Below, piece by piece: positions 1 through 64,000 of a stretch of 64,000 nucleotides of DNA (positions are counted from its first letter, which is position 1; every line of letters starts with the position of its first letter). Source of the DNA: Pedobacter xixiisoli (lineage in GTDB: Bacteria > Bacteroidota > Bacteroidia > Sphingobacteriales > Sphingobacteriaceae); assembly GCF_900215335.1 (NCBI RefSeq), contig NZ_OCMT01000002.1, positions 1,240,001 to 1,304,000 of the forward strand. The letters run 5' to 3'. A model generated the notes under the pieces. The model saw only the letters and a list, made by a program, of their open reading frames with translations, was not told the origin of the DNA and made no database searches. The position numbers and the translations under genes were made by a program.

Positions 1-2
1 TC

Positions 3-167
3 TTAGAAGTTTATGCAAATACCACCGCCTATGAAGCGCACATTAAAACACCTCATTTTCTAAAATACAAAACCGGCACGCTTAAGATGATCAAATCTTT
101 AGAGCTATTAGACATGAGCCCTATTCTATTTGAGGAAAAGACCAAATTTCAAAACAAAACCAATTAA
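3..167 (+). CDS. Antibiotic biosynthesis monooxygenase (ABM) domain protein, C-terminal part
   Basis: The reading frame is open from the window edge and stops at TAA 165-167, so only the last 54 residues are present. The segment AHIKTPHF followed by a short helix resembles the end of YgiN-type quinol monooxygenases (ABM fold), small dimeric cytosolic proteins. The gene ends 22 bases before the alcohol dehydrogenase and lies on the same strand, so the two may be cotranscribed. The family call rests on this short tail only. Confidence 0.6.
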   Translation, partial: LEVYANTTAYEAHIKTPHFLKYKTGTLKMIKSLELLDMSPILFEEKTKFQNKTN

Positions 168-189
168 TAATAATCATAGATAAATTTAT

Positions 190-1251
190 ATGCAAACAAC
201 AAGTGTTAAAGCTTTCGGTACTACGGCACCTGAAGCAGATTTAGCTCCATTGAGCATTAACCGTAGAGCAGTACAACCAAACGATGTAGAGATTGAGATT
301 TTATACTGTGGCGTTTGCCATTCAGATTTACATACAGCCCGTAACGACTGGGGAGGTTCTATTTATCCAGCAGTACCAGGTCACGAAATTGTAGGGAAAA
401 TTACCGCAGTTGGCAGTGCCGTTTCCAAATTTAAAGTAGGCGATTTAGCAGGCGTTGGCTGTATTGTAGATTCTTGCAAAACTTGTAGCAGCTGTCAGCA
501 AGATTTAGAGCAATATTGCTTAAACGGCTTCACTGGCACTTATAACGGACAAGATTTACAATTAGGCGGACAAACTTTTGGTGGCTATTCAGAAAAAGTG
601 GTAGTTAAGGAAGACTTCGTTTTAGCGGTACCTGCCAACCTTGATTTAGCAGCGGTAGCACCATTGTTATGTGCTGGAATTACCACTTGGTCGCCATTAA
701 AACACTGGAATGTTAAAGAAGGTAGCAAAGTAGCGGTAATTGGCTTAGGTGGTTTGGGCCACATGGCTATTAAATTAGCCAAAGGCTTAGGTGCTGATGT
801 GACCTTGTTTTCTAGAACTCCTGATAAAACTGAAGACGCAAAAGCATTAGGTGCCGACCATGTGGTAATCTCAACAGACGAAGCACAAATGAAAGCCGTA
901 CGTGGACAGTTCGATGTAATTATTGACACTGTTCCTTACGTTCACGATGTAAACCCTTATGTAGCTACATTGAATATCAACGGCACTTTAGTTTTAGTGG
1001 GCTATTTAGGAGGTTTAGAGCCTATCTTAAATACTGTTCCAATGATTTTAGGACGTAAATCGGTAGCTGGCTCTGTAATTGGCGGCATTGCCGAAACTCA
1101 GGAAATGTTAGATTTCTGTGGTGAAAAAGGTATCGTTTCAGAAATCGAAATCATCAAGATGCAGGAGATCAACACCGCTTACGAGCGCATGCTAAAAAGT
1201 GATGTGCGCTATCGTTTTGTGATTGATATGGCTTCTTTGAAAAATAGTTAA
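190..1251 (+). CDS. Zinc-dependent NAD(P)H alcohol/aldehyde reductase (YahK/CAD family)
   Basis: This is a 353-residue cytosolic medium-chain dehydrogenase that interconverts aldehydes and alcohols. Catalytic zinc ligands are visible as Cys43 (CGVCHSDLH), His65 (GHE) and Cys161. The structural zinc lobe is Cys96, 99, 102 and 110. The Rossmann motif GLGGLG is at 185-190. The end of the second strand reads FSRT, without an acidic residue, which in this family favours NADPH. Length is normal for the cinnamyl-alcohol-dehydrogenase/YahK group. The natural substrate cannot be read from sequence. Confidence 0.92.
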   Translation: MQTTSVKAFGTTAPEADLAPLSINRRAVQPNDVEIEILYCGVCHSDLHTARNDWGGSIYPAVPGHEIVGKITAVGSAVSKFKVGDLAGVGCIVDSCKTCSSCQQDLEQYCLNGFTGTYNGQDLQLGGQTFGGYSEKVVVKEDFVLAVPANLDLAAVAPLLCAGITTWSPLKHWNVKEGSKVAVIGLGGLGHMAIKLAKGLGADVTLFSRTPDKTEDAKALGADHVVISTDEAQMKAVRGQFDVIIDTVPYVHDVNPYVATLNINGTLVLVGYLGGLEPILNTVPMILGRKSVAGSVIGGIAETQEMLDFCGEKGIVSEIEIIKMQEINTAYERMLKSDVRYRFVIDMASLKNS

Positions 1252-1257
1252 GATTTT

Positions 1258-1452
1258 TGCAACAGATGTACAGATAAGGCGGGTGAAGACACCCGCCTTT
1301 AGCCATCGTTAACGTTTGTTGTCCTCACCAAACGCTTGCTATGATAAATAGAATTTATTTTAACCACATAGACACATAGAATGATTGTAAGAAAAACTAT
1401 GTGTCTATGTGGTTGATTTATTTGAAATTATTTGTGCATCTGTGGCTAAAAA
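1258..1452. repeat. Nested hairpin repeat (CACATAGACACATAG family, copy 1)
   Basis: This fills most of the 343-base gap between the dehydrogenase and the oxidoreductase genes. An 18-base arm at 1362-1379 is perfectly complementary to 1397-1414 (core CCACATAGACACATAG). An outer, imperfect pair (around 1260-1275 and 1430-1450, ACAGATG/CATCTGT) encloses it. Related copies lie at 42671-42723 and 54889-54938. No gene is seen in the gap. Confidence 0.8.
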
Positions 1453-1594
1453 AACCTTTGTATCAAATTTGAGCCTTTGCTAAAACCACAACTTATTTTT
1501 CTTACTTTTATTTAGAGGATGGCCTAACAACCATACTTTATAAACAAAACAATTTCATTAATAAATCCGTTGCCTTAAACGATTACCATCATTT

Positions 1595-2188
1595 ATGAAG
1601 CAGGAATACAATTTTTCCCGAAGGTTTTTCCTGAAAACCTCGTCGGCGCTTGGCGCATTGGCTTTTATCCCAAAAGGTGTAAAGGCATTTTATGAGGAAG
1701 TAAAAAACTTCATTGTTCCCAAAAAGGAACAATTGCCACTCACCGTTTCTATCAATAAAAAAAGTTACGCCATCAAGGCGGATACGCGAACTACGCTATT
1801 GGATTTGCTGAGGGAAGACTTGAACCTAACGGGAGCTAAAAAAGGTTGCGACCATGGTCAGTGTGGTGCTTGCACCGTTCATATTGATGGCGAACGAGCA
1901 TTAAGCTGTTTGACGCTAGCAGCAATGGTTCCAGGTAAGGAAGTGACGACTATTGAAGGTTTAGCTAACGGCGACAAACTTCACCCCATGCAGGAAGCTT
2001 TTATCGAATGTGATGGTTTCCAGTGTGGTTATTGTACGCCAGGACAAATCATGTCGGCGGTAGCTTGTGTAAAAGAAGGACACACCAAATCGGTAGCAGA
2101 AATTAAAGAATTTATGAGTGGCAATTTATGTCGTTGTGGCGCTTATAATGGTATTGTCGAATCTATTCAAAAAGTAGCTGCAAAATGA
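1595..2188 (+). CDS. Exported 2Fe-2S subunit of a PaoABC-like molybdenum oxidoreductase
   Basis: This 197-residue small subunit carries two [2Fe-2S] clusters that pass electrons from the molybdenum subunit to FAD. The plant-type cluster is Cys85, 90, 93 and 105 (CDHGQCGAC). The second is Cys144, 147, 179 and 181 (CGYC ... CRC). The N-terminus has a twin-arginine signal (SRRFFLK then a hydrophobic stretch), so the folded complex is probably Tat-exported, as for E. coli PaoA/YagT. The stop overlaps the next start as ATGA, indicating translational coupling. It is the first gene of a three-gene operon. Confidence 0.92.
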   Translation: MKQEYNFSRRFFLKTSSALGALAFIPKGVKAFYEEVKNFIVPKKEQLPLTVSINKKSYAIKADTRTTLLDLLREDLNLTGAKKGCDHGQCGACTVHIDGERALSCLTLAAMVPGKEVTTIEGLANGDKLHPMQEAFIECDGFQCGYCTPGQIMSAVACVKEGHTKSVAEIKEFMSGNLCRCGAYNGIVESIQKVAAK

Positions 2189-3162
2189 GACCATTTCTAT
2201 TTTCAAAATCATCAGCCATTAATCAGGCATTAGCGAAGAAAAATGGCACTACGCAATACATTGCGGGTGGCACCAACTTGGTAGATTTGATGAAAAAGCA
2301 TATCGCAGAGCCTGAAAGTTTGGTAGATATTACATCGGCTTTGCCGGCAAAAATTGAAGTTACCGCAAAAGGTATACAGATTGGTGCCATGGTACGCAAT
2401 ACTCCATTAGCTAACGATGCCATCATCCTTGCAAAATATCCTTTGATAGCCAAAGCTGTGTTAGCTGGCGCCTCTCCACAGATACGTAATATGGCTTCTA
2501 CTGGCGGAAATTTACTACAGCGCACCCGTTGCCCATACTTTTACGATGTAACCACTCCTTGCAACAAACGCAAAGCAGGCTCGGGTTGCAGTGCTATACC
2601 AGGCGAAAATCGCATGTCGGCCATTGTGGGTTATAGCGACCAATGCATTGCGGTGCATCCATCAGATTTATGTGTGGCTTTAGCTGCGCTAGATGCCAGC
2701 GTTAAGGTCCAAGACAAAAGCGGAAAAACGCAGTCCATTGCATTTACAGATTTCCATCGCCTGCCAGGAACTACGCCAGAAAGAGATAATAATTTACCGG
2801 CAAATGCGCTCATTCATTCCATAGAAATTAATGAAAACGCTTTTGCTAAAAACTGTGCTTATGTGAAAGTTCGTGACAGAGACAGTTATGCTTTTGCATT
2901 GGTGTCTGTGGCAGCAGCATTAAACTTAAAAGATAATCAAATTGTGGAAGCGAGGTTAGCATCAGGCGGTGTAGCACACAAACCTTGGCGTTGGCTCGAA
3001 GCCGAGCAGTATCTAAAAGGCAAAACTGCCAATGCAGCAACTTTTGAAGCTGCGGCTGATATCGCCATTAAAGATTTAAGAGCACAATCGCATAATGGTT
3101 TCAAAATCCCGATGTTAAAAGGAGCGATTGAAACTGCATTACAACAATGTTTAAATCGATAA
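2185..3162 (+). CDS. FAD-binding subunit of PaoABC-like oxidoreductase
   Basis: This 325-residue medium subunit has the FAD-binding fold of the xanthine dehydrogenase family: IAGGTNLVDLM at about 26-36 and STGGNLLQRTRCPY near 105-118. A cysteine-rich insertion with Cys116, 126 and 135 (CNKRKAGSGC) matches the PaoB/YagS type, where it holds an extra [4Fe-4S] cluster. It overlaps the 2Fe-2S gene by 4 bases and precedes the molybdenum subunit by 10 bases. It probably relays electrons from the two 2Fe-2S clusters to its FAD. Confidence 0.9.
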   Translation: MRPFLFSKSSAINQALAKKNGTTQYIAGGTNLVDLMKKHIAEPESLVDITSALPAKIEVTAKGIQIGAMVRNTPLANDAIILAKYPLIAKAVLAGASPQIRNMASTGGNLLQRTRCPYFYDVTTPCNKRKAGSGCSAIPGENRMSAIVGYSDQCIAVHPSDLCVALAALDASVKVQDKSGKTQSIAFTDFHRLPGTTPERDNNLPANALIHSIEINENAFAKNCAYVKVRDRDSYAFALVSVAAALNLKDNQIVEARLASGGVAHKPWRWLEAEQYLKGKTANAATFEAAADIAIKDLRAQSHNGFKIPMLKGAIETALQQCLNR

Positions 3163-3172
3163 TTAAATAGCT

Positions 3173-5392
3173 ATGGGATTTTTTGATGAACCTTTCGATT
3201 TAATGACGCCACCGGAGGGTCGTGTAGAAGGCGTTGCCAAAGTAACTGGTAGCGGTAAATACGCAGCAGAATATAAAGTGAATGGACTTTGCCACGCTGT
3301 TTTGGTAGGCAGCACTATTGCCGCTGGCACTATACTCAACATCAATACGAGCAATGCCAAACAAGTGGCAGGTGTGTTAGGTGTTATTACGCATTTAGAG
3401 AAACCTGTGGTGCCTGGCATGGCCGATGAAGAGAAAATCAAGGAAGCTCGTTTTGGTTTACCTGTTTTTCATACCGATAAAGTTTATTTTAAAGGGCAGC
3501 CTATTGCTTTAGTAATTGCGGAGACTTTGGAAGATGCTACTTATGCGGCATCGTTGGTTAGTGCAGAATATAGGGAAGATGCAAAAACTGTAGATTTTAA
3601 CGGAACTTTAGGCTTCGTATCGCTTACACCTGCAGGAAAAGATAGAGGAGATATTACGGCTTTAAATAGTGCTGCCCATTCTATAGAAGCAGAATACAAT
3701 ATCAAAGCAGAAGTGCACAACCCGATGGAAATGCATGCCACCATTGCAGAATGGACGGCTGACGATAAGTTGAAGTTATTCGATAAAAACCAGGGAGTAA
3801 ATAATGTACAGCGCACTTTCGCCAAATTATTTAATATCCCTGTAAATCACATCGAAGTAATTAGTGAATTTGTAGGCGGTGGTTTTGGTTCGGGCTTAAG
3901 AGTTTGGCCTCATGCTTTGGCTTGCATCATGGCGGCAAAGTTGGTCAAACGTCCAGTAAAACTGATGTTAACCAGGCCACAGATGTTTTATTCGGTGGGT
4001 TACCGCCCTGCATCTTGGCAAAAAATTAAGTTGGGTGCTAATGCTGATGGCAAATTTATTGGTATCCATCACCAAGCTAAAAACGGTACTTCGGTTTACG
4101 AAAACTTTAACGAAGGCATTACTCGTGTAACCCGATTAATTTACAATTTCGATAATTTAAAAGCAGAAGCAGCTACAGTTCCCTTAAACTTATCTACGCC
4201 AACTTGGATGCGTGGCCCAGGGGACTGCACCGGAGACTTTGCTATTGAAAGTGCAATTGATGAACTGAGTTACAAACTCAACATCGACCCAGTTGCTTTA
4301 AGGATGAAAAATTTGGCTTTGGAGAAAAATCCAGAAACGGGTTTACCTTGGTCTACCAACTACATTAACGAGTGCATTGAAAAAGGTGCACAAATGATTA
4401 GCTGGAAAGACCGAAAAGCTGCGCACTCACAAAACATAGAAGGCGATTGGAATATTGGATACGGAATGGCCGTTGGTGCTTGGAACGCAGGTAGAGGTAA
4501 TGCAAGTGCAGGTATCCAAATGCAGAAAGACGGTTCGATTACCGTACAGACAGCAATGACAGACATTGGTACAGGTACAGGAATATCAATGCAAAACATC
4601 GCTCATGAAACTACAGGAATTTCTAAAAGCAAAATCAAGATAGAATTAGGAAATTCCAACCTTCCCCCTGCGCCTAGTCAAGGTGGAAGTAATGGATTAT
4701 CTTCTATTGGCGGTGCGGTAGTAGCTGCTGTAAATGCACTAAAACTGAAACTAGCTGAGCATGCTGCCCTACAAAATGAAGCCTATAAAAATGTGGCAGC
4801 AGCTGATATTTTGTTATCCGACAAGGGAATTTCTCTTAAAACAGCGAACAGTCAATTCTTCATCAGCTATGCTTCCCTTTGGGAGAAAAATAAGCTAGGT
4901 ATATTAGAAGTGGAAGCTAGTTCTGGCCCAGGTGCGGAGCGACAAAAATATGCTTTCTGTTCTTCGGCGGCACATTTCTGCAAGGTAAGGGTTAACCGCA
5001 AAACAGGAAAAGTGAAGATTGAAAGATTAGTAACAGTTTCTGACGGTGGTAAAATTATCAGTGAAAAAGCTGCTGCGAATCAAATGTCGGGAGCGGCAGT
5101 TGGTGGCATTGGTATGGCGCTAATGGAAGAACAAGCCACCGATGAACGTTTGGGCACTTTAGTGGGCAACGATTTCGCAGGCTATCACTTTCCTGTAAAT
5201 GCAGATGCTCCGATAATTGAGGTGGCTTTCATCAATAAACCAGACCCAAATATCAATCCACAAGGTTCTAAAGGTTTGGGAGAAGTGGGTATCATCGGCA
5301 CTGCCGCAGCAATTGCCAATGCCATTTACAATGCTACTGGAAAAAGATTAAGAGATTTACCAATTACACCCGATAAGGTTTTGTTGGGGTAA
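3173..5392 (+). CDS. Molybdopterin-binding catalytic subunit of PaoABC-like oxidoreductase
   Basis: This 739-residue large subunit is the molybdenum hydroxylase that oxidises aldehydes or N-heterocycles at the Moco site. Visible family hallmarks are EFVGGGFGSG in the first Moco-binding segment, the central MRGPGDCTG, and the C-terminal KGLGEVGIIG, which contains the expected active-site glutamate. Length is usual for the PaoC/YagR group. It has no signal peptide, so export with the Tat-tagged small subunit is likely. No XdhC/PaoD-type insertion chaperone lies next to it. The physiological substrate is unknown. Confidence 0.92.
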   Translation: MGFFDEPFDLMTPPEGRVEGVAKVTGSGKYAAEYKVNGLCHAVLVGSTIAAGTILNINTSNAKQVAGVLGVITHLEKPVVPGMADEEKIKEARFGLPVFHTDKVYFKGQPIALVIAETLEDATYAASLVSAEYREDAKTVDFNGTLGFVSLTPAGKDRGDITALNSAAHSIEAEYNIKAEVHNPMEMHATIAEWTADDKLKLFDKNQGVNNVQRTFAKLFNIPVNHIEVISEFVGGGFGSGLRVWPHALACIMAAKLVKRPVKLMLTRPQMFYSVGYRPASWQKIKLGANADGKFIGIHHQAKNGTSVYENFNEGITRVTRLIYNFDNLKAEAATVPLNLSTPTWMRGPGDCTGDFAIESAIDELSYKLNIDPVALRMKNLALEKNPETGLPWSTNYINECIEKGAQMISWKDRKAAHSQNIEGDWNIGYGMAVGAWNAGRGNASAGIQMQKDGSITVQTAMTDIGTGTGISMQNIAHETTGISKSKIKIELGNSNLPPAPSQGGSNGLSSIGGAVVAAVNALKLKLAEHAALQNEAYKNVAAADILLSDKGISLKTANSQFFISYASLWEKNKLGILEVEASSGPGAERQKYAFCSSAAHFCKVRVNRKTGKVKIERLVTVSDGGKIISEKAAANQMSGAAVGGIGMALMEEQATDERLGTLVGNDFAGYHFPVNADAPIIEVAFINKPDPNINPQGSKGLGEVGIIGTAAAIANAIYNATGKRLRDLPITPDKVLLG

Positions 5393-5408
5393 TTATTGTT
5401 TTACAGAC

Positions 5409-5433
5409 TTACGAAGTTTTTTAAACTTCGTAA
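5409..5433. terminator. Hairpin after the oxidoreductase operon
   Basis: An 11-base arm (TTACGAAGTTT) pairs perfectly with AAACTTCGTAA around a 3-base loop, 16 bases after the stop of the molybdenum subunit. No long T-run follows, so it may be a stabilising or repeat-type hairpin and not a true intrinsic terminator. Confidence 0.45.
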
Positions 5434-5477
5434 TGCTAATTTCATGTCGCATCAAGAAGTGCAGTCCATGAATAGTG

Positions 5478-5562
5478 CGTCATCCCGTACTCGATACGGG
5501 ATCTTAATGCTTTAGAAGAATTCTACGATCGCTTTAAGATTCCCGCCTACGCGTGAATGACG
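5478..5562. repeat. Palindromic intergenic repeat with TCCCGTA/TACGGGA core
   Basis: The outer ends GCGTCAT and ATGACGT pair. Inside them sits a separate hairpin TCCCGTA-ctcga-TACGGGA, and further in CTTAA and TTAAG pair. It lies between converging genes. The TCCCGTA/TACGGGA core is similar to the hairpin found inside the tRNA-like remnants near 20.6-21.3 kb. Confidence 0.65.
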
Positions 5563-5587
5563 TGCTTGGGTTTGGGCATAGCAAAAC

Positions 5588-6856
5588 CTACTCCTCAAAC
5601 AAATAACCACTATAAGCCAAACCTTTGGCCACACTTTTAAAGTTATCGCCAGAGTTTAAAGTAATATGAGGAAATTTATTCTTGAATAAAGATTGGATAC
5701 TTGCTACCATAGAAGTACCACCAGTTAAGAACAAGCTATCAATCTTTTCTACTTCAATGTTATTTTGCATCAGAAATTCTTCCAAGTAATTAGCAATTCT
5801 AGTGACATCCTTTTGGATAATTTCTTCGTATTCTATCAATGAAACTTGCTCATCAATGTCTATCTCCATTTGATGATAGGCAAAATTGGCTTCCTCTTCG
5901 CTTGATAGGGCAATCTTCGTTTGCTCGATAGCTTGGAACACAGAATAACCCAAATTATTTTCAATGAGCGTAATTAGGTTTTTAAACTTTCTATCCTTGC
6001 CAGAATAATAGTAGTAATCATCAATGTCCTTTCTTATCCGTTGACCGTTAAAGAAGTTCATTTGTTCCCAAGAACAGATATTAGCGAATAATGATTTCGG
6101 GACTGTCAGTACTTTGCCTGGCGTTGCTTCGTAAGTGGTATGTTTGCCAAAATATGGCGTACCACGTTCCCACATAAAGGCCGAATCAAAGCTATCGCCA
6201 CCAATGTAAATACCGCCTGTAGCCATCATATCTTTCTTGCGGTCTTTGCTTCCCACTTTAGCGGGGTCTAGCACCAAGTAGGTAAAATCGGTAGTACCAC
6301 CGCCTAAATCCCCTACCAATACATGCTCTTTTTTGGTTAAAGTTTGCTCGTAGGCAAAGGCGGCACCAATGGGTTCAAACTGAAACCGGACTTCCGTAAA
6401 ACCAGCCAATTCAGCGGCTTTGTTCAATCGATTTTGCGCTAAGGTATCTTTCTGTACGTTATCATCGTCAAAGAAAACAGGCCTACCAATTACTGCCTTT
6501 TTCACATCCTGACCAACGATTTCATCAGCTCTGCCTTTTAGCTCTTTTAAAATTATCGCCACTAAATCTGAAGCATTGTATCTTCTATTGTGAATTCGAG
6601 TTTCCGAAAAACTGCTACGAGAAAGAATTTGCTTAATGGATTTGATGAAACGACCTTTCATCCCTTCGCTGAGGTAAGCGTCGATGGCATCTTCGCCAAC
6701 TACATAGCATTTCTCGGCAGCAGTATTTAATTGGTGGTAGAAATAAATTAGAGAAGGAATGATGATGGTACTGTGAATTTCTTTCGAGTCTTCGTCGTAA
6801 ATGGCCAAAGCAGAGTTGGTAGTACCGAAGTCGATACCATATAAAAATCGTTTCAT
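5588..6856 (-). CDS. Hsp70-family ATPase lacking a substrate-binding domain (YegD-like)
   Basis: This 422-residue cytosolic protein has the actin-fold ATPase only. The phosphate-1 loop is IDFGTTNSA (about residues 8-16), phosphate-2 is GDLGGGTTDF near the middle, and the adenosine motif is LTGGTSMV near the C-terminus. It stops where DnaK would begin its linker and peptide-binding domain, as in E. coli YegD. It is unlikely to act as a conventional chaperone; its client or role is unknown. It is transcribed alone and separated from the upstream receptor gene by a perfect palindrome. Confidence 0.85.
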   Translation of the reverse strand: MKRFLYGIDFGTTNSALAIYDEDSKEIHSTIIIPSLIYFYHQLNTAAEKCYVVGEDAIDAYLSEGMKGRFIKSIKQILSRSSFSETRIHNRRYNASDLVAIILKELKGRADEIVGQDVKKAVIGRPVFFDDDNVQKDTLAQNRLNKAAELAGFTEVRFQFEPIGAAFAYEQTLTKKEHVLVGDLGGGTTDFTYLVLDPAKVGSKDRKKDMMATGGIYIGGDSFDSAFMWERGTPYFGKHTTYEATPGKVLTVPKSLFANICSWEQMNFFNGQRIRKDIDDYYYYSGKDRKFKNLITLIENNLGYSVFQAIEQTKIALSSEEEANFAYHQMEIDIDEQVSLIEYEEIIQKDVTRIANYLEEFLMQNNIEVEKIDSLFLTGGTSMVASIQSLFKNKFPHITLNSGDNFKSVAKGLAYSGYLFEE

Positions 6857-6921
6857 GAGAAGGAAGCTAAAACAATAAAAATTTGCGGGGCGACGAAGGT
6901 AATAAAAAATGATTAAGATTC

Positions 6922-6949
6922 ATAGCCCACGGTTTAAACCGTGGGCTAT
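6922..6949. repeat. 28-base perfect palindrome
   Basis: ATAGCCCACGGTTT is followed directly by its exact reverse complement, giving a 14-base stem without a spacer. It lies between the TonB receptor gene and the Hsp70 gene, both on the minus strand. It could form a strong hairpin in the readthrough transcript or be a target for a dimeric protein. There is no T-run on the transcribed strand. Confidence 0.8.
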
Positions 6950-6972
6950 AAAATTAACCAAGACTAACTCCT

Positions 6973-9663
6973 TTACTTAATCCTTCCCTGCTCATTTTCA
7001 AGCGCCGAACTTCTGGTTCTAGGCCCTTTAGAATTACCACTGCTAAACCGATAACTAAAATTCAACCTGACTTGGCTGGTTTCGAAATAGCTGTAGTTGC
7101 GGATATACAAACCATCTACACTTTGTACAGAGTAAGCTTTAGTTCCTTTATAAATATCTGCAAAAATTAATCTCAGCGTAGCTTTGTCGTTCATCAAATT
7201 ACGTTGCAAACCCAAATCTATCTGACCGGTAGCCCTTGGAAACTGATTGGCACCCGCTAACTTCCTCGAATTATAAATCCCTACTACTTCCGCATTGAAG
7301 CCATAAGGTAGTTTAAAAGTCTGCTGTAAATTCATCCTACCGGCCAATTGCTTCAAATCCAATTTTCTACCTCCACCAAAATCAATGTCATTATGTAAGC
7401 CGAAAAGCGTACCGTTAAAAATTACATTCCACCATTTTGCAGGACTTAAAGTTTGCGTTAGCGTTAAGGCCAAATGCTGCTGTGTACCCAAATTTCGAGG
7501 AACCATTACAATCTTCGTATCATCAACCACATCGGTAACTTCTACACTAAAATTATTGGTATGCGTATAACTCAAGCCAATAATGGTAGAACTTTTATAA
7601 GCGTACTGTAGCAACAAACGATGGCTTATTTGAGGTGCCAAAAACGGATTTCCCTGCCAATAAGAAAGTTCATCCAATAGGTAAATAAATGGATTGAGGT
7701 TTTGATAGGCTGGTCGGTCAATTCTTTTCGAGTAACTCAATGAAAAATTATGATGAGCACTGGGCTTAATCGCCGCGGAGAAGAACGGGAACCAATTGGT
7801 ATAATTACGTTCGGTAACTTTCATATTGCCAGCCACTACAGAAATTTCGTCTAACTCGCCTTTAGAAGCCGTGTTTTCTACCCTTAAACCTCCCTGCAAC
7901 TGCCATTTACCGAAAGTCTTTTGATAATTCACATAGGCATTCGCAATCTCCTCTTGGTAAACAAACCTGTTCGACCTATCTGGGTCTCTAAATTCGCCCT
8001 CTGGTTTCACTTCCAAAAACTTCGAATCATTATCCGCAGAAACCGATGAAAATTTAAGTCCCGTTTCTAGCTTTCCCTTCCAAAGTTTGGTGGTGTAGTC
8101 TGCTTTAACTGCCCGCAAACCAATGTCAATGGCATTTAAAGAACGGTACAGATTATCGCTTAATACCGTACCATTACTTGCGGTATATTTGTTGGTTTGA
8201 AGGTTGCCCGCTCCTTTGGTAAAATCGCCGTAATCTGCGTCAAAGTTGATGATATTGCCTAACGTATCCTCATATTTATAGTTTAAATTTACATTGTAGC
8301 GTTGGGTTTGTTGCTGATAATAATCGTTAATGGCACTCAATGTTTGGTCTATCTGATTGCTTTGGGCAACACCAATATCTGTTTGTGTATCGGTAATTCC
8401 TCCCCCGAAAATAAAATTCCCATTCAGTAAAATGCCAACGGTATTCTTTTTGTCGATGGCAAAATCTGCACCCAAGCGAGAGCCCATTTTGTTACGCTTG
8501 TCCACATCATCGGTAAAACTATCATAAAATTTCCCCTCTTGGATTCTATCTGCTCCATATAAATAAGAATAGTAACCTATGAAATGGCTATAGTTCCCAA
8601 AGACGTTCAGTCTATTTTTTCTATAATTAAAAAATAAATCTTGGTTGTTGCGCAAGTAAGCACCATAACTTAAACCTGTAGTAAAGCCAGCAGAAAAGCC
8701 TTGCATAGTAGACTTCAATGTTTTCACATTAATTACGCCAGCCGTTCCTGCCGCATCATACTTGGCACTTGGGCTGTTCATGATTTCTATCGATTTGATT
8801 TCGGAAGCAGACATAGACTTCAACAATTCTGCAATTTCCCGATTAGAGAGGTAGGTCTGTTTGCCATCGATGAGTACCGCTGCGCCACCTTTGCCATTTA
8901 AAGCAATGTTGTTATCAGTACCCACTGTAACGCCGGGCGCCCTGCTCAATAATTCCAGTGCATTTGTACCTTGTGCCGTCAAGCTTTTAGAAACGTTGAA
9001 AACGATGTTACTACCATCCATCTCAATCACCTTTTGCGCACCGCTGATATTTACTTCCTTCAAAACCCTAGCCTTGTGCTTCAATTTGATTTTTCCGAAA
9101 GCCTTCGATGAACGATTTTGCTCAGTAGGAAAAAAGGAAACTTGAGCAGTTTCGAAGCCCATTGAAGAAACTTTCAGCAAATAAGCAGCGCCAACTCTTA
9201 ACGATTGATAAAACTGAAATTCGCCTTTTTCATTTGCAATGGCACCATTAATTTGAGTGGTATCTTGAAACAAGGTCACGGTAGCGAAAGGCACCACAGC
9301 ACCGTCATTTTCCAGCACCTCTCCTGTTAATAAGGATTTCGCAGTTGCATCCTGCTGCTTCAATAAATTTTCACTTCCTATTACAATCATGCTTTCCGAG
9401 AGCATTTGGTAAAAGAGCTTTCTATGGGGAAGCACATTCGCTAAAACTTCCGAAACTGGCAATCGATTGGCGTTTACAGTTACCATCATGGTGTCCGAAA
9501 CGATTTCATCACTGTATACAAAGGTATAGCCACATTGTGCCTGTATTTTCTTAAATAACGATGGCAGCGACAACGTTTCTTGCGACAAACTAAACTTCTT
9601 ATCTTGAGCAAAAGCCGTAAAACAGACACACCAAATCAGGGCAATTAAAATAATTCTCTTCAT
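6973..9663 (-). CDS. TonB-dependent outer-membrane receptor with STN domain
   Basis: The 896-residue protein begins with a signal peptide (MKRIILIALIWCVCFTAFAQ). It then shows an STN secretin/TonB short domain (about 22-95), a carboxypeptidase-like beta-sandwich (about 112-195), a TonB plug (about 215-315) and an outer-membrane barrel of the OMP_b-brl_3 type. The STN domain, together with the FecR and ECF sigma genes 2 bases and 1 kb upstream, marks it as a transducing receptor that signals substrate binding to the anti-sigma factor. No SusD partner follows, so the ligand is more likely a siderophore, peptide or similar than a glycan. Confidence 0.88.
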   Translation of the reverse strand: MKRIILIALIWCVCFTAFAQDKKFSLSQETLSLPSLFKKIQAQCGYTFVYSDEIVSDTMMVTVNANRLPVSEVLANVLPHRKLFYQMLSESMIVIGSENLLKQQDATAKSLLTGEVLENDGAVVPFATVTLFQDTTQINGAIANEKGEFQFYQSLRVGAAYLLKVSSMGFETAQVSFFPTEQNRSSKAFGKIKLKHKARVLKEVNISGAQKVIEMDGSNIVFNVSKSLTAQGTNALELLSRAPGVTVGTDNNIALNGKGGAAVLIDGKQTYLSNREIAELLKSMSASEIKSIEIMNSPSAKYDAAGTAGVINVKTLKSTMQGFSAGFTTGLSYGAYLRNNQDLFFNYRKNRLNVFGNYSHFIGYYSYLYGADRIQEGKFYDSFTDDVDKRNKMGSRLGADFAIDKKNTVGILLNGNFIFGGGITDTQTDIGVAQSNQIDQTLSAINDYYQQQTQRYNVNLNYKYEDTLGNIINFDADYGDFTKGAGNLQTNKYTASNGTVLSDNLYRSLNAIDIGLRAVKADYTTKLWKGKLETGLKFSSVSADNDSKFLEVKPEGEFRDPDRSNRFVYQEEIANAYVNYQKTFGKWQLQGGLRVENTASKGELDEISVVAGNMKVTERNYTNWFPFFSAAIKPSAHHNFSLSYSKRIDRPAYQNLNPFIYLLDELSYWQGNPFLAPQISHRLLLQYAYKSSTIIGLSYTHTNNFSVEVTDVVDDTKIVMVPRNLGTQQHLALTLTQTLSPAKWWNVIFNGTLFGLHNDIDFGGGRKLDLKQLAGRMNLQQTFKLPYGFNAEVVGIYNSRKLAGANQFPRATGQIDLGLQRNLMNDKATLRLIFADIYKGTKAYSVQSVDGLYIRNYSYFETSQVRLNFSYRFSSGNSKGPRTRSSALENEQGRIK

Positions 9664-9665
9664 TC

Positions 9666-10691
9666 CTAATCCTTAATAATTACCAGTTGTTTGTCAACGG
9701 TGTAGGTTAATGGATAGGAAAGTTTCAATGCCTCCAATGCTTGATAAATGGTTTCGTTGATAAATGTACCACTAAAGCGCTTTTCCTTTAATTTTTCGCT
9801 ACGGATTTCGATTTTCAAATCGTATTTCTTGGCTAGCTTTGGGGCCAAATCCACTAATCTTTCCTTGTGGAAAACCAGCGTATCTGCCGCCCAACTCGCT
9901 TCTCTCAGCATCATTTCAGGTTTCAGCGCAACAATCTGAAAAATATTTTGATTGGTTAAGGCAGCTTGATTAACAAACACCAGCTTGTCATTAGGTTTCA
10001 GCAGCACACTATTTTTCACGTTTCCTCTATCGGTTACGGCTATAGAACCTCTCAGCAAGGCCACTGCTATTCCACTATTTTTTGGGTATGCATTCACATT
10101 AAATGCAGTACCTTTCACCTCAATATCAATTCCTTTCTCTGGCGCCCCAACATGAACTATCAAAGGAACAGCAGCATTTTTAACCACATCAAAATACGCT
10201 TCTCCCTGTAAGGTAATTTCACGTTGATGCTTTCCGAAATTTTCATTGTAAGTAATGCTAGATTCCTTATTTAACCAAATTCGGGTACCGTCATCCAAAA
10301 TTTTAAAGATTTTATGGTCTGTTGCAGTAAGTAATATCGTTTGGCTTCGATTAGAAAAATGATAAGCCACCAAACCTATGCCCAAAACAAGTGTTACGAT
10401 GGCCGCAACCCTCACTAAAGCATGCGAGAACAGAGTTCTTTTGGGTGCAGAAAAATCAAATCGAGGAGCTACGGCATTATTTTCAGCTTCCGCAATTTTC
10501 TGCCAAGTGGCATCAAGTGGCGGTAAAATGGTGTCGACATCTTTCTTCTTCAAAAAATAATTCTCCATCTCATGAGCCAATACTCGGTATGTTTCATGTT
10601 GAAGTGCCTGCTCCAAATGTGCTTGTTCGCTCGCAGAAATTTCCTTCGAAAGCTTTTTAGAAAGCAATAGGATGAACTTTTCTTTTTCCAT
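9666..10691 (-). CDS. FecR-type transmembrane anti-sigma factor
   Basis: This 341-residue inner-membrane protein has an N-terminal cytosolic segment that should bind the sigma factor, one membrane helix (about 91-111, AIVTLVLGIGLVAYH), a periplasmic FecR domain (about 118-215) and a C-terminal DUF4974 domain (about 265-340). The order ECF sigma, FecR, TonB receptor on one strand, with a 2-base gap to the receptor, is the standard Bacteroidota cell-surface signalling arrangement. It should hold the sigma factor inactive until the receptor STN domain signals ligand. Confidence 0.92.
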   Translation of the reverse strand: MEKEKFILLLSKKLSKEISASEQAHLEQALQHETYRVLAHEMENYFLKKKDVDTILPPLDATWQKIAEAENNAVAPRFDFSAPKRTLFSHALVRVAAIVTLVLGIGLVAYHFSNRSQTILLTATDHKIFKILDDGTRIWLNKESSITYNENFGKHQREITLQGEAYFDVVKNAAVPLIVHVGAPEKGIDIEVKGTAFNVNAYPKNSGIAVALLRGSIAVTDRGNVKNSVLLKPNDKLVFVNQAALTNQNIFQIVALKPEMMLREASWAADTLVFHKERLVDLAPKLAKKYDLKIEIRSEKLKEKRFSGTFINETIYQALEALKLSYPLTYTVDKQLVIIKD

Positions 10692-10736
10692 CGTTTTAAT
10701 CTTATCTCATTAAGACACCAACTTTTAGCAAACTAC

Positions 10737-11357
10737 TTACTGCAACATCAAAAAAATGGCAGATAACTTCGAAAGCTGTTTCCTAGCTGTTTTAGATTGC
10801 GGATGATAGCCCAAATAATCACTCATCTCATCGGCAAGTGTTTTCACTGCTTTGTACAACTGATTTTCTACCGTTCTTTTCGAAATTCCCAATATCGCAG
10901 CAACTGCATCCGTTTTCAATCCATCTTCCTTAATCAATCTGAAAATAATCCTTCGCTGCTCGGGAAGTGAGCTTACCGCTTTATCGAGCAAATTGAACAA
11001 CTCTTTGTCTTCCAATTTTGAATTTGCCGCAGCTCTTTCTGTCGGAAACAGTTGATTTTCTTCGTAACCTACTACAGCTCGTTTTTTATCAGCTCTGATT
11101 AAATTTAAGCAAGCGTTTTTAACAGAAACATACAGGTAAACCTCTGGATGAAGTACCGTAGAAAGTTGTTGTCGCTTTAGCCAAAGCTTCACAAAAAGTT
11201 CAGCGCTAATTTCTTCAGCACTTTCCAATTGTTTGGTGTATTGTTGGGCAAAAACCACCAATTTTGCGTAATAAGCTACAAAAAGTGTATTAAATGCGGT
11301 TTTATCTCCCTGCTGGATTTCCTGAAATAGTAGCTTAATCTTTTCTTTTTCCGACAT
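10737..11357 (-). CDS. ECF RNA polymerase sigma factor (FecI-like)
   Basis: This is an ECF sigma factor of about 206 residues with region 2 (ISAELFVKLWLKRQQL) and region 4 (ILGISKRTVENQLYKA helix-turn-helix). The open frame extends 31 codons further upstream to 11450, but that extension (FFLGRVSISSYFG) has no family match. MSEKEKIKLL at 11357 looks like the true start. It is followed by FecR and the TonB receptor and should drive expression of this receptor operon when released. Confidence 0.9.
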   Translation of the reverse strand: MSEKEKIKLLFQEIQQGDKTAFNTLFVAYYAKLVVFAQQYTKQLESAEEISAELFVKLWLKRQQLSTVLHPEVYLYVSVKNACLNLIRADKKRAVVGYEENQLFPTERAAANSKLEDKELFNLLDKAVSSLPEQRRIIFRLIKEDGLKTDAVAAILGISKRTVENQLYKAVKTLADEMSDYLGYHPQSKTARKQLSKLSAIFLMLQ

Positions 11358-11561
11358 CAAAACTTGGCTTGCAAAAAGGTTGGTTGATACAATGACACCA
11401 AAATAGGAAGATATACTTACTCTGCCGAGAAAAAAAGAAGATGATGGCAATTGTAGCGCTACGAATTTAAATCAAATTGCTACGCATTTACACCGAAACC
11501 AATTGAATATAAGACCACAAACTAATTACTGCCAACTGCGTTTTATATTCGAATAAATTTA

Positions 11562-12173
11562 ATGACCAAAACCATGACGACAACTACAGCGAACAAAAAA
11601 TTAACCAAGGCACACATCGTAGTCATCTTACTTTTTATTGGTGCTTTATTTGCCTATGGCTATTATGAGGTTGTTTTGAAAACCAAGCTCAATGGTGCTA
11701 CACTAATTGACAACCCCACAGCAAAAGCCATTAACGTAAAAATTGACGGACAAGCGTACAACGTACCTGCAAACAGTTATGTTGCGGTGGAACTTGAGTT
11801 GGGGCATCATAAAATTGATTGTGAGGCCTACAATATCGCGGGGCAAGATTTACACCTAGACCCAACGGAATATGGCGTCATCAATCCAACTAAATCTAAA
11901 TATGTGATTTACAATATCATCTACACTAAAAAAGATTTGAGAGACCAGTTTAAACCTTATCAAGTAGAAGGCAAAGAAGTTTATTCGCTTTTAGGTGAGC
12001 CCGAAGTAAGTACCGCTTTATTTATACCAGACAGAACCTTGGGAAAAGGCAATATCGATACTAAAGAACCATCTTCGGAGAGTTATAATAAAATGAACCA
12101 AGATTATGCCTTTTTAACGAAAATATTCAGGCTACAGGATTTCTTCGAGTTTTATGATAAGAACAATAAATAA
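11562..12173 (+). CDS. Unknown membrane-anchored protein with a PEGA-like domain
   Basis: The 203-residue protein has one N-terminal membrane helix (about 19-40, IVVILLFIGALFAYGYY). A small beta domain follows, in which NPTAKAINVKIDGQAYNVPA and a later LELGHHKI resemble PEGA or carboxypeptidase-like sandwiches. The rest has no recognised motif. Predicted topology places the bulk outside the cytosol. ATG at 11577 (MTTTTANKK) is an alternative start. It immediately precedes another exported unknown protein, so the two probably form a unit. Confidence 0.6.
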   Translation: MTKTMTTTTANKKLTKAHIVVILLFIGALFAYGYYEVVLKTKLNGATLIDNPTAKAINVKIDGQAYNVPANSYVAVELELGHHKIDCEAYNIAGQDLHLDPTEYGVINPTKSKYVIYNIIYTKKDLRDQFKPYQVEGKEVYSLLGEPEVSTALFIPDRTLGKGNIDTKEPSSESYNKMNQDYAFLTKIFRLQDFFEFYDKNNK

Positions 12174-12195
12174 ATTATTTATAACTACCTACATC

Positions 12196-13167
12196 ATGAG
12201 AATATTGATCTGCATCGCCATCATAATGGGCTTAACTATAAATAAAAGTTCCTGTCAGGAATTTTTCCCGATGAACTTAAAATCGCTTATCTCAGTAGAA
12301 AAAACGGGAGATAAAATGGAAATCAAACCCAACAGTTATTTCTTAAATGAGAAAGGGTTCTTTTTGGCTGATGACCTATTATTTGTGAATAAGCAAAGCG
12401 GCGAAAAGGTTAAATTATCTTCCAATGTCAGTCAAGATAAAGAGGAAATTAGGGTAGATTATTACAGCATGGCGAAAGATTTAAATCGGTTTATGAAGCG
12501 AGCAGGAGAAAGTGGGCTGAAGAAGATGAACGAAAATCTGTTCGAGCATAAAGATAAGAACACGACGATAAGGATAGCAATCAAAAGAAATGTACAAGAA
12601 GTAGGTAAAAGCTATAACCTGTTAAGCTTAGTAGTGATAGAAGATTTTACGAATGGTAGAATCGCTATTGAAAACAGACCAATTAAATTTCCAGTTGATT
12701 ATTCTTATCCACTACAAAATACTACCTATTATTTCGATACTGATCTCAAAGACGACAAATCCTACACTGACGAATATTTCATCAATGTAAGACTCTCAAA
12801 AAAAGCTAAGTATGGCAATAAAATCATTTTTTTAGATGATATGAACTGGAAAGTGACTTTAGCAAATAAACAAACTTTTGTGGGAACTTATAATCAAAGC
12901 ACCCAAGACCGCCAAATGATTAATATTGGCTTTAATGTAACTGCAGTTGCACCAAAAGTTCCCAAAGGATACATGCAGCCTATTGCACAAACTGGTGCCA
13001 TTTATAATGCAAGCGAGCTAAAAAAAGCAAAGCATGATGCGGCATATTATAAATTCTTTTTCACCAAAAGCTATGATTTAAGGTTCGAAGGGAATGATTT
13101 ATGGCTTTCGGGGAAGCATTACGAAAACTACCCTACGTTAGCAGTTCCTTCGGGAAAAGGAAATTAA
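12196..13167 (+). CDS. Unknown exported protein
   Basis: I place the start at ATG 12196 because the residues that follow (MRILICIAIIMGLTI then KSSCQ) form a signal peptide with a possible lipobox-like cysteine. The longer frame from 12154 would add 14 residues and overlap the gene upstream. The mature part of about 300 residues is rich in beta-type sequence and ends near FTKSYDLRF. A family resemblance to surface or matrix-associated unknowns is only a guess. It lies 22 bases after its neighbour and is probably cotranscribed with it. Confidence 0.6.
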   Translation: MRILICIAIIMGLTINKSSCQEFFPMNLKSLISVEKTGDKMEIKPNSYFLNEKGFFLADDLLFVNKQSGEKVKLSSNVSQDKEEIRVDYYSMAKDLNRFMKRAGESGLKKMNENLFEHKDKNTTIRIAIKRNVQEVGKSYNLLSLVVIEDFTNGRIAIENRPIKFPVDYSYPLQNTTYYFDTDLKDDKSYTDEYFINVRLSKKAKYGNKIIFLDDMNWKVTLANKQTFVGTYNQSTQDRQMINIGFNVTAVAPKVPKGYMQPIAQTGAIYNASELKKAKHDAAYYKFFFTKSYDLRFEGNDLWLSGKHYENYPTLAVPSGKGN

Positions 13168-13203
13168 CGATAGACACTGTACTACTGGAGGGATTACTTT
13201 GGT

Positions 13204-13268
13204 ATTTGTCGCACTGAGCTTGTCGAAGTGTCTTAATTTAAAAGGCTTCGACAGGCTCAGCCTGACAA
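13204..13268. repeat. Palindromic repeat, GAGCTTGTCGAAG family (copy 1)
   Basis: GCACTGAGCTTGTCGAAG at 13210-13227 pairs imperfectly with CTTCGACAGGCTCAGCCTGAC, across a short AT-rich loop. It sits between converging genes. Other copies are at 32231-32293 and 55483-55543. Confidence 0.75.
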
Positions 13269-13272
13269 TTTA

Positions 13273-14346
13273 TTATTTCTTCGCCGCCGCATTAATCTTT
13301 GCCGCAATCAATCTCCAATCATAGAAATGGAAAGTTTTATCCGTACTCATCGCCACAAAAACACCTTCTGGATAATTAGGGCCTAAGTTTACGTTGGTAG
13401 CATCGGCTCCATCAGTTTCCATCGCACTTACCGGAAACTCAGTAATTAAATCATACTGATTTGCATTGCCATTGCTACCTTCTCGTGGGTAAACCATAAA
13501 ACTTTGCGAACCTTGGTTAGACACCAAGATATAGCCAGTTTGAGCACCCGTTTTATAGATGGCAATTCCTTCATGGTCTTCTGAAAAGCCAATTTTTGCG
13601 AACAACGCCAACTCTTGGTCGTTCTTAGCTGCTGGGTCTGCTAGGTATTTCCTTACCCCTACCTGTTCATCAGAATAGTAGATAAAACCTAGTTCATTGT
13701 CTACCGCAATGGCTTCAATTTCTTTTTTGCCGCTGTATTTACCAAACTTGCGCACCACTGCTCCAGTAAGCGCACCTTTGCCGTTATCTTTCAATTCATA
13801 TTGCCACAAGTACCCATCTGCCGGACCAGATTTTCTACCCACTACCGCAAAAACGGTTTGGTCTGATGGACGAGTATACAAAGCCACTCCCATTGGGTCT
13901 CTTTCTGTTTCGCCAGCAAAAACTTCGATACCGCCATTATCAATGGGCTGTAAATCTGGCAAAGTAAAAATGCGGATTTTATTGGCCTGACGCTCTGTAG
14001 TGACAGCAACATCTACTTTCTTACCATTTAGCATAATGCCATAGGCAATATCTACATTATTGGGGCGCTGGATATTCCCTACTCTTTTTACTACTTTTCC
14101 CGAAAGGTCAAAAGCATATAAAGCGCCATCTGTATCTTTGTCGGTACCAAGAATCAAACTCTTGCTCGCATCAGCGGGGTTAATCCAAATGGCAGGGTCG
14201 TCGGTGTCGTGTTTTACTTTTTCAGTAATTACGGTAGCCTGTACCGTATTAGCGTTGTTTTTATTTTTATCTTCTTTTATTTTCTGGCCACAAGCGTTTA
14301 AGGCCAGTAGCATTAGTGCTAAAAAATATGTCTTTGAATGATTCAT
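13273..14346 (-). CDS. Beta-propeller phytase lipoprotein
   Basis: This 357-residue lipoprotein (signal then LLALNACG lipobox) belongs to the six-bladed beta-propeller phytases, which use calcium to release phosphate from myo-inositol hexakisphosphate. The family signature DTDDPAIWINPAD lies just after the linker, and KSLILGTDKDTDGALYAFDL, AIYKTGAQTGYILVSNQGSQ and DGADATNVNLGPNYPEGVFV follow the propeller pattern. It should act outside the inner membrane, anchored by lipid. It lies downstream of, and on the same strand as, a TPR/HTH regulator and a TonB receptor, which suggests a phytate/phosphate acquisition locus. Confidence 0.9.
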   Translation of the reverse strand: MNHSKTYFLALMLLALNACGQKIKEDKNKNNANTVQATVITEKVKHDTDDPAIWINPADASKSLILGTDKDTDGALYAFDLSGKVVKRVGNIQRPNNVDIAYGIMLNGKKVDVAVTTERQANKIRIFTLPDLQPIDNGGIEVFAGETERDPMGVALYTRPSDQTVFAVVGRKSGPADGYLWQYELKDNGKGALTGAVVRKFGKYSGKKEIEAIAVDNELGFIYYSDEQVGVRKYLADPAAKNDQELALFAKIGFSEDHEGIAIYKTGAQTGYILVSNQGSQSFMVYPREGSNGNANQYDLITEFPVSAMETDGADATNVNLGPNYPEGVFVAMSTDKTFHFYDWRLIAAKINAAAKK

Positions 14347-14391
14347 TTACAATTGTATTAATGTTTAACAAATTTTGCGTTAAACTACCGT

Positions 14392-14425
14392 ATCGCCAAA
14401 AAAATGGCGTTACAAATAGTTAACA
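14392..14425 (-). promoter_or_regulatory. Possible Pho-box-like direct repeat and hairpin before the phytase gene
   Basis: On the minus strand TGTTAAC-TATT-TGTAACG gives two 7-base halves with a 4-base spacer (14408-14425), the spacing of PhoB sites. It is directly followed by a small hairpin CGCCA-TTTTT-TGGCG. Similar elements precede the TonB receptor at 19377-19394. The phylum consensus for PhoB is not something I can confirm here, so this is inference. Confidence 0.3.
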
Positions 14426-14461
14426 AATAAAAAATGGTGTAATCAAATTAGCAACAGTCTG

Positions 14462-16096
14462 CTAAATTGATTGTATAAATGCGGTTAAACTAGCTCCTTG
14501 CTCTAATTTAAGCTTTTTACGCAAGCGATATCTTGCCACACGTAAACTGTCTGTAGAAACGCCTAGCAATGCTGCAATATCAGGCGCATTCATGTTGAGC
14601 TTAATCAGCGAGATAAACTTGATATCTGTTGCCGAAAGTCCTGGATTGATTTGCTGCAATTGGTCAAAAAACTCTTGGTTAATTTCTTCGAAAATCCTTC
14701 TAAAATCATCCCAATAAGCATCTTTATGAAAGTTCTGATTAATTTTATTCAATAAGCTACGTAGCTCCTTTTTATAGCTTCTACCATCGCTCTTAATCAT
14801 TTCCGTTAAGGCTTCCCTAATATCTTCCAACAACTGATTTTTCTGAATAGTCTGTAAAGTATGCGCCGTAATTTCCTTGGCTTTGGTATGTAGGTTTTGC
14901 TTGAACTGCTCTTCTTGCAATTTCTTATTATTCAGATCAACCTCCATCAGCTCTTGCTTGGTTTTCAAGATTTCCTCTTCCTTGGCATTGGTTGCTCTTT
15001 CCTTTAAAATGCGATGACGTTGGTTACGGATGATAATGCCAGCCACCAAAATAAACATCACCGCAGCAATGCCCGAAGCAATATAAATTGCCCAAGCTAT
15101 CTTTTCCTGTCGAGCCATTTCGGCAAGCTGTATTTCCTTTCTATCCAGCCCGTAAATTACTTTAAGCAAAGCTTCCTGATTTTTACTTTCTTCAGAATAA
15201 GACCTCAAAAAGTATCGTCTGCTTAGTTCCAAATAGAGAAAAGTACTATCGGTTTTTTTAAGGAAGCTATAAGTTTTCCCTAAATCCCGATAGGCACTGC
15301 TTAACCTGCTGTAAGACTTGGTACTTTTGGCCAGAGCTTCTGCTTTTCTGGTATAACGTAATGCTCCTGTGTAGTCACCTTGTTTCCGGTAAACATCACC
15401 TACGTTGTTATAAGCATCAATCAGCATTTCGGTATTGCCACCTTGCTCAAACCAAGCTAAGGCTTTAGAAAAATGAAAATAAGCTTTATCAAACTGAGAC
15501 TTGTCTTCATAAATGCTACCTAAATTTTCGTGTACCAAGGCCGCACCTTCCGCATCGCCAATGCGATCAAACACCTGCATGGCTTTTTGCTGATAGAAAT
15601 AGGCACTGTCATAGTTCAACGTCTTCTCGTAATAATGACCGATATTGGCATAAGTACGGGCTATACCGCTACTATCTCGCAATCGCTGAAAGGTAGTTAA
15701 AGCTTTGAAGTAAGATGATTTGGCGTCTTTTTCCTGCTTGGTGATCAGGAAAAGCAGAGCCAAATCGTTCAGGTTATCTGCAGCCTGTTTCTCGTTTTTA
15801 TCAGAACGGTAAATTTCATCAGCTTTGATGTGATAATTGAGCGACTGCGTAAACAAACCCATTTGGTAACAGATTTGCCCCATCCGCTGCAAGGCTCTGG
15901 CCTGTTGCACTAAATCAGCATCAGCCTTTGCTTGTTTATAGATTTCGTTCTGTCTAACGAACAAGGCATCCGAAGTTTGTGGCGAAGTTCTTTCTATATG
16001 CTCGTTAACTTCATGTATAGCAGTTGGATTTTGTGCAACAAGCTGCCCTGCTGCACAAAATACCATTGATAGGAACCATAAAATCTGTTTTATCAT
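14462..16096 (-). CDS. TPR-containing transmembrane regulator with C-terminal LuxR-like HTH
   Basis: The 544-residue protein has a signal or anchor segment, about six tetratricopeptide repeats (roughly 50-320; ARTYANIGHYYEKTL and ALVHENLGSIYEDKS are clear), one membrane helix near 335-358, a cytosolic coiled coil rich in Lys and Glu, and a winged/LuxR-type helix-turn-helix at the end (DIAALLGVSTDSLRVARYRL). This architecture is typical of Bacteroidota one-component regulators that sense outside the cytosol. It lies between the TonB receptor and the phytase on the same strand, so it probably controls that locus. The signal it senses is unknown. Confidence 0.85.
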   Translation of the reverse strand: MIKQILWFLSMVFCAAGQLVAQNPTAIHEVNEHIERTSPQTSDALFVRQNEIYKQAKADADLVQQARALQRMGQICYQMGLFTQSLNYHIKADEIYRSDKNEKQAADNLNDLALLFLITKQEKDAKSSYFKALTTFQRLRDSSGIARTYANIGHYYEKTLNYDSAYFYQQKAMQVFDRIGDAEGAALVHENLGSIYEDKSQFDKAYFHFSKALAWFEQGGNTEMLIDAYNNVGDVYRKQGDYTGALRYTRKAEALAKSTKSYSRLSSAYRDLGKTYSFLKKTDSTFLYLELSRRYFLRSYSEESKNQEALLKVIYGLDRKEIQLAEMARQEKIAWAIYIASGIAAVMFILVAGIIIRNQRHRILKERATNAKEEEILKTKQELMEVDLNNKKLQEEQFKQNLHTKAKEITAHTLQTIQKNQLLEDIREALTEMIKSDGRSYKKELRSLLNKINQNFHKDAYWDDFRRIFEEINQEFFDQLQQINPGLSATDIKFISLIKLNMNAPDIAALLGVSTDSLRVARYRLRKKLKLEQGASLTAFIQSI

Positions 16097-16140
16097 ACTG
16101 CTATATTTATTTTACCCTGTCTGCACTCTATCACTAAATC

Positions 16141-16365
16141 ATCTTCAACACCCCGCCCATTGGGCACCCTCCGATATATCGGAGAGAATGTTGGATGCAG
16201 TTCCCCTCTTTTAGAGGGGTGGTTGAAAACCGGGGTGTTTATTTTCAACGAGCTCATTAAATGAGATTGCTTCACCCTCTTGTTAAGTCCAACGCTTCAG
16301 TTCGCAATGACGCGACTATTTTCGTCATTGCGAGGAGAGTAGCGACGCGGCAATCTATCCTGCTA
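16141..16365. repeat. Two adjacent intergenic palindromic repeats
   Basis: The gap between the TPR regulator and the TonB receptor contains no convincing gene. At 16141-16245 short stems such as TCCGATATATCGGA and CCCCTCTTTTAGAGGGG lie inside complementary outer ends. At 16300-16360 CGCAATGACG and CGTCATTGCG pair, and CGAGGAGAGTAGCGACGCGGCAATCT relates to the CATTGCGAGG family seen at 32.6, 36.7 and 48.4 kb. A 60-codon frame running through it is repeat-derived. Confidence 0.65.
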
Positions 16366-16383
16366 TCTTCTCAATTACCCATC

Positions 16384-19206
16384 TTAAAAATCAAACTTCA
16401 CTCCCAAATTATATCTAGGGCGATAGTATTCCATTTGTCTAGTTTGGTTTACTGTACCTTGGTAATATCTTAATGGCTGATTAGTTAAATTGGTAGCCTC
16501 AGCAAAAAACCTAGCTACTTTAGAAACCTTCACAGAAGCATTCGCATCTAAGAAGAATTGCTTGTCGTAGTAAGCATCACCAAAAGCATCGCCACCTAGC
16601 TCATCAATATAAGCTGCTGTGTAGTTTGCCGATAACCTTGCAGAAAAACGGCTGTTTTCCCAAGATAAAGAAGCATTTAACATGTGTGGCGCTGTGCCTG
16701 GCAAAGTAATGTTCTCTCTCAAATCGCCATCGCTGTTAGCAATACCTTTTGCTTTAGATTTAGTGAAGGTATAGTTGGCATACACACCAAAACCTCTTAA
16801 GAATTTCCCTGGTAAGAAATCTAATTGTCTTTGCGCAGCCACCTCAAATCCGTACACATTTACACTTTCACCATTTCTATCTTGCTGAAAAGCCCATTGC
16901 TCACCAGCAGGAATTGGGTTCGCCAAATCAGGGAAATCATTCGCAAATTTCGAAGTAGTGTATGCTCTATCGGCGTAAGTGTAGATGAAGTTTTTAAGTT
17001 TTTTGTAGAATACACCTCCAGAAATTAAGCCTACCGATTTAAAATACTGCTCTGCCATTAAATCAAAGTTATAGGCATACGTAGCATCTAAGTTCGGATT
17101 ACCAGCAGCAATTTCTTCATCGCCAGCAATAATGCCCACAAATGGGGTAAGTGCATAGTAATTTGGTCTCGCCAAAGCCGTAGTAAATGCTCCACGGAAA
17201 ACTAAATCATCATTAGCTTGATATTTTAAGGTTACGCTCGGCAATAAATCTGTATAGTTATTTTTCGAAGTACGTGTACCTGCTAAATCTTCTTCATCCT
17301 CGATAATGTTACCCGTATAGTTAATTCTGGTATGCTCTAAACGCAAACCAGCAATTACCGATAATTTATCGTTGATGTCTTGATCCCAACGCAAGTAACC
17401 TGCATAAATATTTTCTTTAGCAGTATAGTTTAATGCTAAAAATTCGGTCGGATCTTCTTCGCCAGTAAATACAGCAGTATTGTTTAAGTTCAAACTAGCC
17501 AAATAAGCTCTGCTGGCAAATAAGCCTGGTACATATTGCTCTCCAGCCTGAAAGTTTTTTCCATCGAAAAACGTATTAGGAATAGAACCTAAATTCGGGA
17601 TTAGCGCCCCAGTTACTGGAGTATATTTGGTAAAGCTGTTATTTCTGTCTTTATCTTTAATTCTCAATCTACCACCAAAACGTAAGCGACCTTTTTGCCC
17701 TTCAATTACTGAAAGTGGTACTCTGAAATTTAATTTCGCACCTAATTCACTTTCTTCTGTTAAGTCGGTATTTTCTGAAATGGTATTTAAACCTACAGCA
17801 TTGGCATTAAGGTTAGTTGCGTTAAATACTGGAAATTCGTCGGTACCTGTAAAGTCTAACGTTCTATTGCTTTGTCTAAACAACATGTAACGCTCATTCG
17901 GACGATATTCTCTCGCTGTAGAATAACTCACCGTCCAATCCATATCTAAGCCAGAAGTAATCAAATGCTCGCCACGTAACGAATAGTTTTGTACACGTTG
18001 ATCTTCTAAACGAGTCATTTTGTTTCTATCGTTATCAATACCGCCTTTGGTTTGCAAACCCACACGACCTCTGTAGCCAATAATTTCATTGCTAGTGTTG
18101 TACTGAGGTGCAATATCATCAATACGCATACGGTACCTGTTTTCTCTATCATCACGCCAGTTGTACATCGCATTAGCAAAAATGGTATGGTTGGTACCTA
18201 ATTTGAAATCTAAAGCCGCAGCCACACTTCTTCTCACCCTTTGTACATCATACCTACGGATATCCGTCTCTTCCACAAAAGCATTTCCGAAATCATCTTT
18301 TGCCCATACCGCTTCAACGTTATCAGATCCATAATTTTGGTTGTTGTAAGAACCGCTCACTACCATACCAATGGCATTGTTAGCAAAGCGATTTCCGTAC
18401 ACGAAACTACCTGTATACAAAGCTTTATCACGAATTGGGTTGTAACCCGATGATAAGGTTGCCGAAACACGTTCGCCATTTGGAGAAGCACGGGTAATCA
18501 AATTCACCGAACCACCAATCGCATCCGCATCCATATCAGAAGTTAAGGTTTTGTTTACTTCAATAGTCGCAATCATATCGGATGGAATCAAGTCCATTTG
18601 TACACGACGGTTATCGCCTTCGGCAGATGGAATACGGTCGCCGTTTAACGTTACAGAGTTTAGCTCTGGCGCCAAACCTCTAATGATAATATTACGAGCT
18701 TCACCTTGGTCGTTCTGCATGGTTACCCCCGGCACACGACGTAAAGCCTCGCCCACATTGGCATCTGGAAAACGACCCACTTGGTCTGATGAAATGATGT
18801 TAGAAATGTTTGATTTGTTCTTTTGTTGGTTCAAGGCACGAGCCTGTCCCCTTAACCTATCGCCCATTACCACCACTTGGTTCATGGCATAAGCACCGTC
18901 TTCCAGAGAAAAATTAAGTACGGCATTGCTGCCTCTGCTTACCGTAATGGTTTGTTTCTGTGCCTGGTAACCCATATAAATCACCTCCACTTCGTAAGTA
19001 CCTTCTGGCACTCTTAGAAATTCATAATCTCCTGTTTGGTCTGAGATGGTGTAACGATTACCTACATTTAATCTAACAGAAGCCCCTGGAAGGGATGCCT
19101 TAGTTATTTTCTCGATCACCTTACCTGTAATTACGCCACTGCCTTGTTGTGCATGGGCAAATACCACAGTTAAGAGTAAAAGTACTGAAGTAAAAAGTGT
19201 TTTCAT
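16384..19206 (-). CDS. TonB-dependent receptor linked to phytase
   Basis: The 940-residue outer-membrane protein has a signal peptide ending at AHAQ, a carboxypeptidase-like domain (about 25-105, GVITGKVIEKITKASLPGAS), a TonB plug (about 130-240, GRFPDANVGEALRRVPGVTM and IRGLAPELNSVTLNGDRIPS) and a 22-strand-type barrel ending in an aromatic residue (LGVKFDF). It belongs to the TIGR01782-like group rather than the SusC/RagA group, and no SusD gene follows. Placement upstream of the phytase suggests import of inositol phosphates or a phosphorylated ligand; substrate is inferred from context only. Confidence 0.9.
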   Translation of the reverse strand: MKTLFTSVLLLLTVVFAHAQQGSGVITGKVIEKITKASLPGASVRLNVGNRYTISDQTGDYEFLRVPEGTYEVEVIYMGYQAQKQTITVSRGSNAVLNFSLEDGAYAMNQVVVMGDRLRGQARALNQQKNKSNISNIISSDQVGRFPDANVGEALRRVPGVTMQNDQGEARNIIIRGLAPELNSVTLNGDRIPSAEGDNRRVQMDLIPSDMIATIEVNKTLTSDMDADAIGGSVNLITRASPNGERVSATLSSGYNPIRDKALYTGSFVYGNRFANNAIGMVVSGSYNNQNYGSDNVEAVWAKDDFGNAFVEETDIRRYDVQRVRRSVAAALDFKLGTNHTIFANAMYNWRDDRENRYRMRIDDIAPQYNTSNEIIGYRGRVGLQTKGGIDNDRNKMTRLEDQRVQNYSLRGEHLITSGLDMDWTVSYSTAREYRPNERYMLFRQSNRTLDFTGTDEFPVFNATNLNANAVGLNTISENTDLTEESELGAKLNFRVPLSVIEGQKGRLRFGGRLRIKDKDRNNSFTKYTPVTGALIPNLGSIPNTFFDGKNFQAGEQYVPGLFASRAYLASLNLNNTAVFTGEEDPTEFLALNYTAKENIYAGYLRWDQDINDKLSVIAGLRLEHTRINYTGNIIEDEEDLAGTRTSKNNYTDLLPSVTLKYQANDDLVFRGAFTTALARPNYYALTPFVGIIAGDEEIAAGNPNLDATYAYNFDLMAEQYFKSVGLISGGVFYKKLKNFIYTYADRAYTTSKFANDFPDLANPIPAGEQWAFQQDRNGESVNVYGFEVAAQRQLDFLPGKFLRGFGVYANYTFTKSKAKGIANSDGDLRENITLPGTAPHMLNASLSWENSRFSARLSANYTAAYIDELGGDAFGDAYYDKQFFLDANASVKVSKVARFFAEATNLTNQPLRYYQGTVNQTRQMEYYRPRYNLGVKFDF

Positions 19207-19355
19207 TGTTTACTTGTTCTTGTTTTAAGGTAATGAAGCCACCCAGCTGTAAAATCTGAATGTCTCATCTGTTCTTTAATTTGTTTGAATTTGGATATCC
19301 TTTTTTTGATCGATACGAAATTGAAAATAATGACGCTCCCACTTGTAAAACTGGG

Positions 19356-19394
19356 CGTTACAAAAAAGAAACTACCATGAACAAGCCGTTAACA
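19356..19394 (-). promoter_or_regulatory. Possible Pho-box-like repeats before the TonB receptor
   Basis: On the minus strand TGTTAAC-GGCT-TGTTCAT (19377-19394) has the same 7-4-7 layout as the element before the phytase. It is followed by TGTAACG (19356-19362), which is also present before the phytase. The match is short and only inferred. Confidence 0.28.
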
Positions 19395-19921
19395 ACACAG
19401 CAACAAGCTGTTCAAAAACAAACACAATGAACTGATTTTTAAAACATTGCAAACTTTCAAAAAATCCATTAACATTCTATTGAGTTAATGATAAGAAAAT
19501 GTTAAGTATTGAAGCTGTAATGACGAATAACTTACCTTTTTCTTTTGAAAAACCTATCCAGCCCAAAGATTTGGAAGCACTTGCTACCTTTATTGAAATT
19601 TTGCGAGTTGCCATCTATTCTCGAGCCCTCACACCTTTTAGCTCAGCAGCGCAGTCAATAGTCTCATTAATGAATTGGCCGACATCAGCTAGTTAGAATA
19701 AACGTATTTATTCAAGTAAAAACACGTGTAATTTCGAGTAGAATTACATCGTTACAAATCAAAAACACAACGTAACTTAGGATAATCAAATTAACGCTAA
19801 GCAGAGGAGAAGAAAAATAGGACACCTATTTAGAACCTAAATTCAATTTTGCAAAACCTAAGCATTATCCCAAAACACAATAACCTTAGTTAATTTGAAT
19901 AAATAGTAACTTGTTTGGTTG

Positions 19922-19950
19922 GGCCACTTGAGCAATCAGGTGGCTTTTTT
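19922..19950 (+). terminator. Orphan plus-strand intrinsic terminator
   Basis: GCCACTTG and CAGGTGGC form an 8-base stem around AGCAAT, followed directly by six T. The orientation is plus, yet no known plus-strand gene ends here: both neighbouring genes are on the minus strand. It may end a small RNA or a short unrecognised gene. Confidence 0.65.
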
Positions 19951-20027
19951 GGTTAAGCGGCTTGATCTGTGATAACACGGCAACTGTCTACATTATATAC
20001 CCATTGCTATTATTCACTCAACTAATT

Positions 20028-20471
20028 TTATTCTAATAACCGTCGGTGGTAATTAATTTGACCGAGGTGGTAATCCAAGTGGCTTAGCAAATGCACTAAA
20101 AAATATTCGTACGAGGTTGTTTCTGATAAAACTAAGATTGGATATGCCTTGCCCATATCTTCAGCGGTTAATAATTTAAGCGAAGTTTTGATAACTGCTA
20201 CCGTAGCGTTCAACTTTGCAATCAGTTCTTCTCGTGGAATATTTTTGAGGGAGAACTCCAATTCTCTATTCCTTACATAATCCGTACCACCAATTTCCTT
20301 ACCTATATAAGTATTTAAATTGCCAATAAGGTGAAGTACCAAATTGCCTGCCGAATTAGCTATGTTTTTCTCGATGCGCCAAATATTATGCTCAGCTTGA
20401 TAAAGCTCGAGTTCTTTAATTACCTTATTTAAATCTCTTTCAAACAGTGAGGTCAAGGTGTCGTTTAGCAT
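20028..20471 (-). CDS. DinB-like four-helix protein
   Basis: The 147-residue cytosolic protein has the helical pattern of the DinB/DUF1572 superfamily, with histidines that could form a metal site: one in HLIGNLNTYIG (near residue 48) and a C-terminal group HLLSHLDYHLGQINYHRRLL. Members include thiol-dependent S-transferases and many uncharacterised proteins. It is monocistronic, and the biochemical role is unknown. Confidence 0.75.
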   Translation of the reverse strand: MLNDTLTSLFERDLNKVIKELELYQAEHNIWRIEKNIANSAGNLVLHLIGNLNTYIGKEIGGTDYVRNRELEFSLKNIPREELIAKLNATVAVIKTSLKLLTAEDMGKAYPILVLSETTSYEYFLVHLLSHLDYHLGQINYHRRLLE

Positions 20472-20575
20472 ATTTAGAGGTTGGATAGGTGAAAATCTAT
20501 TCGTTATACGAAGATATTAGAACTAACCGAATAGTTGGGCAAAAGCTTTAAAATAGTTAAGCGAAAATTTAGAGC

Positions 20576-20643
20576 AAAAAAGCCCCAGCGACCCTCTGAT
20601 TAATCCCGTACATACGGGACTCTAACCAGCTGGGCTAAAACTC
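20576..20643 (-). pseudogene. tRNA-Asn-like remnant A, doubling as terminator of the GIY-YIG gene
   Basis: Read on the minus strand, TTTTAGCCCAGCTGGTTAGAG matches the tRNA-Asn D-arm, and TTAATCAGAGGGTCGCTGG matches the segment after the anticodon. The ten bases between them are replaced by TCCCGTATGTACGGGA (20604-20619), a hairpin. The T-arm and acceptor are missing. Instead GCTGGGGCT followed by six T pairs back to AGCCCAGC, so the remnant folds as an intrinsic terminator. The last 17 codons of the GIY-YIG gene run through it. Confidence 0.75.
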
Positions 20644-20902
20644 CTGTTGGCGCTACCACGTCAATAAGCCTTTCGAGCAGTCGCCTACTCTTTTGTTTTT
20701 TGATGAACCTATCCAAACGTACAGCCTCGCTTTCAATTTCTCCACATAGAAAAACTGCTTTTAGAACCCAAGGTCTATGTTTAGAAGTGAAGGTTAACCC
20801 CTCAGAAGAATTATGTTCCTTCAAACGCCGAACATAGTCTCTGGTGTAGCCAACGTAATATTTGTCTGAACAAGTAGAATAAAGAATATATAGGTAAAAC
20901 AT
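20600..20902 (-). CDS. GIY-YIG nuclease-domain protein lodged in the tRNA-Asn array
   Basis: This is a single GIY-YIG domain of about 100 residues (YLYILYSTCSDKYYVGYT, then RRLKEHN and FTSKHRPW), of the UPF0213/YhbQ-like class, with the two Tyr-containing motifs and a downstream Arg and Glu. I start it at ATG 20902 (MFYLYIL) because the nine residues upstream derive from the preceding repeat. The C-terminal tail (GVLAQLVRVPYVRD) is a translation of the tRNA-like remnant A. Remnants A and B flank the gene as direct repeats of about 60 bases. Stand-alone GIY-YIG proteins include homing-type endonucleases; activity here is untested. Confidence 0.8.
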   Translation of the reverse strand: MFYLYILYSTCSDKYYVGYTRDYVRRLKEHNSSEGLTFTSKHRPWVLKAVFLCGEIESEAVRLDRFIKKQKSRRLLERLIDVVAPTGVLAQLVRVPYVRD

Positions 20903-20937
20903 AAATGTTAAGATACAAAAGCTTCGCATGGAGTAAT

Positions 20938-21057
20938 CTCAAGCTTGAGCTTTCAAACTCCCTCTACTGGGCTCCAAAATTATCGGGACAGTACTCCCCA
21001 GCTAACCTCTGATTAATCCCGTACGTACCAGACTCTAATCAGTTGGGCTAAAACTCC
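20938..21057 (-). pseudogene. tRNA-Asn-like remnant B with altered anticodon arm and T-loop
   Basis: On the minus strand it reads GGAGTTTTAGCCCAACTGA (D-arm), then TCTGGTACGTACGGGA in place of the anticodon arm, then TTAATCAGAGG. A 24-base unrelated piece (21004-20981 region) replaces the T-loop, followed by AGCCCAGTAGAGGGAG, the acceptor 3' strand. The flank with AAGCTTGAGCTTTC matches the flank of the intact gene at 21177, showing that the whole unit was duplicated. It cannot form a normal tRNA. Confidence 0.7.
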
Positions 21058-21130
21058 TTGCTGGCGACAAAACTTATTTTCTTTCAAAAAATTTAATATG
21101 AGCATTACATCGCACAAAAGTAAAGAAACA

Positions 21131-21161
21131 AAAAAGCCCCACTCGGACGGAGTGGGGCTAA
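21131..21161 (-). terminator. Terminator of the second tRNA-Asn gene
   Basis: On the minus strand AGCCCCACTC pairs perfectly with GAGTGGGGCT around a 4-5-base loop, followed by six T. It lies just downstream of tRNA-Asn 21177-21250. Confidence 0.8.
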
Positions 21162-21176
21162 GCTTGAGCTTTCAAG

Positions 21177-21250
21177 CTCCCTCTGCTGGGCTCGAACCAG
21201 CGACCCTCTGATTAACAGTCAGATGCTCTAACCAGCTGAGCTAAGAAGGA
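21177..21250 (-). tRNA. tRNA-Asn (anticodon GTT), copy 2
   Basis: A 74-base cloverleaf. The acceptor TCCTTCT pairs with AGAGGGA. The D-arm is GCTC...GAGC. The anticodon stem TCTGA/TCAGA encloses the loop CTGTTAA with anticodon GTT. The T-stem GCTGG/CCAGC encloses TTCGAGC. The discriminator is G and CCA is not encoded. The sequence is identical to the copy at 21385-21458. Confidence 0.95.
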
Positions 21251-21271
21251 ATATTTTCTTTTACCTTTCCT

Positions 21272-21321
21272 CTCCCTCTGATTAATCCCGTACCTACGGG
21301 ACTCTAACCAATTAAGAAGGA
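21272..21321 (-). pseudogene. tRNA-Asn-like remnant C: acceptor stem plus one hairpin, T-arm deleted
   Basis: On the minus strand TCCTTCT...AGAGGGAG keeps the tRNA-Asn acceptor pairing. The D-arm is shortened to TAATTGGTTAGAG, the anticodon arm is TCCCGTAGGTACGGGA, and TTAATCAGAGGG runs straight into the acceptor. The missing T-arm is explained by deletion between two CAGAGGG copies 27 bases apart in the intact gene. The result is a tRNA-like RNA of about 50 bases, if transcribed. Confidence 0.7.
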
Positions 21322-21356
21322 ATTTTCCTCGGAAAGATGGTTATCAATTTGTCAAA

Positions 21357-21383
21357 TAAAAAGCCCTACTCTAGTAAGGCTTT
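21357..21383 (-). terminator. Terminator of the first tRNA-Asn gene
   Basis: On the minus strand AAGCCTTACT pairs with AGTAGGGCTT (one wobble) around a two-base loop, followed by TTT ATTT. It lies immediately after the tRNA ending at 21385. Confidence 0.7.
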
Positions 21384-21384
21384 G

Positions 21385-21458
21385 CTCCCTCTGCTGGGCT
21401 CGAACCAGCGACCCTCTGATTAACAGTCAGATGCTCTAACCAGCTGAGCTAAGAAGGA
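21385..21458 (-). tRNA. tRNA-Asn (anticodon GTT), copy 1
   Basis: The same 74-base cloverleaf as the copy at 21177-21250: acceptor TCCTTCT/AGAGGGA, anticodon loop CTGTTAA, T-loop TTCGAGC, discriminator G, no encoded CCA. It is the promoter-proximal copy of the array. Confidence 0.95.
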
Positions 21459-21604
21459 ATGCTGGTAATCCTTAAAACGTTCTCAAATGCTCTTTTATTA
21501 TTTTGAACACTCTTGTTTGTTTTGGGAATGCAATATTAGGGCTTTTAAATTATTTATGCAATATTTGTAGCGAAAAAAAAGATAAAAACATCAATAAATA
21601 ACGT

Positions 21605-22525
21605 ATGAGCCTGATAATCATAGGTACTGTAGCATTCGATGCTATTGAAACACCATTCGGAAAAACAGATAAAATCGTTGGTGGAGCCGCAACTTTCGCT
21701 AGTTTAGCCGCTTCTTACTTCTATAATCAAACAAAAATTGTTGCTGTTGTTGGCGATGATTTCAAAAAAGAGGATATCGAAACCCTAAACAAACACGGTG
21801 TAGATACTGAAGGTTTGCAAATTAAAGAAGGCGAAAAATCATTCTTTTGGAGCGGAAAATACCATAACGACATGAACAGTCGCGATACTTTAATTACCGA
21901 ATTAAACGTATTGGAAAAATTTGACCCAATTATCCCAGAAAGCTACCAAGATTGCGAATATTTAATGCTTGGCAACCTTACCCCTCAAATTCAGCAAACG
22001 GTAATCAAGAGGCTAAAAAATCGTCCTAAGTTAATTGTATTAGATACCATGAACTTTTGGATGGATATTATGATGGATGACTTATTGGAAACCATTAAAA
22101 TGGTAGATGTTTTGACCATTAATGATGCTGAAGCTCGTCAATTATCTGGAGAATATTCTCTTGTTAAAGCAGCTAACAAAATCTTAACCATGGGACCAAA
22201 ATACCTGATTATCAAAAAAGGTGAGCATGGTGCTTTGCTATTCCACGAAGACAAAATTTTCTCTGCTCCTGCATTACCATTAGCTGATGTGTTTGACCCT
22301 ACCGGTGCTGGCGACACTTTTGCAGGTGGTTTTATCGGTTATTTAGCGAAAGTAGGCACCATCAACTTCAACAATATGAAAAATGCGTTGATTTACGGTT
22401 CTGCACTAGCTTCGTTCTGCGTAGAGAAATTTGGTACAGAAAGATTATTAAACTTAAGCCAAGAAGAAATCACTGCCCGCTTGCAACAATTCGTAAGCTT
22501 AAGTAGCTTCGAGATCAAACAATAA
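21605..22525 (+). CDS. PfkB-family sugar/nucleoside kinase
   Basis: The 306-residue cytosolic kinase of the ribokinase superfamily shows the first signature GGAATFASLAASYF near the N-terminus and the second, DPTGAGDTFAGGFIG, which contains the catalytic Asp and the anion-hole glycines, near the C-terminus. It transfers the gamma-phosphate of ATP to a hydroxyl of a sugar, nucleoside or related metabolite. The lid residues do not let me choose a substrate. It is transcribed alone, divergent from the tRNA-Asn array, and is followed by a hairpin repeat. Confidence 0.88.
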   Translation: MSLIIIGTVAFDAIETPFGKTDKIVGGAATFASLAASYFYNQTKIVAVVGDDFKKEDIETLNKHGVDTEGLQIKEGEKSFFWSGKYHNDMNSRDTLITELNVLEKFDPIIPESYQDCEYLMLGNLTPQIQQTVIKRLKNRPKLIVLDTMNFWMDIMMDDLLETIKMVDVLTINDAEARQLSGEYSLVKAANKILTMGPKYLIIKKGEHGALLFHEDKIFSAPALPLADVFDPTGAGDTFAGGFIGYLAKVGTINFNNMKNALIYGSALASFCVEKFGTERLLNLSQEEITARLQQFVSLSSFEIKQ

Positions 22526-22536
22526 ATAGTTGATTT

Positions 22537-22612
22537 AACATTAAGAAGTTAAGACCAATTAAGCAACTCGTTATCAATCTTAATCTCCCTTAATTTCTTA
22601 ATGTTTATATAC
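22537..22612. repeat. Imperfect hairpin repeat (ACATTAAGAA family)
   Basis: AACATTAAGAAGTTAAGA pairs imperfectly with CTTAATTTCTTAATGTTT across about 30 bases, between the converging kinase and cytochrome b5 genes. It may serve as a two-way transcript end. Confidence 0.5.
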
Positions 22613-22634
22613 TGAAGAAGCTATCTTACTCCCT

Positions 22635-22871
22635 TTAAACTTTCAAAGTCCCTACTTTCTCAAATTTCTCAAAAACACCTTCGGTATGTGGCGCATCGGC
22701 TAGTTCTTCGGTTAAATCTTGCCCAGCCCAATGCTCATAATGTTTACCATTTTTCCAAAGCCTGCTTTCGCTAACATCATATATAATGCCTTTAAAAGCT
22801 ACCCAAATTTGAGGTTTGTCTTGACCATTACGCAAGGCCAATTGCTGTTTGGTATAAGTTTGAAGCTCCAT
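22635..22871 (-). CDS. Cytochrome b5-like heme-binding domain protein
   Basis: The 78-residue protein is a single cytochrome b5/steroid-binding domain. The core WVAFKGIIYDVSESRLWKNG is followed by KHYEHWAGQDLT and APHTEGVF, each supplying a histidine in about the place of the axial heme ligands. There is no signal peptide. The start codon shares bases with the stop of the lycopene-cyclase-like gene (TAATG), so translation is coupled and the products probably work together. It may feed electrons to a membrane oxidation step. Confidence 0.82.
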   Translation of the reverse strand: MELQTYTKQQLALRNGQDKPQIWVAFKGIIYDVSESRLWKNGKHYEHWAGQDLTEELADAPHTEGVFEKFEKVGTLKV

Positions 22872-23548
22872 TAGGCTGGTCTTTTGCTCTTAAAAAACTC
22901 GAACATATAAATGCTGACCAACAGCATAGAAAGTGCAATAAAATGATTCTCTACTGGAATTTTGGCAACGTACATTCCCGTAAGCTGGTTTTTAGCTACT
23001 AATGAAATTTCATTCCAAAATAAAAAACCATATACCAAATAAAAAGGAATCAACATTACCACAAAAGCTCTGTAAGCTCTATACATGAACCTCAACGTTG
23101 CTACATATTCAATTAAAAACAGTAAAATTAAAAGTGTAGCGAAAGTAGACAGGGTGTACCATTTAGGATAACCGAAAAACAAAAACGCCACACATAAGCC
23201 TAACAGTAAATTACTTAACGATAAACTATATTTCTGCAAATCATTATTCGGAAACTTCATATTAAGATATTGAAACAGAGCAATTGCGGTAAAACTGAAA
23301 CTCAAATTAAGTAGATACTGCTCTACCGGAATGTCTTTAAAAACCACATCTATCGTATTGCTTGCATCAAAAGCCACTATACCCAATAATTGCAATACCA
23401 CAGTTATAGTAGAAAATACAATTGCCGAAATTAGACTGGCGCCCAAAGCAGCTCTAAAATTGCCATCCCTAAATATCTTTTTATCGAAATGGAAGATCAG
23501 TGGCAATACGAAAAGGCCGAGTGCTAATAAAAGAAAAGTAAACTTCAT
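22871..23548 (-). CDS. Lycopene-cyclase-domain (CrtYcd-like) membrane protein with altered acidic pairs
   Basis: The 225-residue protein has about seven membrane helices and the two-fold repeat of heterodimeric-type lycopene cyclases (CrtYc/CrtYd fused). Each repeat carries the family P-x-E position: IPVEQYL (near residue 74) and IPVENHF (near 199). In usual members the residue after the Glu is also acidic (EE, ED); here it is the amide in both (EQ, EN). That may mean changed or lost cyclase activity. It overlaps the cytochrome b5 gene. No other carotenoid gene is present in the window. Confidence 0.7.
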   Translation of the reverse strand: MKFTFLLLALGLFVLPLIFHFDKKIFRDGNFRAALGASLISAIVFSTITVVLQLLGIVAFDASNTIDVVFKDIPVEQYLLNLSFSFTAIALFQYLNMKFPNNDLQKYSLSLSNLLLGLCVAFLFFGYPKWYTLSTFATLLILLFLIEYVATLRFMYRAYRAFVVMLIPFYLVYGFLFWNEISLVAKNQLTGMYVAKIPVENHFIALSMLLVSIYMFEFFKSKRPA

Positions 23549-23710
23549 GGTGTTGGGTGTTATTCCACAAAAGTAACTTTTATTAGCATTAGATGATTGG
23601 ATTAACTAAAGAGACATGTGGCAAATGCTGAAATCAATTCAGCAAGAAGAAATATTGATAATTTGGTTGCTGAACAGAACTAAAAGGCTAACCTCAAAAC
23701 GATGCTTCAT

Positions 23711-23740
23711 AAAAAAAGCCCCGAACAAGTTCAGGGCTTC
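23711..23740 (-). terminator. Terminator of the ECF sigma factor gene
   Basis: On the minus strand AAGCCCTGAAC pairs with GTTCGGGGCTT (one wobble) around TT, followed by seven T, 16 bases after the stop of the sigma factor gene. Confidence 0.85.
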
Positions 23741-23755
23741 AAAATATTTTTAACC

Positions 23756-24271
23756 TTATCCTCTATCAAGAGAGTAGTTTTTAAGGTATTTTTTCAGTTG
23801 TCCTCTTGCTACGTGAATTCTAGTTTTCACCGTACCAATTGGAATGTTTAGCTCTTCAGCAATTTCATGATATTTAAATCCTTCGAAATATTTGATAAAA
23901 GGAATGTAGTATTCTGGAGCTAACGAATCCAAAGCTTTATTGATATCTTTCAATACAAACTTGCTTTCTACGCCGTTGTTTGTTGCACTGTAATGCAAAT
24001 TAGCATAGGTAATGTCATCGCTTTGCGTAATTAAGGCATTTGTTTTTACCAAACGTCTGTAATTGTTGATAAAAGTATTACGCATAATGGTAAACAACCA
24101 GCCTTTTAAATTGGTACCTTCTTTAAATTTACTATAATAGGTTACTGCTTTAAGCATGGTGTCTTGCACCAAATCATTCGCATCTTCAAGGTCTTTAGTA
24201 AAATTTAAAGCAAATGACCTTAATGAAGTAGAGTAGTCGTTTAGTTGTTCGTTAAATTGCAGCTGTGTCAT
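23756..24271 (-). CDS. ECF RNA polymerase sigma factor
   Basis: The 171-residue sigma factor has region 2 (DANDLVQDTMLKAVTYY and GWLFTIMRNTFINNYRR) and region 4 (HEIAEELNIPIGTVKTRIH helix-turn-helix). No anti-sigma gene lies beside it. It is flanked by a strong terminator and an upstream inverted repeat. Its similarity looks closest to the widely conserved single-gene ECF factors of Bacteroidota; the regulon cannot be inferred from the window. Confidence 0.9.
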   Translation of the reverse strand: MTQLQFNEQLNDYSTSLRSFALNFTKDLEDANDLVQDTMLKAVTYYSKFKEGTNLKGWLFTIMRNTFINNYRRLVKTNALITQSDDITYANLHYSATNNGVESKFVLKDINKALDSLAPEYYIPFIKYFEGFKYHEIAEELNIPIGTVKTRIHVARGQLKKYLKNYSLDRG

Positions 24272-24321
24272 ATTCTTAGTTTTTAGTTAATAAAGAACAG
24301 ATGCTAGATGGGTGGCAACTG

Positions 24322-24351
24322 TCATAGTTGTGTAACACATTACAACTATGA
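24322..24351 (-). promoter_or_regulatory. Perfect 10-base inverted repeat upstream of the ECF sigma gene
   Basis: TCATAGTTGT and ACAACTATGA are exact reverse complements with a 10-base spacer, 51 bases before the sigma start. The size and position fit an operator for a dimeric regulator. No standard -7 box is clear, so an alternative (perhaps autoregulated) promoter may lie here. Confidence 0.4.
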
Positions 24352-24419
24352 TACCAAAAACGGCAGAATTGAACTCTTAAAATTTAAAAACTAATAAAAA
24401 GTACTCAAGAAAGCTATAA

Positions 24420-25433
24420 CTAAAGGATATTTACTTCTCTTTCTAGTAACACTCCAAATTTTTGCTGTACAGTATTGATTATTTTTTCTGAAAATCTGTA
24501 CACCTCCTGTCCTGTAGCGCCGCCATGATTCACTAATACCAGGGCTTGATTTTTCCATGTCCCTGTATTTCCGTCTACCATTCCCTTAAAACCACAAGCT
24601 TCGATTAACCAACCCGCAGCCAATTTTATCCTTCCATCTGGTGCTGGATAATGCGGCATGTCTGGAAATTGCGACAGTAAATCATCAAACACAGTTTTAT
24701 CGATAATTGGATTTTTAAAGAAACTCCCTGCATTACCAATGGTACTTGGGTCTGGCAATTTGCTTACACGAATGGCAGCAACCACTTCAGAAACATCAGC
24801 CATGCTTGGCGCTGTAATTCCTCTACGCTCTAATTCGGCATTGATAGCACCATAGTGTGTTTGCAAATTAGCTGTACGAGACAATCGATAAGTAACCGAA
24901 GTAACAATGAACTGTCCCTTCAACTTTCCTTTGAATACACTTTCACGATAGGCAAACTCACAATCTGCCTTAGAAAAAGAGCGAACTTGTCCAGTAGCAA
25001 TTTCAAATGCCGTACAACTTTCAAAAACATCCTTAATCTCTACGCCGTAAGCTCCAATATTTTGAATAGGCGATGCTCCCACCGTACCAGGAATCAATGT
25101 TAGGTTTTCAACACCTGCATATCCATTAGCTACGCAATATTTTACCAAACTATCCCAAACCTCTCCCGCTCCAGCAGTTACCAAAATATCTTCACCGTCT
25201 TCTGTAACATCTATACCTTTAATGCTGATTTTAAGCACCAGCCCATCGTAGTCTTTAATGAAAAGCATATTGCTACCACCCCCTAACACCAACAACTTAT
25301 TTTCTTTTACTACTGGATTTGAAAAAACTGATGTCAAGTCTGCTTCCGAAGAAATATCTGCGTAAAGTTTGGCATTTACATCTATCCCAAAAGTATTGAG
25401 TAGTTTTAAAGAGTGGTTTTCTAAAAGTGGCAT
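24420..25433 (-). CDS. murB: UDP-N-acetylenolpyruvoylglucosamine reductase
   Basis: The 337-residue FAD enzyme uses NADPH to reduce UDP-GlcNAc-enolpyruvate to UDP-MurNAc in cytosolic peptidoglycan synthesis. FAD-binding features are LVLGGGSNML near 46-55 and GTVGASPIQNIGAYG near 113-127. The catalytic segment GNAGSFFKNP carries the active-site Ser. Its length and tail fit a type I MurB. A -7 box TACATTTG lies at 25451-25458 on the minus strand, but the -33 box is poor. Confidence 0.95.
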   Translation of the reverse strand: MPLLENHSLKLLNTFGIDVNAKLYADISSEADLTSVFSNPVVKENKLLVLGGGSNMLFIKDYDGLVLKISIKGIDVTEDGEDILVTAGAGEVWDSLVKYCVANGYAGVENLTLIPGTVGASPIQNIGAYGVEIKDVFESCTAFEIATGQVRSFSKADCEFAYRESVFKGKLKGQFIVTSVTYRLSRTANLQTHYGAINAELERRGITAPSMADVSEVVAAIRVSKLPDPSTIGNAGSFFKNPIIDKTVFDDLLSQFPDMPHYPAPDGRIKLAAGWLIEACGFKGMVDGNTGTWKNQALVLVNHGGATGQEVYRFSEKIINTVQQKFGVLLEREVNIL

Positions 25434-25578
25434 AAAGCTATTGTTTACTGCAAATGTAACAATGATTTACAAAATAGATTTACGTTTTAAGTTTTGCATG
25501 TTGTAGTCCTAGTCTGATGAGCTAAAAAGTATTTGTCTCTCAATTGTAAATTACTAAATATCAGAAAAAAATACTTTA

Positions 25579-25606
25579 GGAAACTTTCAGATTAAAAAAA
25601 GTTTCC
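25579..25606 (+). promoter_or_regulatory. Operator-like inverted repeat over the TetR/efflux promoter
   Basis: GGAAACTTT and AAAGTTTCC form a perfect 9-base inverted repeat with a 10-base spacer, directly overlapping the -33 box and ending 2 bases before the -7 box. TetR-family repressors bind such sites as dimers, so self-repression is likely. Confidence 0.65.
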
Positions 25607-25615
25607 ATAGTTTTG
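25585..25615 (+). promoter_or_regulatory. Promoter of tetR (TTTC-N19-TAGTTTTG)
   Basis: The -33 TTTC (25585-25588) and the -7 TAGTTTTG (25608-25615) are 19 bases apart, matching the Bacteroidota pattern TTTG-N19-TAnnTTTG with one change. The TetR start is 27 bases downstream. Confidence 0.6.
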
Positions 25616-25641
25616 CGTCAGATTTTTGAAAGGATAACAAA

Positions 25642-26280
25642 TTGGAAGTAAGAGATTATATCATTAACGAAGCAGATAAACTTTTTTGCCAGTACGGTTT
25701 TAAAAGCGTAACGATGGATGATATTGCGAAGCATTTAGGCATATCAAAAAAGACAATCTATCAGAACTTCAAGGATAAAAATGAATTGATTAATATCCTG
25801 ATTAAGGACAGGATTGTAAATCAGGACCTACAAATGAACAATTGTTTTGCTAAATCTGAAAATGCAGTGCAAGAACTGTATTTAGGAATGCAGGACATGG
25901 ACTACTTTTTAGCAACAATGAACCCGATGCTTTTTTATGACCTACAGAAGTATCATCAGGAAGCTTGGTTAAAATTTGTTGCTTTTAAAGAAAAAGAAAT
26001 TGGAAGAAAAATTTCTGAAAACTTGGAAAGAGGTAAACAAGAAGGCCTTTACCGAGCAGATATCGATACCGAAATCATTACCAGAATGAGATTAGATCAA
26101 GTAGATGTGGTTTTCACTCAAAATGGTCATTATGACACCAATAAAAATAGCTTATCAAGTATTATGGTGGAAATAACTCGTCATTTTTTGTTCGGAATTT
26201 GTAACAATGAAGGACTTAAGTTAATCCATAAATACGACGATGAACTATTGAACCAAAAGGAACTAGTAAAAAACAATTAA
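25642..26280 (+). CDS. TetR/AcrR-family regulator of the efflux operon
   Basis: The 212-residue repressor has an N-terminal helix-turn-helix (VTMDDIAKHLGISKKTIYQNF, about residues 23-43) and a C-terminal ligand domain of helices. The start is a TTG at 25642 supported by AAAGG seven to eight bases before it. It precedes the TolC/MFP/RND genes by 38 bases on the same strand, so it probably represses them and its own promoter through the inverted repeat at 25579-25606. The inducer is unknown. Confidence 0.88.
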   Translation: MEVRDYIINEADKLFCQYGFKSVTMDDIAKHLGISKKTIYQNFKDKNELINILIKDRIVNQDLQMNNCFAKSENAVQELYLGMQDMDYFLATMNPMLFYDLQKYHQEAWLKFVAFKEKEIGRKISENLERGKQEGLYRADIDTEIITRMRLDQVDVVFTQNGHYDTNKNSLSSIMVEITRHFLFGICNNEGLKLIHKYDDELLNQKELVKNN

Positions 26281-26318
26281 TATAGCATTAACCCCAAAAA
26301 ATAATAATTATATCAACT

Positions 26319-27659
26319 ATGTTTAGAATAAAGACGGCAAAACTAATGTTACTGCTCTTAGCCAGTCTCGGTTTGCCAGCGCTCACCTACGCACAACAGC
26401 CAATAACGCTAAAAGATGCGTTAAAATATGCTTTAGAAAACAATGCGGCTGCTAAGAAGGCGGTATTAGAAATTGATAAAGGTAAGTTTAAAACGCAAGA
26501 GGTAAGAGCACAAGCCTTACCACAAATTACGGGTAACGTAGGCTTAACTTACAATGCAATCATCGGTCAATTGGTTGCAGATATTGGCGGACAAACTCAA
26601 TCTTTTAAAATGGGACAAGCTTGGAACTCTGTAGCCGGAGTACAATTATCTCAACAGTTATTTAACCAGCAAGTATTTACTGGCTTACAAGCTGCCAAAT
26701 CTAGCGAAGCTTATTACAGGTTAAATGCACAACTTACCCAAGAACAAGTAATTGAGCAGGTTGCCAATAATTATTATCAAGTATTGGTGAACAGGCAGCA
26801 ATTAAATGTAATCGATACTAATATCAAAAACGTAAAAGTAGTTGAGAAAATTATCGCAAACCAATATAAAAATGGTTTAGCCAAGAAGATTGATGTTGAT
26901 CGTATCAATGTTAACCTCACTAATTTAAACACACAAAGAGCTGAAGCTGCGAATGGGATTACCATGTTAGAAAATCAATTGAAATTTGCCATGGGAATGC
27001 CTATTAACAATCCAATTACACTTCCTTCTTCTGAACTAACCGACGTTAATCAAAATCCAGTTTTGGCAGATACTTTGAACACAGCATCAAGGACCGAAAT
27101 GAAGTTATTGGATGTACAAGGAAAATTGCTAAATCTACAGCGTAAGGCTTACGTCTCTGAATACTATCCTACACTTGCATTAACGGCAAACTACAACTAT
27201 AACAGCCAATCAAATGGTTTCGATTTCTTAACATCCAACCGTAATGCGATTGGCTTTGATGCCTCTGCAATAGGTTTAACTTTACGTGTTCCCATCTTCA
27301 ATGGTTTCTTAACTCGTTCTAAAGTAAGACAAGCAGATGTAGAGATTAAACAATATGAAGTAGATCGTAGGGAAACCACCAACTCGCTGAATATGGCTTA
27401 CGAGAATGCTAAAATTCAATTGAGAAACAGCATTAATACCATTAATGCTCAAAAGAAAAACGCAGAGTTGGCTAGAGAAATCTATGTAAGTACACAAAAC
27501 AATTACAATAACGGATTGGCTTCTCTAACCGACCTGTTAGATACTGAAAATGCTTTAACACAAGCTCAAAACAGCTACACACAAGCATTATTAAACTATA
27601 AAATTGCCGAAATACAGTTGATCAAGTCTAAAGGCGAAATCAACACTTTAGCACAATAA
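26319..27659 (+). CDS. TolC-family outer-membrane efflux channel
   Basis: The 446-residue protein has a signal peptide ending near TYAQQ and the repeated helical architecture of outer-membrane factors. The N-repeat begins ITLKDALKYALENN, the C-repeat begins VSEYYPTLALTANYN, and long coiled coils carry LLDTENALTQAQNSY. A trimer would span the outer membrane and join the RND pump across the periplasm. It is the first transporter gene of the operon, 38 bases after tetR. Confidence 0.9.
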   Translation: MFRIKTAKLMLLLLASLGLPALTYAQQPITLKDALKYALENNAAAKKAVLEIDKGKFKTQEVRAQALPQITGNVGLTYNAIIGQLVADIGGQTQSFKMGQAWNSVAGVQLSQQLFNQQVFTGLQAAKSSEAYYRLNAQLTQEQVIEQVANNYYQVLVNRQQLNVIDTNIKNVKVVEKIIANQYKNGLAKKIDVDRINVNLTNLNTQRAEAANGITMLENQLKFAMGMPINNPITLPSSELTDVNQNPVLADTLNTASRTEMKLLDVQGKLLNLQRKAYVSEYYPTLALTANYNYNSQSNGFDFLTSNRNAIGFDASAIGLTLRVPIFNGFLTRSKVRQADVEIKQYEVDRRETTNSLNMAYENAKIQLRNSINTINAQKKNAELAREIYVSTQNNYNNGLASLTDLLDTENALTQAQNSYTQALLNYKIAEIQLIKSKGEINTLAQ

Positions 27660-27698
27660 ACCAAAGTACAGAAGAAATAAAGTCAAATCAATAAACAG

Positions 27699-28766
27699 AT
27701 GAAAAGAGTAATTACCATAATTATTGTAGTTGTTGTCATATTAGCTGCAATTTTTTACATATTAAACAACAACAAGAAGAAGGCACAAGAGACCACCGAT
27801 TTTATCGCGAAAGGTAGTGGTGCTGTAGCTGTAAAGGCTGCAAACGTAGAACGCAAAGAAGTGAATTTGGATTTTACTGCTAACGGAAACTTTGCTCCTC
27901 AGCAAGAGCTAAACTTCTTATCAGAGAATGCCGGTCGTGTGACTAAAATATATGTGTCAGAAGGTGACCGTGTAAGCAAAGGACAAGTTTTAGCTCGTAT
28001 CGATGCTGAAATTATCAATACCGATAGAGAAACTGCAGAAGCTGCTTACCAAAATGCGGTAAAAGACGAAGCTAGGTATCAAAGTTCTTATGCAACTGGT
28101 GGTGTTACACAACAACAGTTAGACCAAGCTAAATTGGCAACTCAAAATGCTAAATTACGTTTACAAGCTTCACAAAGAAGATTAAGCGATGCTAACATCA
28201 AATCTCCAATTAACGGTATCGTAAACAAAAAATACATTGAGGTAGGTGCGTTTGTAACCGCTCAAGGTACGCAACTGTTCGAATTGGTAGATGTTTCCAA
28301 ATTGAAGTTGAAAGTAAACGTGAACGAAGGACAGGTTGCTAACCTAAAAAATGGTGATGCAGTTCAAATTCAATCATCGGTATTCCCTACAGAGAAATTT
28401 TCTGGAAAAGTAACTTTTATTGCATCAAAAGCTGACGAAACTTTAAACTTCCCTATCGAGATTGAAGTAGCTAACAATACTAAATCTAGCTTAAAAGCAG
28501 GTATGTATGGTACAGCGGTATTCAAATTCCCTAAACAAGCTCCTGCAATTTTGGTTCCTCGTACTTCTTTTGTGGGTAGTGTAAGTAGCAACGAAGTTTA
28601 CGTTCTAAACAAATCTAAAAACACTGCCGAGACTCGTAAAGTAGTATCTGGTCGTATTTTGGGAGATAACGTAGAGATTTTAGAAGGCTTAAAAGAAGGA
28701 GAAACAGTAATTACAAGTGGTCAAATTAACTTGACAGAAGGCACTCCGGTTACCATTATTAAATAA
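27699..28766 (+). CDS. RND periplasmic adaptor (membrane fusion protein)
   Basis: The 355-residue adaptor has one N-terminal membrane segment (ITIIIVVVVILAAIFYIL), then a barrel-sandwich (lipoyl-like) domain (SENAGRVTKIYVSEGDRVSK), an alpha-hairpin (about 105-170), the second half of the sandwich (ANIKSPINGIVNKKYIEVG) and a beta-barrel. It links the RND permease to TolC. It lies between the TolC and permease genes in the same operon. Confidence 0.92.
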   Translation: MKRVITIIIVVVVILAAIFYILNNNKKKAQETTDFIAKGSGAVAVKAANVERKEVNLDFTANGNFAPQQELNFLSENAGRVTKIYVSEGDRVSKGQVLARIDAEIINTDRETAEAAYQNAVKDEARYQSSYATGGVTQQQLDQAKLATQNAKLRLQASQRRLSDANIKSPINGIVNKKYIEVGAFVTAQGTQLFELVDVSKLKLKVNVNEGQVANLKNGDAVQIQSSVFPTEKFSGKVTFIASKADETLNFPIEIEVANNTKSSLKAGMYGTAVFKFPKQAPAILVPRTSFVGSVSSNEVYVLNKSKNTAETRKVVSGRILGDNVEILEGLKEGETVITSGQINLTEGTPVTIIK

Positions 28767-28856
28767 GGATAGTTGAATGTTAAGAGTTGCGGGCTACGAG
28801 CTAAAATCTCGATACTCGATACTTAAATCTCGATACTAATTACCCAACATAAAAAA

Positions 28857-31800
28857 ATGAAAATCACTGACATATCCATAAAACGACCGTCGCTGGTAAT
28901 TGTGGTATTTACCGCACTAACCTTGATGGGTCTATTGAGCTATTTCTCGTTAGGATACGAGCTTTTACCAAAGTTCACTTCAAACGTAGTATCTATCTCT
29001 ACCATTTACCCTGGTGCTTCGCCAAACGAAGTAGAAAGTACCGTAACCAAGAAAATTGAAGATGCGGTTTCTTCGATGGAAAACATCAAGAAAATTAATG
29101 CCAGCTCTTACGAAAGTTTATCTGTAGTGGTAATTACCTTAACGGATAAAGCTGAAATAGACATTGCACTAAATGATGCACAAAGAAAGGTGAACGCCAT
29201 CTTGGCGGATTTACCAGACGATGTTAAACAACCCTCATTGAGTAAGTTCTCGTTAGACGATTTCCCTGTAATCACCATGTCTGCATCTGGTAACATGGAT
29301 GATATTTCGTTCTACGATTTAATGGACAAACGTATTGCACCAATCATTTCCCGTGTATCTGGTGTAGCGCAAGTTAACTTAATTGGTGGTTCAGAGCGTG
29401 AAATTAAAGTAGGTTTAGATGCTAAAAAAATGCAAGGCTACGGATTATCTGTACCAGCTGTACAACAGGCAATTTTAGCTTCTAACTTAGATTTCCCTAC
29501 AGGAAGTGTTAAAACTAAAGAGCAAGACATTTTAGTACGTTTATCTGGTAAATACGCAAGTATCGAAGAGATGCGTAACCTAGTAGTTTCTACAGGTAAA
29601 GATGGCGCACAAATTCGTTTAGGCGATATTGCCGATGTTCAGGATACCCAAAAAGAAACTGAGAAAATTGCCCGTATCAACAGAGCTAACTCTATCGCTT
29701 TGCAAATTATTAAACAAAGTGATGCCAATGCGGTAACGGTAAGTGAAGGCACTAAAGCAATTATCGAAAAACTAAAAACTGATTATAAAGACATCAACTT
29801 AGATATCAAGATTGTAAACGATAGTTCTGTTTATACCTTGCAATCTGCCGATGCGGTAATCCACGATTTAATTTTAGCGGTTATTTTGGTAGCCGTGGTA
29901 ATGCTTTTCTTCTTACACAGTTTGCGTAATGCCATCATTGTAATGGTTTCCATTCCTGCATCTTTAATTGCTACGTTTATTGGTATTTCATTATTCGGTT
30001 ATTCATTAAACTTAATGTCTTTACTAGGTCTATCCCTAGTGGTAGGTATCTTGGTAGATGATGCGATTGTGGTTTTGGAGAATATCCAACGTCACATGGA
30101 GATGGGTAAAAACAAGGTTCGTGCTGCTATAGACGGAACACGTGAAATCGGTTTTACCGTAGTTTCCATCACTTTCGTAATTGTGGTAGTTTTCTTCCCT
30201 ATCGCAGTAAGTACTGGTATGGTAGCTAACATTTTACGTCAGTTCTGTGTGGTAGTTATTATTGCAACATTACTATCGTTAGTTGCCTCGTTTACTATTG
30301 TACCGTTAATTTTCTCTCGTTTTGGTAAATTGGAGAAAATAGAAGGTAAAAATGCCTTTGGTAAATTCATCCTTTGGTTCGAAAAACAATTGGCAAAATT
30401 TACCAAATGGATTACTGGATTATTAGAATGGACACTTAAACACAAAGCCATTACACTTGTTTCAATGGTTTTGTTACTGCTATCTTCTTGCGGCTTATTA
30501 GCTGGCGGATACATTGGTTTCGAATTCTTCCCTAAGTCTGATAAAGGCGAGTTCTTGTTACAAATAGAGATGCCTAAAGATGCTTCTTTAGAACAGACCA
30601 ACCTATATACGCAAAAGGCTGAAAACTATTTAAGCGGTCAGAAAGATGTAATTCAAATGATTACCACTGTTGGTCAATCTAGCGGAAACATGGGCGCTAC
30701 CACTGCTACTGCTTATAAGTCGGAAATTAACGTTAAGTTAAAAGACAAACCAGAACGTGGCAATGTCTCTTCTGATATCATTTCAACAACTTACACCCGT
30801 GAGTTGGAAAAAGTGTTGGTAGGCGCTAAAATCAAGACCGTTCCAATCGGTATTTTGGGAACCGCTGATAATGCTCCAATTCAATTGGTAGTAATGGGAC
30901 CTCAGTTAGATACTGTTTTAGCTGTTGCAGAAAGAGCAGAAAAAGTACTAGCGAAAATTCCTGGTGCTACGCAAACTAAACTTTCGGTAGAAAAAGGTAC
31001 ACCAGAGATTAACGTAAAAGTTGATAGGGATAAAATGTCGGCATTAGGATTAAACCTTTCGACAGTAGGTTCAACCATGCAGACAGCTTTTGCTGGTAAT
31101 ACCGATGGTAAATTCCGTCAAGGTGAGTACGAATACGACATTAACATCCAGTACCAAGATTTCGATCGTAAAGATATTGATGACGTACGTAACCTGATCT
31201 TTGCAAATGCTACAGGCCAACAAATCAAACTTTCGCAATTTGCAGAAATTAAAGAAGGTTCTGGACCAAGTTTATTAGAGCGTTTAAATAAATCTACTTC
31301 GGTAACAGTACAAGCGCAAACAGTGGGCAGACCGACAGGTTCTGTGGTAACTGATTTCCAAACGGAGTTAGATAAAATGAAATTGCCTGCAGGTGTAAGT
31401 TTCTTCTGGGCTGGTGACCAAGAAAACCAAAGCGAAGGTTTCGGTACTTTAGGTATCGCTTTGTTAGCAGCAATTATCTTGGTTTATTTAATCATGGTGG
31501 CATTGTACGATAGTTTTGTTTATCCGTTTGTGGTAATGTTCTCTTTACCATTGGCATTAATTGGAGCCTTACTTGCTTTGGCGTTAACTAATAACGCTTT
31601 GGGTATCTTTACTATCCTCGGTTTCATTATGCTAATGGGTCTAGTAGCGAAGAATGCGATTATCTTGGTCGATTTTACCAACCAAATGAAAGCGCAAGGC
31701 AAAACTACTCACGAAGCGCTAATTTTAGCTAACCATGCTCGTTTACGTCCAATTTTGATGACAACTATTGCCATGGTAATCGGTATGTTACCTATTGCAT

Positions 31801-32027
31801 TGGCAAGTGGTGCTGGTGCCGACTGGAAAAATGGTTTGGCATGGGTTATTATTGGCGGTTTAACCAGTTCGCTATTCCTTACATTGGTAGTTGTACCAGT
31901 AATGTACCAAATTTTCGATAATATTTTAGAGAAATTCGGTTTCAACAAAAAAGGAAAAACCATTGAAGAATTAATGGTAGAACCTTACGACCATAAAGAT
32001 GTAAATGAGTGGGAACAACACCACTAA
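28857..32027 (+). CDS. RND-family multidrug efflux permease
   Basis: The 1056-residue inner-membrane proton antiporter has the HAE1/AcrB layout: N-terminal IKRPSLVIVVFTALTLMG, 12 membrane helices in two halves and two large periplasmic loops. The proton-relay helix reads VGILVDDAIVVLENI, with two adjacent Asp, and the second half has GLVAKNAIILVDFTN with the expected Lys/Asn. It pumps hydrophobic toxic compounds using proton-motive force; specificity is not readable. It is the last gene of the operon and is followed by a strong terminator. Confidence 0.94.
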   Translation: MKITDISIKRPSLVIVVFTALTLMGLLSYFSLGYELLPKFTSNVVSISTIYPGASPNEVESTVTKKIEDAVSSMENIKKINASSYESLSVVVITLTDKAEIDIALNDAQRKVNAILADLPDDVKQPSLSKFSLDDFPVITMSASGNMDDISFYDLMDKRIAPIISRVSGVAQVNLIGGSEREIKVGLDAKKMQGYGLSVPAVQQAILASNLDFPTGSVKTKEQDILVRLSGKYASIEEMRNLVVSTGKDGAQIRLGDIADVQDTQKETEKIARINRANSIALQIIKQSDANAVTVSEGTKAIIEKLKTDYKDINLDIKIVNDSSVYTLQSADAVIHDLILAVILVAVVMLFFLHSLRNAIIVMVSIPASLIATFIGISLFGYSLNLMSLLGLSLVVGILVDDAIVVLENIQRHMEMGKNKVRAAIDGTREIGFTVVSITFVIVVVFFPIAVSTGMVANILRQFCVVVIIATLLSLVASFTIVPLIFSRFGKLEKIEGKNAFGKFILWFEKQLAKFTKWITGLLEWTLKHKAITLVSMVLLLLSSCGLLAGGYIGFEFFPKSDKGEFLLQIEMPKDASLEQTNLYTQKAENYLSGQKDVIQMITTVGQSSGNMGATTATAYKSEINVKLKDKPERGNVSSDIISTTYTRELEKVLVGAKIKTVPIGILGTADNAPIQLVVMGPQLDTVLAVAERAEKVLAKIPGATQTKLSVEKGTPEINVKVDRDKMSALGLNLSTVGSTMQTAFAGNTDGKFRQGEYEYDINIQYQDFDRKDIDDVRNLIFANATGQQIKLSQFAEIKEGSGPSLLERLNKSTSVTVQAQTVGRPTGSVVTDFQTELDKMKLPAGVSFFWAGDQENQSEGFGTLGIALLAAIILVYLIMVALYDSFVYPFVVMFSLPLALIGALLALALTNNALGIFTILGFIMLMGLVAKNAIILVDFTNQMKAQGKTTHEALILANHARLRPILMTTIAMVIGMLPIALASGAGADWKNGLAWVIIGGLTSSLFLTLVVVPVMYQIFDNILEKFGFNKKGKTIEELMVEPYDHKDVNEWEQHH

Positions 32028-32054
32028 GAATTTTTCCCAACACACAATAAACCC

Positions 32055-32089
32055 AGTCCCGATAGCAAATTGTTATCGGGACTTTTTTA
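32055..32089 (+). terminator. Terminator of the efflux operon
   Basis: AGTCCCGATA pairs perfectly with TATCGGGACT around a 9-base loop, followed by TTTTT, 28 bases after the permease stop. Confidence 0.88.
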
Positions 32090-32340
32090 TATTTCCTCTT
32101 TTAGAGCGGTGCCCGAAGGGCGGGGGTGTTATGGATGTAATATTCTCTCGAAAAGCAAGGTCATCAACTTGGTTTAAAATTAGTCGGGCTTTACGCTACA
32201 ACTTTTTGTTCTCGTTTCGGCCTTCCATTCCGTCATCCTGAGCTTGTCGAAGGATTATTATGGCAACAACGTTTCGACAAGCTCAACGTGACACGCAAAA
32301 AGTATTTCCACTGCAATCCCGTTTATTAAACTGTAGGCAT
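32088..32340. repeat. Composite nested repeat between efflux operon and small lipoprotein
   Basis: No gene is seen in this part of the 389-base gap. Stems around TAGAGCGGTGCCCGAAGGGCGGGGGTG are at 32091-32128. AGTCGGGCTTTACGCT begins an outer arm at about 32189, and CACTGCAATCCCGTTTA closes it at 32308-32326. Between them sits a GAGCTTGTCGAAG-family palindrome (32231-32293). A second element with the same outer arms but a different inner palindrome is at 38404-38570. Confidence 0.6.
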
Positions 32341-32416
32341 TACTCCCATCAAAAAAAATACTAGCAAGTGTAAGTTTTCTTTTCAATTCGCTACTTATAC
32401 CCATAAAGAACATAAA

Positions 32417-32611
32417 ATGAAAAGAATTGCAATCACAATAATTTCGCTATTGGCTTTAACCAGCTGTGGCAAAAACTCATCGCCAGATGGACGGGCACAA
32501 CTAAGAGACGCAGAGCTTTCTCAAAGAATAGACAAGCTAGAAAAAAAGCAAATCGTTATTTTAGATAGTATGCGTTTGTTAAATGAGAAGATAGAAGCAA
32601 TAAAAAATTAG
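32417..32611 (+). CDS. Small lipoprotein with coiled coil
   Basis: The 64-residue protein has a lipoprotein signal (MKRIAITIISLLALTSC; lipobox LTSC) and a mature part of about 46 residues. That part is a likely coiled coil, with heptads of Leu and Ile in AELSQRIDKLEKKQIVILDS. Small Lpp-like lipoproteins can tether or space envelope layers, but no specific family is recognised. It stands alone between repeats. Confidence 0.65.
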   Translation: MKRIAITIISLLALTSCGKNSSPDGRAQLRDAELSQRIDKLEKKQIVILDSMRLLNEKIEAIKN

Positions 32612-32616
32612 CTTAT

Positions 32617-32747
32617 TGTCATTGTGAAGTACGAAGCACTTGCAGAGCAAGCTCGATGCAATTAAAACACAAACAGACAATGAAAATCTTAAAGCAAATT
32701 ATATATTTTAGTAGTTGTAAGATTGCTTCGTACCTCGCAATGACGAC
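32617..32747. repeat. Palindromic repeat, CATTGCGAGG family (copy 2)
   Basis: TGTCATTGTGAAGTACGAAGCA pairs imperfectly with GATTGCTTCGTACCTCGCAATGACG. The arms are separated by about 80 AT-rich bases. The element fills the gap before the ECF sigma gene. Confidence 0.65.
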
Positions 32748-32800
32748 CTTTATTATATCGCTTCCAAACTACCTTAAATATAAGCTTGCAAACCTAAACT

Positions 32801-33283
32801 ATGAGCGAAATAGAGTTCCTTCAATTACTTACTTCCAATCAAGGAATTATTGGTAAGGTTTGCAGTATTTATTGCAATCAAAGGGAAGACTACGAGGATT
32901 TATTTCAAGAAATTACCTACCAAGCTTGGAAAGGTTTCACTTCATTTAGAGGGGACGCTAAATTTAGCACTTGGCTATACCGCATTGCATTAAATACTGC
33001 CATCAGTTCTTTTAGAAAAAGAAAACCTACGATAGAATTTGTAGCGGTGTTACCAGACAACAACTTTCATCATCCAAATGAAAAAAATGAACAACAACAG
33101 CAATTACTTTGGGGTATAAAACAATTAAACGAAGGCGAACGAGCCATCATTGCACTTTACTTAGAAGAAATGAGTTATCAAGAAATTGCAGAAATTATTG
33201 GAATTAGCGAAAATAACGTAGGCGTAAAAATCAACCGAATTAAAAACAAACTTCATCAAATTTTAAGTCATGGAAACAGATAA
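32801..33283 (+). CDS. ECF RNA polymerase sigma factor with membrane partner
   Basis: The 160-residue ECF sigma factor has region 2 (DYEDLFQEITYQAWKGF, then FSTWLYRIALNTAISSFRK) and region 4 (QEIAEIIGISENNVGVKINR). It overlaps the following membrane-protein gene by 14 bases, the arrangement of sigma and anti-sigma pairs. The 217 bases upstream hold only a repeat and the promoter. Its regulon cannot be told from sequence. Confidence 0.9.
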   Translation: MSEIEFLQLLTSNQGIIGKVCSIYCNQREDYEDLFQEITYQAWKGFTSFRGDAKFSTWLYRIALNTAISSFRKRKPTIEFVAVLPDNNFHHPNEKNEQQQQLLWGIKQLNEGERAIIALYLEEMSYQEIAEIIGISENNVGVKINRIKNKLHQILSHGNR

Positions 33284-33824
33284 TCTAAAATCAGTTTGGC
33301 AAGGCATTGCCCCAGCTCAAAAAAGTAAGGAAGATTTAAACAAGATGTGTAAAGAACATAGCAATCCAGTTTTAAAATCCATTAAGAAACAGATGATTAT
33401 AGAGCTTTTGGGATTCACCGCTTTTCTATTTTGCTATTATTCGATGTTTGATGGCGCAGATAAACCATTATTTGTGAACATCATTATCACCATAGCTATT
33501 CTGGCTCCAATCTTACATCACGTCAAAAGCTACAAGCTACAAAAGCTATTTAAAGGTGGTACCAACCTTAAAGACAATTTAACTGATTTTGTATCCAATC
33601 TAAAAGTGTTACGAGTAGAAAATCTCATAACAAGAATCATATTTATTTCTGGAATGATGTTATTCTTCACCTACAATATCAACTTTTCAGAAAGTAATTG
33701 GTGGGCTTTGGTGGCAATTTTAATTGTATTTTCGGCGCAACTTTTCATTTTGCACAAAGTTTGGTCAGTCAGGATAAATAAGTTGAAATTGGTGTTGCAA
33801 GAATTCAGTGCTTCCGTTGATTAA
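33270..33824 (+). CDS. Membrane protein, putative anti-sigma factor
   Basis: The 184-residue protein has an N-terminal cytosolic segment of about 45 residues (METDNLKSVWQGIAPAQKSK) and four predicted membrane helices (about 44-62, 68-85, 121-138 and 143-162). It has no zinc-finger (HxxxCxxC) or FecR domain, so it is not a classical anti-sigma. The 14-base overlap with the ECF gene, and the cytosolic N-terminus that could bind a sigma factor, make an anti-sigma or co-regulator role the best inference. Confidence 0.6.
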   Translation: METDNLKSVWQGIAPAQKSKEDLNKMCKEHSNPVLKSIKKQMIIELLGFTAFLFCYYSMFDGADKPLFVNIIITIAILAPILHHVKSYKLQKLFKGGTNLKDNLTDFVSNLKVLRVENLITRIIFISGMMLFFTYNINFSESNWWALVAILIVFSAQLFILHKVWSVRINKLKLVLQEFSASVD

Positions 33825-33832
33825 TACATTCT

Positions 33833-34003
33833 CTCCCTCTTAGGGAGAGATCCCGATTTATCGGGAGAGAGGGTAAATAAATTATTTTAAATCTCTTTTA
33901 TACAAGGAATAAATCGACAAAAATTATCCTATTCAAATGAAGTAAGAAGTATCCAAAACCTCTCTGCCTTTCAGGCATCTCTCCTTAAAAAGGAGAGAGT
34001 AGC
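33833..34003. repeat. GGGAGAGA/TCTCTCC hairpin repeats
   Basis: CTCTCCCTCTTAGGGAGAG and then TCCCGATTTATCGGGA, and at 33958-34003 GCCTTTCAGGC followed by TCTCCTTAAAAAGGAGA, form short strong hairpins between the converging ECF-pair and MFS genes. No gene is seen. Confidence 0.6.
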
Positions 34004-34078
34004 AAATTGCTTAAACATCCAACTAATTACTAAAGCCTAGTACCTGATTCCTAACACCTGACCACTAATCCCTATCCC

Positions 34079-35263
34079 CTACCTAATCGCACTAATTTTC
34101 CTTACCAATAAACTAATCAGGATACCAAAGCAGCCAATCAAGGCAAAAGAATAACGAAGGTTAAATAACTCAGAGATATAACCAATTAATGGCGGGCCCA
34201 TCAAGAAACCAAAATAACCGATACTTGATACCATCGCAATAGCCAAACTAGATGGCATCTTATCATTATTGCCTGCAATGGTATAAGTCATGGGAATAAT
34301 CACCGAAACCCCAATACCCACCAACATAAAACCAATAGTTGCTACAATAACAGTAGGAAAAGCCACGGATAGGAACATCCCTGTTGAAATAATGACTCCG
34401 CAAAGTTGTAGCATCGTTTTACGACCTAACGACGCAATGAACTTATCTCCCACAAAACGACCTATAGTCATCATCGCCGAATAAGAAGCATATCCCAGAA
34501 TTACCCATTTAGCTGGCGCATGTACAATTTCCTTAAAGTAAACACCACTCCAATCCATCAAAGCACCCTCGGTTGCCATACTACAAAAAGCGATAATCCC
34601 CAGCTGAACCAACATACCCTGTGGTTTCATTAAAAACTTTGGTTTCTCTTTTTGTACCGACTTACCAATCAATAAAAAACGGTGGTTAATAAATATGTGA
34701 ACCCAAGCCAAGGGAGCGATTATCCAAAAATGTACCGCAGTAGTTAAGTGTAGGTTCATCATCAATAAACCTACTAAAGCACCTGTAAAAAGCCCCAAAC
34801 TCCAAGAACCATGAAACGATGACATGATTGGTTTTCCGTAATGCCCCTCGGCGGTAACCGCTTGTGTGTTTAAAGCGATGTTGCACAAGTTTCCCGAAAT
34901 TCCAAATAACAATAGAAAAACAGCTAAATGCCAGCCATGAGTAGCCAAAGCCAAATTGGTTAAGCAAAGTGCGTAAACTGGAGTTGCCAAGGTAAGGATT
35001 CTCTTGCTGCCAAAAATTGCTACCAAACGCCCAGAAACGGGCATAGTAATTAATTGACCAATAGGTAAGGCTAATAAAATACTTCCCAAGGCAGCATCAG
35101 AAAGACTTAACGCAGCCTTTAAATCTGGTATACGACTTGCCCAACTGGCAAATACTAAACCTTGACCAAAGTAAAAAAGCGATACTGCTAAACGGACGGT
35201 CTTCTTACTATATTTAGAAGTTTCCTTAACGGACAAATCGGGACTATCTGCAATTGTTGACAT
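34079..35263 (-). CDS. Major facilitator superfamily transporter
   Basis: The 394-residue inner-membrane protein has 12 predicted helices and a cytosolic loop near residue 190-215. The loop after helix 2 (GRLVAIFGSKRIL) fits the MFS motif A position, and PIGQLITMPVSGRLVA is typical of FucP/sugar- or drug-type MFS porters. Substrate is not readable. It is transcribed alone, convergent with the ECF pair. Confidence 0.85.
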   Translation of the reverse strand: MSTIADSPDLSVKETSKYSKKTVRLAVSLFYFGQGLVFASWASRIPDLKAALSLSDAALGSILLALPIGQLITMPVSGRLVAIFGSKRILTLATPVYALCLTNLALATHGWHLAVFLLLFGISGNLCNIALNTQAVTAEGHYGKPIMSSFHGSWSLGLFTGALVGLLMMNLHLTTAVHFWIIAPLAWVHIFINHRFLLIGKSVQKEKPKFLMKPQGMLVQLGIIAFCSMATEGALMDWSGVYFKEIVHAPAKWVILGYASYSAMMTIGRFVGDKFIASLGRKTMLQLCGVIISTGMFLSVAFPTVIVATIGFMLVGIGVSVIIPMTYTIAGNNDKMPSSLAIAMVSSIGYFGFLMGPPLIGYISELFNLRYSFALIGCFGILISLLVRKISAIR

Positions 35264-35393
35264 GAAAGAACGGCGGGGATTAAATTTTCTGCAAAGGTCT
35301 ATAAAAACCTACAATAAAACCACCTCAAACACTTGCTATTTATTATTTTAACACAATGATTACTTTTGAAGCAATGGAGGTTGTTCAAATCAA

Positions 35394-36575
35394 CTACTTC
35401 ACACTCCGTCCTACCATTTGTACAAAACTGTGAAGATTAACTTTCTTTTGCCTATCTCCCAAACGCACAATAATCACTTTATTTTGTGGGTTTGCATAAA
35501 CTGATTGTCCGAACATACCTTGCGCCTTGTAATCGTAAACCTTTTTTGCATAAAAGTACCTACCATCTGGATTTAGTTCAACTGGATAATCCAATTTATC
35601 TTTAAGCAAAGCGTTTATTGTACTAATTGAATCTTTAAAGAATTTAAAATCTCGGGTTGCCCAAAATTGGTTCTTATACCTTAACTTGGTTAAAGTATCT
35701 GGATTGGTGGTTATATCCACCCATTTTTTAGAAATCAATTGTTTGCCTTCCCAATTACCTCCATTTAAGTAAAGTCTTCCAATTTTAGCGAAATCTAAAG
35801 CTGTGGCGTTAATACAGCAAAAAGCTTTGATATTTTCATCGTTATCCAAACTCCAAAGCGCATCGCTCTCAGCACCCAGTGGTTTCCATAAACGTTCTTG
35901 CATCAATTCTTGCATGCCCTTTCCCGTTACTTTCTCCAAAATAAAAGCCAGCACTTGAGTATTGATACTTTGATATTCGAAAACCTTTCCAGGTTCGTTT
36001 TTCATCTTCAGTTTGCCCACTATCTTTTTCAAATTGGCACCATAGTAACTGCGGGTTATCTGCGAAAATGGACTAAAAGAGCGTTCCTTAAAGTCAAATC
36101 CACTGCGCATATCCAACACCTGTTGAATCGTTAATCTTTTGAAACGTTCATCATTTTTAGCTAGCTCGGGCAGGTACTTAATCACCAGATCATCCGTTGA
36201 TTTGATTTCTCCTCTATCTACAGACATGCCAACCAAAGTACCAACGAAAGATTTCGCCATAGAGAAGCTAGGTTGCCTCACTGCTAAAGTATTTCCATCT
36301 GATAGGTATTGGTAAATGATGCTATCGTTTTTAATGACCAAAAAGACATTGGTTTTTGTACCAATCAGCGAAGTATCTAAACGTGTTTTTAATGAGTCGT
36401 AAACTTTATTCGCTAAGTTATTTTTAAAGTAAAAAGGTGTAGCAGATTTTTGGATAGTTACATTTTCGAACTTGGCACTATCGCCCAAATCGGGGATTAG
36501 ATATTTCATAGACCGTAAGGGTACACATGCAGAAAGGAAAAGTAAAATCGCGGCTAAAGAAAAGGTAATTCTCAT
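35394..36575 (-). CDS. Beta-lactamase-related serine hydrolase lipoprotein
   Basis: This is a class C beta-lactamase/DD-peptidase-fold lipoprotein of 393 residues. The signal ends at a lipobox (LLFLSACV). The catalytic Ser-Lys pair is SMAKSF (S-x-x-K), and the Tyr motif is YQSINTQ. The frame begins with a TTG one codon before ATG 36575; I use the ATG. Proteins of this type include esterases and D-aminopeptidases more often than true beta-lactamases. It is located in the periplasm or at the outer membrane and has no operon partner. Confidence 0.85.
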   Translation of the reverse strand: MRITFSLAAILLFLSACVPLRSMKYLIPDLGDSAKFENVTIQKSATPFYFKNNLANKVYDSLKTRLDTSLIGTKTNVFLVIKNDSIIYQYLSDGNTLAVRQPSFSMAKSFVGTLVGMSVDRGEIKSTDDLVIKYLPELAKNDERFKRLTIQQVLDMRSGFDFKERSFSPFSQITRSYYGANLKKIVGKLKMKNEPGKVFEYQSINTQVLAFILEKVTGKGMQELMQERLWKPLGAESDALWSLDNDENIKAFCCINATALDFAKIGRLYLNGGNWEGKQLISKKWVDITTNPDTLTKLRYKNQFWATRDFKFFKDSISTINALLKDKLDYPVELNPDGRYFYAKKVYDYKAQGMFGQSVYANPQNKVIIVRLGDRQKKVNLHSFVQMVGRSVK

Positions 36576-36657
36576 CAATGCTAAAATACATATCTAAAAA
36601 TAAAACCATTAAGGAATGAAGAAAATTAAGATTGAGATGAGAAAAGCTTAAAGTTTT

Positions 36658-36740
36658 CGTCATTGCGAGGCACGAAGCAATACTAAAGCGATTTGTATTT
36701 TTGTCTAAGTTGTAAGATTGCTTCGTGCCTCGCAATGACG
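36658..36740. repeat. Palindromic repeat, CATTGCGAGG family (copy 3, perfect arms)
   Basis: A 24-base arm at 36658-36681 is the exact reverse complement of 36717-36740 (CGTCATTGCGAGGCACGAAG...). It lies between the lpdA terminator and the serine hydrolase. Diverged copies are at 16.3, 32.6 and 48.4 kb. Confidence 0.85.
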
Positions 36741-36745
36741 AGAGC

Positions 36746-36778
36746 AAAAAAAATCCCACGGTAACAACCGCAGGATTT
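36746..36778 (-). terminator. Terminator of lpdA
   Basis: On the minus strand AATCCTGCGGT pairs with ACCGTGGGATT (two wobbles) around TGTT, followed by eight T. It lies 55 bases after the lpdA stop. Confidence 0.85.
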
Positions 36779-36832
36779 GTATATAAAGTAGTAATCAACT
36801 GACCACTGTAAACTGATACCTGACCACTTAAA

Positions 36833-38239
36833 TTAAATATGTATCGCTCTATTTTCAGTAGCAGCCATTGCCGCTTCTTTTAAAGCTTCAGTATAAGTTG
36901 GGTGTGCATGGCAAATTCTAGCAATATCCTCTGCCGAAGCACGGAATTCCATCGCTACCACCGCCTCTGCAATCATATCAGCAGCACGTGGACCAATCAT
37001 GTGAACACCTAAAATTTCATCAGTTTTTTCATCAGCCAATACTTTCACGAAACCGTCAGTATCCATACTTGCTTTCGCACGTCCACTCGCTTTGAAAGGG
37101 AACGAACCAGCTTTATATTTCACACCAGCAGCTTTCAATTGCTCTTCGGTTTGACCCACAGAAGCCACCTCTGGCCAAGTGTAAACCACACCCGGAATTA
37201 AGTTATAGTTGATATGCGGTTTTTGTCCAGCAATGCGCTCAGCCACATAGATCCCTTCATCTTCTGCTTTGTGAGCCAACATGGCACCTTTAACTACATC
37301 GCCAATGGCATATACACCAGCAACCGAAGTTTCTAAGTGGTCGTTCACAGGAATTTTATTACCTCTTTCTTCTGTAGTAATTCCGATTTTATCTAAACCT
37401 AAACCAGCAGTGTAAGCCGTTCTGCCAACCGCAACGATACAGTAATCAGCTTCCACAGAAACTGCTTCGCCTTTAGCATTCTCAGCAGTTACCGTAACCA
37501 CTTTACCTTTAGCCGATGCACCAGTTACTTTATGGCTAGTTAAGAATTCCATGCCTAAAGATTTCTTTAGCACACGTTGCAATTCTTTACCTAAACCAGC
37601 ATCCATTGTACCGATAATAGCTGGAGCAAACTCAACCACAGTTACTTTAGTACCCAAACGAGCATAAACCGAACCTAGCTCTAAACCAATTACCCCACCA
37701 CCAATTACGATCATAGTTTTAGGAACTTCTTTCAAAGTTAAAGCCTCGGTAGAAGTGATGATACGTTTTTTATCGATGGGCAAGAAAGGCAAAGCCGTAG
37801 GTTTAGAACCTGTAGCGATGATTACATTTTTAGCAGTTAATTTTTCTGTACTACCATCTGCTTTAGTTACCAAAATGGTGTTTTTATCTTCAAAAGAAGC
37901 CACACCTTCAAAAGCATCAATCTTGTTTTTCTTGAAAAGATAAGTGATACCAGCAGTGTTTTGCGCTACAACATCATCCTTACGAGCAATCATTTGCTTC
38001 ATATCAACTTTCAAATCTTTGATGTTAATACCGTGAGTAGTGAAAGTATGAGCCGCGTTGTGGAAGTGCTCCGAAGAATCTAACAATGCCTTAGACGGAA
38101 TACAGCCTACATTTAAGCAAGTACCGCCATAAGTTTTATATTTTTCTACTACCGCTGTTTTTAAACCTAATTGTGCACAACGGATGGCACCTACATAACC
38201 GCCCGGACCCGAGCCAATAACAACTACATCGTATTGCAT
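36833..38239 (-). CDS. lpdA: Dihydrolipoyl dehydrogenase (E3)
   Basis: The 468-residue FAD enzyme reoxidises dihydrolipoamide for the 2-oxoacid dehydrogenase complexes, passing electrons to NAD. FAD-binding GSGPGGYVGAI is at 9-19, the redox disulfide GGTCLNVGCIPSK is near 40-52, NAD binding is VIGGGVIGLELGSVYARLG, and the C-terminal HAHPTYTEALKEA carries the active-site His-Glu. sucA and sucB lie 12 kb away, so E3 is expressed separately. A very good promoter precedes it. Confidence 0.97.
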   Translation of the reverse strand: MQYDVVVIGSGPGGYVGAIRCAQLGLKTAVVEKYKTYGGTCLNVGCIPSKALLDSSEHFHNAAHTFTTHGINIKDLKVDMKQMIARKDDVVAQNTAGITYLFKKNKIDAFEGVASFEDKNTILVTKADGSTEKLTAKNVIIATGSKPTALPFLPIDKKRIITSTEALTLKEVPKTMIVIGGGVIGLELGSVYARLGTKVTVVEFAPAIIGTMDAGLGKELQRVLKKSLGMEFLTSHKVTGASAKGKVVTVTAENAKGEAVSVEADYCIVAVGRTAYTAGLGLDKIGITTEERGNKIPVNDHLETSVAGVYAIGDVVKGAMLAHKAEDEGIYVAERIAGQKPHINYNLIPGVVYTWPEVASVGQTEEQLKAAGVKYKAGSFPFKASGRAKASMDTDGFVKVLADEKTDEILGVHMIGPRAADMIAEAVVAMEFRASAEDIARICHAHPTYTEALKEAAMAATENRAIHI

Positions 38240-38264
38240 GATCTTTTAAGAATTTTTGTTCTGG

Positions 38265-38295
38265 CAAATGTACGTTTTACCGCTTAAACACCAAA
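38265..38295 (-). promoter_or_regulatory. Promoter of lpdA (TTTG-N19-TACATTTG)
   Basis: The -33 TTTG (38292-38295) and the -7 TACATTTG (38265-38272) on the minus strand are exactly 19 bases apart, a full match to the Bacteroidota consensus. The start codon is 26 bases further on. Confidence 0.75.
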
Positions 38296-38403
38296 AGTTA
38301 AGTGTTTTAATGTTGTAAAAACTTGGTCACGGTTTTAAGGTGGTCATAAATTGAAGAGCAAAGAATATTTTTTGAAAAGCAATACCAGCATTCCATAGCA
38401 CTC

Positions 38404-38570
38404 GAAAGTCGGGCTTTACGCTGCAATCTTTTTGTTTCTAGTTAACCTGTCATTCCGAGGAACGAGGAATCTACTTCTGGTCTGCATTAACTTACAGATC
38501 CTTCACTAGCGTTCAGGATGACAGGAATAATAACAAAAAGTTTTTCCGCTGCAATCCCGTTTAGAGAACC
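38404..38570. repeat. Composite nested repeat before the lipoprotein island
   Basis: The 390-base gap after the lpdA promoter has no gene. Its outer arms AGTCGGGCTTTACGCTGCAA (38408-38427) and CCGCTGCAATCCCGTTTA (38547-38564) match the composite at 32189-32326. Inside is a different palindrome (38447-38522: GTCATTCCGAGGAACGAGGA ... CAGGATGACAG). Confidence 0.6.
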
Positions 38571-38669
38571 AAAGTATTTGCTACTACTAAACATAAAAAA
38601 TCACTCTACTCCCTCAAACTGCGCAGTGTGAAAAATTGTCACATTTATGCGTTTTACAAATACTTTAAA

Positions 38670-38677
38670 TATTTTTG
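38670..38677 (+). promoter_or_regulatory. -7 box (TATTTTTG) of the frameshifted lipoprotein
   Basis: TATTTTTG fits TAnnTTTG and lies 24 bases before ATG 38701. The -33 region is weak. It argues that translation starts at ATG 38701 and not at the GTG upstream of the box (38628). Confidence 0.4.
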
Positions 38678-38700
38678 TCGAAAATTTTTAATCCTATCAT

Positions 38701-39615
38701 ATGAAAAACAAAAACATCTTACAACTATCTTATTAAGCATTTTCATTTTTTCTTGCAGTAAGAATGAACTAGAACTTACTCAACAAAGCGAAAAGCTCAA
38801 AATTGAAAACAAGCACAGCTACGGTGGGTATGATGAAAACCAACCACCATCAATGTATACTGTTACCCAAAAAGTTAAAAAAATTATTGCGGAAAGCATT
38901 GGTATCGCAGATGACTACGTAACACTCGAATCAGATTTAGTAATGGATTTAGGAGCGGATGAATTAAATATCAGGGAAATTGTTATGGATATCGAAGAAG
39001 AGTTTGAAATAGATATTTATGATGATGAGGCAGAAAAACTATATACAGTTGGACAATATATTGACTTTACTTATTCCAGATTAGGCACAGTAACAATCAT
39101 CGGTGGTGGTGGTGGCGGCATACCTTATATACCAACATACCCAAATCCTGGAGGAGGAGATATTCCTGTCGGCGGTGTATATACCGGAAACGGTATTATT
39201 TCAGTAACTATAGATGCCAATCACGCCAGATTATGTGGAGTACCTGCGGTGATTAAAGTTGGCAATTCGTATACTGGAGGCCTACAAAAACCTAGGTTTC
39301 ACAATGCAGATAACGACATCGAGTGGAACTTCTTCAATTCCAGTAATTATAGGTGAAGCATGTTTTTCAACTAAAAATACTAATGGTGCACTTGCGTCTA
39401 CAGCCTTTTTAACATCTTATAATCTTGCCGTTGAAGCAATAATGTATGAAGTAAAATGGAATATTATTCCTGTGGCTAACTCTGTTACACTTAGACAAGC
39501 CCTTATTACTCAAATAAACACTGTATTACAGATTTCTGGCGGTTACGGTTCATCTTTCTCTACAAGTGGATGTCTGGGAAATGTACCATCAACGGTAGCA
39601 ACCTATTGCAATTAG
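38701..39615 (+). pseudogene. Lipoprotein with non-canonical ACP-like domain, two compensating frameshifts
   Basis: ATG 38701 starts a signal peptide in one frame; the lipobox (IFSC), the main body and residues to about 39290 are in another frame; the C-terminus (GEACFST ... TYCN) returns to the first frame. Each jump falls at a run of five A (38711-38715 region and 39285-39290), as one A lost and one A gained, so the net frame is kept. Corrected, the protein is about 304 residues. Residues about 55-125 resemble an acyl carrier protein, but the phosphopantetheine Ser of DSL is Glu (GADEL, about residue 88). A Gly-rich linker and a Cys-containing tail follow. Function unknown. It could be a pseudogene, a variable gene or an assembly error. 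Confidence 0.6.
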
Positions 39616-39641
39616 GCTATTAAAACTATAACTCCTGCCAT

Positions 39642-40295
39642 ATGAACATTGACAATTTAATAAAAGAAATCGAAAGATATTATGATTTAGGGTTTCCGAC
39701 CATGCCGAATGGCTCACCTTCTCAATTTGACGATATATTCAAAATAACAGAAGCAAAAATCAATCGATTACTCACTGATAATCTATCTTTTACCGAAAGA
39801 AAACTAATATCCGATATAGAAAAAGAATTCAAAGAGTTTAATGTTCTTTCAGAATTTGAAAAACAGTTCCCTAACTATTCTATTTCAATACAACTTCATG
39901 AAAAAGATATAGAAGAACTAACAATAATCTATAGCTTAGAATTGAGATTATCATTACTAACTCAATACTTTACAGCGTTCTATGAAGAAAGAATAATCCA
40001 TAAAAATTCCTCTTTACATTTACATACATTTACACCTATAACAACAAGTATTCGTTCTTCAAAGACACGTGTTGCTAATTATCAGGAAAAATATATGGAC
40101 ACAATAAAACGAATTGTTACAGTTTTGTTCCCTAACTATTCTTTCTTATCTCATCATTTATTATGTAAAACTATTATAACTAATGGTGTGCCATTGGGGT
40201 TAGATCCCAGCTTAAGCAATAACGGATTTTCAGTATACAATTTTTTATTCGACAATGACTTTGATTATCTAGGCACAACTTATATCACAATGTAA
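39642..40295 (+). CDS. Unknown protein beside the ACP-like lipoprotein
   Basis: The 217-residue protein shows no signal peptide, membrane helix or recognised motif; it is rich in Ile, Asn, Lys and Thr and in helices (LIKEIERYYDLGF, FTERKLISDIEKEFKEF). Base use is more AT-rich than in the flanking enzyme genes. It starts 26 bases after the stop of the lipoprotein and on the same strand, so cotranscription is likely. A partner or protective role for the exported neighbour is a guess only. Confidence 0.6.
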   Translation: MNIDNLIKEIERYYDLGFPTMPNGSPSQFDDIFKITEAKINRLLTDNLSFTERKLISDIEKEFKEFNVLSEFEKQFPNYSISIQLHEKDIEELTIIYSLELRLSLLTQYFTAFYEERIIHKNSSLHLHTFTPITTSIRSSKTRVANYQEKYMDTIKRIVTVLFPNYSFLSHHLLCKTIITNGVPLGLDPSLSNNGFSVYNFLFDNDFDYLGTTYITM

Positions 40296-40350
40296 TTTAC
40301 TATTTTGACCGTATCGCTTGCACTTTTTTCAATCCGAAACTATTTGTCTG

Positions 40351-40358
40351 TAAATTTG
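40351..40358 (+). promoter_or_regulatory. -7 box (TAAATTTG) for the small membrane protein
   Basis: TAAATTTG matches TAnnTTTG. The -33 region has only a T-rich stretch. It lies 69 bases before the start of the 57-residue gene, leaving a leader that contains the hairpin at 40385-40416. Confidence 0.35.
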
Positions 40359-40384
40359 AGTATGATAGAACTGCTTTTTCAAAC

Positions 40385-40416
40385 AGATATTATTGCTTAT
40401 TTAAGCAATAATATCT
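40385..40416. promoter_or_regulatory. Perfect 15-base hairpin just before the small membrane protein gene
   Basis: AGATATTATTGCTTA pairs exactly with TAAGCAATAATATCT across a 2-base loop, ending 10 bases before ATG 40427. It could be an operator, a leader structure that masks the ribosome site, or the end of the upstream transcript; no T-run follows. Confidence 0.6.
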
Positions 40417-40426
40417 AAGTTTGAAT

Positions 40427-40600
40427 ATGATAAGCTTAAGAAACATTCCATTTTTTGCAGTAGGCCTAGCTACATTTTTGTTAGGAGCATTGGCATTCAA
40501 AAATGACTGCCCTTATGTTTGGTATATCCTTGCATTAGTATATTTCGTATTAGGTTTCGCATTCCGCAAACCAATTGATACCTCAGACGGCGGTCACTAA
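40427..40600 (+). CDS. 57-residue small membrane protein
   Basis: ATG 40427 to TAA 40600 encodes a 57-residue protein with two hydrophobic stretches, IPFFAVGLATFLLGALAF (7-24) and YVWYILALVYFVLGFAF (30-46), and a short polar tail (RKPIDTSDGGH). It has the codon pattern of a real gene and its own leader, but no recognised family. Small two-helix proteins of this kind often act as regulators or stress-induced membrane proteins; that is only a possibility here. Confidence 0.6.
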   Translation: MISLRNIPFFAVGLATFLLGALAFKNDCPYVWYILALVYFVLGFAFRKPIDTSDGGH

Positions 40601-40608
40601 TTTTCTCT

Positions 40609-40708
40609 CGTCATTTCGACTGAAGCGTAGCGTAATGGAGAAATCTTTGAATTAGCTAAACACAATCTAAAGATTTCTCGACTTCGTTTTACTCCGCTCG
40701 AAATGACG
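40609..40708. repeat. Palindromic repeat CGTCATTTCGA...TCGAAATGACG
   Basis: Eleven-base outer arms are exact reverse complements, with further pairing inside (AGAAATCTTT with AAAGATTTCT, and parts of the GAAGCGTAGCG/CGACTTCGTTTT arms). It lies between the small membrane protein and the CocE gene. Confidence 0.75.
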
Positions 40709-40788
40709 ATTTTATTTGCGTTTCTTTCCCACAAGGGCTTTCAGCCTTAAGTTTTCTGCTTAGAACTAACCCTAAATCCAATCAAACA

Positions 40789-42666
40789 ATGAAACGAATA
40801 CTCCTCGCCTTATTTTTAGTTTCTTGCTTTTTTGCAGAAATCACTTTTGCACAAGAAACAGATTCTGCTTACGTACGCAGTCACTACACCAAAATAGAAC
40901 GCCTAATTCCAATGCGTGATGGAACGAAACTTTTCACTGCTATCTACATCCCAAAAGATATTTCCGCCAATAAGAAATATCCATTTTTAATTAATCGTAC
41001 TCCTTACACGGTACGTCCTTACGGAGAAAACGAATATAAAACCAGCTTAGGTGGCTACCCTGCAGTAATGCGTGACGGCTTTATCTTCGTTTACCAAGAT
41101 GTACGTGGCCGTTGGATGAGCGAGGGAAATTTTGAAGACATTAGACCTACCAATTTAGACAGAGGCAAAAAAGCTGTCGATGAAAGCACCGATACTTACG
41201 ATACCATCGATTGGTTAGTAAAAAACATCAAAAACAATAACGGAAAAGCAGGCTTGTACGGCATTTCCTATCCTGGCTTCTACTCTACCGCTTCTTTGGT
41301 TAAATCTCACTCTGCATTAAAAGCGGTTTCGCCACAGGCACCCGTTACCGATTGGTTTATTGGCGATGATTTCCATCACGGTGGTGCGCTATTTTTAATG
41401 GATGCCTTTAAATTTATGACTTCTTTTGGTGTTCCTCGCCCGCAACCAATTACACCAGACAAAGGTCCGAAACCTTTCCAGTTTCCAATTAAAGACAACT
41501 ATCGTTTCTATTTAGAAGCTGGCTCGGTAAAAAACTTGAAAGAAAAATACATGGGCGATAGCATCCAGTTTTGGAACAATTTGTTTAAACATCCAAACCT
41601 AGATACTTTTTGGCAAGCTCGCCAAATTGTGAAACACTTGAAAGATGTAAAACCTGCGGTAATGACCGTTGGTGGCTTCTTTGATGCCGAAGATGCATAC
41701 GGAGCTTTCGCGACTTACAAAGCCATAGAAAAACAAAACCCAAAAGCAAACAACATTTTAGTAGCAGGACCTTGGTACCACGGTGGTTGGGTGCGTGGCA
41801 AAGGCGATAGTTTCGGAGATATCAACTTTGGTACGCCTACTAGCACTTACTATCAAGACAATTTAGAATTACCTTTCTTCAAATATTACCTCAAAGGCGA
41901 AGGAAATTTTGATGCTGCTGAAGCAAACATCTTCTTGACTGGAAGCAACCAATGGAAAAAGTTCAATACTTGGCCTCCACAAGACGTAGAGCTAAAATCT
42001 TTGTATTTCCATGCTAACGGGAAATTATCCTTCACAAAACCGACTACCAATAATAGTTTCGATGAATACGTAAGCGACCCTAACGCACCTGTTCCTTATC
42101 AAGATGGTGTACAGGCGAACCGTACCAGAGAATACATGGTAGACGACCAACGTTTTGCTTCCAGAAGACCAGATGTAAAAACTTATCAAACCGATATTTT
42201 AACAGAAGACCTTACCCTTACTGGACTTGTTTTAGCTAATTTAATGGTCAGCACTTCGGGTACTGATGCAGATTATGTAGTGAAGTTAATCGATGTTTAT
42301 CCGGAAGATACTAAAGAAGTTTCTCCTGCTGATAAAGACAAAATGATGGCTGGCTATCAAATGTTGGTTCGTGGCGAAATTTTGAGAGGCAAGTATAGAA
42401 ACAGCTTCGAAAAACCTGAAGCTTTTGTGCCAAACGAGGCAACCAAAGTGAAATATGCACTACCAGATGTTGGTCATACCTTCAAAAAAGGACATCGCAT
42501 CATGGTGCAAGTACAACACTCATGGTTTCCCTTGGCTGATAGAAATCCGCAGCAATTCATGAATATTTATGAGGCAGAACCAAGCGATTTCCAAAAAGCA
42601 ACGCACAGAATTTATCATGGCGAAGCCGACGGTTCTTTCTTATCTTTACCTGTATTAAAACCGTAA
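40789..42666 (+). CDS. Exported CocE/NonD-family hydrolase (X-Pro dipeptidyl-peptidase fold)
   Basis: The 625-residue exported serine hydrolase (signal ends near TFAQ) hydrolyses esters or amides such as alpha-amino-acid esters. The nucleophile lies in GLYGISYPGFYS (G-x-S-x-x-G), the catalytic Asp is probably in FFDAEDAYG, and the His in AGPWYHGGW. The C-terminal jelly-roll domain (about 400-620) has the DUF of X-Pro dipeptidases. It is the first of three exported enzymes on this strand. Confidence 0.9.
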   Translation: MKRILLALFLVSCFFAEITFAQETDSAYVRSHYTKIERLIPMRDGTKLFTAIYIPKDISANKKYPFLINRTPYTVRPYGENEYKTSLGGYPAVMRDGFIFVYQDVRGRWMSEGNFEDIRPTNLDRGKKAVDESTDTYDTIDWLVKNIKNNNGKAGLYGISYPGFYSTASLVKSHSALKAVSPQAPVTDWFIGDDFHHGGALFLMDAFKFMTSFGVPRPQPITPDKGPKPFQFPIKDNYRFYLEAGSVKNLKEKYMGDSIQFWNNLFKHPNLDTFWQARQIVKHLKDVKPAVMTVGGFFDAEDAYGAFATYKAIEKQNPKANNILVAGPWYHGGWVRGKGDSFGDINFGTPTSTYYQDNLELPFFKYYLKGEGNFDAAEANIFLTGSNQWKKFNTWPPQDVELKSLYFHANGKLSFTKPTTNNSFDEYVSDPNAPVPYQDGVQANRTREYMVDDQRFASRRPDVKTYQTDILTEDLTLTGLVLANLMVSTSGTDADYVVKLIDVYPEDTKEVSPADKDKMMAGYQMLVRGEILRGKYRNSFEKPEAFVPNEATKVKYALPDVGHTFKKGHRIMVQVQHSWFPLADRNPQQFMNIYEAEPSDFQKATHRIYHGEADGSFLSLPVLKP

Positions 42667-42670
42667 AACA

Positions 42671-42723
42671 AATCACATAGAAACATAGGCCTTATATAAA
42701 TTTTCCTATGTTTCTATGTGGTT
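42671..42723. repeat. Hairpin repeat (CACATAGAAACATAG, copy 2 of family)
   Basis: ATCACATAGAAACATAGG pairs with CCTATGTTTCTATGTGGT (one mismatch) between the hydrolase and M1 peptidase genes. It is related to 1362-1414 and 54890-54937. The first codons of the longer M1 frame would be translated from it. Confidence 0.8.
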
Positions 42724-42736
42724 AAAATATAATCAA

Positions 42737-44392
42737 ATGAAGAAAACATTCCTCGCTCTTGCGTTACTAGGCTCTTGCTTAACGGTAATTGCCCAAGATA
42801 TGCTCGGCAGCAATGCAAAAAATGACAGAGCCAAATTTCTAAGAGGTGCTTTAACAGACTTGAGAACCTGCTACGATATCAATTACTATCACTTAGATGT
42901 GAAAATTGATATCGACAATAAATCTGTGAGCGGAAGTAATGAATTCGCTTTTACTGCAACCAAAGATTTCGAAAGTCTACAGTTCGATTTATTTGAAAAC
43001 CTGAAAGTTGAAAAAGTGGTTTTTAAAGGTAAAGAGTTGCCGTTCATCAGAGAATTTGCAGCGGTTTTTGTGAAATTCCCAAAAATCAAAAAAGGCAGTA
43101 AAGAGCGTTTCACAGTTTTTTATAGTGGTAATCCTCAAATTGCTAAAATGCCACCTTGGGATGGGGGTTTTATTTTCAGAAAAGACAAATCTGGCAACCC
43201 CTTTGTATCTGTAGCCTGTCAAGGCTTGGGCGCTAGCGTTTGGTGGCCAAACAAAGATCATCAAAGTGATGAAGTGGATAGCATGTTGGTCAGCATTAGC
43301 GCACCTAAAGACTTAGATTGTATTGCCAACGGTCGCTATCGTGGTAAAACTGACGGCAAAGATGGCTACACCAAACACAACTGGTTTGTGGGCAATCCTA
43401 TCAATAATTACAGCATCGCATTTTATATTGGCAAGTACGCCCATTGGACAGACACTTACAATGGCGAAGACGGCAAACTCAATTTGGATTTCTACGCTTT
43501 GAAAGAAGACAGCGCAAAAGCTCGTCCGCATTGGGATGCTGATGTAAAGCCAATGCTCAAATCCTTCGAATATTGGTTCGGCCCCTACCCTTGGTACAAA
43601 GACGGTTACAAATTAGTTCAGGCCCCACATTTGGGCATGGAACATCAAAGTGCCGTAGCTTATGGTAATCAGTTTATGAAAGGTTATTTAGGTCAGGATT
43701 TATCTGGTACCGGAAATGGATTAAAATGGGATTTCATTACCATCCATGAAACTGGGCACGAGTGGTTTGGCAACAACATTACCACTAAAGACATTGCAGA
43801 TATGTGGGTTCACGAAGGTTTTACTACCTATTCTGAAGCGCTTTTTACCGAAAGTACACAGGGCAAAAAAGCTGGGGAAGATTACGTAATTGGTCAGCGA
43901 AAGGGGATTGGCAACAAAAAACCAGTTATTGGCATATACAACACGAACACAGAAGGCGATGGCGATATGTATTCGAAAGGAGCCAATATCATCCACACCA
44001 TCCGCCAGTTAGTAAATAACGATGAAAAGTTTAGACAGATTTTAAGAGGTTTGAACAAGACTTTTTATCACTCAACGACTACTTCGGCGGCAGTAGAAGC
44101 TTTTATCGCCAAACAAAGTGGATTAAAGTTAGACAAGTTTTTCGACCAGTATTTGCGCCATGCTAAAATTCCTACGCTAGAATACAAAATTGAAAACGGT
44201 GAATTAAAATACCGCTGGCTAACAGATGTTGTAGGTTTTGATATGCCTGTAAAAGTATCTTTAAGAGCCAACGAATATACTTTAGTTAAGCCAAGTAATG
44301 AGTGGCAATCAATCAAGGTAGATGGCAGCATTAACTCCGATAATTTTTCAGTAGAAAGAAATTTTTATGTAAAAACCAAAAAAGCAGAATAA
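42737..44392 (+). CDS. Exported M1-family metallopeptidase
   Basis: The 551-residue zinc aminopeptidase-like protein has a signal peptide ending near VIAQ, the M1 zinc site HETGHEWFG with the third ligand Glu in VHEGFTTYSE, and LGMEHQSAVAYG in the position of the substrate-binding GxMEN motif. The longer frame from 42716 would put the repeat into the protein, so I start at ATG 42737. The domains are a beta-saddle (about 30-220) and a catalytic thermolysin-like domain (about 230-460). It probably trims peptides outside the cytosol. Confidence 0.92.
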   Translation: MKKTFLALALLGSCLTVIAQDMLGSNAKNDRAKFLRGALTDLRTCYDINYYHLDVKIDIDNKSVSGSNEFAFTATKDFESLQFDLFENLKVEKVVFKGKELPFIREFAAVFVKFPKIKKGSKERFTVFYSGNPQIAKMPPWDGGFIFRKDKSGNPFVSVACQGLGASVWWPNKDHQSDEVDSMLVSISAPKDLDCIANGRYRGKTDGKDGYTKHNWFVGNPINNYSIAFYIGKYAHWTDTYNGEDGKLNLDFYALKEDSAKARPHWDADVKPMLKSFEYWFGPYPWYKDGYKLVQAPHLGMEHQSAVAYGNQFMKGYLGQDLSGTGNGLKWDFITIHETGHEWFGNNITTKDIADMWVHEGFTTYSEALFTESTQGKKAGEDYVIGQRKGIGNKKPVIGIYNTNTEGDGDMYSKGANIIHTIRQLVNNDEKFRQILRGLNKTFYHSTTTSAAVEAFIAKQSGLKLDKFFDQYLRHAKIPTLEYKIENGELKYRWLTDVVGFDMPVKVSLRANEYTLVKPSNEWQSIKVDGSINSDNFSVERNFYVKTKKAE

Positions 44393-44479
44393 TTGGTTTA
44401 ACCATGCAACCTCTAGCTTAAAATTTCGTCTTCAAATTGGGCAGGTCAAACTCCTGCTCAATTAATTAACAACCAAAAC

Positions 44480-45613
44480 ATGAAGACTAAATTACTTTCC
44501 AGCTGCATTATTGCACTTTTAACCCAATTCGCATTTGCACAGAAAAAATTGCCTATCATCAAAGCTAATTCAATAGAAGTTGATATCAGGGATGATCAAA
44601 AATTAACTAAAAAAGCTTGGCGAATTGTTCCCGAAGAAAAACTAGATGTATATGTTACTTCGGGCAAAAGAGTTACTTTCTACACCGATGTAGATTCTAT
44701 TTCGTTCAAAATTGATCCGAAAGTAGAAAAGTACGATTTCATTATTTTACTAAATGGTAAAGACACCGCCAAAACTCAAATTAAATATCAACCTTCAAGA
44801 TTAGCACAACTAAAGAAAGCAGAGAAATACAACTATTCGGATAATCGTTTTATCCCAGCATTTACTTACCAATCAAAAGACCATCCTGATTTAGTAAAAG
44901 TAAGGAAAGAACTAAAATTAGATTCTATAGCTGGTAAAGGCACAGAACTTTCGCAAATATTCAATTTAATGCATTGGGTACATAATTTAATCAGACATGA
45001 TGGAAGCAGCAATAATCCAACCTTACAAAATGCTATCGATTTGATTAAAGTTTGCAAAGCCGAAAACCGTGGAGTGAACTGCAGAATGCTGGCTACAATC
45101 TTGAATGAATGCTACTTGGCGATGGACATCAAATCTAGGCACATCACCTGTATGCCGAGAGAAAGTAAATTTGATGACTGCCATGTAATCAACATGGTTT
45201 ATAGTAAAGATTTAAACAAATGGATTTGGATGGATCCAACATTCGATTCTTACGTAATGGATGAAAAAGGAAATCTTTTAGGCGTACAAGAAGTAAGGGA
45301 AAGGCTGATAAAAGGGCTTCCATTGGTATTAAACGCTGATGCCAATTGGAACAGGACAAATCTGCAAACCAAGGAAGAATACCTCGAAAAATATATGGCA
45401 AAAAATTTATACAGATTACAAACCCCATTAACAAGTGAATACAATACGGAAACTTCGGTAAGAGGCAAAAATATTACTTACGTAGAGCTGCTACCTTTAG
45501 ATGGAATAGAACAAACTCCACAGCTGAAAGAGGTTAATTACGAAAAATCTGGAGTAAAATTCATTCAATACAAAACTAACAACCCTAATTTATTTTGGAC
45601 AAAGCCAGAATAA
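44480..45613 (+). CDS. Exported transglutaminase-like cysteine peptidase
   Basis: The 377-residue exported protein (signal ends near FAFAQ) has a transglutaminase-like fold with the catalytic triad visible: Cys in RGVNCRMLATIL, His in DCHVINMVYS and Asp in WIWMDPTFDSY. Most bacterial members are proteases, not cross-linkers. It lies downstream of the M1 peptidase on the same strand; with the CocE hydrolase it makes a set of exported enzymes. Confidence 0.85.
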   Translation: MKTKLLSSCIIALLTQFAFAQKKLPIIKANSIEVDIRDDQKLTKKAWRIVPEEKLDVYVTSGKRVTFYTDVDSISFKIDPKVEKYDFIILLNGKDTAKTQIKYQPSRLAQLKKAEKYNYSDNRFIPAFTYQSKDHPDLVKVRKELKLDSIAGKGTELSQIFNLMHWVHNLIRHDGSSNNPTLQNAIDLIKVCKAENRGVNCRMLATILNECYLAMDIKSRHITCMPRESKFDDCHVINMVYSKDLNKWIWMDPTFDSYVMDEKGNLLGVQEVRERLIKGLPLVLNADANWNRTNLQTKEEYLEKYMAKNLYRLQTPLTSEYNTETSVRGKNITYVELLPLDGIEQTPQLKEVNYEKSGVKFIQYKTNNPNLFWTKPE

Positions 45614-45725
45614 TTAAAAGAAACTGTATTAAATTTACGTTAACAACTTATTCCTTTAAATAAGTTTCTAAATGATGCAACGTTTTTAGAATAGACCACG
45701 TCTTTTAGACAGATAAATTACAAAA

Positions 45726-46478
45726 ATGAATAAAAAATATATTTCCGTTGGTTTAATGTTAGCTGTAAGTGTAGCTATTGCAAAACCTGTACAGTCAGAA
45801 CTACCTGTTAACATCAGTGTTTCCAAAGTAAAAACTAAGGCTAAAGAAACAGAGGTGAAAAACTTCAATGCTGTTGCTGCAGGCGGTCCATTACAAGTAA
45901 TCATTACTTTAGGCAATACCGAAAGCATTAGATTTGAAGGTGATGAAGAGGCGATTGCTACGCTCGTTACAGAAGTAAAAGGGAATGCTTTAATCATCAG
46001 ACCACAAATGAGCTGGACGAGTTGGTCGCATAAATACAAGGACAAGAAAATTATTGCTCATGTAAATGCTAAGACCATCAAAAGCTTAACCATGAGTGGC
46101 GATGGCTCCATCACAGTGAAAGGAACAATTAACAATAATTCCCTTACTACAACTTTAAGTGGTTCTGGTTCTATTTCTGCAAATGTAGACGTGCAAGAAT
46201 ACAGCGGTGTAGTTAGCGGATCTGGTAAATTGAATATTTCTGGCGAAACCGACGAAGCAAGCTTAACCATTAGTGGTTCTGGTGTACTTTCTAAAAAGGG
46301 AGCTTTAAAAGTAGGTTCACTATCGGCTACCATCAGTGGTTCGGGCAGCGCATACATACACACAAATGGCGAAATTAGTGCCTTAATTAGTGGCTCTGGA
46401 AAAGTTTATTATACCGGCAACGCAGATGTTAAAGAGAAGAAATTTTTAGGCTCTGGTGGAGTAAAAAAACTAGATTAA
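45726..46478 (+). CDS. GIN-domain (DUF2807) exported beta-helix protein
   Basis: The 250-residue protein has a signal peptide and a GIN domain (DUF2807), a right-handed beta-solenoid. The hallmark Ser-Gly-rich turns recur about every 20 residues (LSGSGSISANV, VSGSGKLNI, ISGSGVLSKK, ISGSGSAYI, ISGSGKVYY). These proteins are predicted adhesin-like envelope proteins of Bacteroidota. It is monocistronic and is followed by a terminator. Confidence 0.88.
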   Translation: MNKKYISVGLMLAVSVAIAKPVQSELPVNISVSKVKTKAKETEVKNFNAVAAGGPLQVIITLGNTESIRFEGDEEAIATLVTEVKGNALIIRPQMSWTSWSHKYKDKKIIAHVNAKTIKSLTMSGDGSITVKGTINNNSLTTTLSGSGSISANVDVQEYSGVVSGSGKLNISGETDEASLTISGSGVLSKKGALKVGSLSATISGSGSAYIHTNGEISALISGSGKVYYTGNADVKEKKFLGSGGVKKLD

Positions 46479-46497
46479 TCCAATCAAGACACCAAAC

Positions 46498-46533
46498 AAA
46501 AAGCCTAGTGGTTAAATTCACTAGGCTTTTTAT
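46498..46533. terminator. Bidirectional terminator between GIN protein and outer-membrane protein
   Basis: AAAAAGCCTAGTG pairs with CACTAGGCTTTTT around GTTAAATT, with T-runs on both strands. It serves the converging genes at 45726-46478 and 46550-47440. Confidence 0.85.
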
Positions 46534-46549
46534 TTATCAAATGCAGGTT

Positions 46550-47440
46550 TTAGAACTGGTAGCCAATAGCAGTATAGTTCTCTAAGAAACGGATAGTTTG
46601 CTTAGCTTTATCTATATCGTTTCTGCCGGTGGTACGAATTTTATCCATATCGATATAACCTGCCTTAGTCACATTTTGAAAATATAGCTTTCTTGTCACG
46701 TTAAATTTTAAACCTGCTTTTAACGAAACTCCATAACCTGCAAAATTCCAAAAGTTATTTTCACCTACTCCAAAGAATCTCACATCAGAACGTGGAATTA
46801 CAAAGCCTGCTCCCACTCCCGTTTCCATCGTTAACATTTGTTTTTTATTCTTGGCTATCCAGATATCATCGTAGCGTTCTAATTCTGCACTTACATAATT
46901 CAGTCCGTCAGTATGTTCAAATGTCAGCATATCATCCTTAACATCTAGTTCCTGATCTTTGTAAACACCAGCATAACTTCCAGTCGCTATTGCCGGATTA
47001 GAAACTGTAGCGTTGATATATCCATCTATAGTTACTTTCTGTGGGATATCCATTACATATTTCATATGATCCCAACCGATGGAAATACTATAATTGTCTT
47101 TAAAAAAGTATCCAAATCTAAAATCAAATTGAGGTGTAGTTAACTCCATTGGGTTAACATAATCCAAACTTAATTTGGAAGGTCTGTCTTTTGCTTTTAC
47201 ATTTCTCAAAGTAAAATCATATCCTGGACCTTGAAATGTGATATCACTTTTATCGTACCAAGAAAAATTCCAACCCCAATGCACATAGAATTGACCTTTT
47301 CTAGAGAAATCTCTCTGAGTAGAATTGGAAAATAAACTTTTGCCAATCTTTGCTTCTGAAATGGGTTTTGAAATAATTTCTTGAGCATTTATTTTTCTGC
47401 CGAACAGCAAAGCTAGTACTAATATAGAAGCACGTTTCAT
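46550..47440 (-). CDS. Unknown outer-membrane beta-barrel protein
   Basis: The 296-residue protein has a signal peptide (cleavage near INAQ) and alternating aromatic beta strands (FYVHWGWNFSWYDKSDITF, FDFRFGYFFKDNYSISIGW) ending in a strand with a terminal aromatic (YTAIGYQF), typical of small outer-membrane barrels. The family is not recognised. The gene stands alone; the next gene upstream on the same strand is an outer-membrane DUF2490 protein. Confidence 0.6.
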   Translation of the reverse strand: MKRASILVLALLFGRKINAQEIISKPISEAKIGKSLFSNSTQRDFSRKGQFYVHWGWNFSWYDKSDITFQGPGYDFTLRNVKAKDRPSKLSLDYVNPMELTTPQFDFRFGYFFKDNYSISIGWDHMKYVMDIPQKVTIDGYINATVSNPAIATGSYAGVYKDQELDVKDDMLTFEHTDGLNYVSAELERYDDIWIAKNKKQMLTMETGVGAGFVIPRSDVRFFGVGENNFWNFAGYGVSLKAGLKFNVTRKLYFQNVTKAGYIDMDKIRTTGRNDIDKAKQTIRFLENYTAIGYQF

Positions 47441-47569
47441 TCGCCAAAATTGCGTAAAATACGTGATTATTTTAAGTATAAATACTTATTTAACCTATAT
47501 ATGACTTAACAGCATTAAAATGATATCTTCCCAAATCTAAGTTTCTATTGTGAAAACAATTAAGGTTTT

Positions 47570-48289
47570 TTAAAACCTAGTATACAAAGCTAACTGAGCC
47601 ACATTATTTACAGTATTGGCATTAGCTCCATTTACTGTTTGATTCATATATCCAGCTTCGATATCAAAGCTTTTAGAAACTCGATAACCTACCGCTAAAT
47701 AAGCTCTATTTTGATCGAACAAACTTCCGTTTAACTGCTCTTTATTCTGAATATTGAAGAAAAGCTCATTCTGCAAAGCGGCAAATATCCCTTTGGTAAA
47801 TGCACCTTCTTGTTTTTGTAGCGGCTGAACCAGCCTAAAGAAATAACGAAAACGTTGCGAAAACAAATCATCAATTTGACGTTCTATAAAACGTTGTTCT
47901 AACCTAAACCTGTGACTTAATGCTGCCCCTTTCCAAGGTTGATGATTGTAGATGTACTGTTGCCAAATACGGTGTTCTGTTAAGGTATTTTTCATCGGTG
48001 CCGCACCAATTAAAATATCATTTGGCAAAAAAGTTGGCGTATATAAATAGCCCACAGTTGCATTTGAATTCTTATTGATATAGTAAGTTACTCCTGGCCT
48101 TACTAATAAGTTTCTAACACCATCCCAATTATTTTCAGAACGAACTTGCAAATCGAAATGCATTCCCCATTTATCATTAAATTTAGTGGTGTTCATCAAA
48201 AAAAGCCAGCCAGTATTTTGATTAATGGTTTGTGCATAACTCAAGGATGTGAAGACGCTTAAGAAAGCGACAAGTACAATTTTTCTCAT
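47570..48289 (-). CDS. DUF2490-family outer-membrane protein
   Basis: The 239-residue exported protein (signal ends near LSYAQ) has the DUF2490 pattern: TGWLFLMNTTKFNDKWGMHFDLQ at the start, RFFFRL-type strands near 145-165, and a C-terminal aromatic strand (VAQLALYTRF). Members are uncharacterised outer-membrane barrels common in Bacteroidota. No operon partner is seen. Confidence 0.8.
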   Translation of the reverse strand: MRKIVLVAFLSVFTSLSYAQTINQNTGWLFLMNTTKFNDKWGMHFDLQVRSENNWDGVRNLLVRPGVTYYINKNSNATVGYLYTPTFLPNDILIGAAPMKNTLTEHRIWQQYIYNHQPWKGAALSHRFRLEQRFIERQIDDLFSQRFRYFFRLVQPLQKQEGAFTKGIFAALQNELFFNIQNKEQLNGSLFDQNRAYLAVGYRVSKSFDIEAGYMNQTVNGANANTVNNVAQLALYTRF

Positions 48290-48439
48290 TTGGTTTTAAT
48301 TTGTGTGATAACGAAAATATTAAATTCTATTAAAAGCAACGAAAACGTAACAGAAACTAAACAAAGTGTTTTTTTCTTGCCGTCATCCTAAGTAGGGTCG
48401 TCATACCCAACTGCTTTTTGTGCATAAAACACTTTGTGG

Positions 48440-48520
48440 TCATTGCGAGCTTTGCGAAGCAATCTTACAACGATTAACATAATATGGCGCATTAAGATTG
48501 CTTCGTGCCTCGCAATGACG
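48440..48520. repeat. Palindromic repeat, CATTGCGAGG family (copy 4)
   Basis: TCATTGCGAGCTTTGCGAAGCAATCTTA pairs imperfectly with TAAGATTGCTTCGTGCCTCGCAATGACG. It lies in the 338-base gap between the DUF2490 gene and the sucB terminator; no gene is seen in that gap. Confidence 0.75.
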
Positions 48521-48541
48521 AATTAGATGAGTATAGCGCAC

Positions 48542-48578
48542 AAAAAAAACCTTGCTCATTTTCATGAACAAGGCTTTG
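48542..48578 (-). terminator. Terminator of the sucAB operon
   Basis: On the minus strand CCTTGTTCATG pairs with CATGAGCAAGG (one mismatch) around AAA, followed by TTTTTTTT. It lies 50 bases after the sucB stop. Confidence 0.75.
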
Positions 48579-48627
48579 TATTTATTTCTACCAGATGCTG
48601 AAATAAATTCAGCATGACAGTTGGCGA

Positions 48628-49854
48628 TTATACGCCCAACAATAATCTAGCTGGATCTTCCAATAATTGTTTAACTCTTACCAAGAAACCTACAGACTCA
48701 CGTCCGTCGATAATTCTGTGATCGTAAGATAAAGCAATGTACATCATCGGGCGAATTACCACTTCTTTATTTTCAGCAATTGGGCGCTCAATAATGTTGT
48801 GCATACCTAAAATTGCTGATTGAGGCGCATTGATAATCGGTGTAGACATCATTGAACCAAATACACCACCATTAGTGATCGTGAAAGTTCCACCTGTCAT
48901 TTCTTCAATTGTCAATTTGCTATCTCTAGCTTTAGTAGCTAACTCAATTACCGTTTTTTCGATTTGCGCTAAGCTCATGCTCTCTGCATTTCTAATGATT
49001 GGTACAACCAAACCTTTAGGCGCAGATACCGCGATAGAAACATCAACGAAATCGTTAAAAATAATTTGGTCGCCATCAATACGAGCATTTACCGCAGGAA
49101 AATCTTTCGCTGCTTCGCAAACTGCTTTAGTGAAGAAACTCATGAAGCCTAAGCCTACACCGTGTTTCTCTTTAAATTGGTCTTTATATTTTCCACGTAA
49201 ATCCATGATTGGCTTCATGTTAACTTCATTAAAAGTAGTTAACATGGCCGTTTCGTTTTTAACGGCAACTAAACGCTTAGCAACCGTTTTACGCAATGGC
49301 GACATTTTTTCAGCACGCTCATTTCTTGAACCAGCAACCGCAGGAGCTGCAGCAGCTTTAGGCGATTCTGTCTTAGCAGCAGGTTTACCAGCTTGTGCGT
49401 TGTTTGCATCTTCTTTGGTAATTCTGCCATCAACGCCAGTACCTTTAACGCTAGCAGCGTCAACGCCTTTTTCTGCTAAAATTTTACCAGCAGCTGGAGA
49501 TGGAGTTCCAGAAGCATAGCTATCTTTAGATTCTTTTTCAGCAACTGGCGCCGCAACTTTATCTGCCGCAGGAGCATCAGCTTTTGGAGCTTCTTCTTTC
49601 GCAGCAGCCGGAGCAGCACCACCTTCTTCAATGCTGCAAACTACAGCACCAATTTCTAGCGTATCACCTTCGCTAGCAACAATTTTTAAAGTTCCTGCTT
49701 TCTCTGCAGTAAGTTCGAAAGTTGCTTTGTCTGATTCTAACTCCGCAATAATTTCGTCCATCTCCACAAATTCGCCATCGTTTTTAACCCAACGAGATAA
49801 TACTACCTCGGTAATCGACTCGCCTACTGGCGGAACTTTGATTTCTAAACTCAT
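48628..49854 (-). CDS. sucB: Dihydrolipoyl succinyltransferase (E2 of 2-oxoglutarate dehydrogenase)
   Basis: The 408-residue E2 transfers succinyl groups from E1 to CoA. The lipoyl domain (1-76) has the lipoyl-lysine motif ESDKATFEL near residue 40. An Ala/Lys-rich linker, the E3/E1-binding domain ([20 protein letters not shown], about 115-150) and the acyltransferase domain with [11 protein letters not shown] follow. It lies 100 bases downstream of sucA, with a terminator after it, so the two form an operon. E3 (lpdA) is located elsewhere in the window. Confidence 0.95.
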
Positions 49855-49954
49855 ATTAAATTATATGTTTTGTTTGGCGTTTGGCGATTAGCAAAAAGCT
49901 TTTTTTTTCAAAGCCTATCATAATCGCTTAACGCTAGTCTTTATTTACTATTTC

Positions 49955-52756
49955 TTAAACTTTATCTTTCACTGCATTTTTAGCAGTTTCTTTAAGTGGT
50001 TTCTTCGCTACTTCTGCTACCGAAGTTTCGAAAGTTTTAGCTACAATATAAGCCTGTTGGTTAGTATGTTGCTTCATATAACCAGTGGCCGGACTACTGC
50101 TTTCTTTTCTCGAAATCACATCGATATTACTCAATGACGTTTTTCTCAATCTACGTAACAAATATGGCCAAGCACCTTGGTTTTCTGGTTCTTCTTGTAC
50201 CCAAACCACATCCTCAACGTTTTTATATTTAGCTACAATAGCTTCCATTTGGTCTACAGGAGTTGGATATAATTGCTCTACACGTACAACAGCGACATCT
50301 TTGTTCTCATTCTTTTTCTGTGCTTCCAACAAATCGTAATAAATCTTACCAGAACAGAAAGCAACTCGCTTCACATCAGCCACTTTTACGTTAGCATCAT
50401 CAATTACTTCTTTAAAACCTCCAGCAGTAAAATCTGCTAATGGGCTTACACAAAGTGGATGACGTAACAAACTCTTAGGACTAAAGTTCACCAAAGGTTT
50501 ACGGAAATCGCGTTTAAACTGACGACGTAAAGCGTGGAAGAAGTTTGCAGGAGTAGTACAGTTAGTTACCTGCATGTTGTACTCTGCACAAAGTTCCATA
50601 AAACGCTCAATACGTGCTGACGAGTGCTCTGGACCCTGACCTTCGTAACCGTGAGGCAATAACATTACCAAACCGTTAGCTCTTTGCCATTTAGTTTCCG
50701 CACTTGCAATATATTGGTCGATTACAATTTGAGCTCCGTTAAAGAAGTCACCAAATTGTGCCTCCCAGATAGTTAATGCATTAGGGTTAGCCATTGCATA
50801 ACCATATTCGAAACCTAAAACACCATACTCAGACAAGTGTGAGTTGTAGATATCAAATTGAGCTTGTTGCTCAGAAATATTCAATAATGGAGTATACTCT
50901 TCTTCCGAATCTTCTAGCGTCAATACCGCGTGACGGTGAGAGAAAGTACCACGTTTCACATCCTGACCACTTAAACGAACACGTTTCCCTTCAGCCAATA
51001 AAGTACCGTAAGCCAACTGCTCGCCCATCGCCCAGTCAAAAACGTTAGTTTCTGTCGCCATTTTCAAACGCTCTTCAAATAACTTTTCAATCTTCTTGAA
51101 GAACTTTTTATCTTTTGGTAAAGTGGTAATTCTTTTTGCAACTTCTAGCAGGGTTGTTTTTTTAACACCTGTTTCTGGAGAAGATTCGAAATCTTTTGCT
51201 GTAGCGATACGTAAATCAGCCCAAGCACCACCAAATTTAACATCTGATAATGCTGCATTGTGTTCTTTTGCCTCGTTTAATGATGTTTGTAATAGCGCTT
51301 TAAACTCTTTCTCCATGTTCTTTGCACAAGCATCATCAAGTTTGCCTTCTTTAATCAATTCAGCCACATAAATCTTTAATGGATTATCATGTTTCTCAAT
51401 TGCTTTGTAAAGTAAAGGCTGAGTGAATTTAGGCTCATCAGATTCGTTGTGGCCAAATCTACGGTAGCAAAGGATGTCAATAAATACATCATTTCTGTAT
51501 TTCTGACGATATTCCATTGCTAAATTAATTGCATAAACTAACGCTTCTGCATCATCACCATTTACGTGAAAAACTGGAGATAAAGTTACTTTAGCAATAT
51601 CTGTACAGTAAGTACTAGAACGAGCATCTTTATAATTGGTGGTAAAACCGATTTGGTTGTTGATGACCAAGTGGATGGTACCTCCAGTCTTGTAACCATC
51701 TAAACCAGCCATCTGGATGACCTCGTAAACAATACCTTGACCCGCTACAGAAGCATCACCGTGAATCAAGATCGGAGCTAAACGACCATCATCGCCAGCA
51801 TATTTGAAATCGATTTTAGAACGGCTCATCCCTTCCACAATACCATCAACAGTTTCTAAGTGCGATGGATTTGGACATAAGCTTAAGTGTACGTTTTTAC
51901 CTTTATTAGTGGTTACATCGGTTGAGTAACCCAAGTGGTATTTCACGTCGCCACCAAAAGGAGTTTCCGGATTGTAACTTCTTCCTTCGAACTCAGTGAA
52001 AATATCTTTATAACTTTTTTGCATGATATTAGCCAACACGTTCAAACGACCGCGGTGTGCCATACCCAATACAAATTCTTCAATACCTAAATCAGCTCCT
52101 TTTTCAATTACAGCATCTAACGCTGGAATTAATGCCTCAGCGCCTTCTAAAGAGAAACGCTTTTGACCTAAGAATTTAGTACCTAAAAAGTTTTCGAAAA
52201 CAACTGCTTCGTTCAACTTTTTAACTACTCTCATTTTCTCATCGTTAGATAAATTGGGTGTATTGCGGTTACCTTCCATTTTACCTTCTAACCAAGAAAG
52301 TACTTCTGGCGTACGTACATATTTGTACTCAACACCTATAGAACCACAATAAGTTTGCTCTAAGAAAGCAACAATATCTTTCAGCTTTGCTGGGCCAATG
52401 CCAAGCTCAACGCTTGAATTAAAAACAGTTTCTAAATCTGCCGCAGCTAAACCAAAATTCTCGATATTTAAAGTTGGCAAGTGCTTACGTCTTTCTCTAA
52501 CCGGATTTGTTTTGGTAAACAAGTGACCACGTTGACGGTAGCCATTAATCAAGTTTAAAACACTAATTTCTTTCAAAAAGTGCTCTGGAGCATCGCCACC
52601 ACTAACAGCAGGTGCATCTGCTCCTCTTCCGAAATCAAAACCTTCAAAAAACTTCTGCCATCCAAACTCTACAGAACTAGGGTCTTCTTTATAACTCTGG
52701 TATAGGGATTCAACGTATTCGGCGTTGGGGCCGTTAAGATAAGTTAGGTTATCCAT
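49955..52756 (-). CDS. sucA: 2-Oxoglutarate dehydrogenase E1 component
   Basis: The 933-residue thiamin-diphosphate enzyme decarboxylates 2-oxoglutarate and passes the succinyl unit to the SucB lipoyl group in the TCA cycle. The start carries the DLTYLNG-type N-terminus and YKEDPSSVE. The central region has GMAHRGRLNVLANI, HGDASVAGQGIVYE and the ThDP region HVNGDDAEA with later NNQIGFTT. The C-terminal half has AQFGDFFNGAQIVIDQY and LPHGYEGQGPEHSSARIERF. Length is normal. Confidence 0.96.
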   Translation of the reverse strand: MDNLTYLNGPNAEYVESLYQSYKEDPSSVEFGWQKFFEGFDFGRGADAPAVSGGDAPEHFLKEISVLNLINGYRQRGHLFTKTNPVRERRKHLPTLNIENFGLAAADLETVFNSSVELGIGPAKLKDIVAFLEQTYCGSIGVEYKYVRTPEVLSWLEGKMEGNRNTPNLSNDEKMRVVKKLNEAVVFENFLGTKFLGQKRFSLEGAEALIPALDAVIEKGADLGIEEFVLGMAHRGRLNVLANIMQKSYKDIFTEFEGRSYNPETPFGGDVKYHLGYSTDVTTNKGKNVHLSLCPNPSHLETVDGIVEGMSRSKIDFKYAGDDGRLAPILIHGDASVAGQGIVYEVIQMAGLDGYKTGGTIHLVINNQIGFTTNYKDARSSTYCTDIAKVTLSPVFHVNGDDAEALVYAINLAMEYRQKYRNDVFIDILCYRRFGHNESDEPKFTQPLLYKAIEKHDNPLKIYVAELIKEGKLDDACAKNMEKEFKALLQTSLNEAKEHNAALSDVKFGGAWADLRIATAKDFESSPETGVKKTTLLEVAKRITTLPKDKKFFKKIEKLFEERLKMATETNVFDWAMGEQLAYGTLLAEGKRVRLSGQDVKRGTFSHRHAVLTLEDSEEEYTPLLNISEQQAQFDIYNSHLSEYGVLGFEYGYAMANPNALTIWEAQFGDFFNGAQIVIDQYIASAETKWQRANGLVMLLPHGYEGQGPEHSSARIERFMELCAEYNMQVTNCTTPANFFHALRRQFKRDFRKPLVNFSPKSLLRHPLCVSPLADFTAGGFKEVIDDANVKVADVKRVAFCSGKIYYDLLEAQKKNENKDVAVVRVEQLYPTPVDQMEAIVAKYKNVEDVVWVQEEPENQGAWPYLLRRLRKTSLSNIDVISRKESSSPATGYMKQHTNQQAYIVAKTFETSVAEVAKKPLKETAKNAVKDKV

Positions 52757-52786
52757 TTGTATATATAACTATTACGATAAGTATTG

Positions 52787-52794
52787 CAAAATTA
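52787..52794 (-). promoter_or_regulatory. -7 box (TAATTTTG) before sucA
   Basis: On the minus strand TAATTTTG fits TAnnTTTG and lies 30 bases before the sucA ATG. The -33 is unclear (an ATTG about 21 bases upstream). Confidence 0.45.
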
Positions 52795-52871
52795 GGATTT
52801 TACCTTTAGAAAAGGCAATAAAATCACATTTAAATAAATTAAAAAACTGTAACTAAAATATAGACGCTTTT

Positions 52872-54170
52872 CTAAGCTCGAACGACCTGTGCGAACGCAC
52901 CTTTTGGGTCTAAAATTTTCATTAGCTTCTCAAAATCAAAACTATTTGACAATTTTTGGTCGTTACCCACACCTGCAACGGCAGCCCAATTACCCCAGTT
53001 ACTTGCCGGAGCATAATCTAACAGTTGCTCTTCGAAATAAGCAGCACCAAGTACCCAGTTTATTTCCAATTCTTTAACCAAATAAGTAGCTACCAGTTGT
53101 CTGGCCAGCTGGTTAATATAGCCAGTAGTATTTAACTCTTGCATGCAGGCATCAACTAATGGTTGTCCAGTATTGCCATCTTTCCAATTTTGCAAGGCTG
53201 ATGTATTTTCTAACTGTAACGAAACGCCATCTTTCTTAAAGCCTAGAGGTTTAAAGAAGGTATTGCCATATTTCTTGAACATGAAACGATAATAATCTCT
53301 CCACAACAAGCCCAAAACAATTTGATGAAAATAAGGCCTTACACCGTGTGTCGCTTCGGCATCTTTCATTTTCCAATACACCTCTCTTGGCGATAGGCAA
53401 CCTAATGCTAACCAAGCAGAAAGTTTGGATACAATCTCATGCTTTTTCAACGTAGCGTTGGCTAAAACCATTCCTTCGCCTGCGTGCAAATATTCATGCA
53501 AATGTGCTAATGCTTCCTTTTCGCCTCCTATAAACTCAGATTGGATTTTTAGGATTACCGCAGCTTCATCTTGCAACAATTCGTTGATTGAAGGAATTGC
53601 ACCCCAATCTTCAAGGCTGATAAAACTGATTGCGCTTGGCGTGGGGAAACAAGGTTTTACCACAGCATCACGCTCTGTCTTCTTTTTAAACTGCGTAAAC
53701 ACATCAGGAATATCCTTAATTGGAAAAGGTAAATCTTCCTTATTGTAAAGTGTATGCCCAATGAAATGTTTCAGATTCACTTTTTGCTTCCAAAGCGCAT
53801 CTTCCAACTTTAAACTCACGGCAGTTTCTTCACTTGCCACCTCTCTGTGATGGTAAACTTCCGTGATATCATGCTTCACCACTAATGCAGGCAACACCTC
53901 TTCTGGATGACCTTGCAGCACTAACAAATTACCGCCTATTGCTTGTAAAGACTGTTGCAGTGAAGCAACACTTTCTATAAAGAATTTAGTTCTTATAGCA
54001 CCGGTTTTATAAGTATGATATTGGGTTTTCTCGAAATGACGAGGATCGAATACATAAACTGGCAAAATTTCATCAGCCTTAGCAATAGCCTCAACAAGCA
54101 TTTCATTGTCATGCAAGCGAAGGTCATTTCTAAACCATACCAAAATCTTTTTGCCCATATCCGAAGCCAT
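52872..54170 (-). CDS. DASH-type cryptochrome / photolyase
   Basis: The 432-residue flavoprotein (or 428 if it starts at MGKKILV, ATG 54158) has an N-terminal antenna Rossmann domain (KILVWFRNDLRLHDNEML) and a C-terminal FAD domain. The latter includes RQLVATYLVKELEINWVLGA and SNWGNWAAVAGVGND, typical of the DASH class, which repairs cyclobutane dimers, mainly in single-stranded DNA, using blue light. It is transcribed alone between sucA and a Crp-type gene, which faces away from it. Confidence 0.9.
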   Translation of the reverse strand: MASDMGKKILVWFRNDLRLHDNEMLVEAIAKADEILPVYVFDPRHFEKTQYHTYKTGAIRTKFFIESVASLQQSLQAIGGNLLVLQGHPEEVLPALVVKHDITEVYHHREVASEETAVSLKLEDALWKQKVNLKHFIGHTLYNKEDLPFPIKDIPDVFTQFKKKTERDAVVKPCFPTPSAISFISLEDWGAIPSINELLQDEAAVILKIQSEFIGGEKEALAHLHEYLHAGEGMVLANATLKKHEIVSKLSAWLALGCLSPREVYWKMKDAEATHGVRPYFHQIVLGLLWRDYYRFMFKKYGNTFFKPLGFKKDGVSLQLENTSALQNWKDGNTGQPLVDACMQELNTTGYINQLARQLVATYLVKELEINWVLGAAYFEEQLLDYAPASNWGNWAAVAGVGNDQKLSNSFDFEKLMKILDPKGAFAQVVRA

Positions 54171-54304
54171 TCTATTTAGTGACTGCTAATTTGCAAAAAA
54201 ATAAGCCAAAAGCTTAAAACGCTACTTCATTTTTACATATCTATAACACTACGAAACGTTGTTGAAACCTAAAAAAAGGTAGAAAAAACTATCTTTAGCC
54301 AACC

Positions 54305-54883
54305 ATGGCTCATTCATTACATCAACATATTAAAAAGTTTGTTAACGTTAGCGAAGCTGATTTTGCAGAAATATTATTGTTTTTCGAAGTGCTTTCTGTG
54401 AAGAAAAAAGAGATGTTGATGAACGAAGGTCAACATTGTAAAAGACATTTCTTTGTGCTAAAAGGGTGTTTACGCTTGTTTTTCATGAAAGAAACGGGCA
54501 TTGAGCAAACCACTCAATTTGCGATAGAAAACTGGTGGATGACAGACAACCTCGCATTTTTGGAACAAAGACCAAGTTCGTTCGCCATACAAGCAATTGA
54601 GCAATCTGAAGTTTTAGCCATCAGCTACGAAGCACAGGAAAAAATGTTAAGCCAATTCCCTCAAATGGAACGTTATTTTAGGAAAGTGTACGAAAAGGCT
54701 TTCGCTGCTTCTCAACTCAGAATCAAGTATATTAACGATTATTCGAGGGAAGAAATGTATATCTATTTTGCAAAAGTTCAACCTACATTTTTACAGCGTG
54801 TGCCACAATATATGCTGGCTTCTTATTTAGGTTTTACAACAGAATATTTGAGCGAGATTAAGAAAAAACATCTTGGAAAATAG
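54305..54883 (+). CDS. Crp/Fnr-family transcriptional regulator
   Basis: The 192-residue protein has a cyclic-nucleotide-type beta-roll (about 15-110, GCLRLFFMKETGIEQTTQF) followed by a long helix and a C-terminal segment (YMLASYLGFTTEYLSEIKKK), the helix-turn-helix seen in Bacteroidota members of this family. These regulators are usually located next to the genes they respond to; here the next gene is an AhpD-like protein. A -7-like TATCTTTA lies just upstream of the start. The effector is not readable. Confidence 0.85.
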   Translation: MAHSLHQHIKKFVNVSEADFAEILLFFEVLSVKKKEMLMNEGQHCKRHFFVLKGCLRLFFMKETGIEQTTQFAIENWWMTDNLAFLEQRPSSFAIQAIEQSEVLAISYEAQEKMLSQFPQMERYFRKVYEKAFAASQLRIKYINDYSREEMYIYFAKVQPTFLQRVPQYMLASYLGFTTEYLSEIKKKHLGK

Positions 54884-54888
54884 ATAAA

Positions 54889-54938
54889 ACCACATAGACA
54901 CATAGTTTTTAATTTGTTATTCTATGTGTCTATGTGGA
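54889..54938. repeat. Hairpin repeat (CACATAGACACATAG, copy 3 of family)
   Basis: A 16-base arm CCACATAGACACATAG at 54890-54905 is exactly complementary to 54922-54937. It is located between the Crp-type and AhpD-like genes; copies are at 1362-1414 and 42672-42722. Confidence 0.85.
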
Positions 54939-54996
54939 TAATTTATTAAACTATCTTTTCTTAAACCAGTTTAAGTTTTTTGAGCTATAGGCACAA

Positions 54997-55004
54997 TAAC
55001 TTTG
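54997..55004 (+). promoter_or_regulatory. -7 box (TAACTTTG) before the AhpD-like gene
   Basis: TAACTTTG fits TAnnTTTG and lies 31 bases before the start codon. The -33 region is weak. It suggests the gene has its own promoter, separate from the Crp-type gene. Confidence 0.4.
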
Positions 55005-55034
55005 CTTTATCAAATCACATAAAAAACAACAAAA

Positions 55035-55475
55035 ATGAAAAGACTGGATATATCGAAACTGGAGCCTAATGCTTACAAAGCCATGTATGGATTAGAAAAT
55101 TATTTATTAACAACGTCATTAGAAAAATCTCACAAAGAGTTAATTAAAATTAGAGCTTCGCAAATTAATGGTTGTGCTTTTTGTTTAGATATGCATACTA
55201 AAGACGCCATTAAACTAGGCGAAACTCCACAGCGTATATTTTTATTAAACGCTTGGCGTGAAACGGATTTATTCTCGGCAGAAGAAAAAATAATTTTAGG
55301 CTTAACAGAAAAAATTACGCTAATTAGTCAGTGCGGTGTTGATGATGACTTGTACAAAAAAGCAGTTGATACATTTGGCGAAAGTTATGTGGCACAAATT
55401 ATCATGGCTTGTGTGGCCATTAACGCTTGGAACAGAATTGCGATTAGCACAAACTTGGAAGTTCCAAAATCATAA
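55035..55475 (+). CDS. AhpD-like carboxymuconolactone decarboxylase-family protein
   Basis: The 146-residue helical protein has the AhpD redox site CAFCLDMH (Cys47, Cys50, His54) plus the upstream Glu (ELIKIRASQINGC). In AhpD such residues act as a peroxidase-reductase; most members are annotated only by fold. The Crp-type gene upstream, with a single hairpin between, suggests that it might be its regulator. The function is probably peroxide or alkyl-peroxide defence or a related redox role. Confidence 0.85.
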   Translation: MKRLDISKLEPNAYKAMYGLENYLLTTSLEKSHKELIKIRASQINGCAFCLDMHTKDAIKLGETPQRIFLLNAWRETDLFSAEEKIILGLTEKITLISQCGVDDDLYKKAVDTFGESYVAQIIMACVAINAWNRIAISTNLEVPKS

Positions 55476-55482
55476 TACTGCA

Positions 55483-55543
55483 TTTGTCACATTGAGCTTG
55501 TCGAAATGTTCATCAAAAGCTTCGACAAGCTCAGCTTGACAAT
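55483..55543. repeat. Palindromic repeat, GAGCTTGTCGAAG family (copy 3)
   Basis: TTTGTCACATTGAGCTTGTC at 55483-55502 pairs with GACAAGCTCAGCTTGACAAT around the loop AATGTTCATCAAA. It lies between converging genes and runs slightly into the end of the glycosyltransferase gene. Confidence 0.8.
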
Positions 55544-56754
55544 GGTTCTTCTTGAATACCAACCAACTCTCCATAAATATCAAACATCCGCTTTGCGTTG
55601 GCATTAACTTCATGATGCTTTTCTGCAGTTTTACGTGCATTCTTACCTATTTCCTGCCATTTATTGGGCTGTGTAATACATTTTAAGATAGAGCGATAAA
55701 ACTCATCTGCGGTATCTGCAATTAAAATATCCCTACCATGTTTACAATCAATCCCTTCTGCAGCCATAGTGGTAGCAATGATACATTTTTGCATGGCCAT
55801 ACCTTCGATAATCTTTACCCGCATTCCACTACCCGAAAGCAAAGGCACAATCATAATAGCCTTACTATTAATAAAATCCACCGCATCAAACACCTCTCCT
55901 TCTACAATGAGGTTATCAGAATCGTATTCAAAGAAATGCTTCTGCATGTTTTTACCAGCAATATAGAAACGCAACTCTCCGCTTAGTTCTTCAATATCAG
56001 GCCAAATTTCATCCAAAAACCATTCTAAGCCCTCCTTGTTTGGGCGCCAATCCATAGCCCCCAAGTGAAACAAAGTTGGGAAACTCGTTTTACTCGTATC
56101 TATTTTATACTTCTCAAAATCTAAGGCTACTGGAAAAACATCCAACCTCGTTTCGCATCCCATTAGCAACAATTTCTGCCTATCGGGATTACTAATGGCA
56201 AAAACCTGATGAAAGCGATTGATTTGTTCCATTTCATAAGCCTTCAACCTTCGCGACAAAAATTCTAAGTAAGTTCTTCGAGGGGTAAAACGCTCCCGAA
56301 GCGCTAGTCGCTCCCAAACATCGTGTTCTATATGGTGCGCCCTGTAAACTAATTTGGCTTTGCTATATGCTTTAACCACGTCCAAGTAAGGTACTACAAA
56401 AAGACCTTCAAATTGAACTACTTCAAACTCTTGTTCTCTCAAAACATTTTCTAGCACTTTCTCAGCATCGCTATCAAAATACCTAGAAACGTTGTAAGAT
56501 TGATTGGAAAATATGTTCGCAAAAGCATCCCAAGCATTTACTTCAATATCTACCGTAAAAGAATGGAAACTGATTTTTTCGAAAACAGGATCGTAAATAT
56601 CATCTACATCTATGTACTGTTTTGAATTATTGAGGCTGAACAATGTAACCTCTACCCCAAGACTAAGCAAGCCCTTGATAGTGTTATAAACCACTATCGG
56701 ATAACCGCTATTTGGCGGAAAAGGGACCCTATGGCTTAACAGAAGTACTTTCAA
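55531..56754 (-). CDS. GT4-like glycosyltransferase
   Basis: The 407-residue cytosolic glycosyltransferase of the GT-B fold starts at a TTG ([19 protein letters not shown]). That N-terminal sequence is so typical of the family that the start is secure. The C-terminal nucleotide-sugar-binding half has [24 protein letters not shown]. The start overlaps the end of rnhB by 26 bases, implying translational coupling. It probably adds a sugar to a lipid or polysaccharide; the acceptor is unknown. Confidence 0.85.
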
Positions 56755-57355
56755 GTTCGAATTCTATAGCTAATTGTGGACTACTTACGTTAAATGTTTT
56801 TCGGTGGAACGGAGACGGGCCTATATTGATAACGGCGTTTCGGTGTGCAATAGTTGGGTAACCTTTATTTTTTTTCCATTGGTAGTCAGGAAAATCCAAA
56901 TCTAAAGCTGCCATGTACTCGTCTCGATGGGTTTTGGCTAAAATAGAAGCAGCGGCAATATTGAGGTATTTTCCGTCGCCTTTTACAATACAAGAATGTT
57001 TTACGTCTTGGTAGGTTTTAAACCTGTTCCCATCTATCACTAAATATTCTGGTCGTAAAGTGAGTTGGTCTAAAGCTCGGTGCATAGCCAAAAAAGAGGC
57101 ATTGAGAATATTGATTTGGTCAATTTCTTCGTGGTCTACCATAGCAACTGCCCAAGCCAACGCTTCCTTTTCGATAATTGGACGCAACAAATCTCGTTGT
57201 TTGTGAGATAATTGCTTCGAATCGTTCAAACCTTCCAAATAGAAATCTTTAGGCAAAATTACAGCCGCAGCAACTACAGGACCAGCCAAACAGCCACGTC
57301 CAGCTTCATCGCAGCCAGCTTCAATAAGTTCTATTTGATAACAGTTTAACAGCAT
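56729..57355 (-). CDS. rnhB: Ribonuclease HII
   Basis: The 208-residue enzyme removes RNA from DNA, including single ribonucleotides and primers. The hallmark DEAGRG starts at Asp16, with Glu17, and later [16 protein letters not shown] and YLVIDGNRF supply the third acidic residue. The C-terminal [16 protein letters not shown] is also diagnostic. Length is normal. It heads a two-gene unit with the glycosyltransferase. Confidence 0.95.
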
Positions 57356-57424
57356 ATTACAAAAATAACACTTCTAAACCCTTACACGCAATAGTGATGA
57401 AAATTATAATTGTTTTTTAATGAG

Positions 57425-57671
57425 TTTTGAAAAGCTTTAGCATGCTACTCACAAGTGTAAGTCCCGCTTTCCATTTTAAGTCCGCACTCGTTGCACTCGC
57501 TTTCGGGCTTTCATTTCAATCGGGTTTATTGTACTTAAAGTTGTGCTTCTAAAACCAAGCTAATTGCAAAGTCCTTGCAAATCAAACCCGATTGGAGCGA
57601 ACATGAGCGCAGCGAATAAAGCAAAAAGCGGGACTTTCGGCGCCGATTAGCAATGCTACTGCTTTTCAAGA
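57425..57671. repeat. 247-base nested palindromic element
   Basis: The gap between rnhB and the permease gene has no gene. Its outer ends TTTTGAAAAGCTTTAGCATGCT and AGCAATGCTACTGCTTTTCA are imperfect complements. Inside, AAGTCCCGCTTTCC... pairs with ...AAAAGCGGGACTTT, and deeper CAATCGGGTTTA pairs with TCAAACCCGATTG. It is the largest palindromic element of the window. Confidence 0.75.
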
Positions 57672-57681
57672 AAGAAAAATT

Positions 57682-58827
57682 TTAAACGCTTACATTTTGC
57701 CCTTTTACATCAAAAGCATCACGTAAACCAATGGCGATAAGGTTAAATGCGTAAACCGTAAGCATAATGGCCAAACCTGGCAACATGGCCAAATAAGCGG
57801 CATCCATAATGATATAACCGTAATGCTCTTTAATCATGGTTCCCCAGCTTGGCATTGGCGGTTGCGCACCAAATCCTAAGAAACTCAACCCTGTTTCCAA
57901 CAAAATAGCCGAAGCAAAATTGGCCGAGCCTACTACCAAAATTGGTCCAGCGATGTTAGGTAAAATATGCTTAATGATGGTTCTGCTATTAGAAAAACCA
58001 AGCGCTTTTGCAGCCTCCACAAACTCTACCTGTTTGAGAGCCATCACCTGTCCACGCACTAAACGGGCTACATCTACCCAAGTAGATAAACCAACGGCGA
58101 TGAAAATTTGCCAAAATCCCTTGCCCAAAGCAAATGAAATAGCAATAACCAAAAGTAACGACGGCAAGGACCAAATTACGTTCATGAACCAACTGATTCC
58201 TGCATCTATCTTTCCTCCAAAATAACCGGCAATAGCACCCAAGCCAACGCCAATAAACATAGAAATGAGTACTGCCATTAAGCCTACAGAAAGCGAAACC
58301 CGTATCCCAAGAATTAGACGACTTAACAAATCCCTCCCATAAATATCTGTACCTAAGTAAAAAGTTTGCTCGTAAACATTATTGCGTTCAAAAAGCATTG
58401 CTGTGCTACCAAGTTTACTAGGCAAAGTGCAATTTCTGCAAAGATCTCTAAGCTTGTAAACCGTTGGCGTTAGATTTTTTTCCTCGCCTATATATTCGTA
58501 GGCAATCACTTCGTCGTTAACAATTTTGTACGAAGTAATAGGCACACTTTTAAATTTAGCTGGCTGTCCGTAGAGCATTTTTTCGAAAAACCCTACGTCT
58601 TCTACGTTTGAGTACCATTGCACGATGAGGAACTTAAATTTACTCCCAGGTTTTTCTTTGCTGATTTGCAACTGCTGTGTATTGGCGTAAGGCGTTTGGT
58701 CGGGTGTGATTAAATAGCCCAAAACACCAACCAATACCATTAAAATGATAAAGATAAGGCCAACTAATGCGAACGTATTACGCTTAAACTTCTTCCAAAT
58801 TTTAGCAGACTGTGTATTATTTGCCAT
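57682..58827 (-). CDS. ABC-transporter permease (OppC-like) with long periplasmic loop
   Basis: The 381-residue inner-membrane protein has the OppC/DppC arrangement of six helices and the ABC-contact motif (FVEAAKALGFSNSRTII, then HILPN). The first periplasmic loop is about 110 residues longer than in classical OppC and includes a CRNC pair, a form common in Bacteroidota. No OppA, B, D or F gene is in the window. It is the last gene of an operon with a toxin-antitoxin pair, flippase and GT2, 1 base after the GT2 stop. Confidence 0.85.
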   Translation of the reverse strand: MANNTQSAKIWKKFKRNTFALVGLIFIILMVLVGVLGYLITPDQTPYANTQQLQISKEKPGSKFKFLIVQWYSNVEDVGFFEKMLYGQPAKFKSVPITSYKIVNDEVIAYEYIGEEKNLTPTVYKLRDLCRNCTLPSKLGSTAMLFERNNVYEQTFYLGTDIYGRDLLSRLILGIRVSLSVGLMAVLISMFIGVGLGAIAGYFGGKIDAGISWFMNVIWSLPSLLLVIAISFALGKGFWQIFIAVGLSTWVDVARLVRGQVMALKQVEFVEAAKALGFSNSRTIIKHILPNIAGPILVVGSANFASAILLETGLSFLGFGAQPPMPSWGTMIKEHYGYIIMDAAYLAMLPGLAIMLTVYAFNLIAIGLRDAFDVKGQNVSV

Positions 58828-58828
58828 G

Positions 58829-59959
58829 TTATTTTACCATGCGGCCTTTCCAATTGTATTTGCCCGAATTTCCGGCAATGCCAATATAAACAATGTAAAT
58901 GATATGCAGTACGTTCAAAATTGGCAGCCACCATAACAATGCTTTTCTTTTGAAAAAAGACATCATATTATTAAGGAAAATAAATTCTAATACCAGCTTT
59001 GCAGCCAATTGAAATATTAAGAAGGGTAATGTTGCGGGAGAGAAAATAGCCAAGATGGCATTGACGATAATGCTTAGATTGAACATCCAAACGCTTACGC
59101 CTAAAATAATAACTGATTTTTCTTTATAACGAGTACTTTTTGACGCCCAACGTTTACGCTGCTGAATAAATTCGCCCAATGTTTCCTTGGCATGGGTGTA
59201 AACTACAGCATCTTTATTTTTAAGGAATCCGATTTTATCTCCGTAGATAGCTGCCATTTTGTGCAGCAGCAATTCATCATCACCAGAAGCCAAATCATCG
59301 ATTCCTTTGAAACCGCCAACTTCGAAAAAAGCCTTTTTTTCATAAGCTAAGTTTGCACCGTTACAGGTACTTGGATTTTTATTACCTATGGTTGATGCTC
59401 CCAAACCAATAAGATACGAGAACTCTAAGGCTTGAGCCCTTTCGAAAAAGCTTTTCTCTTCAAAATAAGCCACAGGCGAGGAAATCATTTTACAGTTAGT
59501 GGCTTCGTAATAATTTACGATAGTGGCAAGCCATTCAGCTCCCATCCTGCAATCGGCATCGGTAGTGATAATCAAATCGCCCTTGGCTTGACCAATAGCG
59601 GTTTGAATCGCCATCTTCTTATAAGAATTCAATGCTTTATGTTCGTTAAGCTGAATTAAATTAATCCCTTTGTAAGATTTTACGATCTCGGCTGTACGGT
59701 CAGTAGAATGGTCATCAATAATGATTACTTCAAACAAATCTCTTGGGTAACTTTGTGCCAATACATCATCAATCGTTTTTGCAATTTTATCTTCTTCGTT
59801 ACGAGCTGCAATAATTATAGAAACAACGGTAGAGGGCTGCTTCAAACTTTTCAGATAAGGCTTAATTCTAATCCAACCGACAATGAAAGTAATCACTACA
59901 AACACATAGATGAGTGTTAAAAAAGCGGAGAAGTAGTTAATTGCGTCGAGTATTTCCAA
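58829..59959 (-). CDS. Family 2 glycosyltransferase
   Basis: The 376-residue membrane-bound GT-A enzyme has a membrane segment at 8-28, the UDP-sugar motif IIAARNEEDK, DDHSTDRTAE, the DADC metal site (TTDADCRMG) and the processive-type QQRKRWASKS, followed by two or three C-terminal membrane helices. It starts at a TTG and overlaps the flippase gene by 23 bases. It probably extends or attaches a sugar to a lipid-linked acceptor for the flippase next to it. Confidence 0.85.
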   Translation of the reverse strand: MEILDAINYFSAFLTLIYVFVVITFIVGWIRIKPYLKSLKQPSTVVSIIIAARNEEDKIAKTIDDVLAQSYPRDLFEVIIIDDHSTDRTAEIVKSYKGINLIQLNEHKALNSYKKMAIQTAIGQAKGDLIITTDADCRMGAEWLATIVNYYEATNCKMISSPVAYFEEKSFFERAQALEFSYLIGLGASTIGNKNPSTCNGANLAYEKKAFFEVGGFKGIDDLASGDDELLLHKMAAIYGDKIGFLKNKDAVVYTHAKETLGEFIQQRKRWASKSTRYKEKSVIILGVSVWMFNLSIIVNAILAIFSPATLPFLIFQLAAKLVLEFIFLNNMMSFFKRKALLWWLPILNVLHIIYIVYIGIAGNSGKYNWKGRMVK

Positions 59960-60914
59960 AGAAGTTGAGTTTAAATACGAAATATGAGCCTAAGATAGCA
60001 GGAATTATAATATTGATGAGCCAAATACTTGCAATACATGCCACCACCGCTGTGTTTTGGCTAGTTACATATTTGAAGAAAAACAAGGCTGTTACACTTC
60101 TAATGCCTACATCCAGCAAATCTAATGAAGGTAAAGTAGATTGTACAAAAAACAAGATTGGCACTAACATTAATATGTCAAGCAACCTTAGTTCGGGTAT
60201 TAACCATAAAAACATGATGATATATTGCGTGGTAAAAACAGCATATCTAGCTAAGCAAAACAATAATATCTTTAAAAGCTCTTTCTTTTGATACCGGGCT
60301 AATACAGCGTAGAACTTTTGGTATTTGCGAGTAAATTTTACAGATAACAATAAACCATTAAGCCATTTAATATTGAAGTAGAAGATGATAAAAAACAGTG
60401 CAAAAACGAAAGCTGCCGCACAAATTGCAGCTTGCAGAATAGGTTCTAACGGAATAAAGTGATATACGAATATGCAAACGGTGATTGCGCCAAAAACGTT
60501 AGTTAGCACGAGTTGACCGATGTTTCCTACGGTCATAGCTACAACGCCAATAATCCTCCTTTTTGGAGAAAGGAAAAACACACGGCCTCCATATTCTCCC
60601 AATCTATTAGGCGTAAAAACGGCCCACGTTAATCCACAAAACACAGATTCTACAGCTCGCCACAAGCTAATTTGCTCCACTCTGGCAATGAGTTCTTTCC
60701 ACTTTACGGCTTCCAAACCCCAGTTAAAAAGCATTAATATAAATACACTACCAATTACCATCCAAATTTGCTGGTTCGGAATACTATCTAATAGTTTGAT
60801 GAACTCTTTAAGATCATTGTGCTTGGTTAGCTTATTGTAAATGAACCAAAAAGCAAAAGCCACTACGGCTATTTTGATGAGAGTGGTTAGTACTGTTTTA
60901 TAGTTGGATGTCAA
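59937..60914 (-). CDS. Flippase-like integral membrane protein (LPG synthase TM domain family)
   Basis: The 325-residue protein has about eight membrane helices and matches the lysylphosphatidylglycerol synthetase/UPF0104 membrane domain (TWAVFTPNRLGEYGGRVFFL and LPSLDLLDVGIRSVTALF are characteristic). Such domains may flip lipids between membrane leaflets. The start is TTG, only 2 bases after the toxin stop. It overlaps the downstream GT2 gene by 23 bases, so the genes are translated as a unit. Confidence 0.8.
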   Translation of the reverse strand: MTSNYKTVLTTLIKIAVVAFAFWFIYNKLTKHNDLKEFIKLLDSIPNQQIWMVIGSVFILMLFNWGLEAVKWKELIARVEQISLWRAVESVFCGLTWAVFTPNRLGEYGGRVFFLSPKRRIIGVVAMTVGNIGQLVLTNVFGAITVCIFVYHFIPLEPILQAAICAAAFVFALFFIIFYFNIKWLNGLLLSVKFTRKYQKFYAVLARYQKKELLKILLFCLARYAVFTTQYIIMFLWLIPELRLLDILMLVPILFFVQSTLPSLDLLDVGIRSVTALFFFKYVTSQNTAVVACIASIWLINIIIPAILGSYFVFKLNFFGNTRRN

Positions 60915-60916
60915 AA

Positions 60917-61189
60917 TTACTTATCTTTATAATGCCCCCATGTTGAAAGGACATAAACAAATTCATCCTTTATTTCATAAACAAACCTGTGTTGTTCGTT
61001 TATCTTTCTGCTCCAAATTTCACTTTTCTGGTGTTTTAATTGTTCAGGTTTACCCGTACCAACTCTAGGGTTAGTTTGACACTCAAATGTGAAGATTTTT
61101 ATTTTCTCTATTAGAATCTTTTGACCAGATTTCTGATGTTTAACAACATCTTTCTTAGCTATATCTTTAAAATCTATGATAAAACTCAT
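60917..61189 (-). CDS. YoeB/Txe-family mRNA-endonuclease toxin
   Basis: The 90-residue toxin belongs to the RelE superfamily. The catalytic residues are Glu49 (GKPEQLK), Arg68 (HRFVYEI) and His86-Tyr87 (WGHYKDK), in the same spacing as the E. coli YoeB set. It would cut mRNA on the ribosome. It overlaps the antitoxin by 4 bases (ATGA) and is followed 2 bases later by the flippase gene. Confidence 0.9.
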   Translation of the reverse strand: MSFIIDFKDIAKKDVVKHQKSGQKILIEKIKIFTFECQTNPRVGTGKPEQLKHQKSEIWSRKINEQHRFVYEIKDEFVYVLSTWGHYKDK

Positions 61190-61398
61190 AATGAGTCAAA
61201 AAATGAGTCTATATCTTTTTTAGTTTTAAGGATGGTTCCAGAACCTGATTTAGCTTTCTCAATCTTTTCCTCAAACTCCTCTTTACTCAACTCAGATTCA
61301 TCATCTTTAATCTTCATTTTTTTCACTCCAAAAGCCTTAAGTACAGCTTTAAGCTTTGAAACTTCAGATTGTTCTATCTCAAACGAAAATGTGGTCAT
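61186..61398 (-). CDS. Cognate antitoxin of YoeB-like toxin (DUF2683-like)
   Basis: The 70-residue acidic protein starts at ATG 61398 (MTTFSFEIEQ). A frame from 61446 would begin before the promoter box at 61428-61435 and adds unrelated residues. The sequence pattern (SKLKAVLKAFGVKKMKIKD and a C-terminal DSFFDSL) resembles the DUF2683 antitoxins paired with YoeB toxins in Bacteroidota. Unlike Phd or YefM no DNA-binding domain is evident, so how the module is autoregulated is unclear. Confidence 0.75.
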   Translation of the reverse strand: MTTFSFEIEQSEVSKLKAVLKAFGVKKMKIKDDESELSKEEFEEKIEKAKSGSGTILKTKKDIDSFFDSL

Positions 61399-61427
61399 GA
61401 CTCTTGATTTTTTATTTTCTACTTTCA

Positions 61428-61435
61428 CAAAAATA
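61428..61435 (-). promoter_or_regulatory. -7 box (TATTTTTG) of the toxin-antitoxin operon
   Basis: On the minus strand TATTTTTG fits TAnnTTTG, 29 bases before the antitoxin ATG at 61398. The -33 region is weak. Its location decides the start of the antitoxin. Confidence 0.45.
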
Positions 61436-61525
61436 CATAAAAACATCTGGAAACTTAAATTGGTATAAAATCTAGATGTGTGTAAATCAACAAGAGATTG
61501 AACAAATAAGTTCTATTTTTGTGCT

Positions 61526-62092
61526 ATGTTGACTGAAAAAAAGGAACGTGTTATTTTAGGTATTGACCCAGGAACGGCAATTATGGGTTATGGAGTGATT
61601 TTGGAAAAAGGGAGTAAGATGGAGTTAGTAACTATGGGCATCGTACGCATGGACCACTTAGACGACCACTTCCTTAAACTTCAGCGCATCTTCGAAAAAA
61701 CCATGGTATTGCTAGAGACCTACAAGCCGGATGCTTTAGCCATCGAAGCACCGTTTTACGGCAAGAACATACAGGTTATGCTTAAACTCGGCAGAGCGCA
61801 AGGCATCGCTATGGCTGCCGCACTGTCTAAAAACATTCCAGTATCAGAATACGCTCCCAGAAAAATCAAACAGTCGATTACCGGAAAAGGAACTGCCACC
61901 AAAGAACAAGTTGCCGCAATGTTGCAACGCTTGCTCAACTTTAAAGAAACTCCCGAATTTTTAGATGCTACCGATGGTTTAGCAGTTGCCGTTTGTCACT
62001 CGTTCCAAAGAATCCCTACCAGTGGAGGCAAAAGTAAATCTTACTCTGGCTGGGAAGCTTTCGTTACAGATAATAAAAAAAGAGTGAAGTAA
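61526..62092 (+). CDS. ruvC: Holliday junction resolvase
   Basis: The 188-residue enzyme resolves Holliday junctions with RuvAB. The catalytic Asp14 is in ILGIDPGTAIMGYG, Glu near 70 in LAIEAPFYG, and the C-terminal acidic pair in LDATDGLAVAVCH. Length is normal for the family. A TATTTTTG at 61514-61521 ends 4 bases before the ATG, so transcription may start at or near the first codon (possibly leaderless). The neighbours are the divergent toxin-antitoxin operon and a convergent LytTR pair. Confidence 0.95.
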   Translation: MLTEKKERVILGIDPGTAIMGYGVILEKGSKMELVTMGIVRMDHLDDHFLKLQRIFEKTMVLLETYKPDALAIEAPFYGKNIQVMLKLGRAQGIAMAAALSKNIPVSEYAPRKIKQSITGKGTATKEQVAAMLQRLLNFKETPEFLDATDGLAVAVCHSFQRIPTSGGKSKSYSGWEAFVTDNKKRVK

Positions 62093-62094
62093 GT

Positions 62095-62868
62095 TTATTT
62101 TTCTATCCAATCTTTGAACACAGAAGTTGCACTTTGGCTAGTCATCAAATTTTGTTCACTATTTTTTAATTTAACAGCTAAGGTATTTTTGTTATAACGC
62201 TCTAATCCTATAATGTAAGTTTTGTGAACAAGCTGCCCCCTATTTATCCTAAAAAAACATTTCGGGTCTAAATCTTCCTCTATTTCTTTCAAGGTGGCTT
62301 GTGTAAGCAGGTGTTTCTTGCCTTGACAATCTATTGCGAAAACAATTCCATCTTCCGCGTTTAAAAAAACAATATCATCGATTTCTAAAAAATAGGTGCT
62401 CTTAGCTTTACTGATGGAAAATCTGGTTCTGTAATTCTTTTGGATGGAAGATTGACCCAATAGCGAACCCAGCTTTTCTATCATCGAATTATCAAGTTGG
62501 GGTTTCGACTGATAAAGCAACTTGAATTTTTGCCATGCTTTTTCAAACCTGCCGAAAGAAAATGGCTTTAAAAGATATGCGATGCCGTTACTTTCAAAAG
62601 CATCCATTAAAAACTGATTGTAGGCCGTAGTAAATATAATCGGACAATTAGGCGTTACTTTTTGATAAATGCCGAAAGCGTTACCATCCGTTAATTCTAT
62701 ATCGGAAAAAACGATGTCGATATCCACATTATCTTTAAAAAAGACAATCGCATCTTCAACACTACTTAATTCTGCTACAATGGTCAGTGGTTCGCTTAGC
62801 TCTTCTAAAAATCGCTTCAGTTTTCTTACTGCAGGTGCTTCATCTTCTATAATTACAATTTTTGTCAT
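62095..62868 (-). CDS. LytTR-type response regulator
   Basis: The 257-residue regulator has an N-terminal receiver domain (KIVIIEDEAPAVRK; phospho-acceptor Asp in IVFSDIELTDG; Lys in YLLKPF) and a C-terminal LytTR DNA-binding domain (about 155-255; DIVFLNAEDGIVFAID, INRGQLVHKTYI). It lies 10 bases after the histidine kinase on the same strand, as a LytS/LytR-like two-component pair. The targets are unknown. Confidence 0.92.
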   Translation of the reverse strand: MTKIVIIEDEAPAVRKLKRFLEELSEPLTIVAELSSVEDAIVFFKDNVDIDIVFSDIELTDGNAFGIYQKVTPNCPIIFTTAYNQFLMDAFESNGIAYLLKPFSFGRFEKAWQKFKLLYQSKPQLDNSMIEKLGSLLGQSSIQKNYRTRFSISKAKSTYFLEIDDIVFLNAEDGIVFAIDCQGKKHLLTQATLKEIEEDLDPKCFFRINRGQLVHKTYIIGLERYNKNTLAVKLKNSEQNLMTSQSATSVFKDWIEK

Positions 62869-62878
62869 CAGTTATTTA

Positions 62879-63895
62879 CTAAATAATAGGTAAGCACACA
62901 GTAAAAGAATCCTCAGTCTTTATAATTTCTAAAGGCTTATTCGTTAGCAAAGCATACTGTTCGCTTAGATTTTGCAAGGCTCTACCTCCCCCTGTCTTCT
63001 TTTTCTTTTTAATTGCAACATTATTGGTAACTAAGAGTTGGTCTGTAATTTCTATTAGAATATTGACAGGATGGCTCGCAGTACCTAAATTATGCTCCAC
63101 TGCATTTTCTACAAGTAGTTGTAGTGCTAAAGGAGCTACAAAGCCATCAACTTCTTTAGGAGCATTTATTTGTAGATGATAGCCGTTGTTTAACTTGTAC
63201 TGCATGATCCTAAAATAAGATTGTGCAAATACCAATTCCTCCGTTATCGAAACTAACTTTTCATTGGATACTTCAAGTACATAGCGATACAGCTCAGCAA
63301 AATCATTTAGAAAATCTGAAGCTTTACTTTGATCTTCCTCTATAAGTTGATCTAGGGCATTTAAGTTATTGAACAAAAAATGTGGATTGAGCTGCATTTT
63401 CAATTGAGCAATTTTACTATCAGCCAACGCTTTGTTATAGCTTAGCAGCTGCTTGGTATCATTCTTGTTTTTTTGATAGAAAAAATAGGCGATAAAAAAG
63501 CCTCCGTATATACATACATCTAAAACATTACCTATGTTATTATTTAGAAATACATTACCGTTGAAATTTCTATCCCAAGTATTAAAAATCAATGCTATTA
63601 TTGCCGAGATAAGATTTGCTACGAAAAGATATAATAATAATGATAGCGCAAAAACTTTGATTACCGCTACAAAGTCTAGTTCATTAGACCTTTGAAATCG
63701 CTTTAATAGTTTTGTGATAATTAGAAACACAATACAGCTTTCTATAAATGTACCGATTGCCGCTTCTGGTGTAAATGTGTAGAAATCGACAGTTTGTCGC
63801 ACTAAAATACGTCCCTGTATAGATTGCGCATAACCAAACAGAAATATGAATCCAAAAAAATATTGATGAAGCTGTAGTGTTTTTAGAAATTTCAT
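62879..63895 (-). CDS. LytS-like sensor histidine kinase
   Basis: The 338-residue inner-membrane kinase has four or so membrane helices in the N-terminal 150 residues (IGTFIESCIVFLIITKLL, VFALSLLLYLFVANLISAII). A His_kinase domain with the phosphorylated His in LKMQLNPHFLFNNLNALDQL and a shortened ATPase domain (LALQLLVENAVEHN, then GGGRALQNLSEQY) follow. The frame begins with GTG one codon before ATG 63895. It is cotranscribed with the LytTR response regulator. Confidence 0.92.
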   Translation of the reverse strand: MKFLKTLQLHQYFFGFIFLFGYAQSIQGRILVRQTVDFYTFTPEAAIGTFIESCIVFLIITKLLKRFQRSNELDFVAVIKVFALSLLLYLFVANLISAIIALIFNTWDRNFNGNVFLNNNIGNVLDVCIYGGFFIAYFFYQKNKNDTKQLLSYNKALADSKIAQLKMQLNPHFLFNNLNALDQLIEEDQSKASDFLNDFAELYRYVLEVSNEKLVSITEELVFAQSYFRIMQYKLNNGYHLQINAPKEVDGFVAPLALQLLVENAVEHNLGTASHPVNILIEITDQLLVTNNVAIKKKKKTGGGRALQNLSEQYALLTNKPLEIIKTEDSFTVCLPII

Positions 63896-63908
63896 CACAT
63901 AAAAATAT

Positions 63909-63938
63909 AAAAGTAGCCCTTTTTATTTGGGCTACTTA
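63909..63938 (-). terminator. Terminator of the gene entering at the right edge
   Basis: On the minus strand AAGTAGCCC pairs with GGGCTACTT around AAATAAAAA, followed by a T-rich tail. It separates the partial gene at the window end from the histidine kinase. Confidence 0.8.
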
Positions 63939-63950
63939 ACCTTATTTAGC

Positions 63951-64000
63951 TTACTTAGGAAAAGATGCAATCACATTTCCTTTGTCATCGAAAAAACTGA
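63951..64000 (-). CDS. Carboxy-terminal end of an unidentified protein
   Basis: On the minus strand the last 15 codons (ending FFDDKGNVIASFPK and TAA at 63951-63953) form an open frame from the window edge to the stop. A terminator follows 13 bases later. The segment is too short to name a family. Confidence 0.5.
   Translation of the reverse strand, partial: SFFDDKGNVIASFPK

Follow-up and report, generated by a model that had tools for sequence, protein, structure and literature searches.

A GIY-YIG nuclease gene among tRNA-Asn copies of Pedobacter xixiisoli: a probable worn copy of a mobile unit resident in tRNA genes

In the 64,000-nucleotide stretch of the Pedobacter xixiisoli genome analysed here (the window), a small nuclease gene of the GIY-YIG type lies in a minus-strand array of intact and broken tRNA-Asn copies. 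The best explanation of this locus, and one that we consider probable, is that it is a worn copy of a mobile unit that resides in tRNA genes and is found in many Bacteroidota. In sequence, each unit is a tRNA gene fragment in circular permutation, in which 3′ part, terminator, GIY-YIG ORF and 5′ part follow one another and are joined at a palindrome. An earlier note on this DNA had proposed a small mobile unit that targets tRNA-Asn; mobility is supported, but the family is not tied to tRNA-Asn and comprises many tRNA lineages. A larger claim is put forward tentatively, and may well prove too broad: that this is a new class of mobile element, with a GIY-YIG nuclease, a hairpin palindrome as unit end, tRNA arms as landing sites and the tRNA rebuilt at insertion, and that a wider set of these nucleases supplies the missing enzymes of CGTC-type REP palindromes.

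The locus in the window

Read in gene direction, the minus strand presents tRNA-Asn, a gene-less remnant, tRNA-Asn, remnant B, the GIY-YIG ORF, remnant A and a T-run. The two intact tRNA-Asn (GTT) genes, at 21384..21458 and 21176..21250, are identical in sequence; the second is directly upstream of the block formed by remnant B, the gene and remnant A, and the gene-less tRNA-Asn remnant (about 21274..21323) sits between the two. Remnant B (20996..21057) is a tRNA-Asn copy with a degenerate palindrome at 21017..21032, 2 mismatches from the motif. Remnant A (20581..20643) is a tRNA-Asn copy with a 16-nt palindrome at 20604..20619, and lacks the T-loop and the acceptor 3′ part; the gene-less remnant has its own 16-nt palindrome at 21286..21301. 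The unit closes with a terminator-like GC-rich stretch and T-run, recognized by eye at 20571..20590. All of these features, the ORF included, are on the minus strand.

The flanking repeats were described in the earlier note as tRNA sequence, and so they are. Remnants A and B are identical, ungapped, at 56 of 63 nt (score 91; best of 500 shuffles, 26), and both align to tRNA-Asn above their shuffles (A, 55 against a best shuffle of 24; B, 33 against 25). The gene-less remnant as a whole scores hardly better than its shuffles against tRNA-Asn (24 and 22); it does, however, contain the 30-nt remnant motif with zero mismatches. In all three remnants the same ten bases, CATCTGACTG (tRNA-Asn nt 26-35), are swapped for 16 others: TCCCGTATGTACGGGA in A, TCTGGTACGTACGGGA in B and TCCCGTAGGTACGGGA in the gene-less copy. 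Remnant B would be the end of a unit whose gene was lost. Some copies have a second insertion in the T-arm (GGGAGTA...TCCCGAT...), found in the window at about 20970-20999 and in G058 (L047, L283).

The ORF has 109 codons (20929-20600), with the domain starting from about 20902. It is the single listed ORF of the window unit, with none other of at least 60 aa inside, and its product contains the PF01541 (GIY-YIG) domain (E 2.9e-11; 44 bits, curated cut-off 22.6). The profile matches UPF0213 BH0048 (1zg2, E 5e-12), SLX1 (best 6e-6) and I-TevI (0.02); SLX1 and I-TevI, both among its solved relatives, are DNA nucleases. The gene's last codons, GVLAQLVRVPYVRD-stop, run through remnant A and are translated tRNA-derived sequence, as had been read from the window, because the stop codon lies just beyond the palindrome. 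Y5, Y16, G18 and R26 are invariant across 20 aligned rows; column 64 is Glu in 19 of the 20, with Asp in the window copy only. The Tyr, Arg and Glu of these rows we take to be the conserved catalytic residues of GIY-YIG enzymes. Two features mark the copy as worn: remnant A has lost its T-loop and the acceptor 3′ part, and Asp stands where 19 relatives have Glu. Given that substitution and the truncated remnant, it may be dead.

The unit and its palindrome

At most loci an intact tRNA of matching kind lies upstream of the unit, and most aligned loci follow one plan: a degenerate 5′ part leads into the palindrome, after which comes a 3′ part that is nearly or exactly that of the host's own tRNA. 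The earlier note had supposed that the unit brings its own tRNA-derived end and terminator. Some units do carry their own terminator; the repeats are better described as tRNA sequence plus an inserted palindrome.

The palindrome is short and takes over part of one tRNA arm; the Asn type is 16 nt long, mostly TCCCGN6CGGGA. Which stretch is replaced is a lineage trait: it is the anticodon arm in the Asn, Val, Leu and Arg lineages, a stretch 3′ of the anticodon in the Met lineage, the variable loop and T-stem in Labilibaculum Asn (L110), and the T-arm in the Asp lineage (L249, L260). The flanking repeats of the window recur in other copies, with the palindrome at the same position: among distinct inserts between TTAGAG and TTAATC (only inserts of 14-20 nt were taken), 31 of 32 are exactly 16 nt long. 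By the strict count, 126 of 153 rows (100 of 118 loci) have a motif of the TCCCG..CGGGA type 3′ of the gene, against 8 of 153 when the stretch was reversed; a looser hairpin finder, accepting any 5-bp stem, gave 148 of 153. The 153 rows are those of 223 with a remnant score of at least 30. Strict palindrome types among these copies are TCCCG..CGGGA (99) and TCCG..CGGA (13); that of L113, TCATGGAATTCCATGA, is atypical. The ORF frequently terminates within the tRNA copy or shortly beyond it; in 53 of 85 copies labelled Asn, the stop comes no more than 6 nt after the palindrome.

At pairs 6-7 of the palindrome, 53 of 62 cells show Watson-Crick pairing, whereas 2000 shuffles gave a mean of 25.5 and never more than 36; mismatches of both the G-T and the A-C type are present. 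Because it is kept in gene-less copies, has a lineage-specific position and covaries, we take the palindrome as the unit's cis site.

Palindromes of this kind also occur more widely. The P. xixiisoli genome has 51 matches to TCCCGN6CGGGA, most outside the window, and 2 to the reversed control. Near matches of the window type are embedded in a different dispersed repeat, which starts with GTCATTT-CGA or ends with CGAAATGACG (e.g. L009, L010, L011).

Hairpin-bearing copies are sometimes called as tRNAs by ARAGORN (Ile-TAT, Trp-CCA, Lys-TTT, Phe-GAA and others). They make up 12 of 117 distinct calls, with examples at L027, L036, L038, L103, L110, L113, L157, L162 and L169. At L036 the anticodon position is shifted in three of five tRNA-Val calls; two distinct calls there combine a TCCCGA..TCGGGA arm with a correct-looking TAC loop. 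The tRNA-Val calls at L036 may be copies that mimic, or have regained, a tRNA-Val.

These calls, the covariation of the palindrome pairs, the position of the copies behind tRNA genes and the frequent retention of the T-arm and acceptor 3′ side are what one would look for if the system acted at the level of RNA; that is, if the hairpin-bearing tRNA copy were transcribed and served as a decoy or regulator, with tRNA or that RNA as the substrate of the GIY-YIG protein. We regard this as very improbable. Most aligned copies have lost the acceptor 5′ side or keep it only in degenerate form; several gene-less 5′ copies have no T-arm; the occurrence of both G-T and A-C mismatches gives no sign of one RNA strand; and the profile's solved relatives include the DNA nucleases SLX1 and I-TevI. 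A group I intron was considered and provisionally set aside: nothing intron-like is seen by eye between the tRNA halves, and an Rfam scan covering six odd loci gave one tRNA.

Distribution and linkage to tRNA genes

The P. xixiisoli genome itself has five matches to the window protein. The three best are linked to tRNA genes: the window copy (Asn), L002 (Val) and L003, which sits behind tRNA-Gly with a downstream remnant of tRNA-Leu; the two weak ones are without tRNA linkage. At E 1e-6, matches were found in 30 of the 99 genomes of the genus; 24 of these 30 have a copy that is tRNA-linked by fixed thresholds. Class and phylum searches, which include GIY-YIG genes without tRNA linkage, gave matches in 192 of 295 genomes (1e-8) and 112 of 198 (1e-12), respectively. 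An all-species scan with Asn-type patterns yielded 113 relatives, of which 80 were kept, at 79 loci; as far as names and tree tell, those kept are Bacteroidota, except for one Thioalkalivibrio bin, perhaps mis-binned.

Linkage was defined as an intact same-strand tRNA within 1 kb upstream, a downstream remnant scoring at least 32 (reversed-control maximum 28), or both; the scoring misses decayed remnants and tRNA kinds outside its library. Matches identical in core plus 100 nt were dropped, which reduced 271 to 223 rows, some of them fragments of one gene. By this definition 75 of 81 Asn-like matches are linked (62 by the upstream tRNA alone), as are 49 of 62 own-genome and genus matches (41), 24 of 27 top class matches (20) and 35 of 46 in extra class regions (31), the last hand-picked in a way that favours arrays. 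Where tRNA and remnant are both present, their kinds agree in 118 of 119 cases (52/52 for the Asn-like set; 30/30, 25/25 and 11/12 for the others); the one misfit, L153, typed Glu and carrying the hairpin, we take to be a typing artefact. Where the tRNA lies no more than 130 bp ahead of the domain (100 copies), the gap has a median of 48 bp.

Among the 13 unlinked rows of the genus set, 10 are weak matches to another subfamily (L004, L005, L040, L041, L055, L057-L061); the others are L032, whose tRNA-Val is 1045 bp away, L031, cut by a contig end, and L037, where a tRNA-Val copy can be seen by eye. All 11 in the extra class set lie in arrays (L180, 7; L181, 3; L179, 1). Four of six unlinked Asn-like matches are at contig ends, and two, L091 and L144, both second copies, are not; of three among the top class matches, L171 is not contig-cut. 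The earlier note would have given up its reading had the gene been found away from tRNAs in close relatives. That is not the pattern: the Asn-like matches are tRNA-linked with the exceptions given, and the weak off-tRNA matches belong to another subfamily. The note's other refuting condition, flanking repeats peculiar to this one copy, does not hold either: the repeats recur in other copies.

Of 15 loci inspected from the phylum search, 13 come from outside the class. Twelve of the 15 have an upstream tRNA, and in the other three tRNA pieces are recognizable by eye only. One of these loci, L258, repeats L196, and remnant alignment is weak in L248, L252 and L253. Besides Asn, lineages occupy Val, Met, Leu, Ala, Arg, Asp, His and further tRNA genes.

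Phage and plasmid origins were considered and rejected. Searched at E 1e-3, 50,697 phage records contain no match to the window protein; a profile search of IMG/VR gave seven loci, with a tRNA remnant in L062 only, so that one of seven viral-contig rows counts as linked and none by the upstream tRNA alone. The plasmid search gave a single weak match, on a Legionella lytica plasmid (34% identity).

Lineage specificity and selection

The kind of tRNA follows the protein tree. On a tree of 174 proteins the tRNA label changes 28 times, against 86.5 for shuffled labels, and none of 200 shuffles was as low. Nineteen Met rows, from hosts of several families, lie on one branch (support 100); eight of these are array L180, labelled by hand. 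The Asn, Val and Leu copies of P. xixiisoli each cluster with copies of their own tRNA kind. The tree was built with FastTree on 80 columns, with 80 of 171 inner branches unresolved; many of its Asn rows stem from the Asn-like query, cores shorter than 213 nt, with stops or identical in protein were left out, and labels were set by hand for L003, L153, L162, L169 and L180.

The nuclease is under purifying selection, and has been kept working: dN/dS lies between 0.03 and 0.5 in 12 of 12 pairs, each gene being used once.

Occupied and empty sites

Thirty tRNA-Asn loci of the genus were compared; a pfkB-family gene adjoins 27 of them, and 17 hold two tRNA-Asn genes. Occupied and empty tRNA loci were set side by side, as the earlier note had suggested, and relatives show both states. 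For the occupied locus L046 (G092), homology resumes at tRNA nt 36 in all four comparisons with single-tRNA loci (L228, L243, L245, L246). For L047 (G058) and L229 (G011), left homology ends at nt 25 in 6 of 8 comparisons with single-tRNA loci; against L228 the break is elsewhere, and the leader of the intact tRNA matches instead. Downstream homology of both extends for 1.4-1.5 kb against L245, and for less than 190 bp against L243; as such long homology was seen against one empty locus (L245) only, our confidence in mobility is slightly lowered.

Terminators and joins allow more than one history. The terminator after the tRNA (AATTTCAAAGAATAAGCC...) is common to the occupied loci L046, L047 and L229 and absent from L245; the terminator after the first remnant in G058 resembles that of L245. 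Several other loci have similar terminators on both sides of the unit, a pattern compatible with either local duplication or insertion. When two-tRNA loci (L231-L233) are used for comparison, left homology continues across the join of G011 and G058; the left join, or remnant, in these two genomes may represent the leading member of an old pair of tandem tRNA genes.

Arrays and copies without the gene

Units can be stacked, head to tail. G058 has eight in tandem, about 399 bp each, behind tRNA-Leu; G205 has ten matches spaced 457 bp. Gene-less copies also form series: three copies 83 bp apart in G007, four at about 111 bp in G085, and two at 139 bp in G058. The Asn motif with its palindrome was found in 15 of 99 genus genomes, with zero matches for the reversed control pattern; G020 and G043 have the motif, yet no E 1e-6 match at that tRNA. 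L259, whose genome belongs to a different class from that of the window, holds tRNA-Asn copies of roughly 70 bp in tandem, with the palindrome and no nuclease gene. A mirror form exists at L181, where GIY-YIG units are stacked before an intact tRNA-Arg, with palindrome GCCCGCCTGAA..TTCAGGCGGGC. L180 is, by eye, a tRNA-Met array; no intact tRNA was found in the stretch examined.

Plain unequal crossing-over could be the source of such arrays. One way to extend this is to suppose that the units never move: a GIY-YIG gene and tRNA fragments were anciently joined, the combination has since been multiplied solely through unequal crossing-over and gene conversion among tandem tRNA genes, and its patchiness reflects loss. 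Several observations lean this way. Units in tandem arrays are near-identical; two tRNA-Asn loci of G092 have units 96-97% alike over about 580 bp, some flank included, as expected from gene conversion; units with a dead nuclease are still duplicated; and 17 of 30 genus loci hold two tRNA-Asn genes. In the second G092 locus both tandem units share the same nonsense codon, so stacking is possible without a local nuclease.

We nevertheless think it unlikely that the units are immobile. Separate lineages, alike in the design of their palindrome, reside at no fewer than eight kinds of tRNA (Asn, Val, Met, Leu, Ala, Arg, Asp, His); a copy that is tRNA-linked by the fixed thresholds is present in 24 of 99 genomes of the genus; orthologous loci are both occupied and empty; and purifying selection on the nuclease would be left unexplained.

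A possible route of insertion

If the unit is mobile, as we favour, its anatomy suggests how it might move. The nuclease would recognize and nick hairpins, one in its palindrome and one in the corresponding tRNA-gene arm, perhaps while these are exposed as single strands at replication forks. One relative of the profile, SLX1, is a structure-specific nuclease. Host recombination by way of the carried tRNA halves would then insert the unit and rebuild one complete tRNA. A crossover in the 3′ half would place the unit after the intact tRNA, one in the 5′ half before it; since an intact target would remain, further insertions could build arrays. We file the unit as nuclease-driven, homology-assisted selfish DNA. 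Its existence accounts for two annotation puzzles: chains of pseudo-tRNAs, sometimes reported by ARAGORN as odd tRNAs (Ile-TAT, Trp-CCA), and small GIY-YIG ORFs that end in translated tRNA codons.

A sister subfamily and CGTC-type repeats

A broader perspective, compatible with mobility of the tRNA-linked unit, places it within a wider palindrome system: GIY-YIG nucleases would be the dedicated enzymes of CGTC-type REPs, and the tRNA branch would have arisen when the hairpin invaded tRNA arms. We rate this as possible, at somewhat less than even chances. In a sister subfamily of these nucleases, 25 of 30 class loci (L293-L322; best-first, one per genome, among 58 matches listed) have [CT]GTCAT or ATGAC[AG] on each side of the gene, no more than 250 bp away, against 4 of 116 shifted windows, a control that is often coding, which favours the contrast. 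The two-sided motif was found for 5 of 49 genes in the window and 0 of 126 tRNA-linked loci. Inverted repeats across the sister-subfamily gene score at least 30 in 18 of the 30 loci and in 3 of 116 control windows. In P. xixiisoli, where the subfamily is represented by L004, L005, L323 and L324, three genes adjoin, or are enclosed by, repeats with 45 and 41 occurrences genome-wide; the reversed patterns were found 0 times.

The connection is nonetheless one of association. Among ten genus loci of the sister type, only 4 have the two-sided motif, but in others a related palindrome arm can be made out by eye. About eight of the ten represent a single orthologous locus, which by eye is flanked by a palindrome arm on each side. 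Palindromes of the tRNA branch have no CGTC tag, and a tree of 80 columns with long branches leaves the relation of the subfamilies unresolved.

CGTC REPs have a CGTC or TGTC tag and a stem beginning AT, include among the CGTC-1 repeats Neisseria dRS3, and are apparently without a dedicated transposase (PMC3733652). The flanking repeats of the sister subfamily fit this class, which makes the subfamily a testable candidate enzyme for CGTC REP palindromes.

Comparison with known systems

A search of the available literature found no description of a tRNA-linked GIY-YIG unit family. UPF0213, SLX1 and I-TevI nucleases have the domain in common with the unit's protein; we know of none in a permuted tRNA unit with a palindrome. 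The Ssn family pairs a stand-alone GIY-YIG domain with a repeated DNA target, as the unit does; Neisseria SsnA is reportedly a single-strand nuclease of this kind that acts on a genomic repeat. To our knowledge, no Ssn member is inserted in tRNA genes.

Mobile DNA often docks at tRNA genes, and the elements known to do so carry integrases. Integrative elements that target tRNA genes enter the gene and carry a part that restores it, like the unit. The unit differs in its size of about 0.4 kb, its one gene, its junction palindrome and its tandem arrays, and in having no integrase: the window unit contains no tyrosine recombinase gene, its sole listed ORF being the GIY-YIG gene. For the unit, one nuclease domain of about 80 residues and a short palindrome seem to suffice, in a large part of a phylum and at many tRNA kinds.

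Free-standing homing endonuclease genes are similar in that a nuclease gene, occupied and empty alleles and target homology at the flanks occur together; relatives of P. xixiisoli do have occupied and empty alleles of the same site. The unit, in contrast, keeps an intact target beside the element, and its palindrome replaces target sequence.

REP/RAYT systems and CGTC REPs (PMC3733652) resemble the unit in their short palindrome core, their gene-less copies and the enzyme gene that adjoins a palindrome. The unit departs from REP/RAYT in its gene, which is GIY-YIG rather than a tyrosine transposase, and in its site, a tRNA arm; beside the Asn-type palindrome the CGTC/TGTC tag is absent, and the borders are instead TTAGAG and TTAATC.
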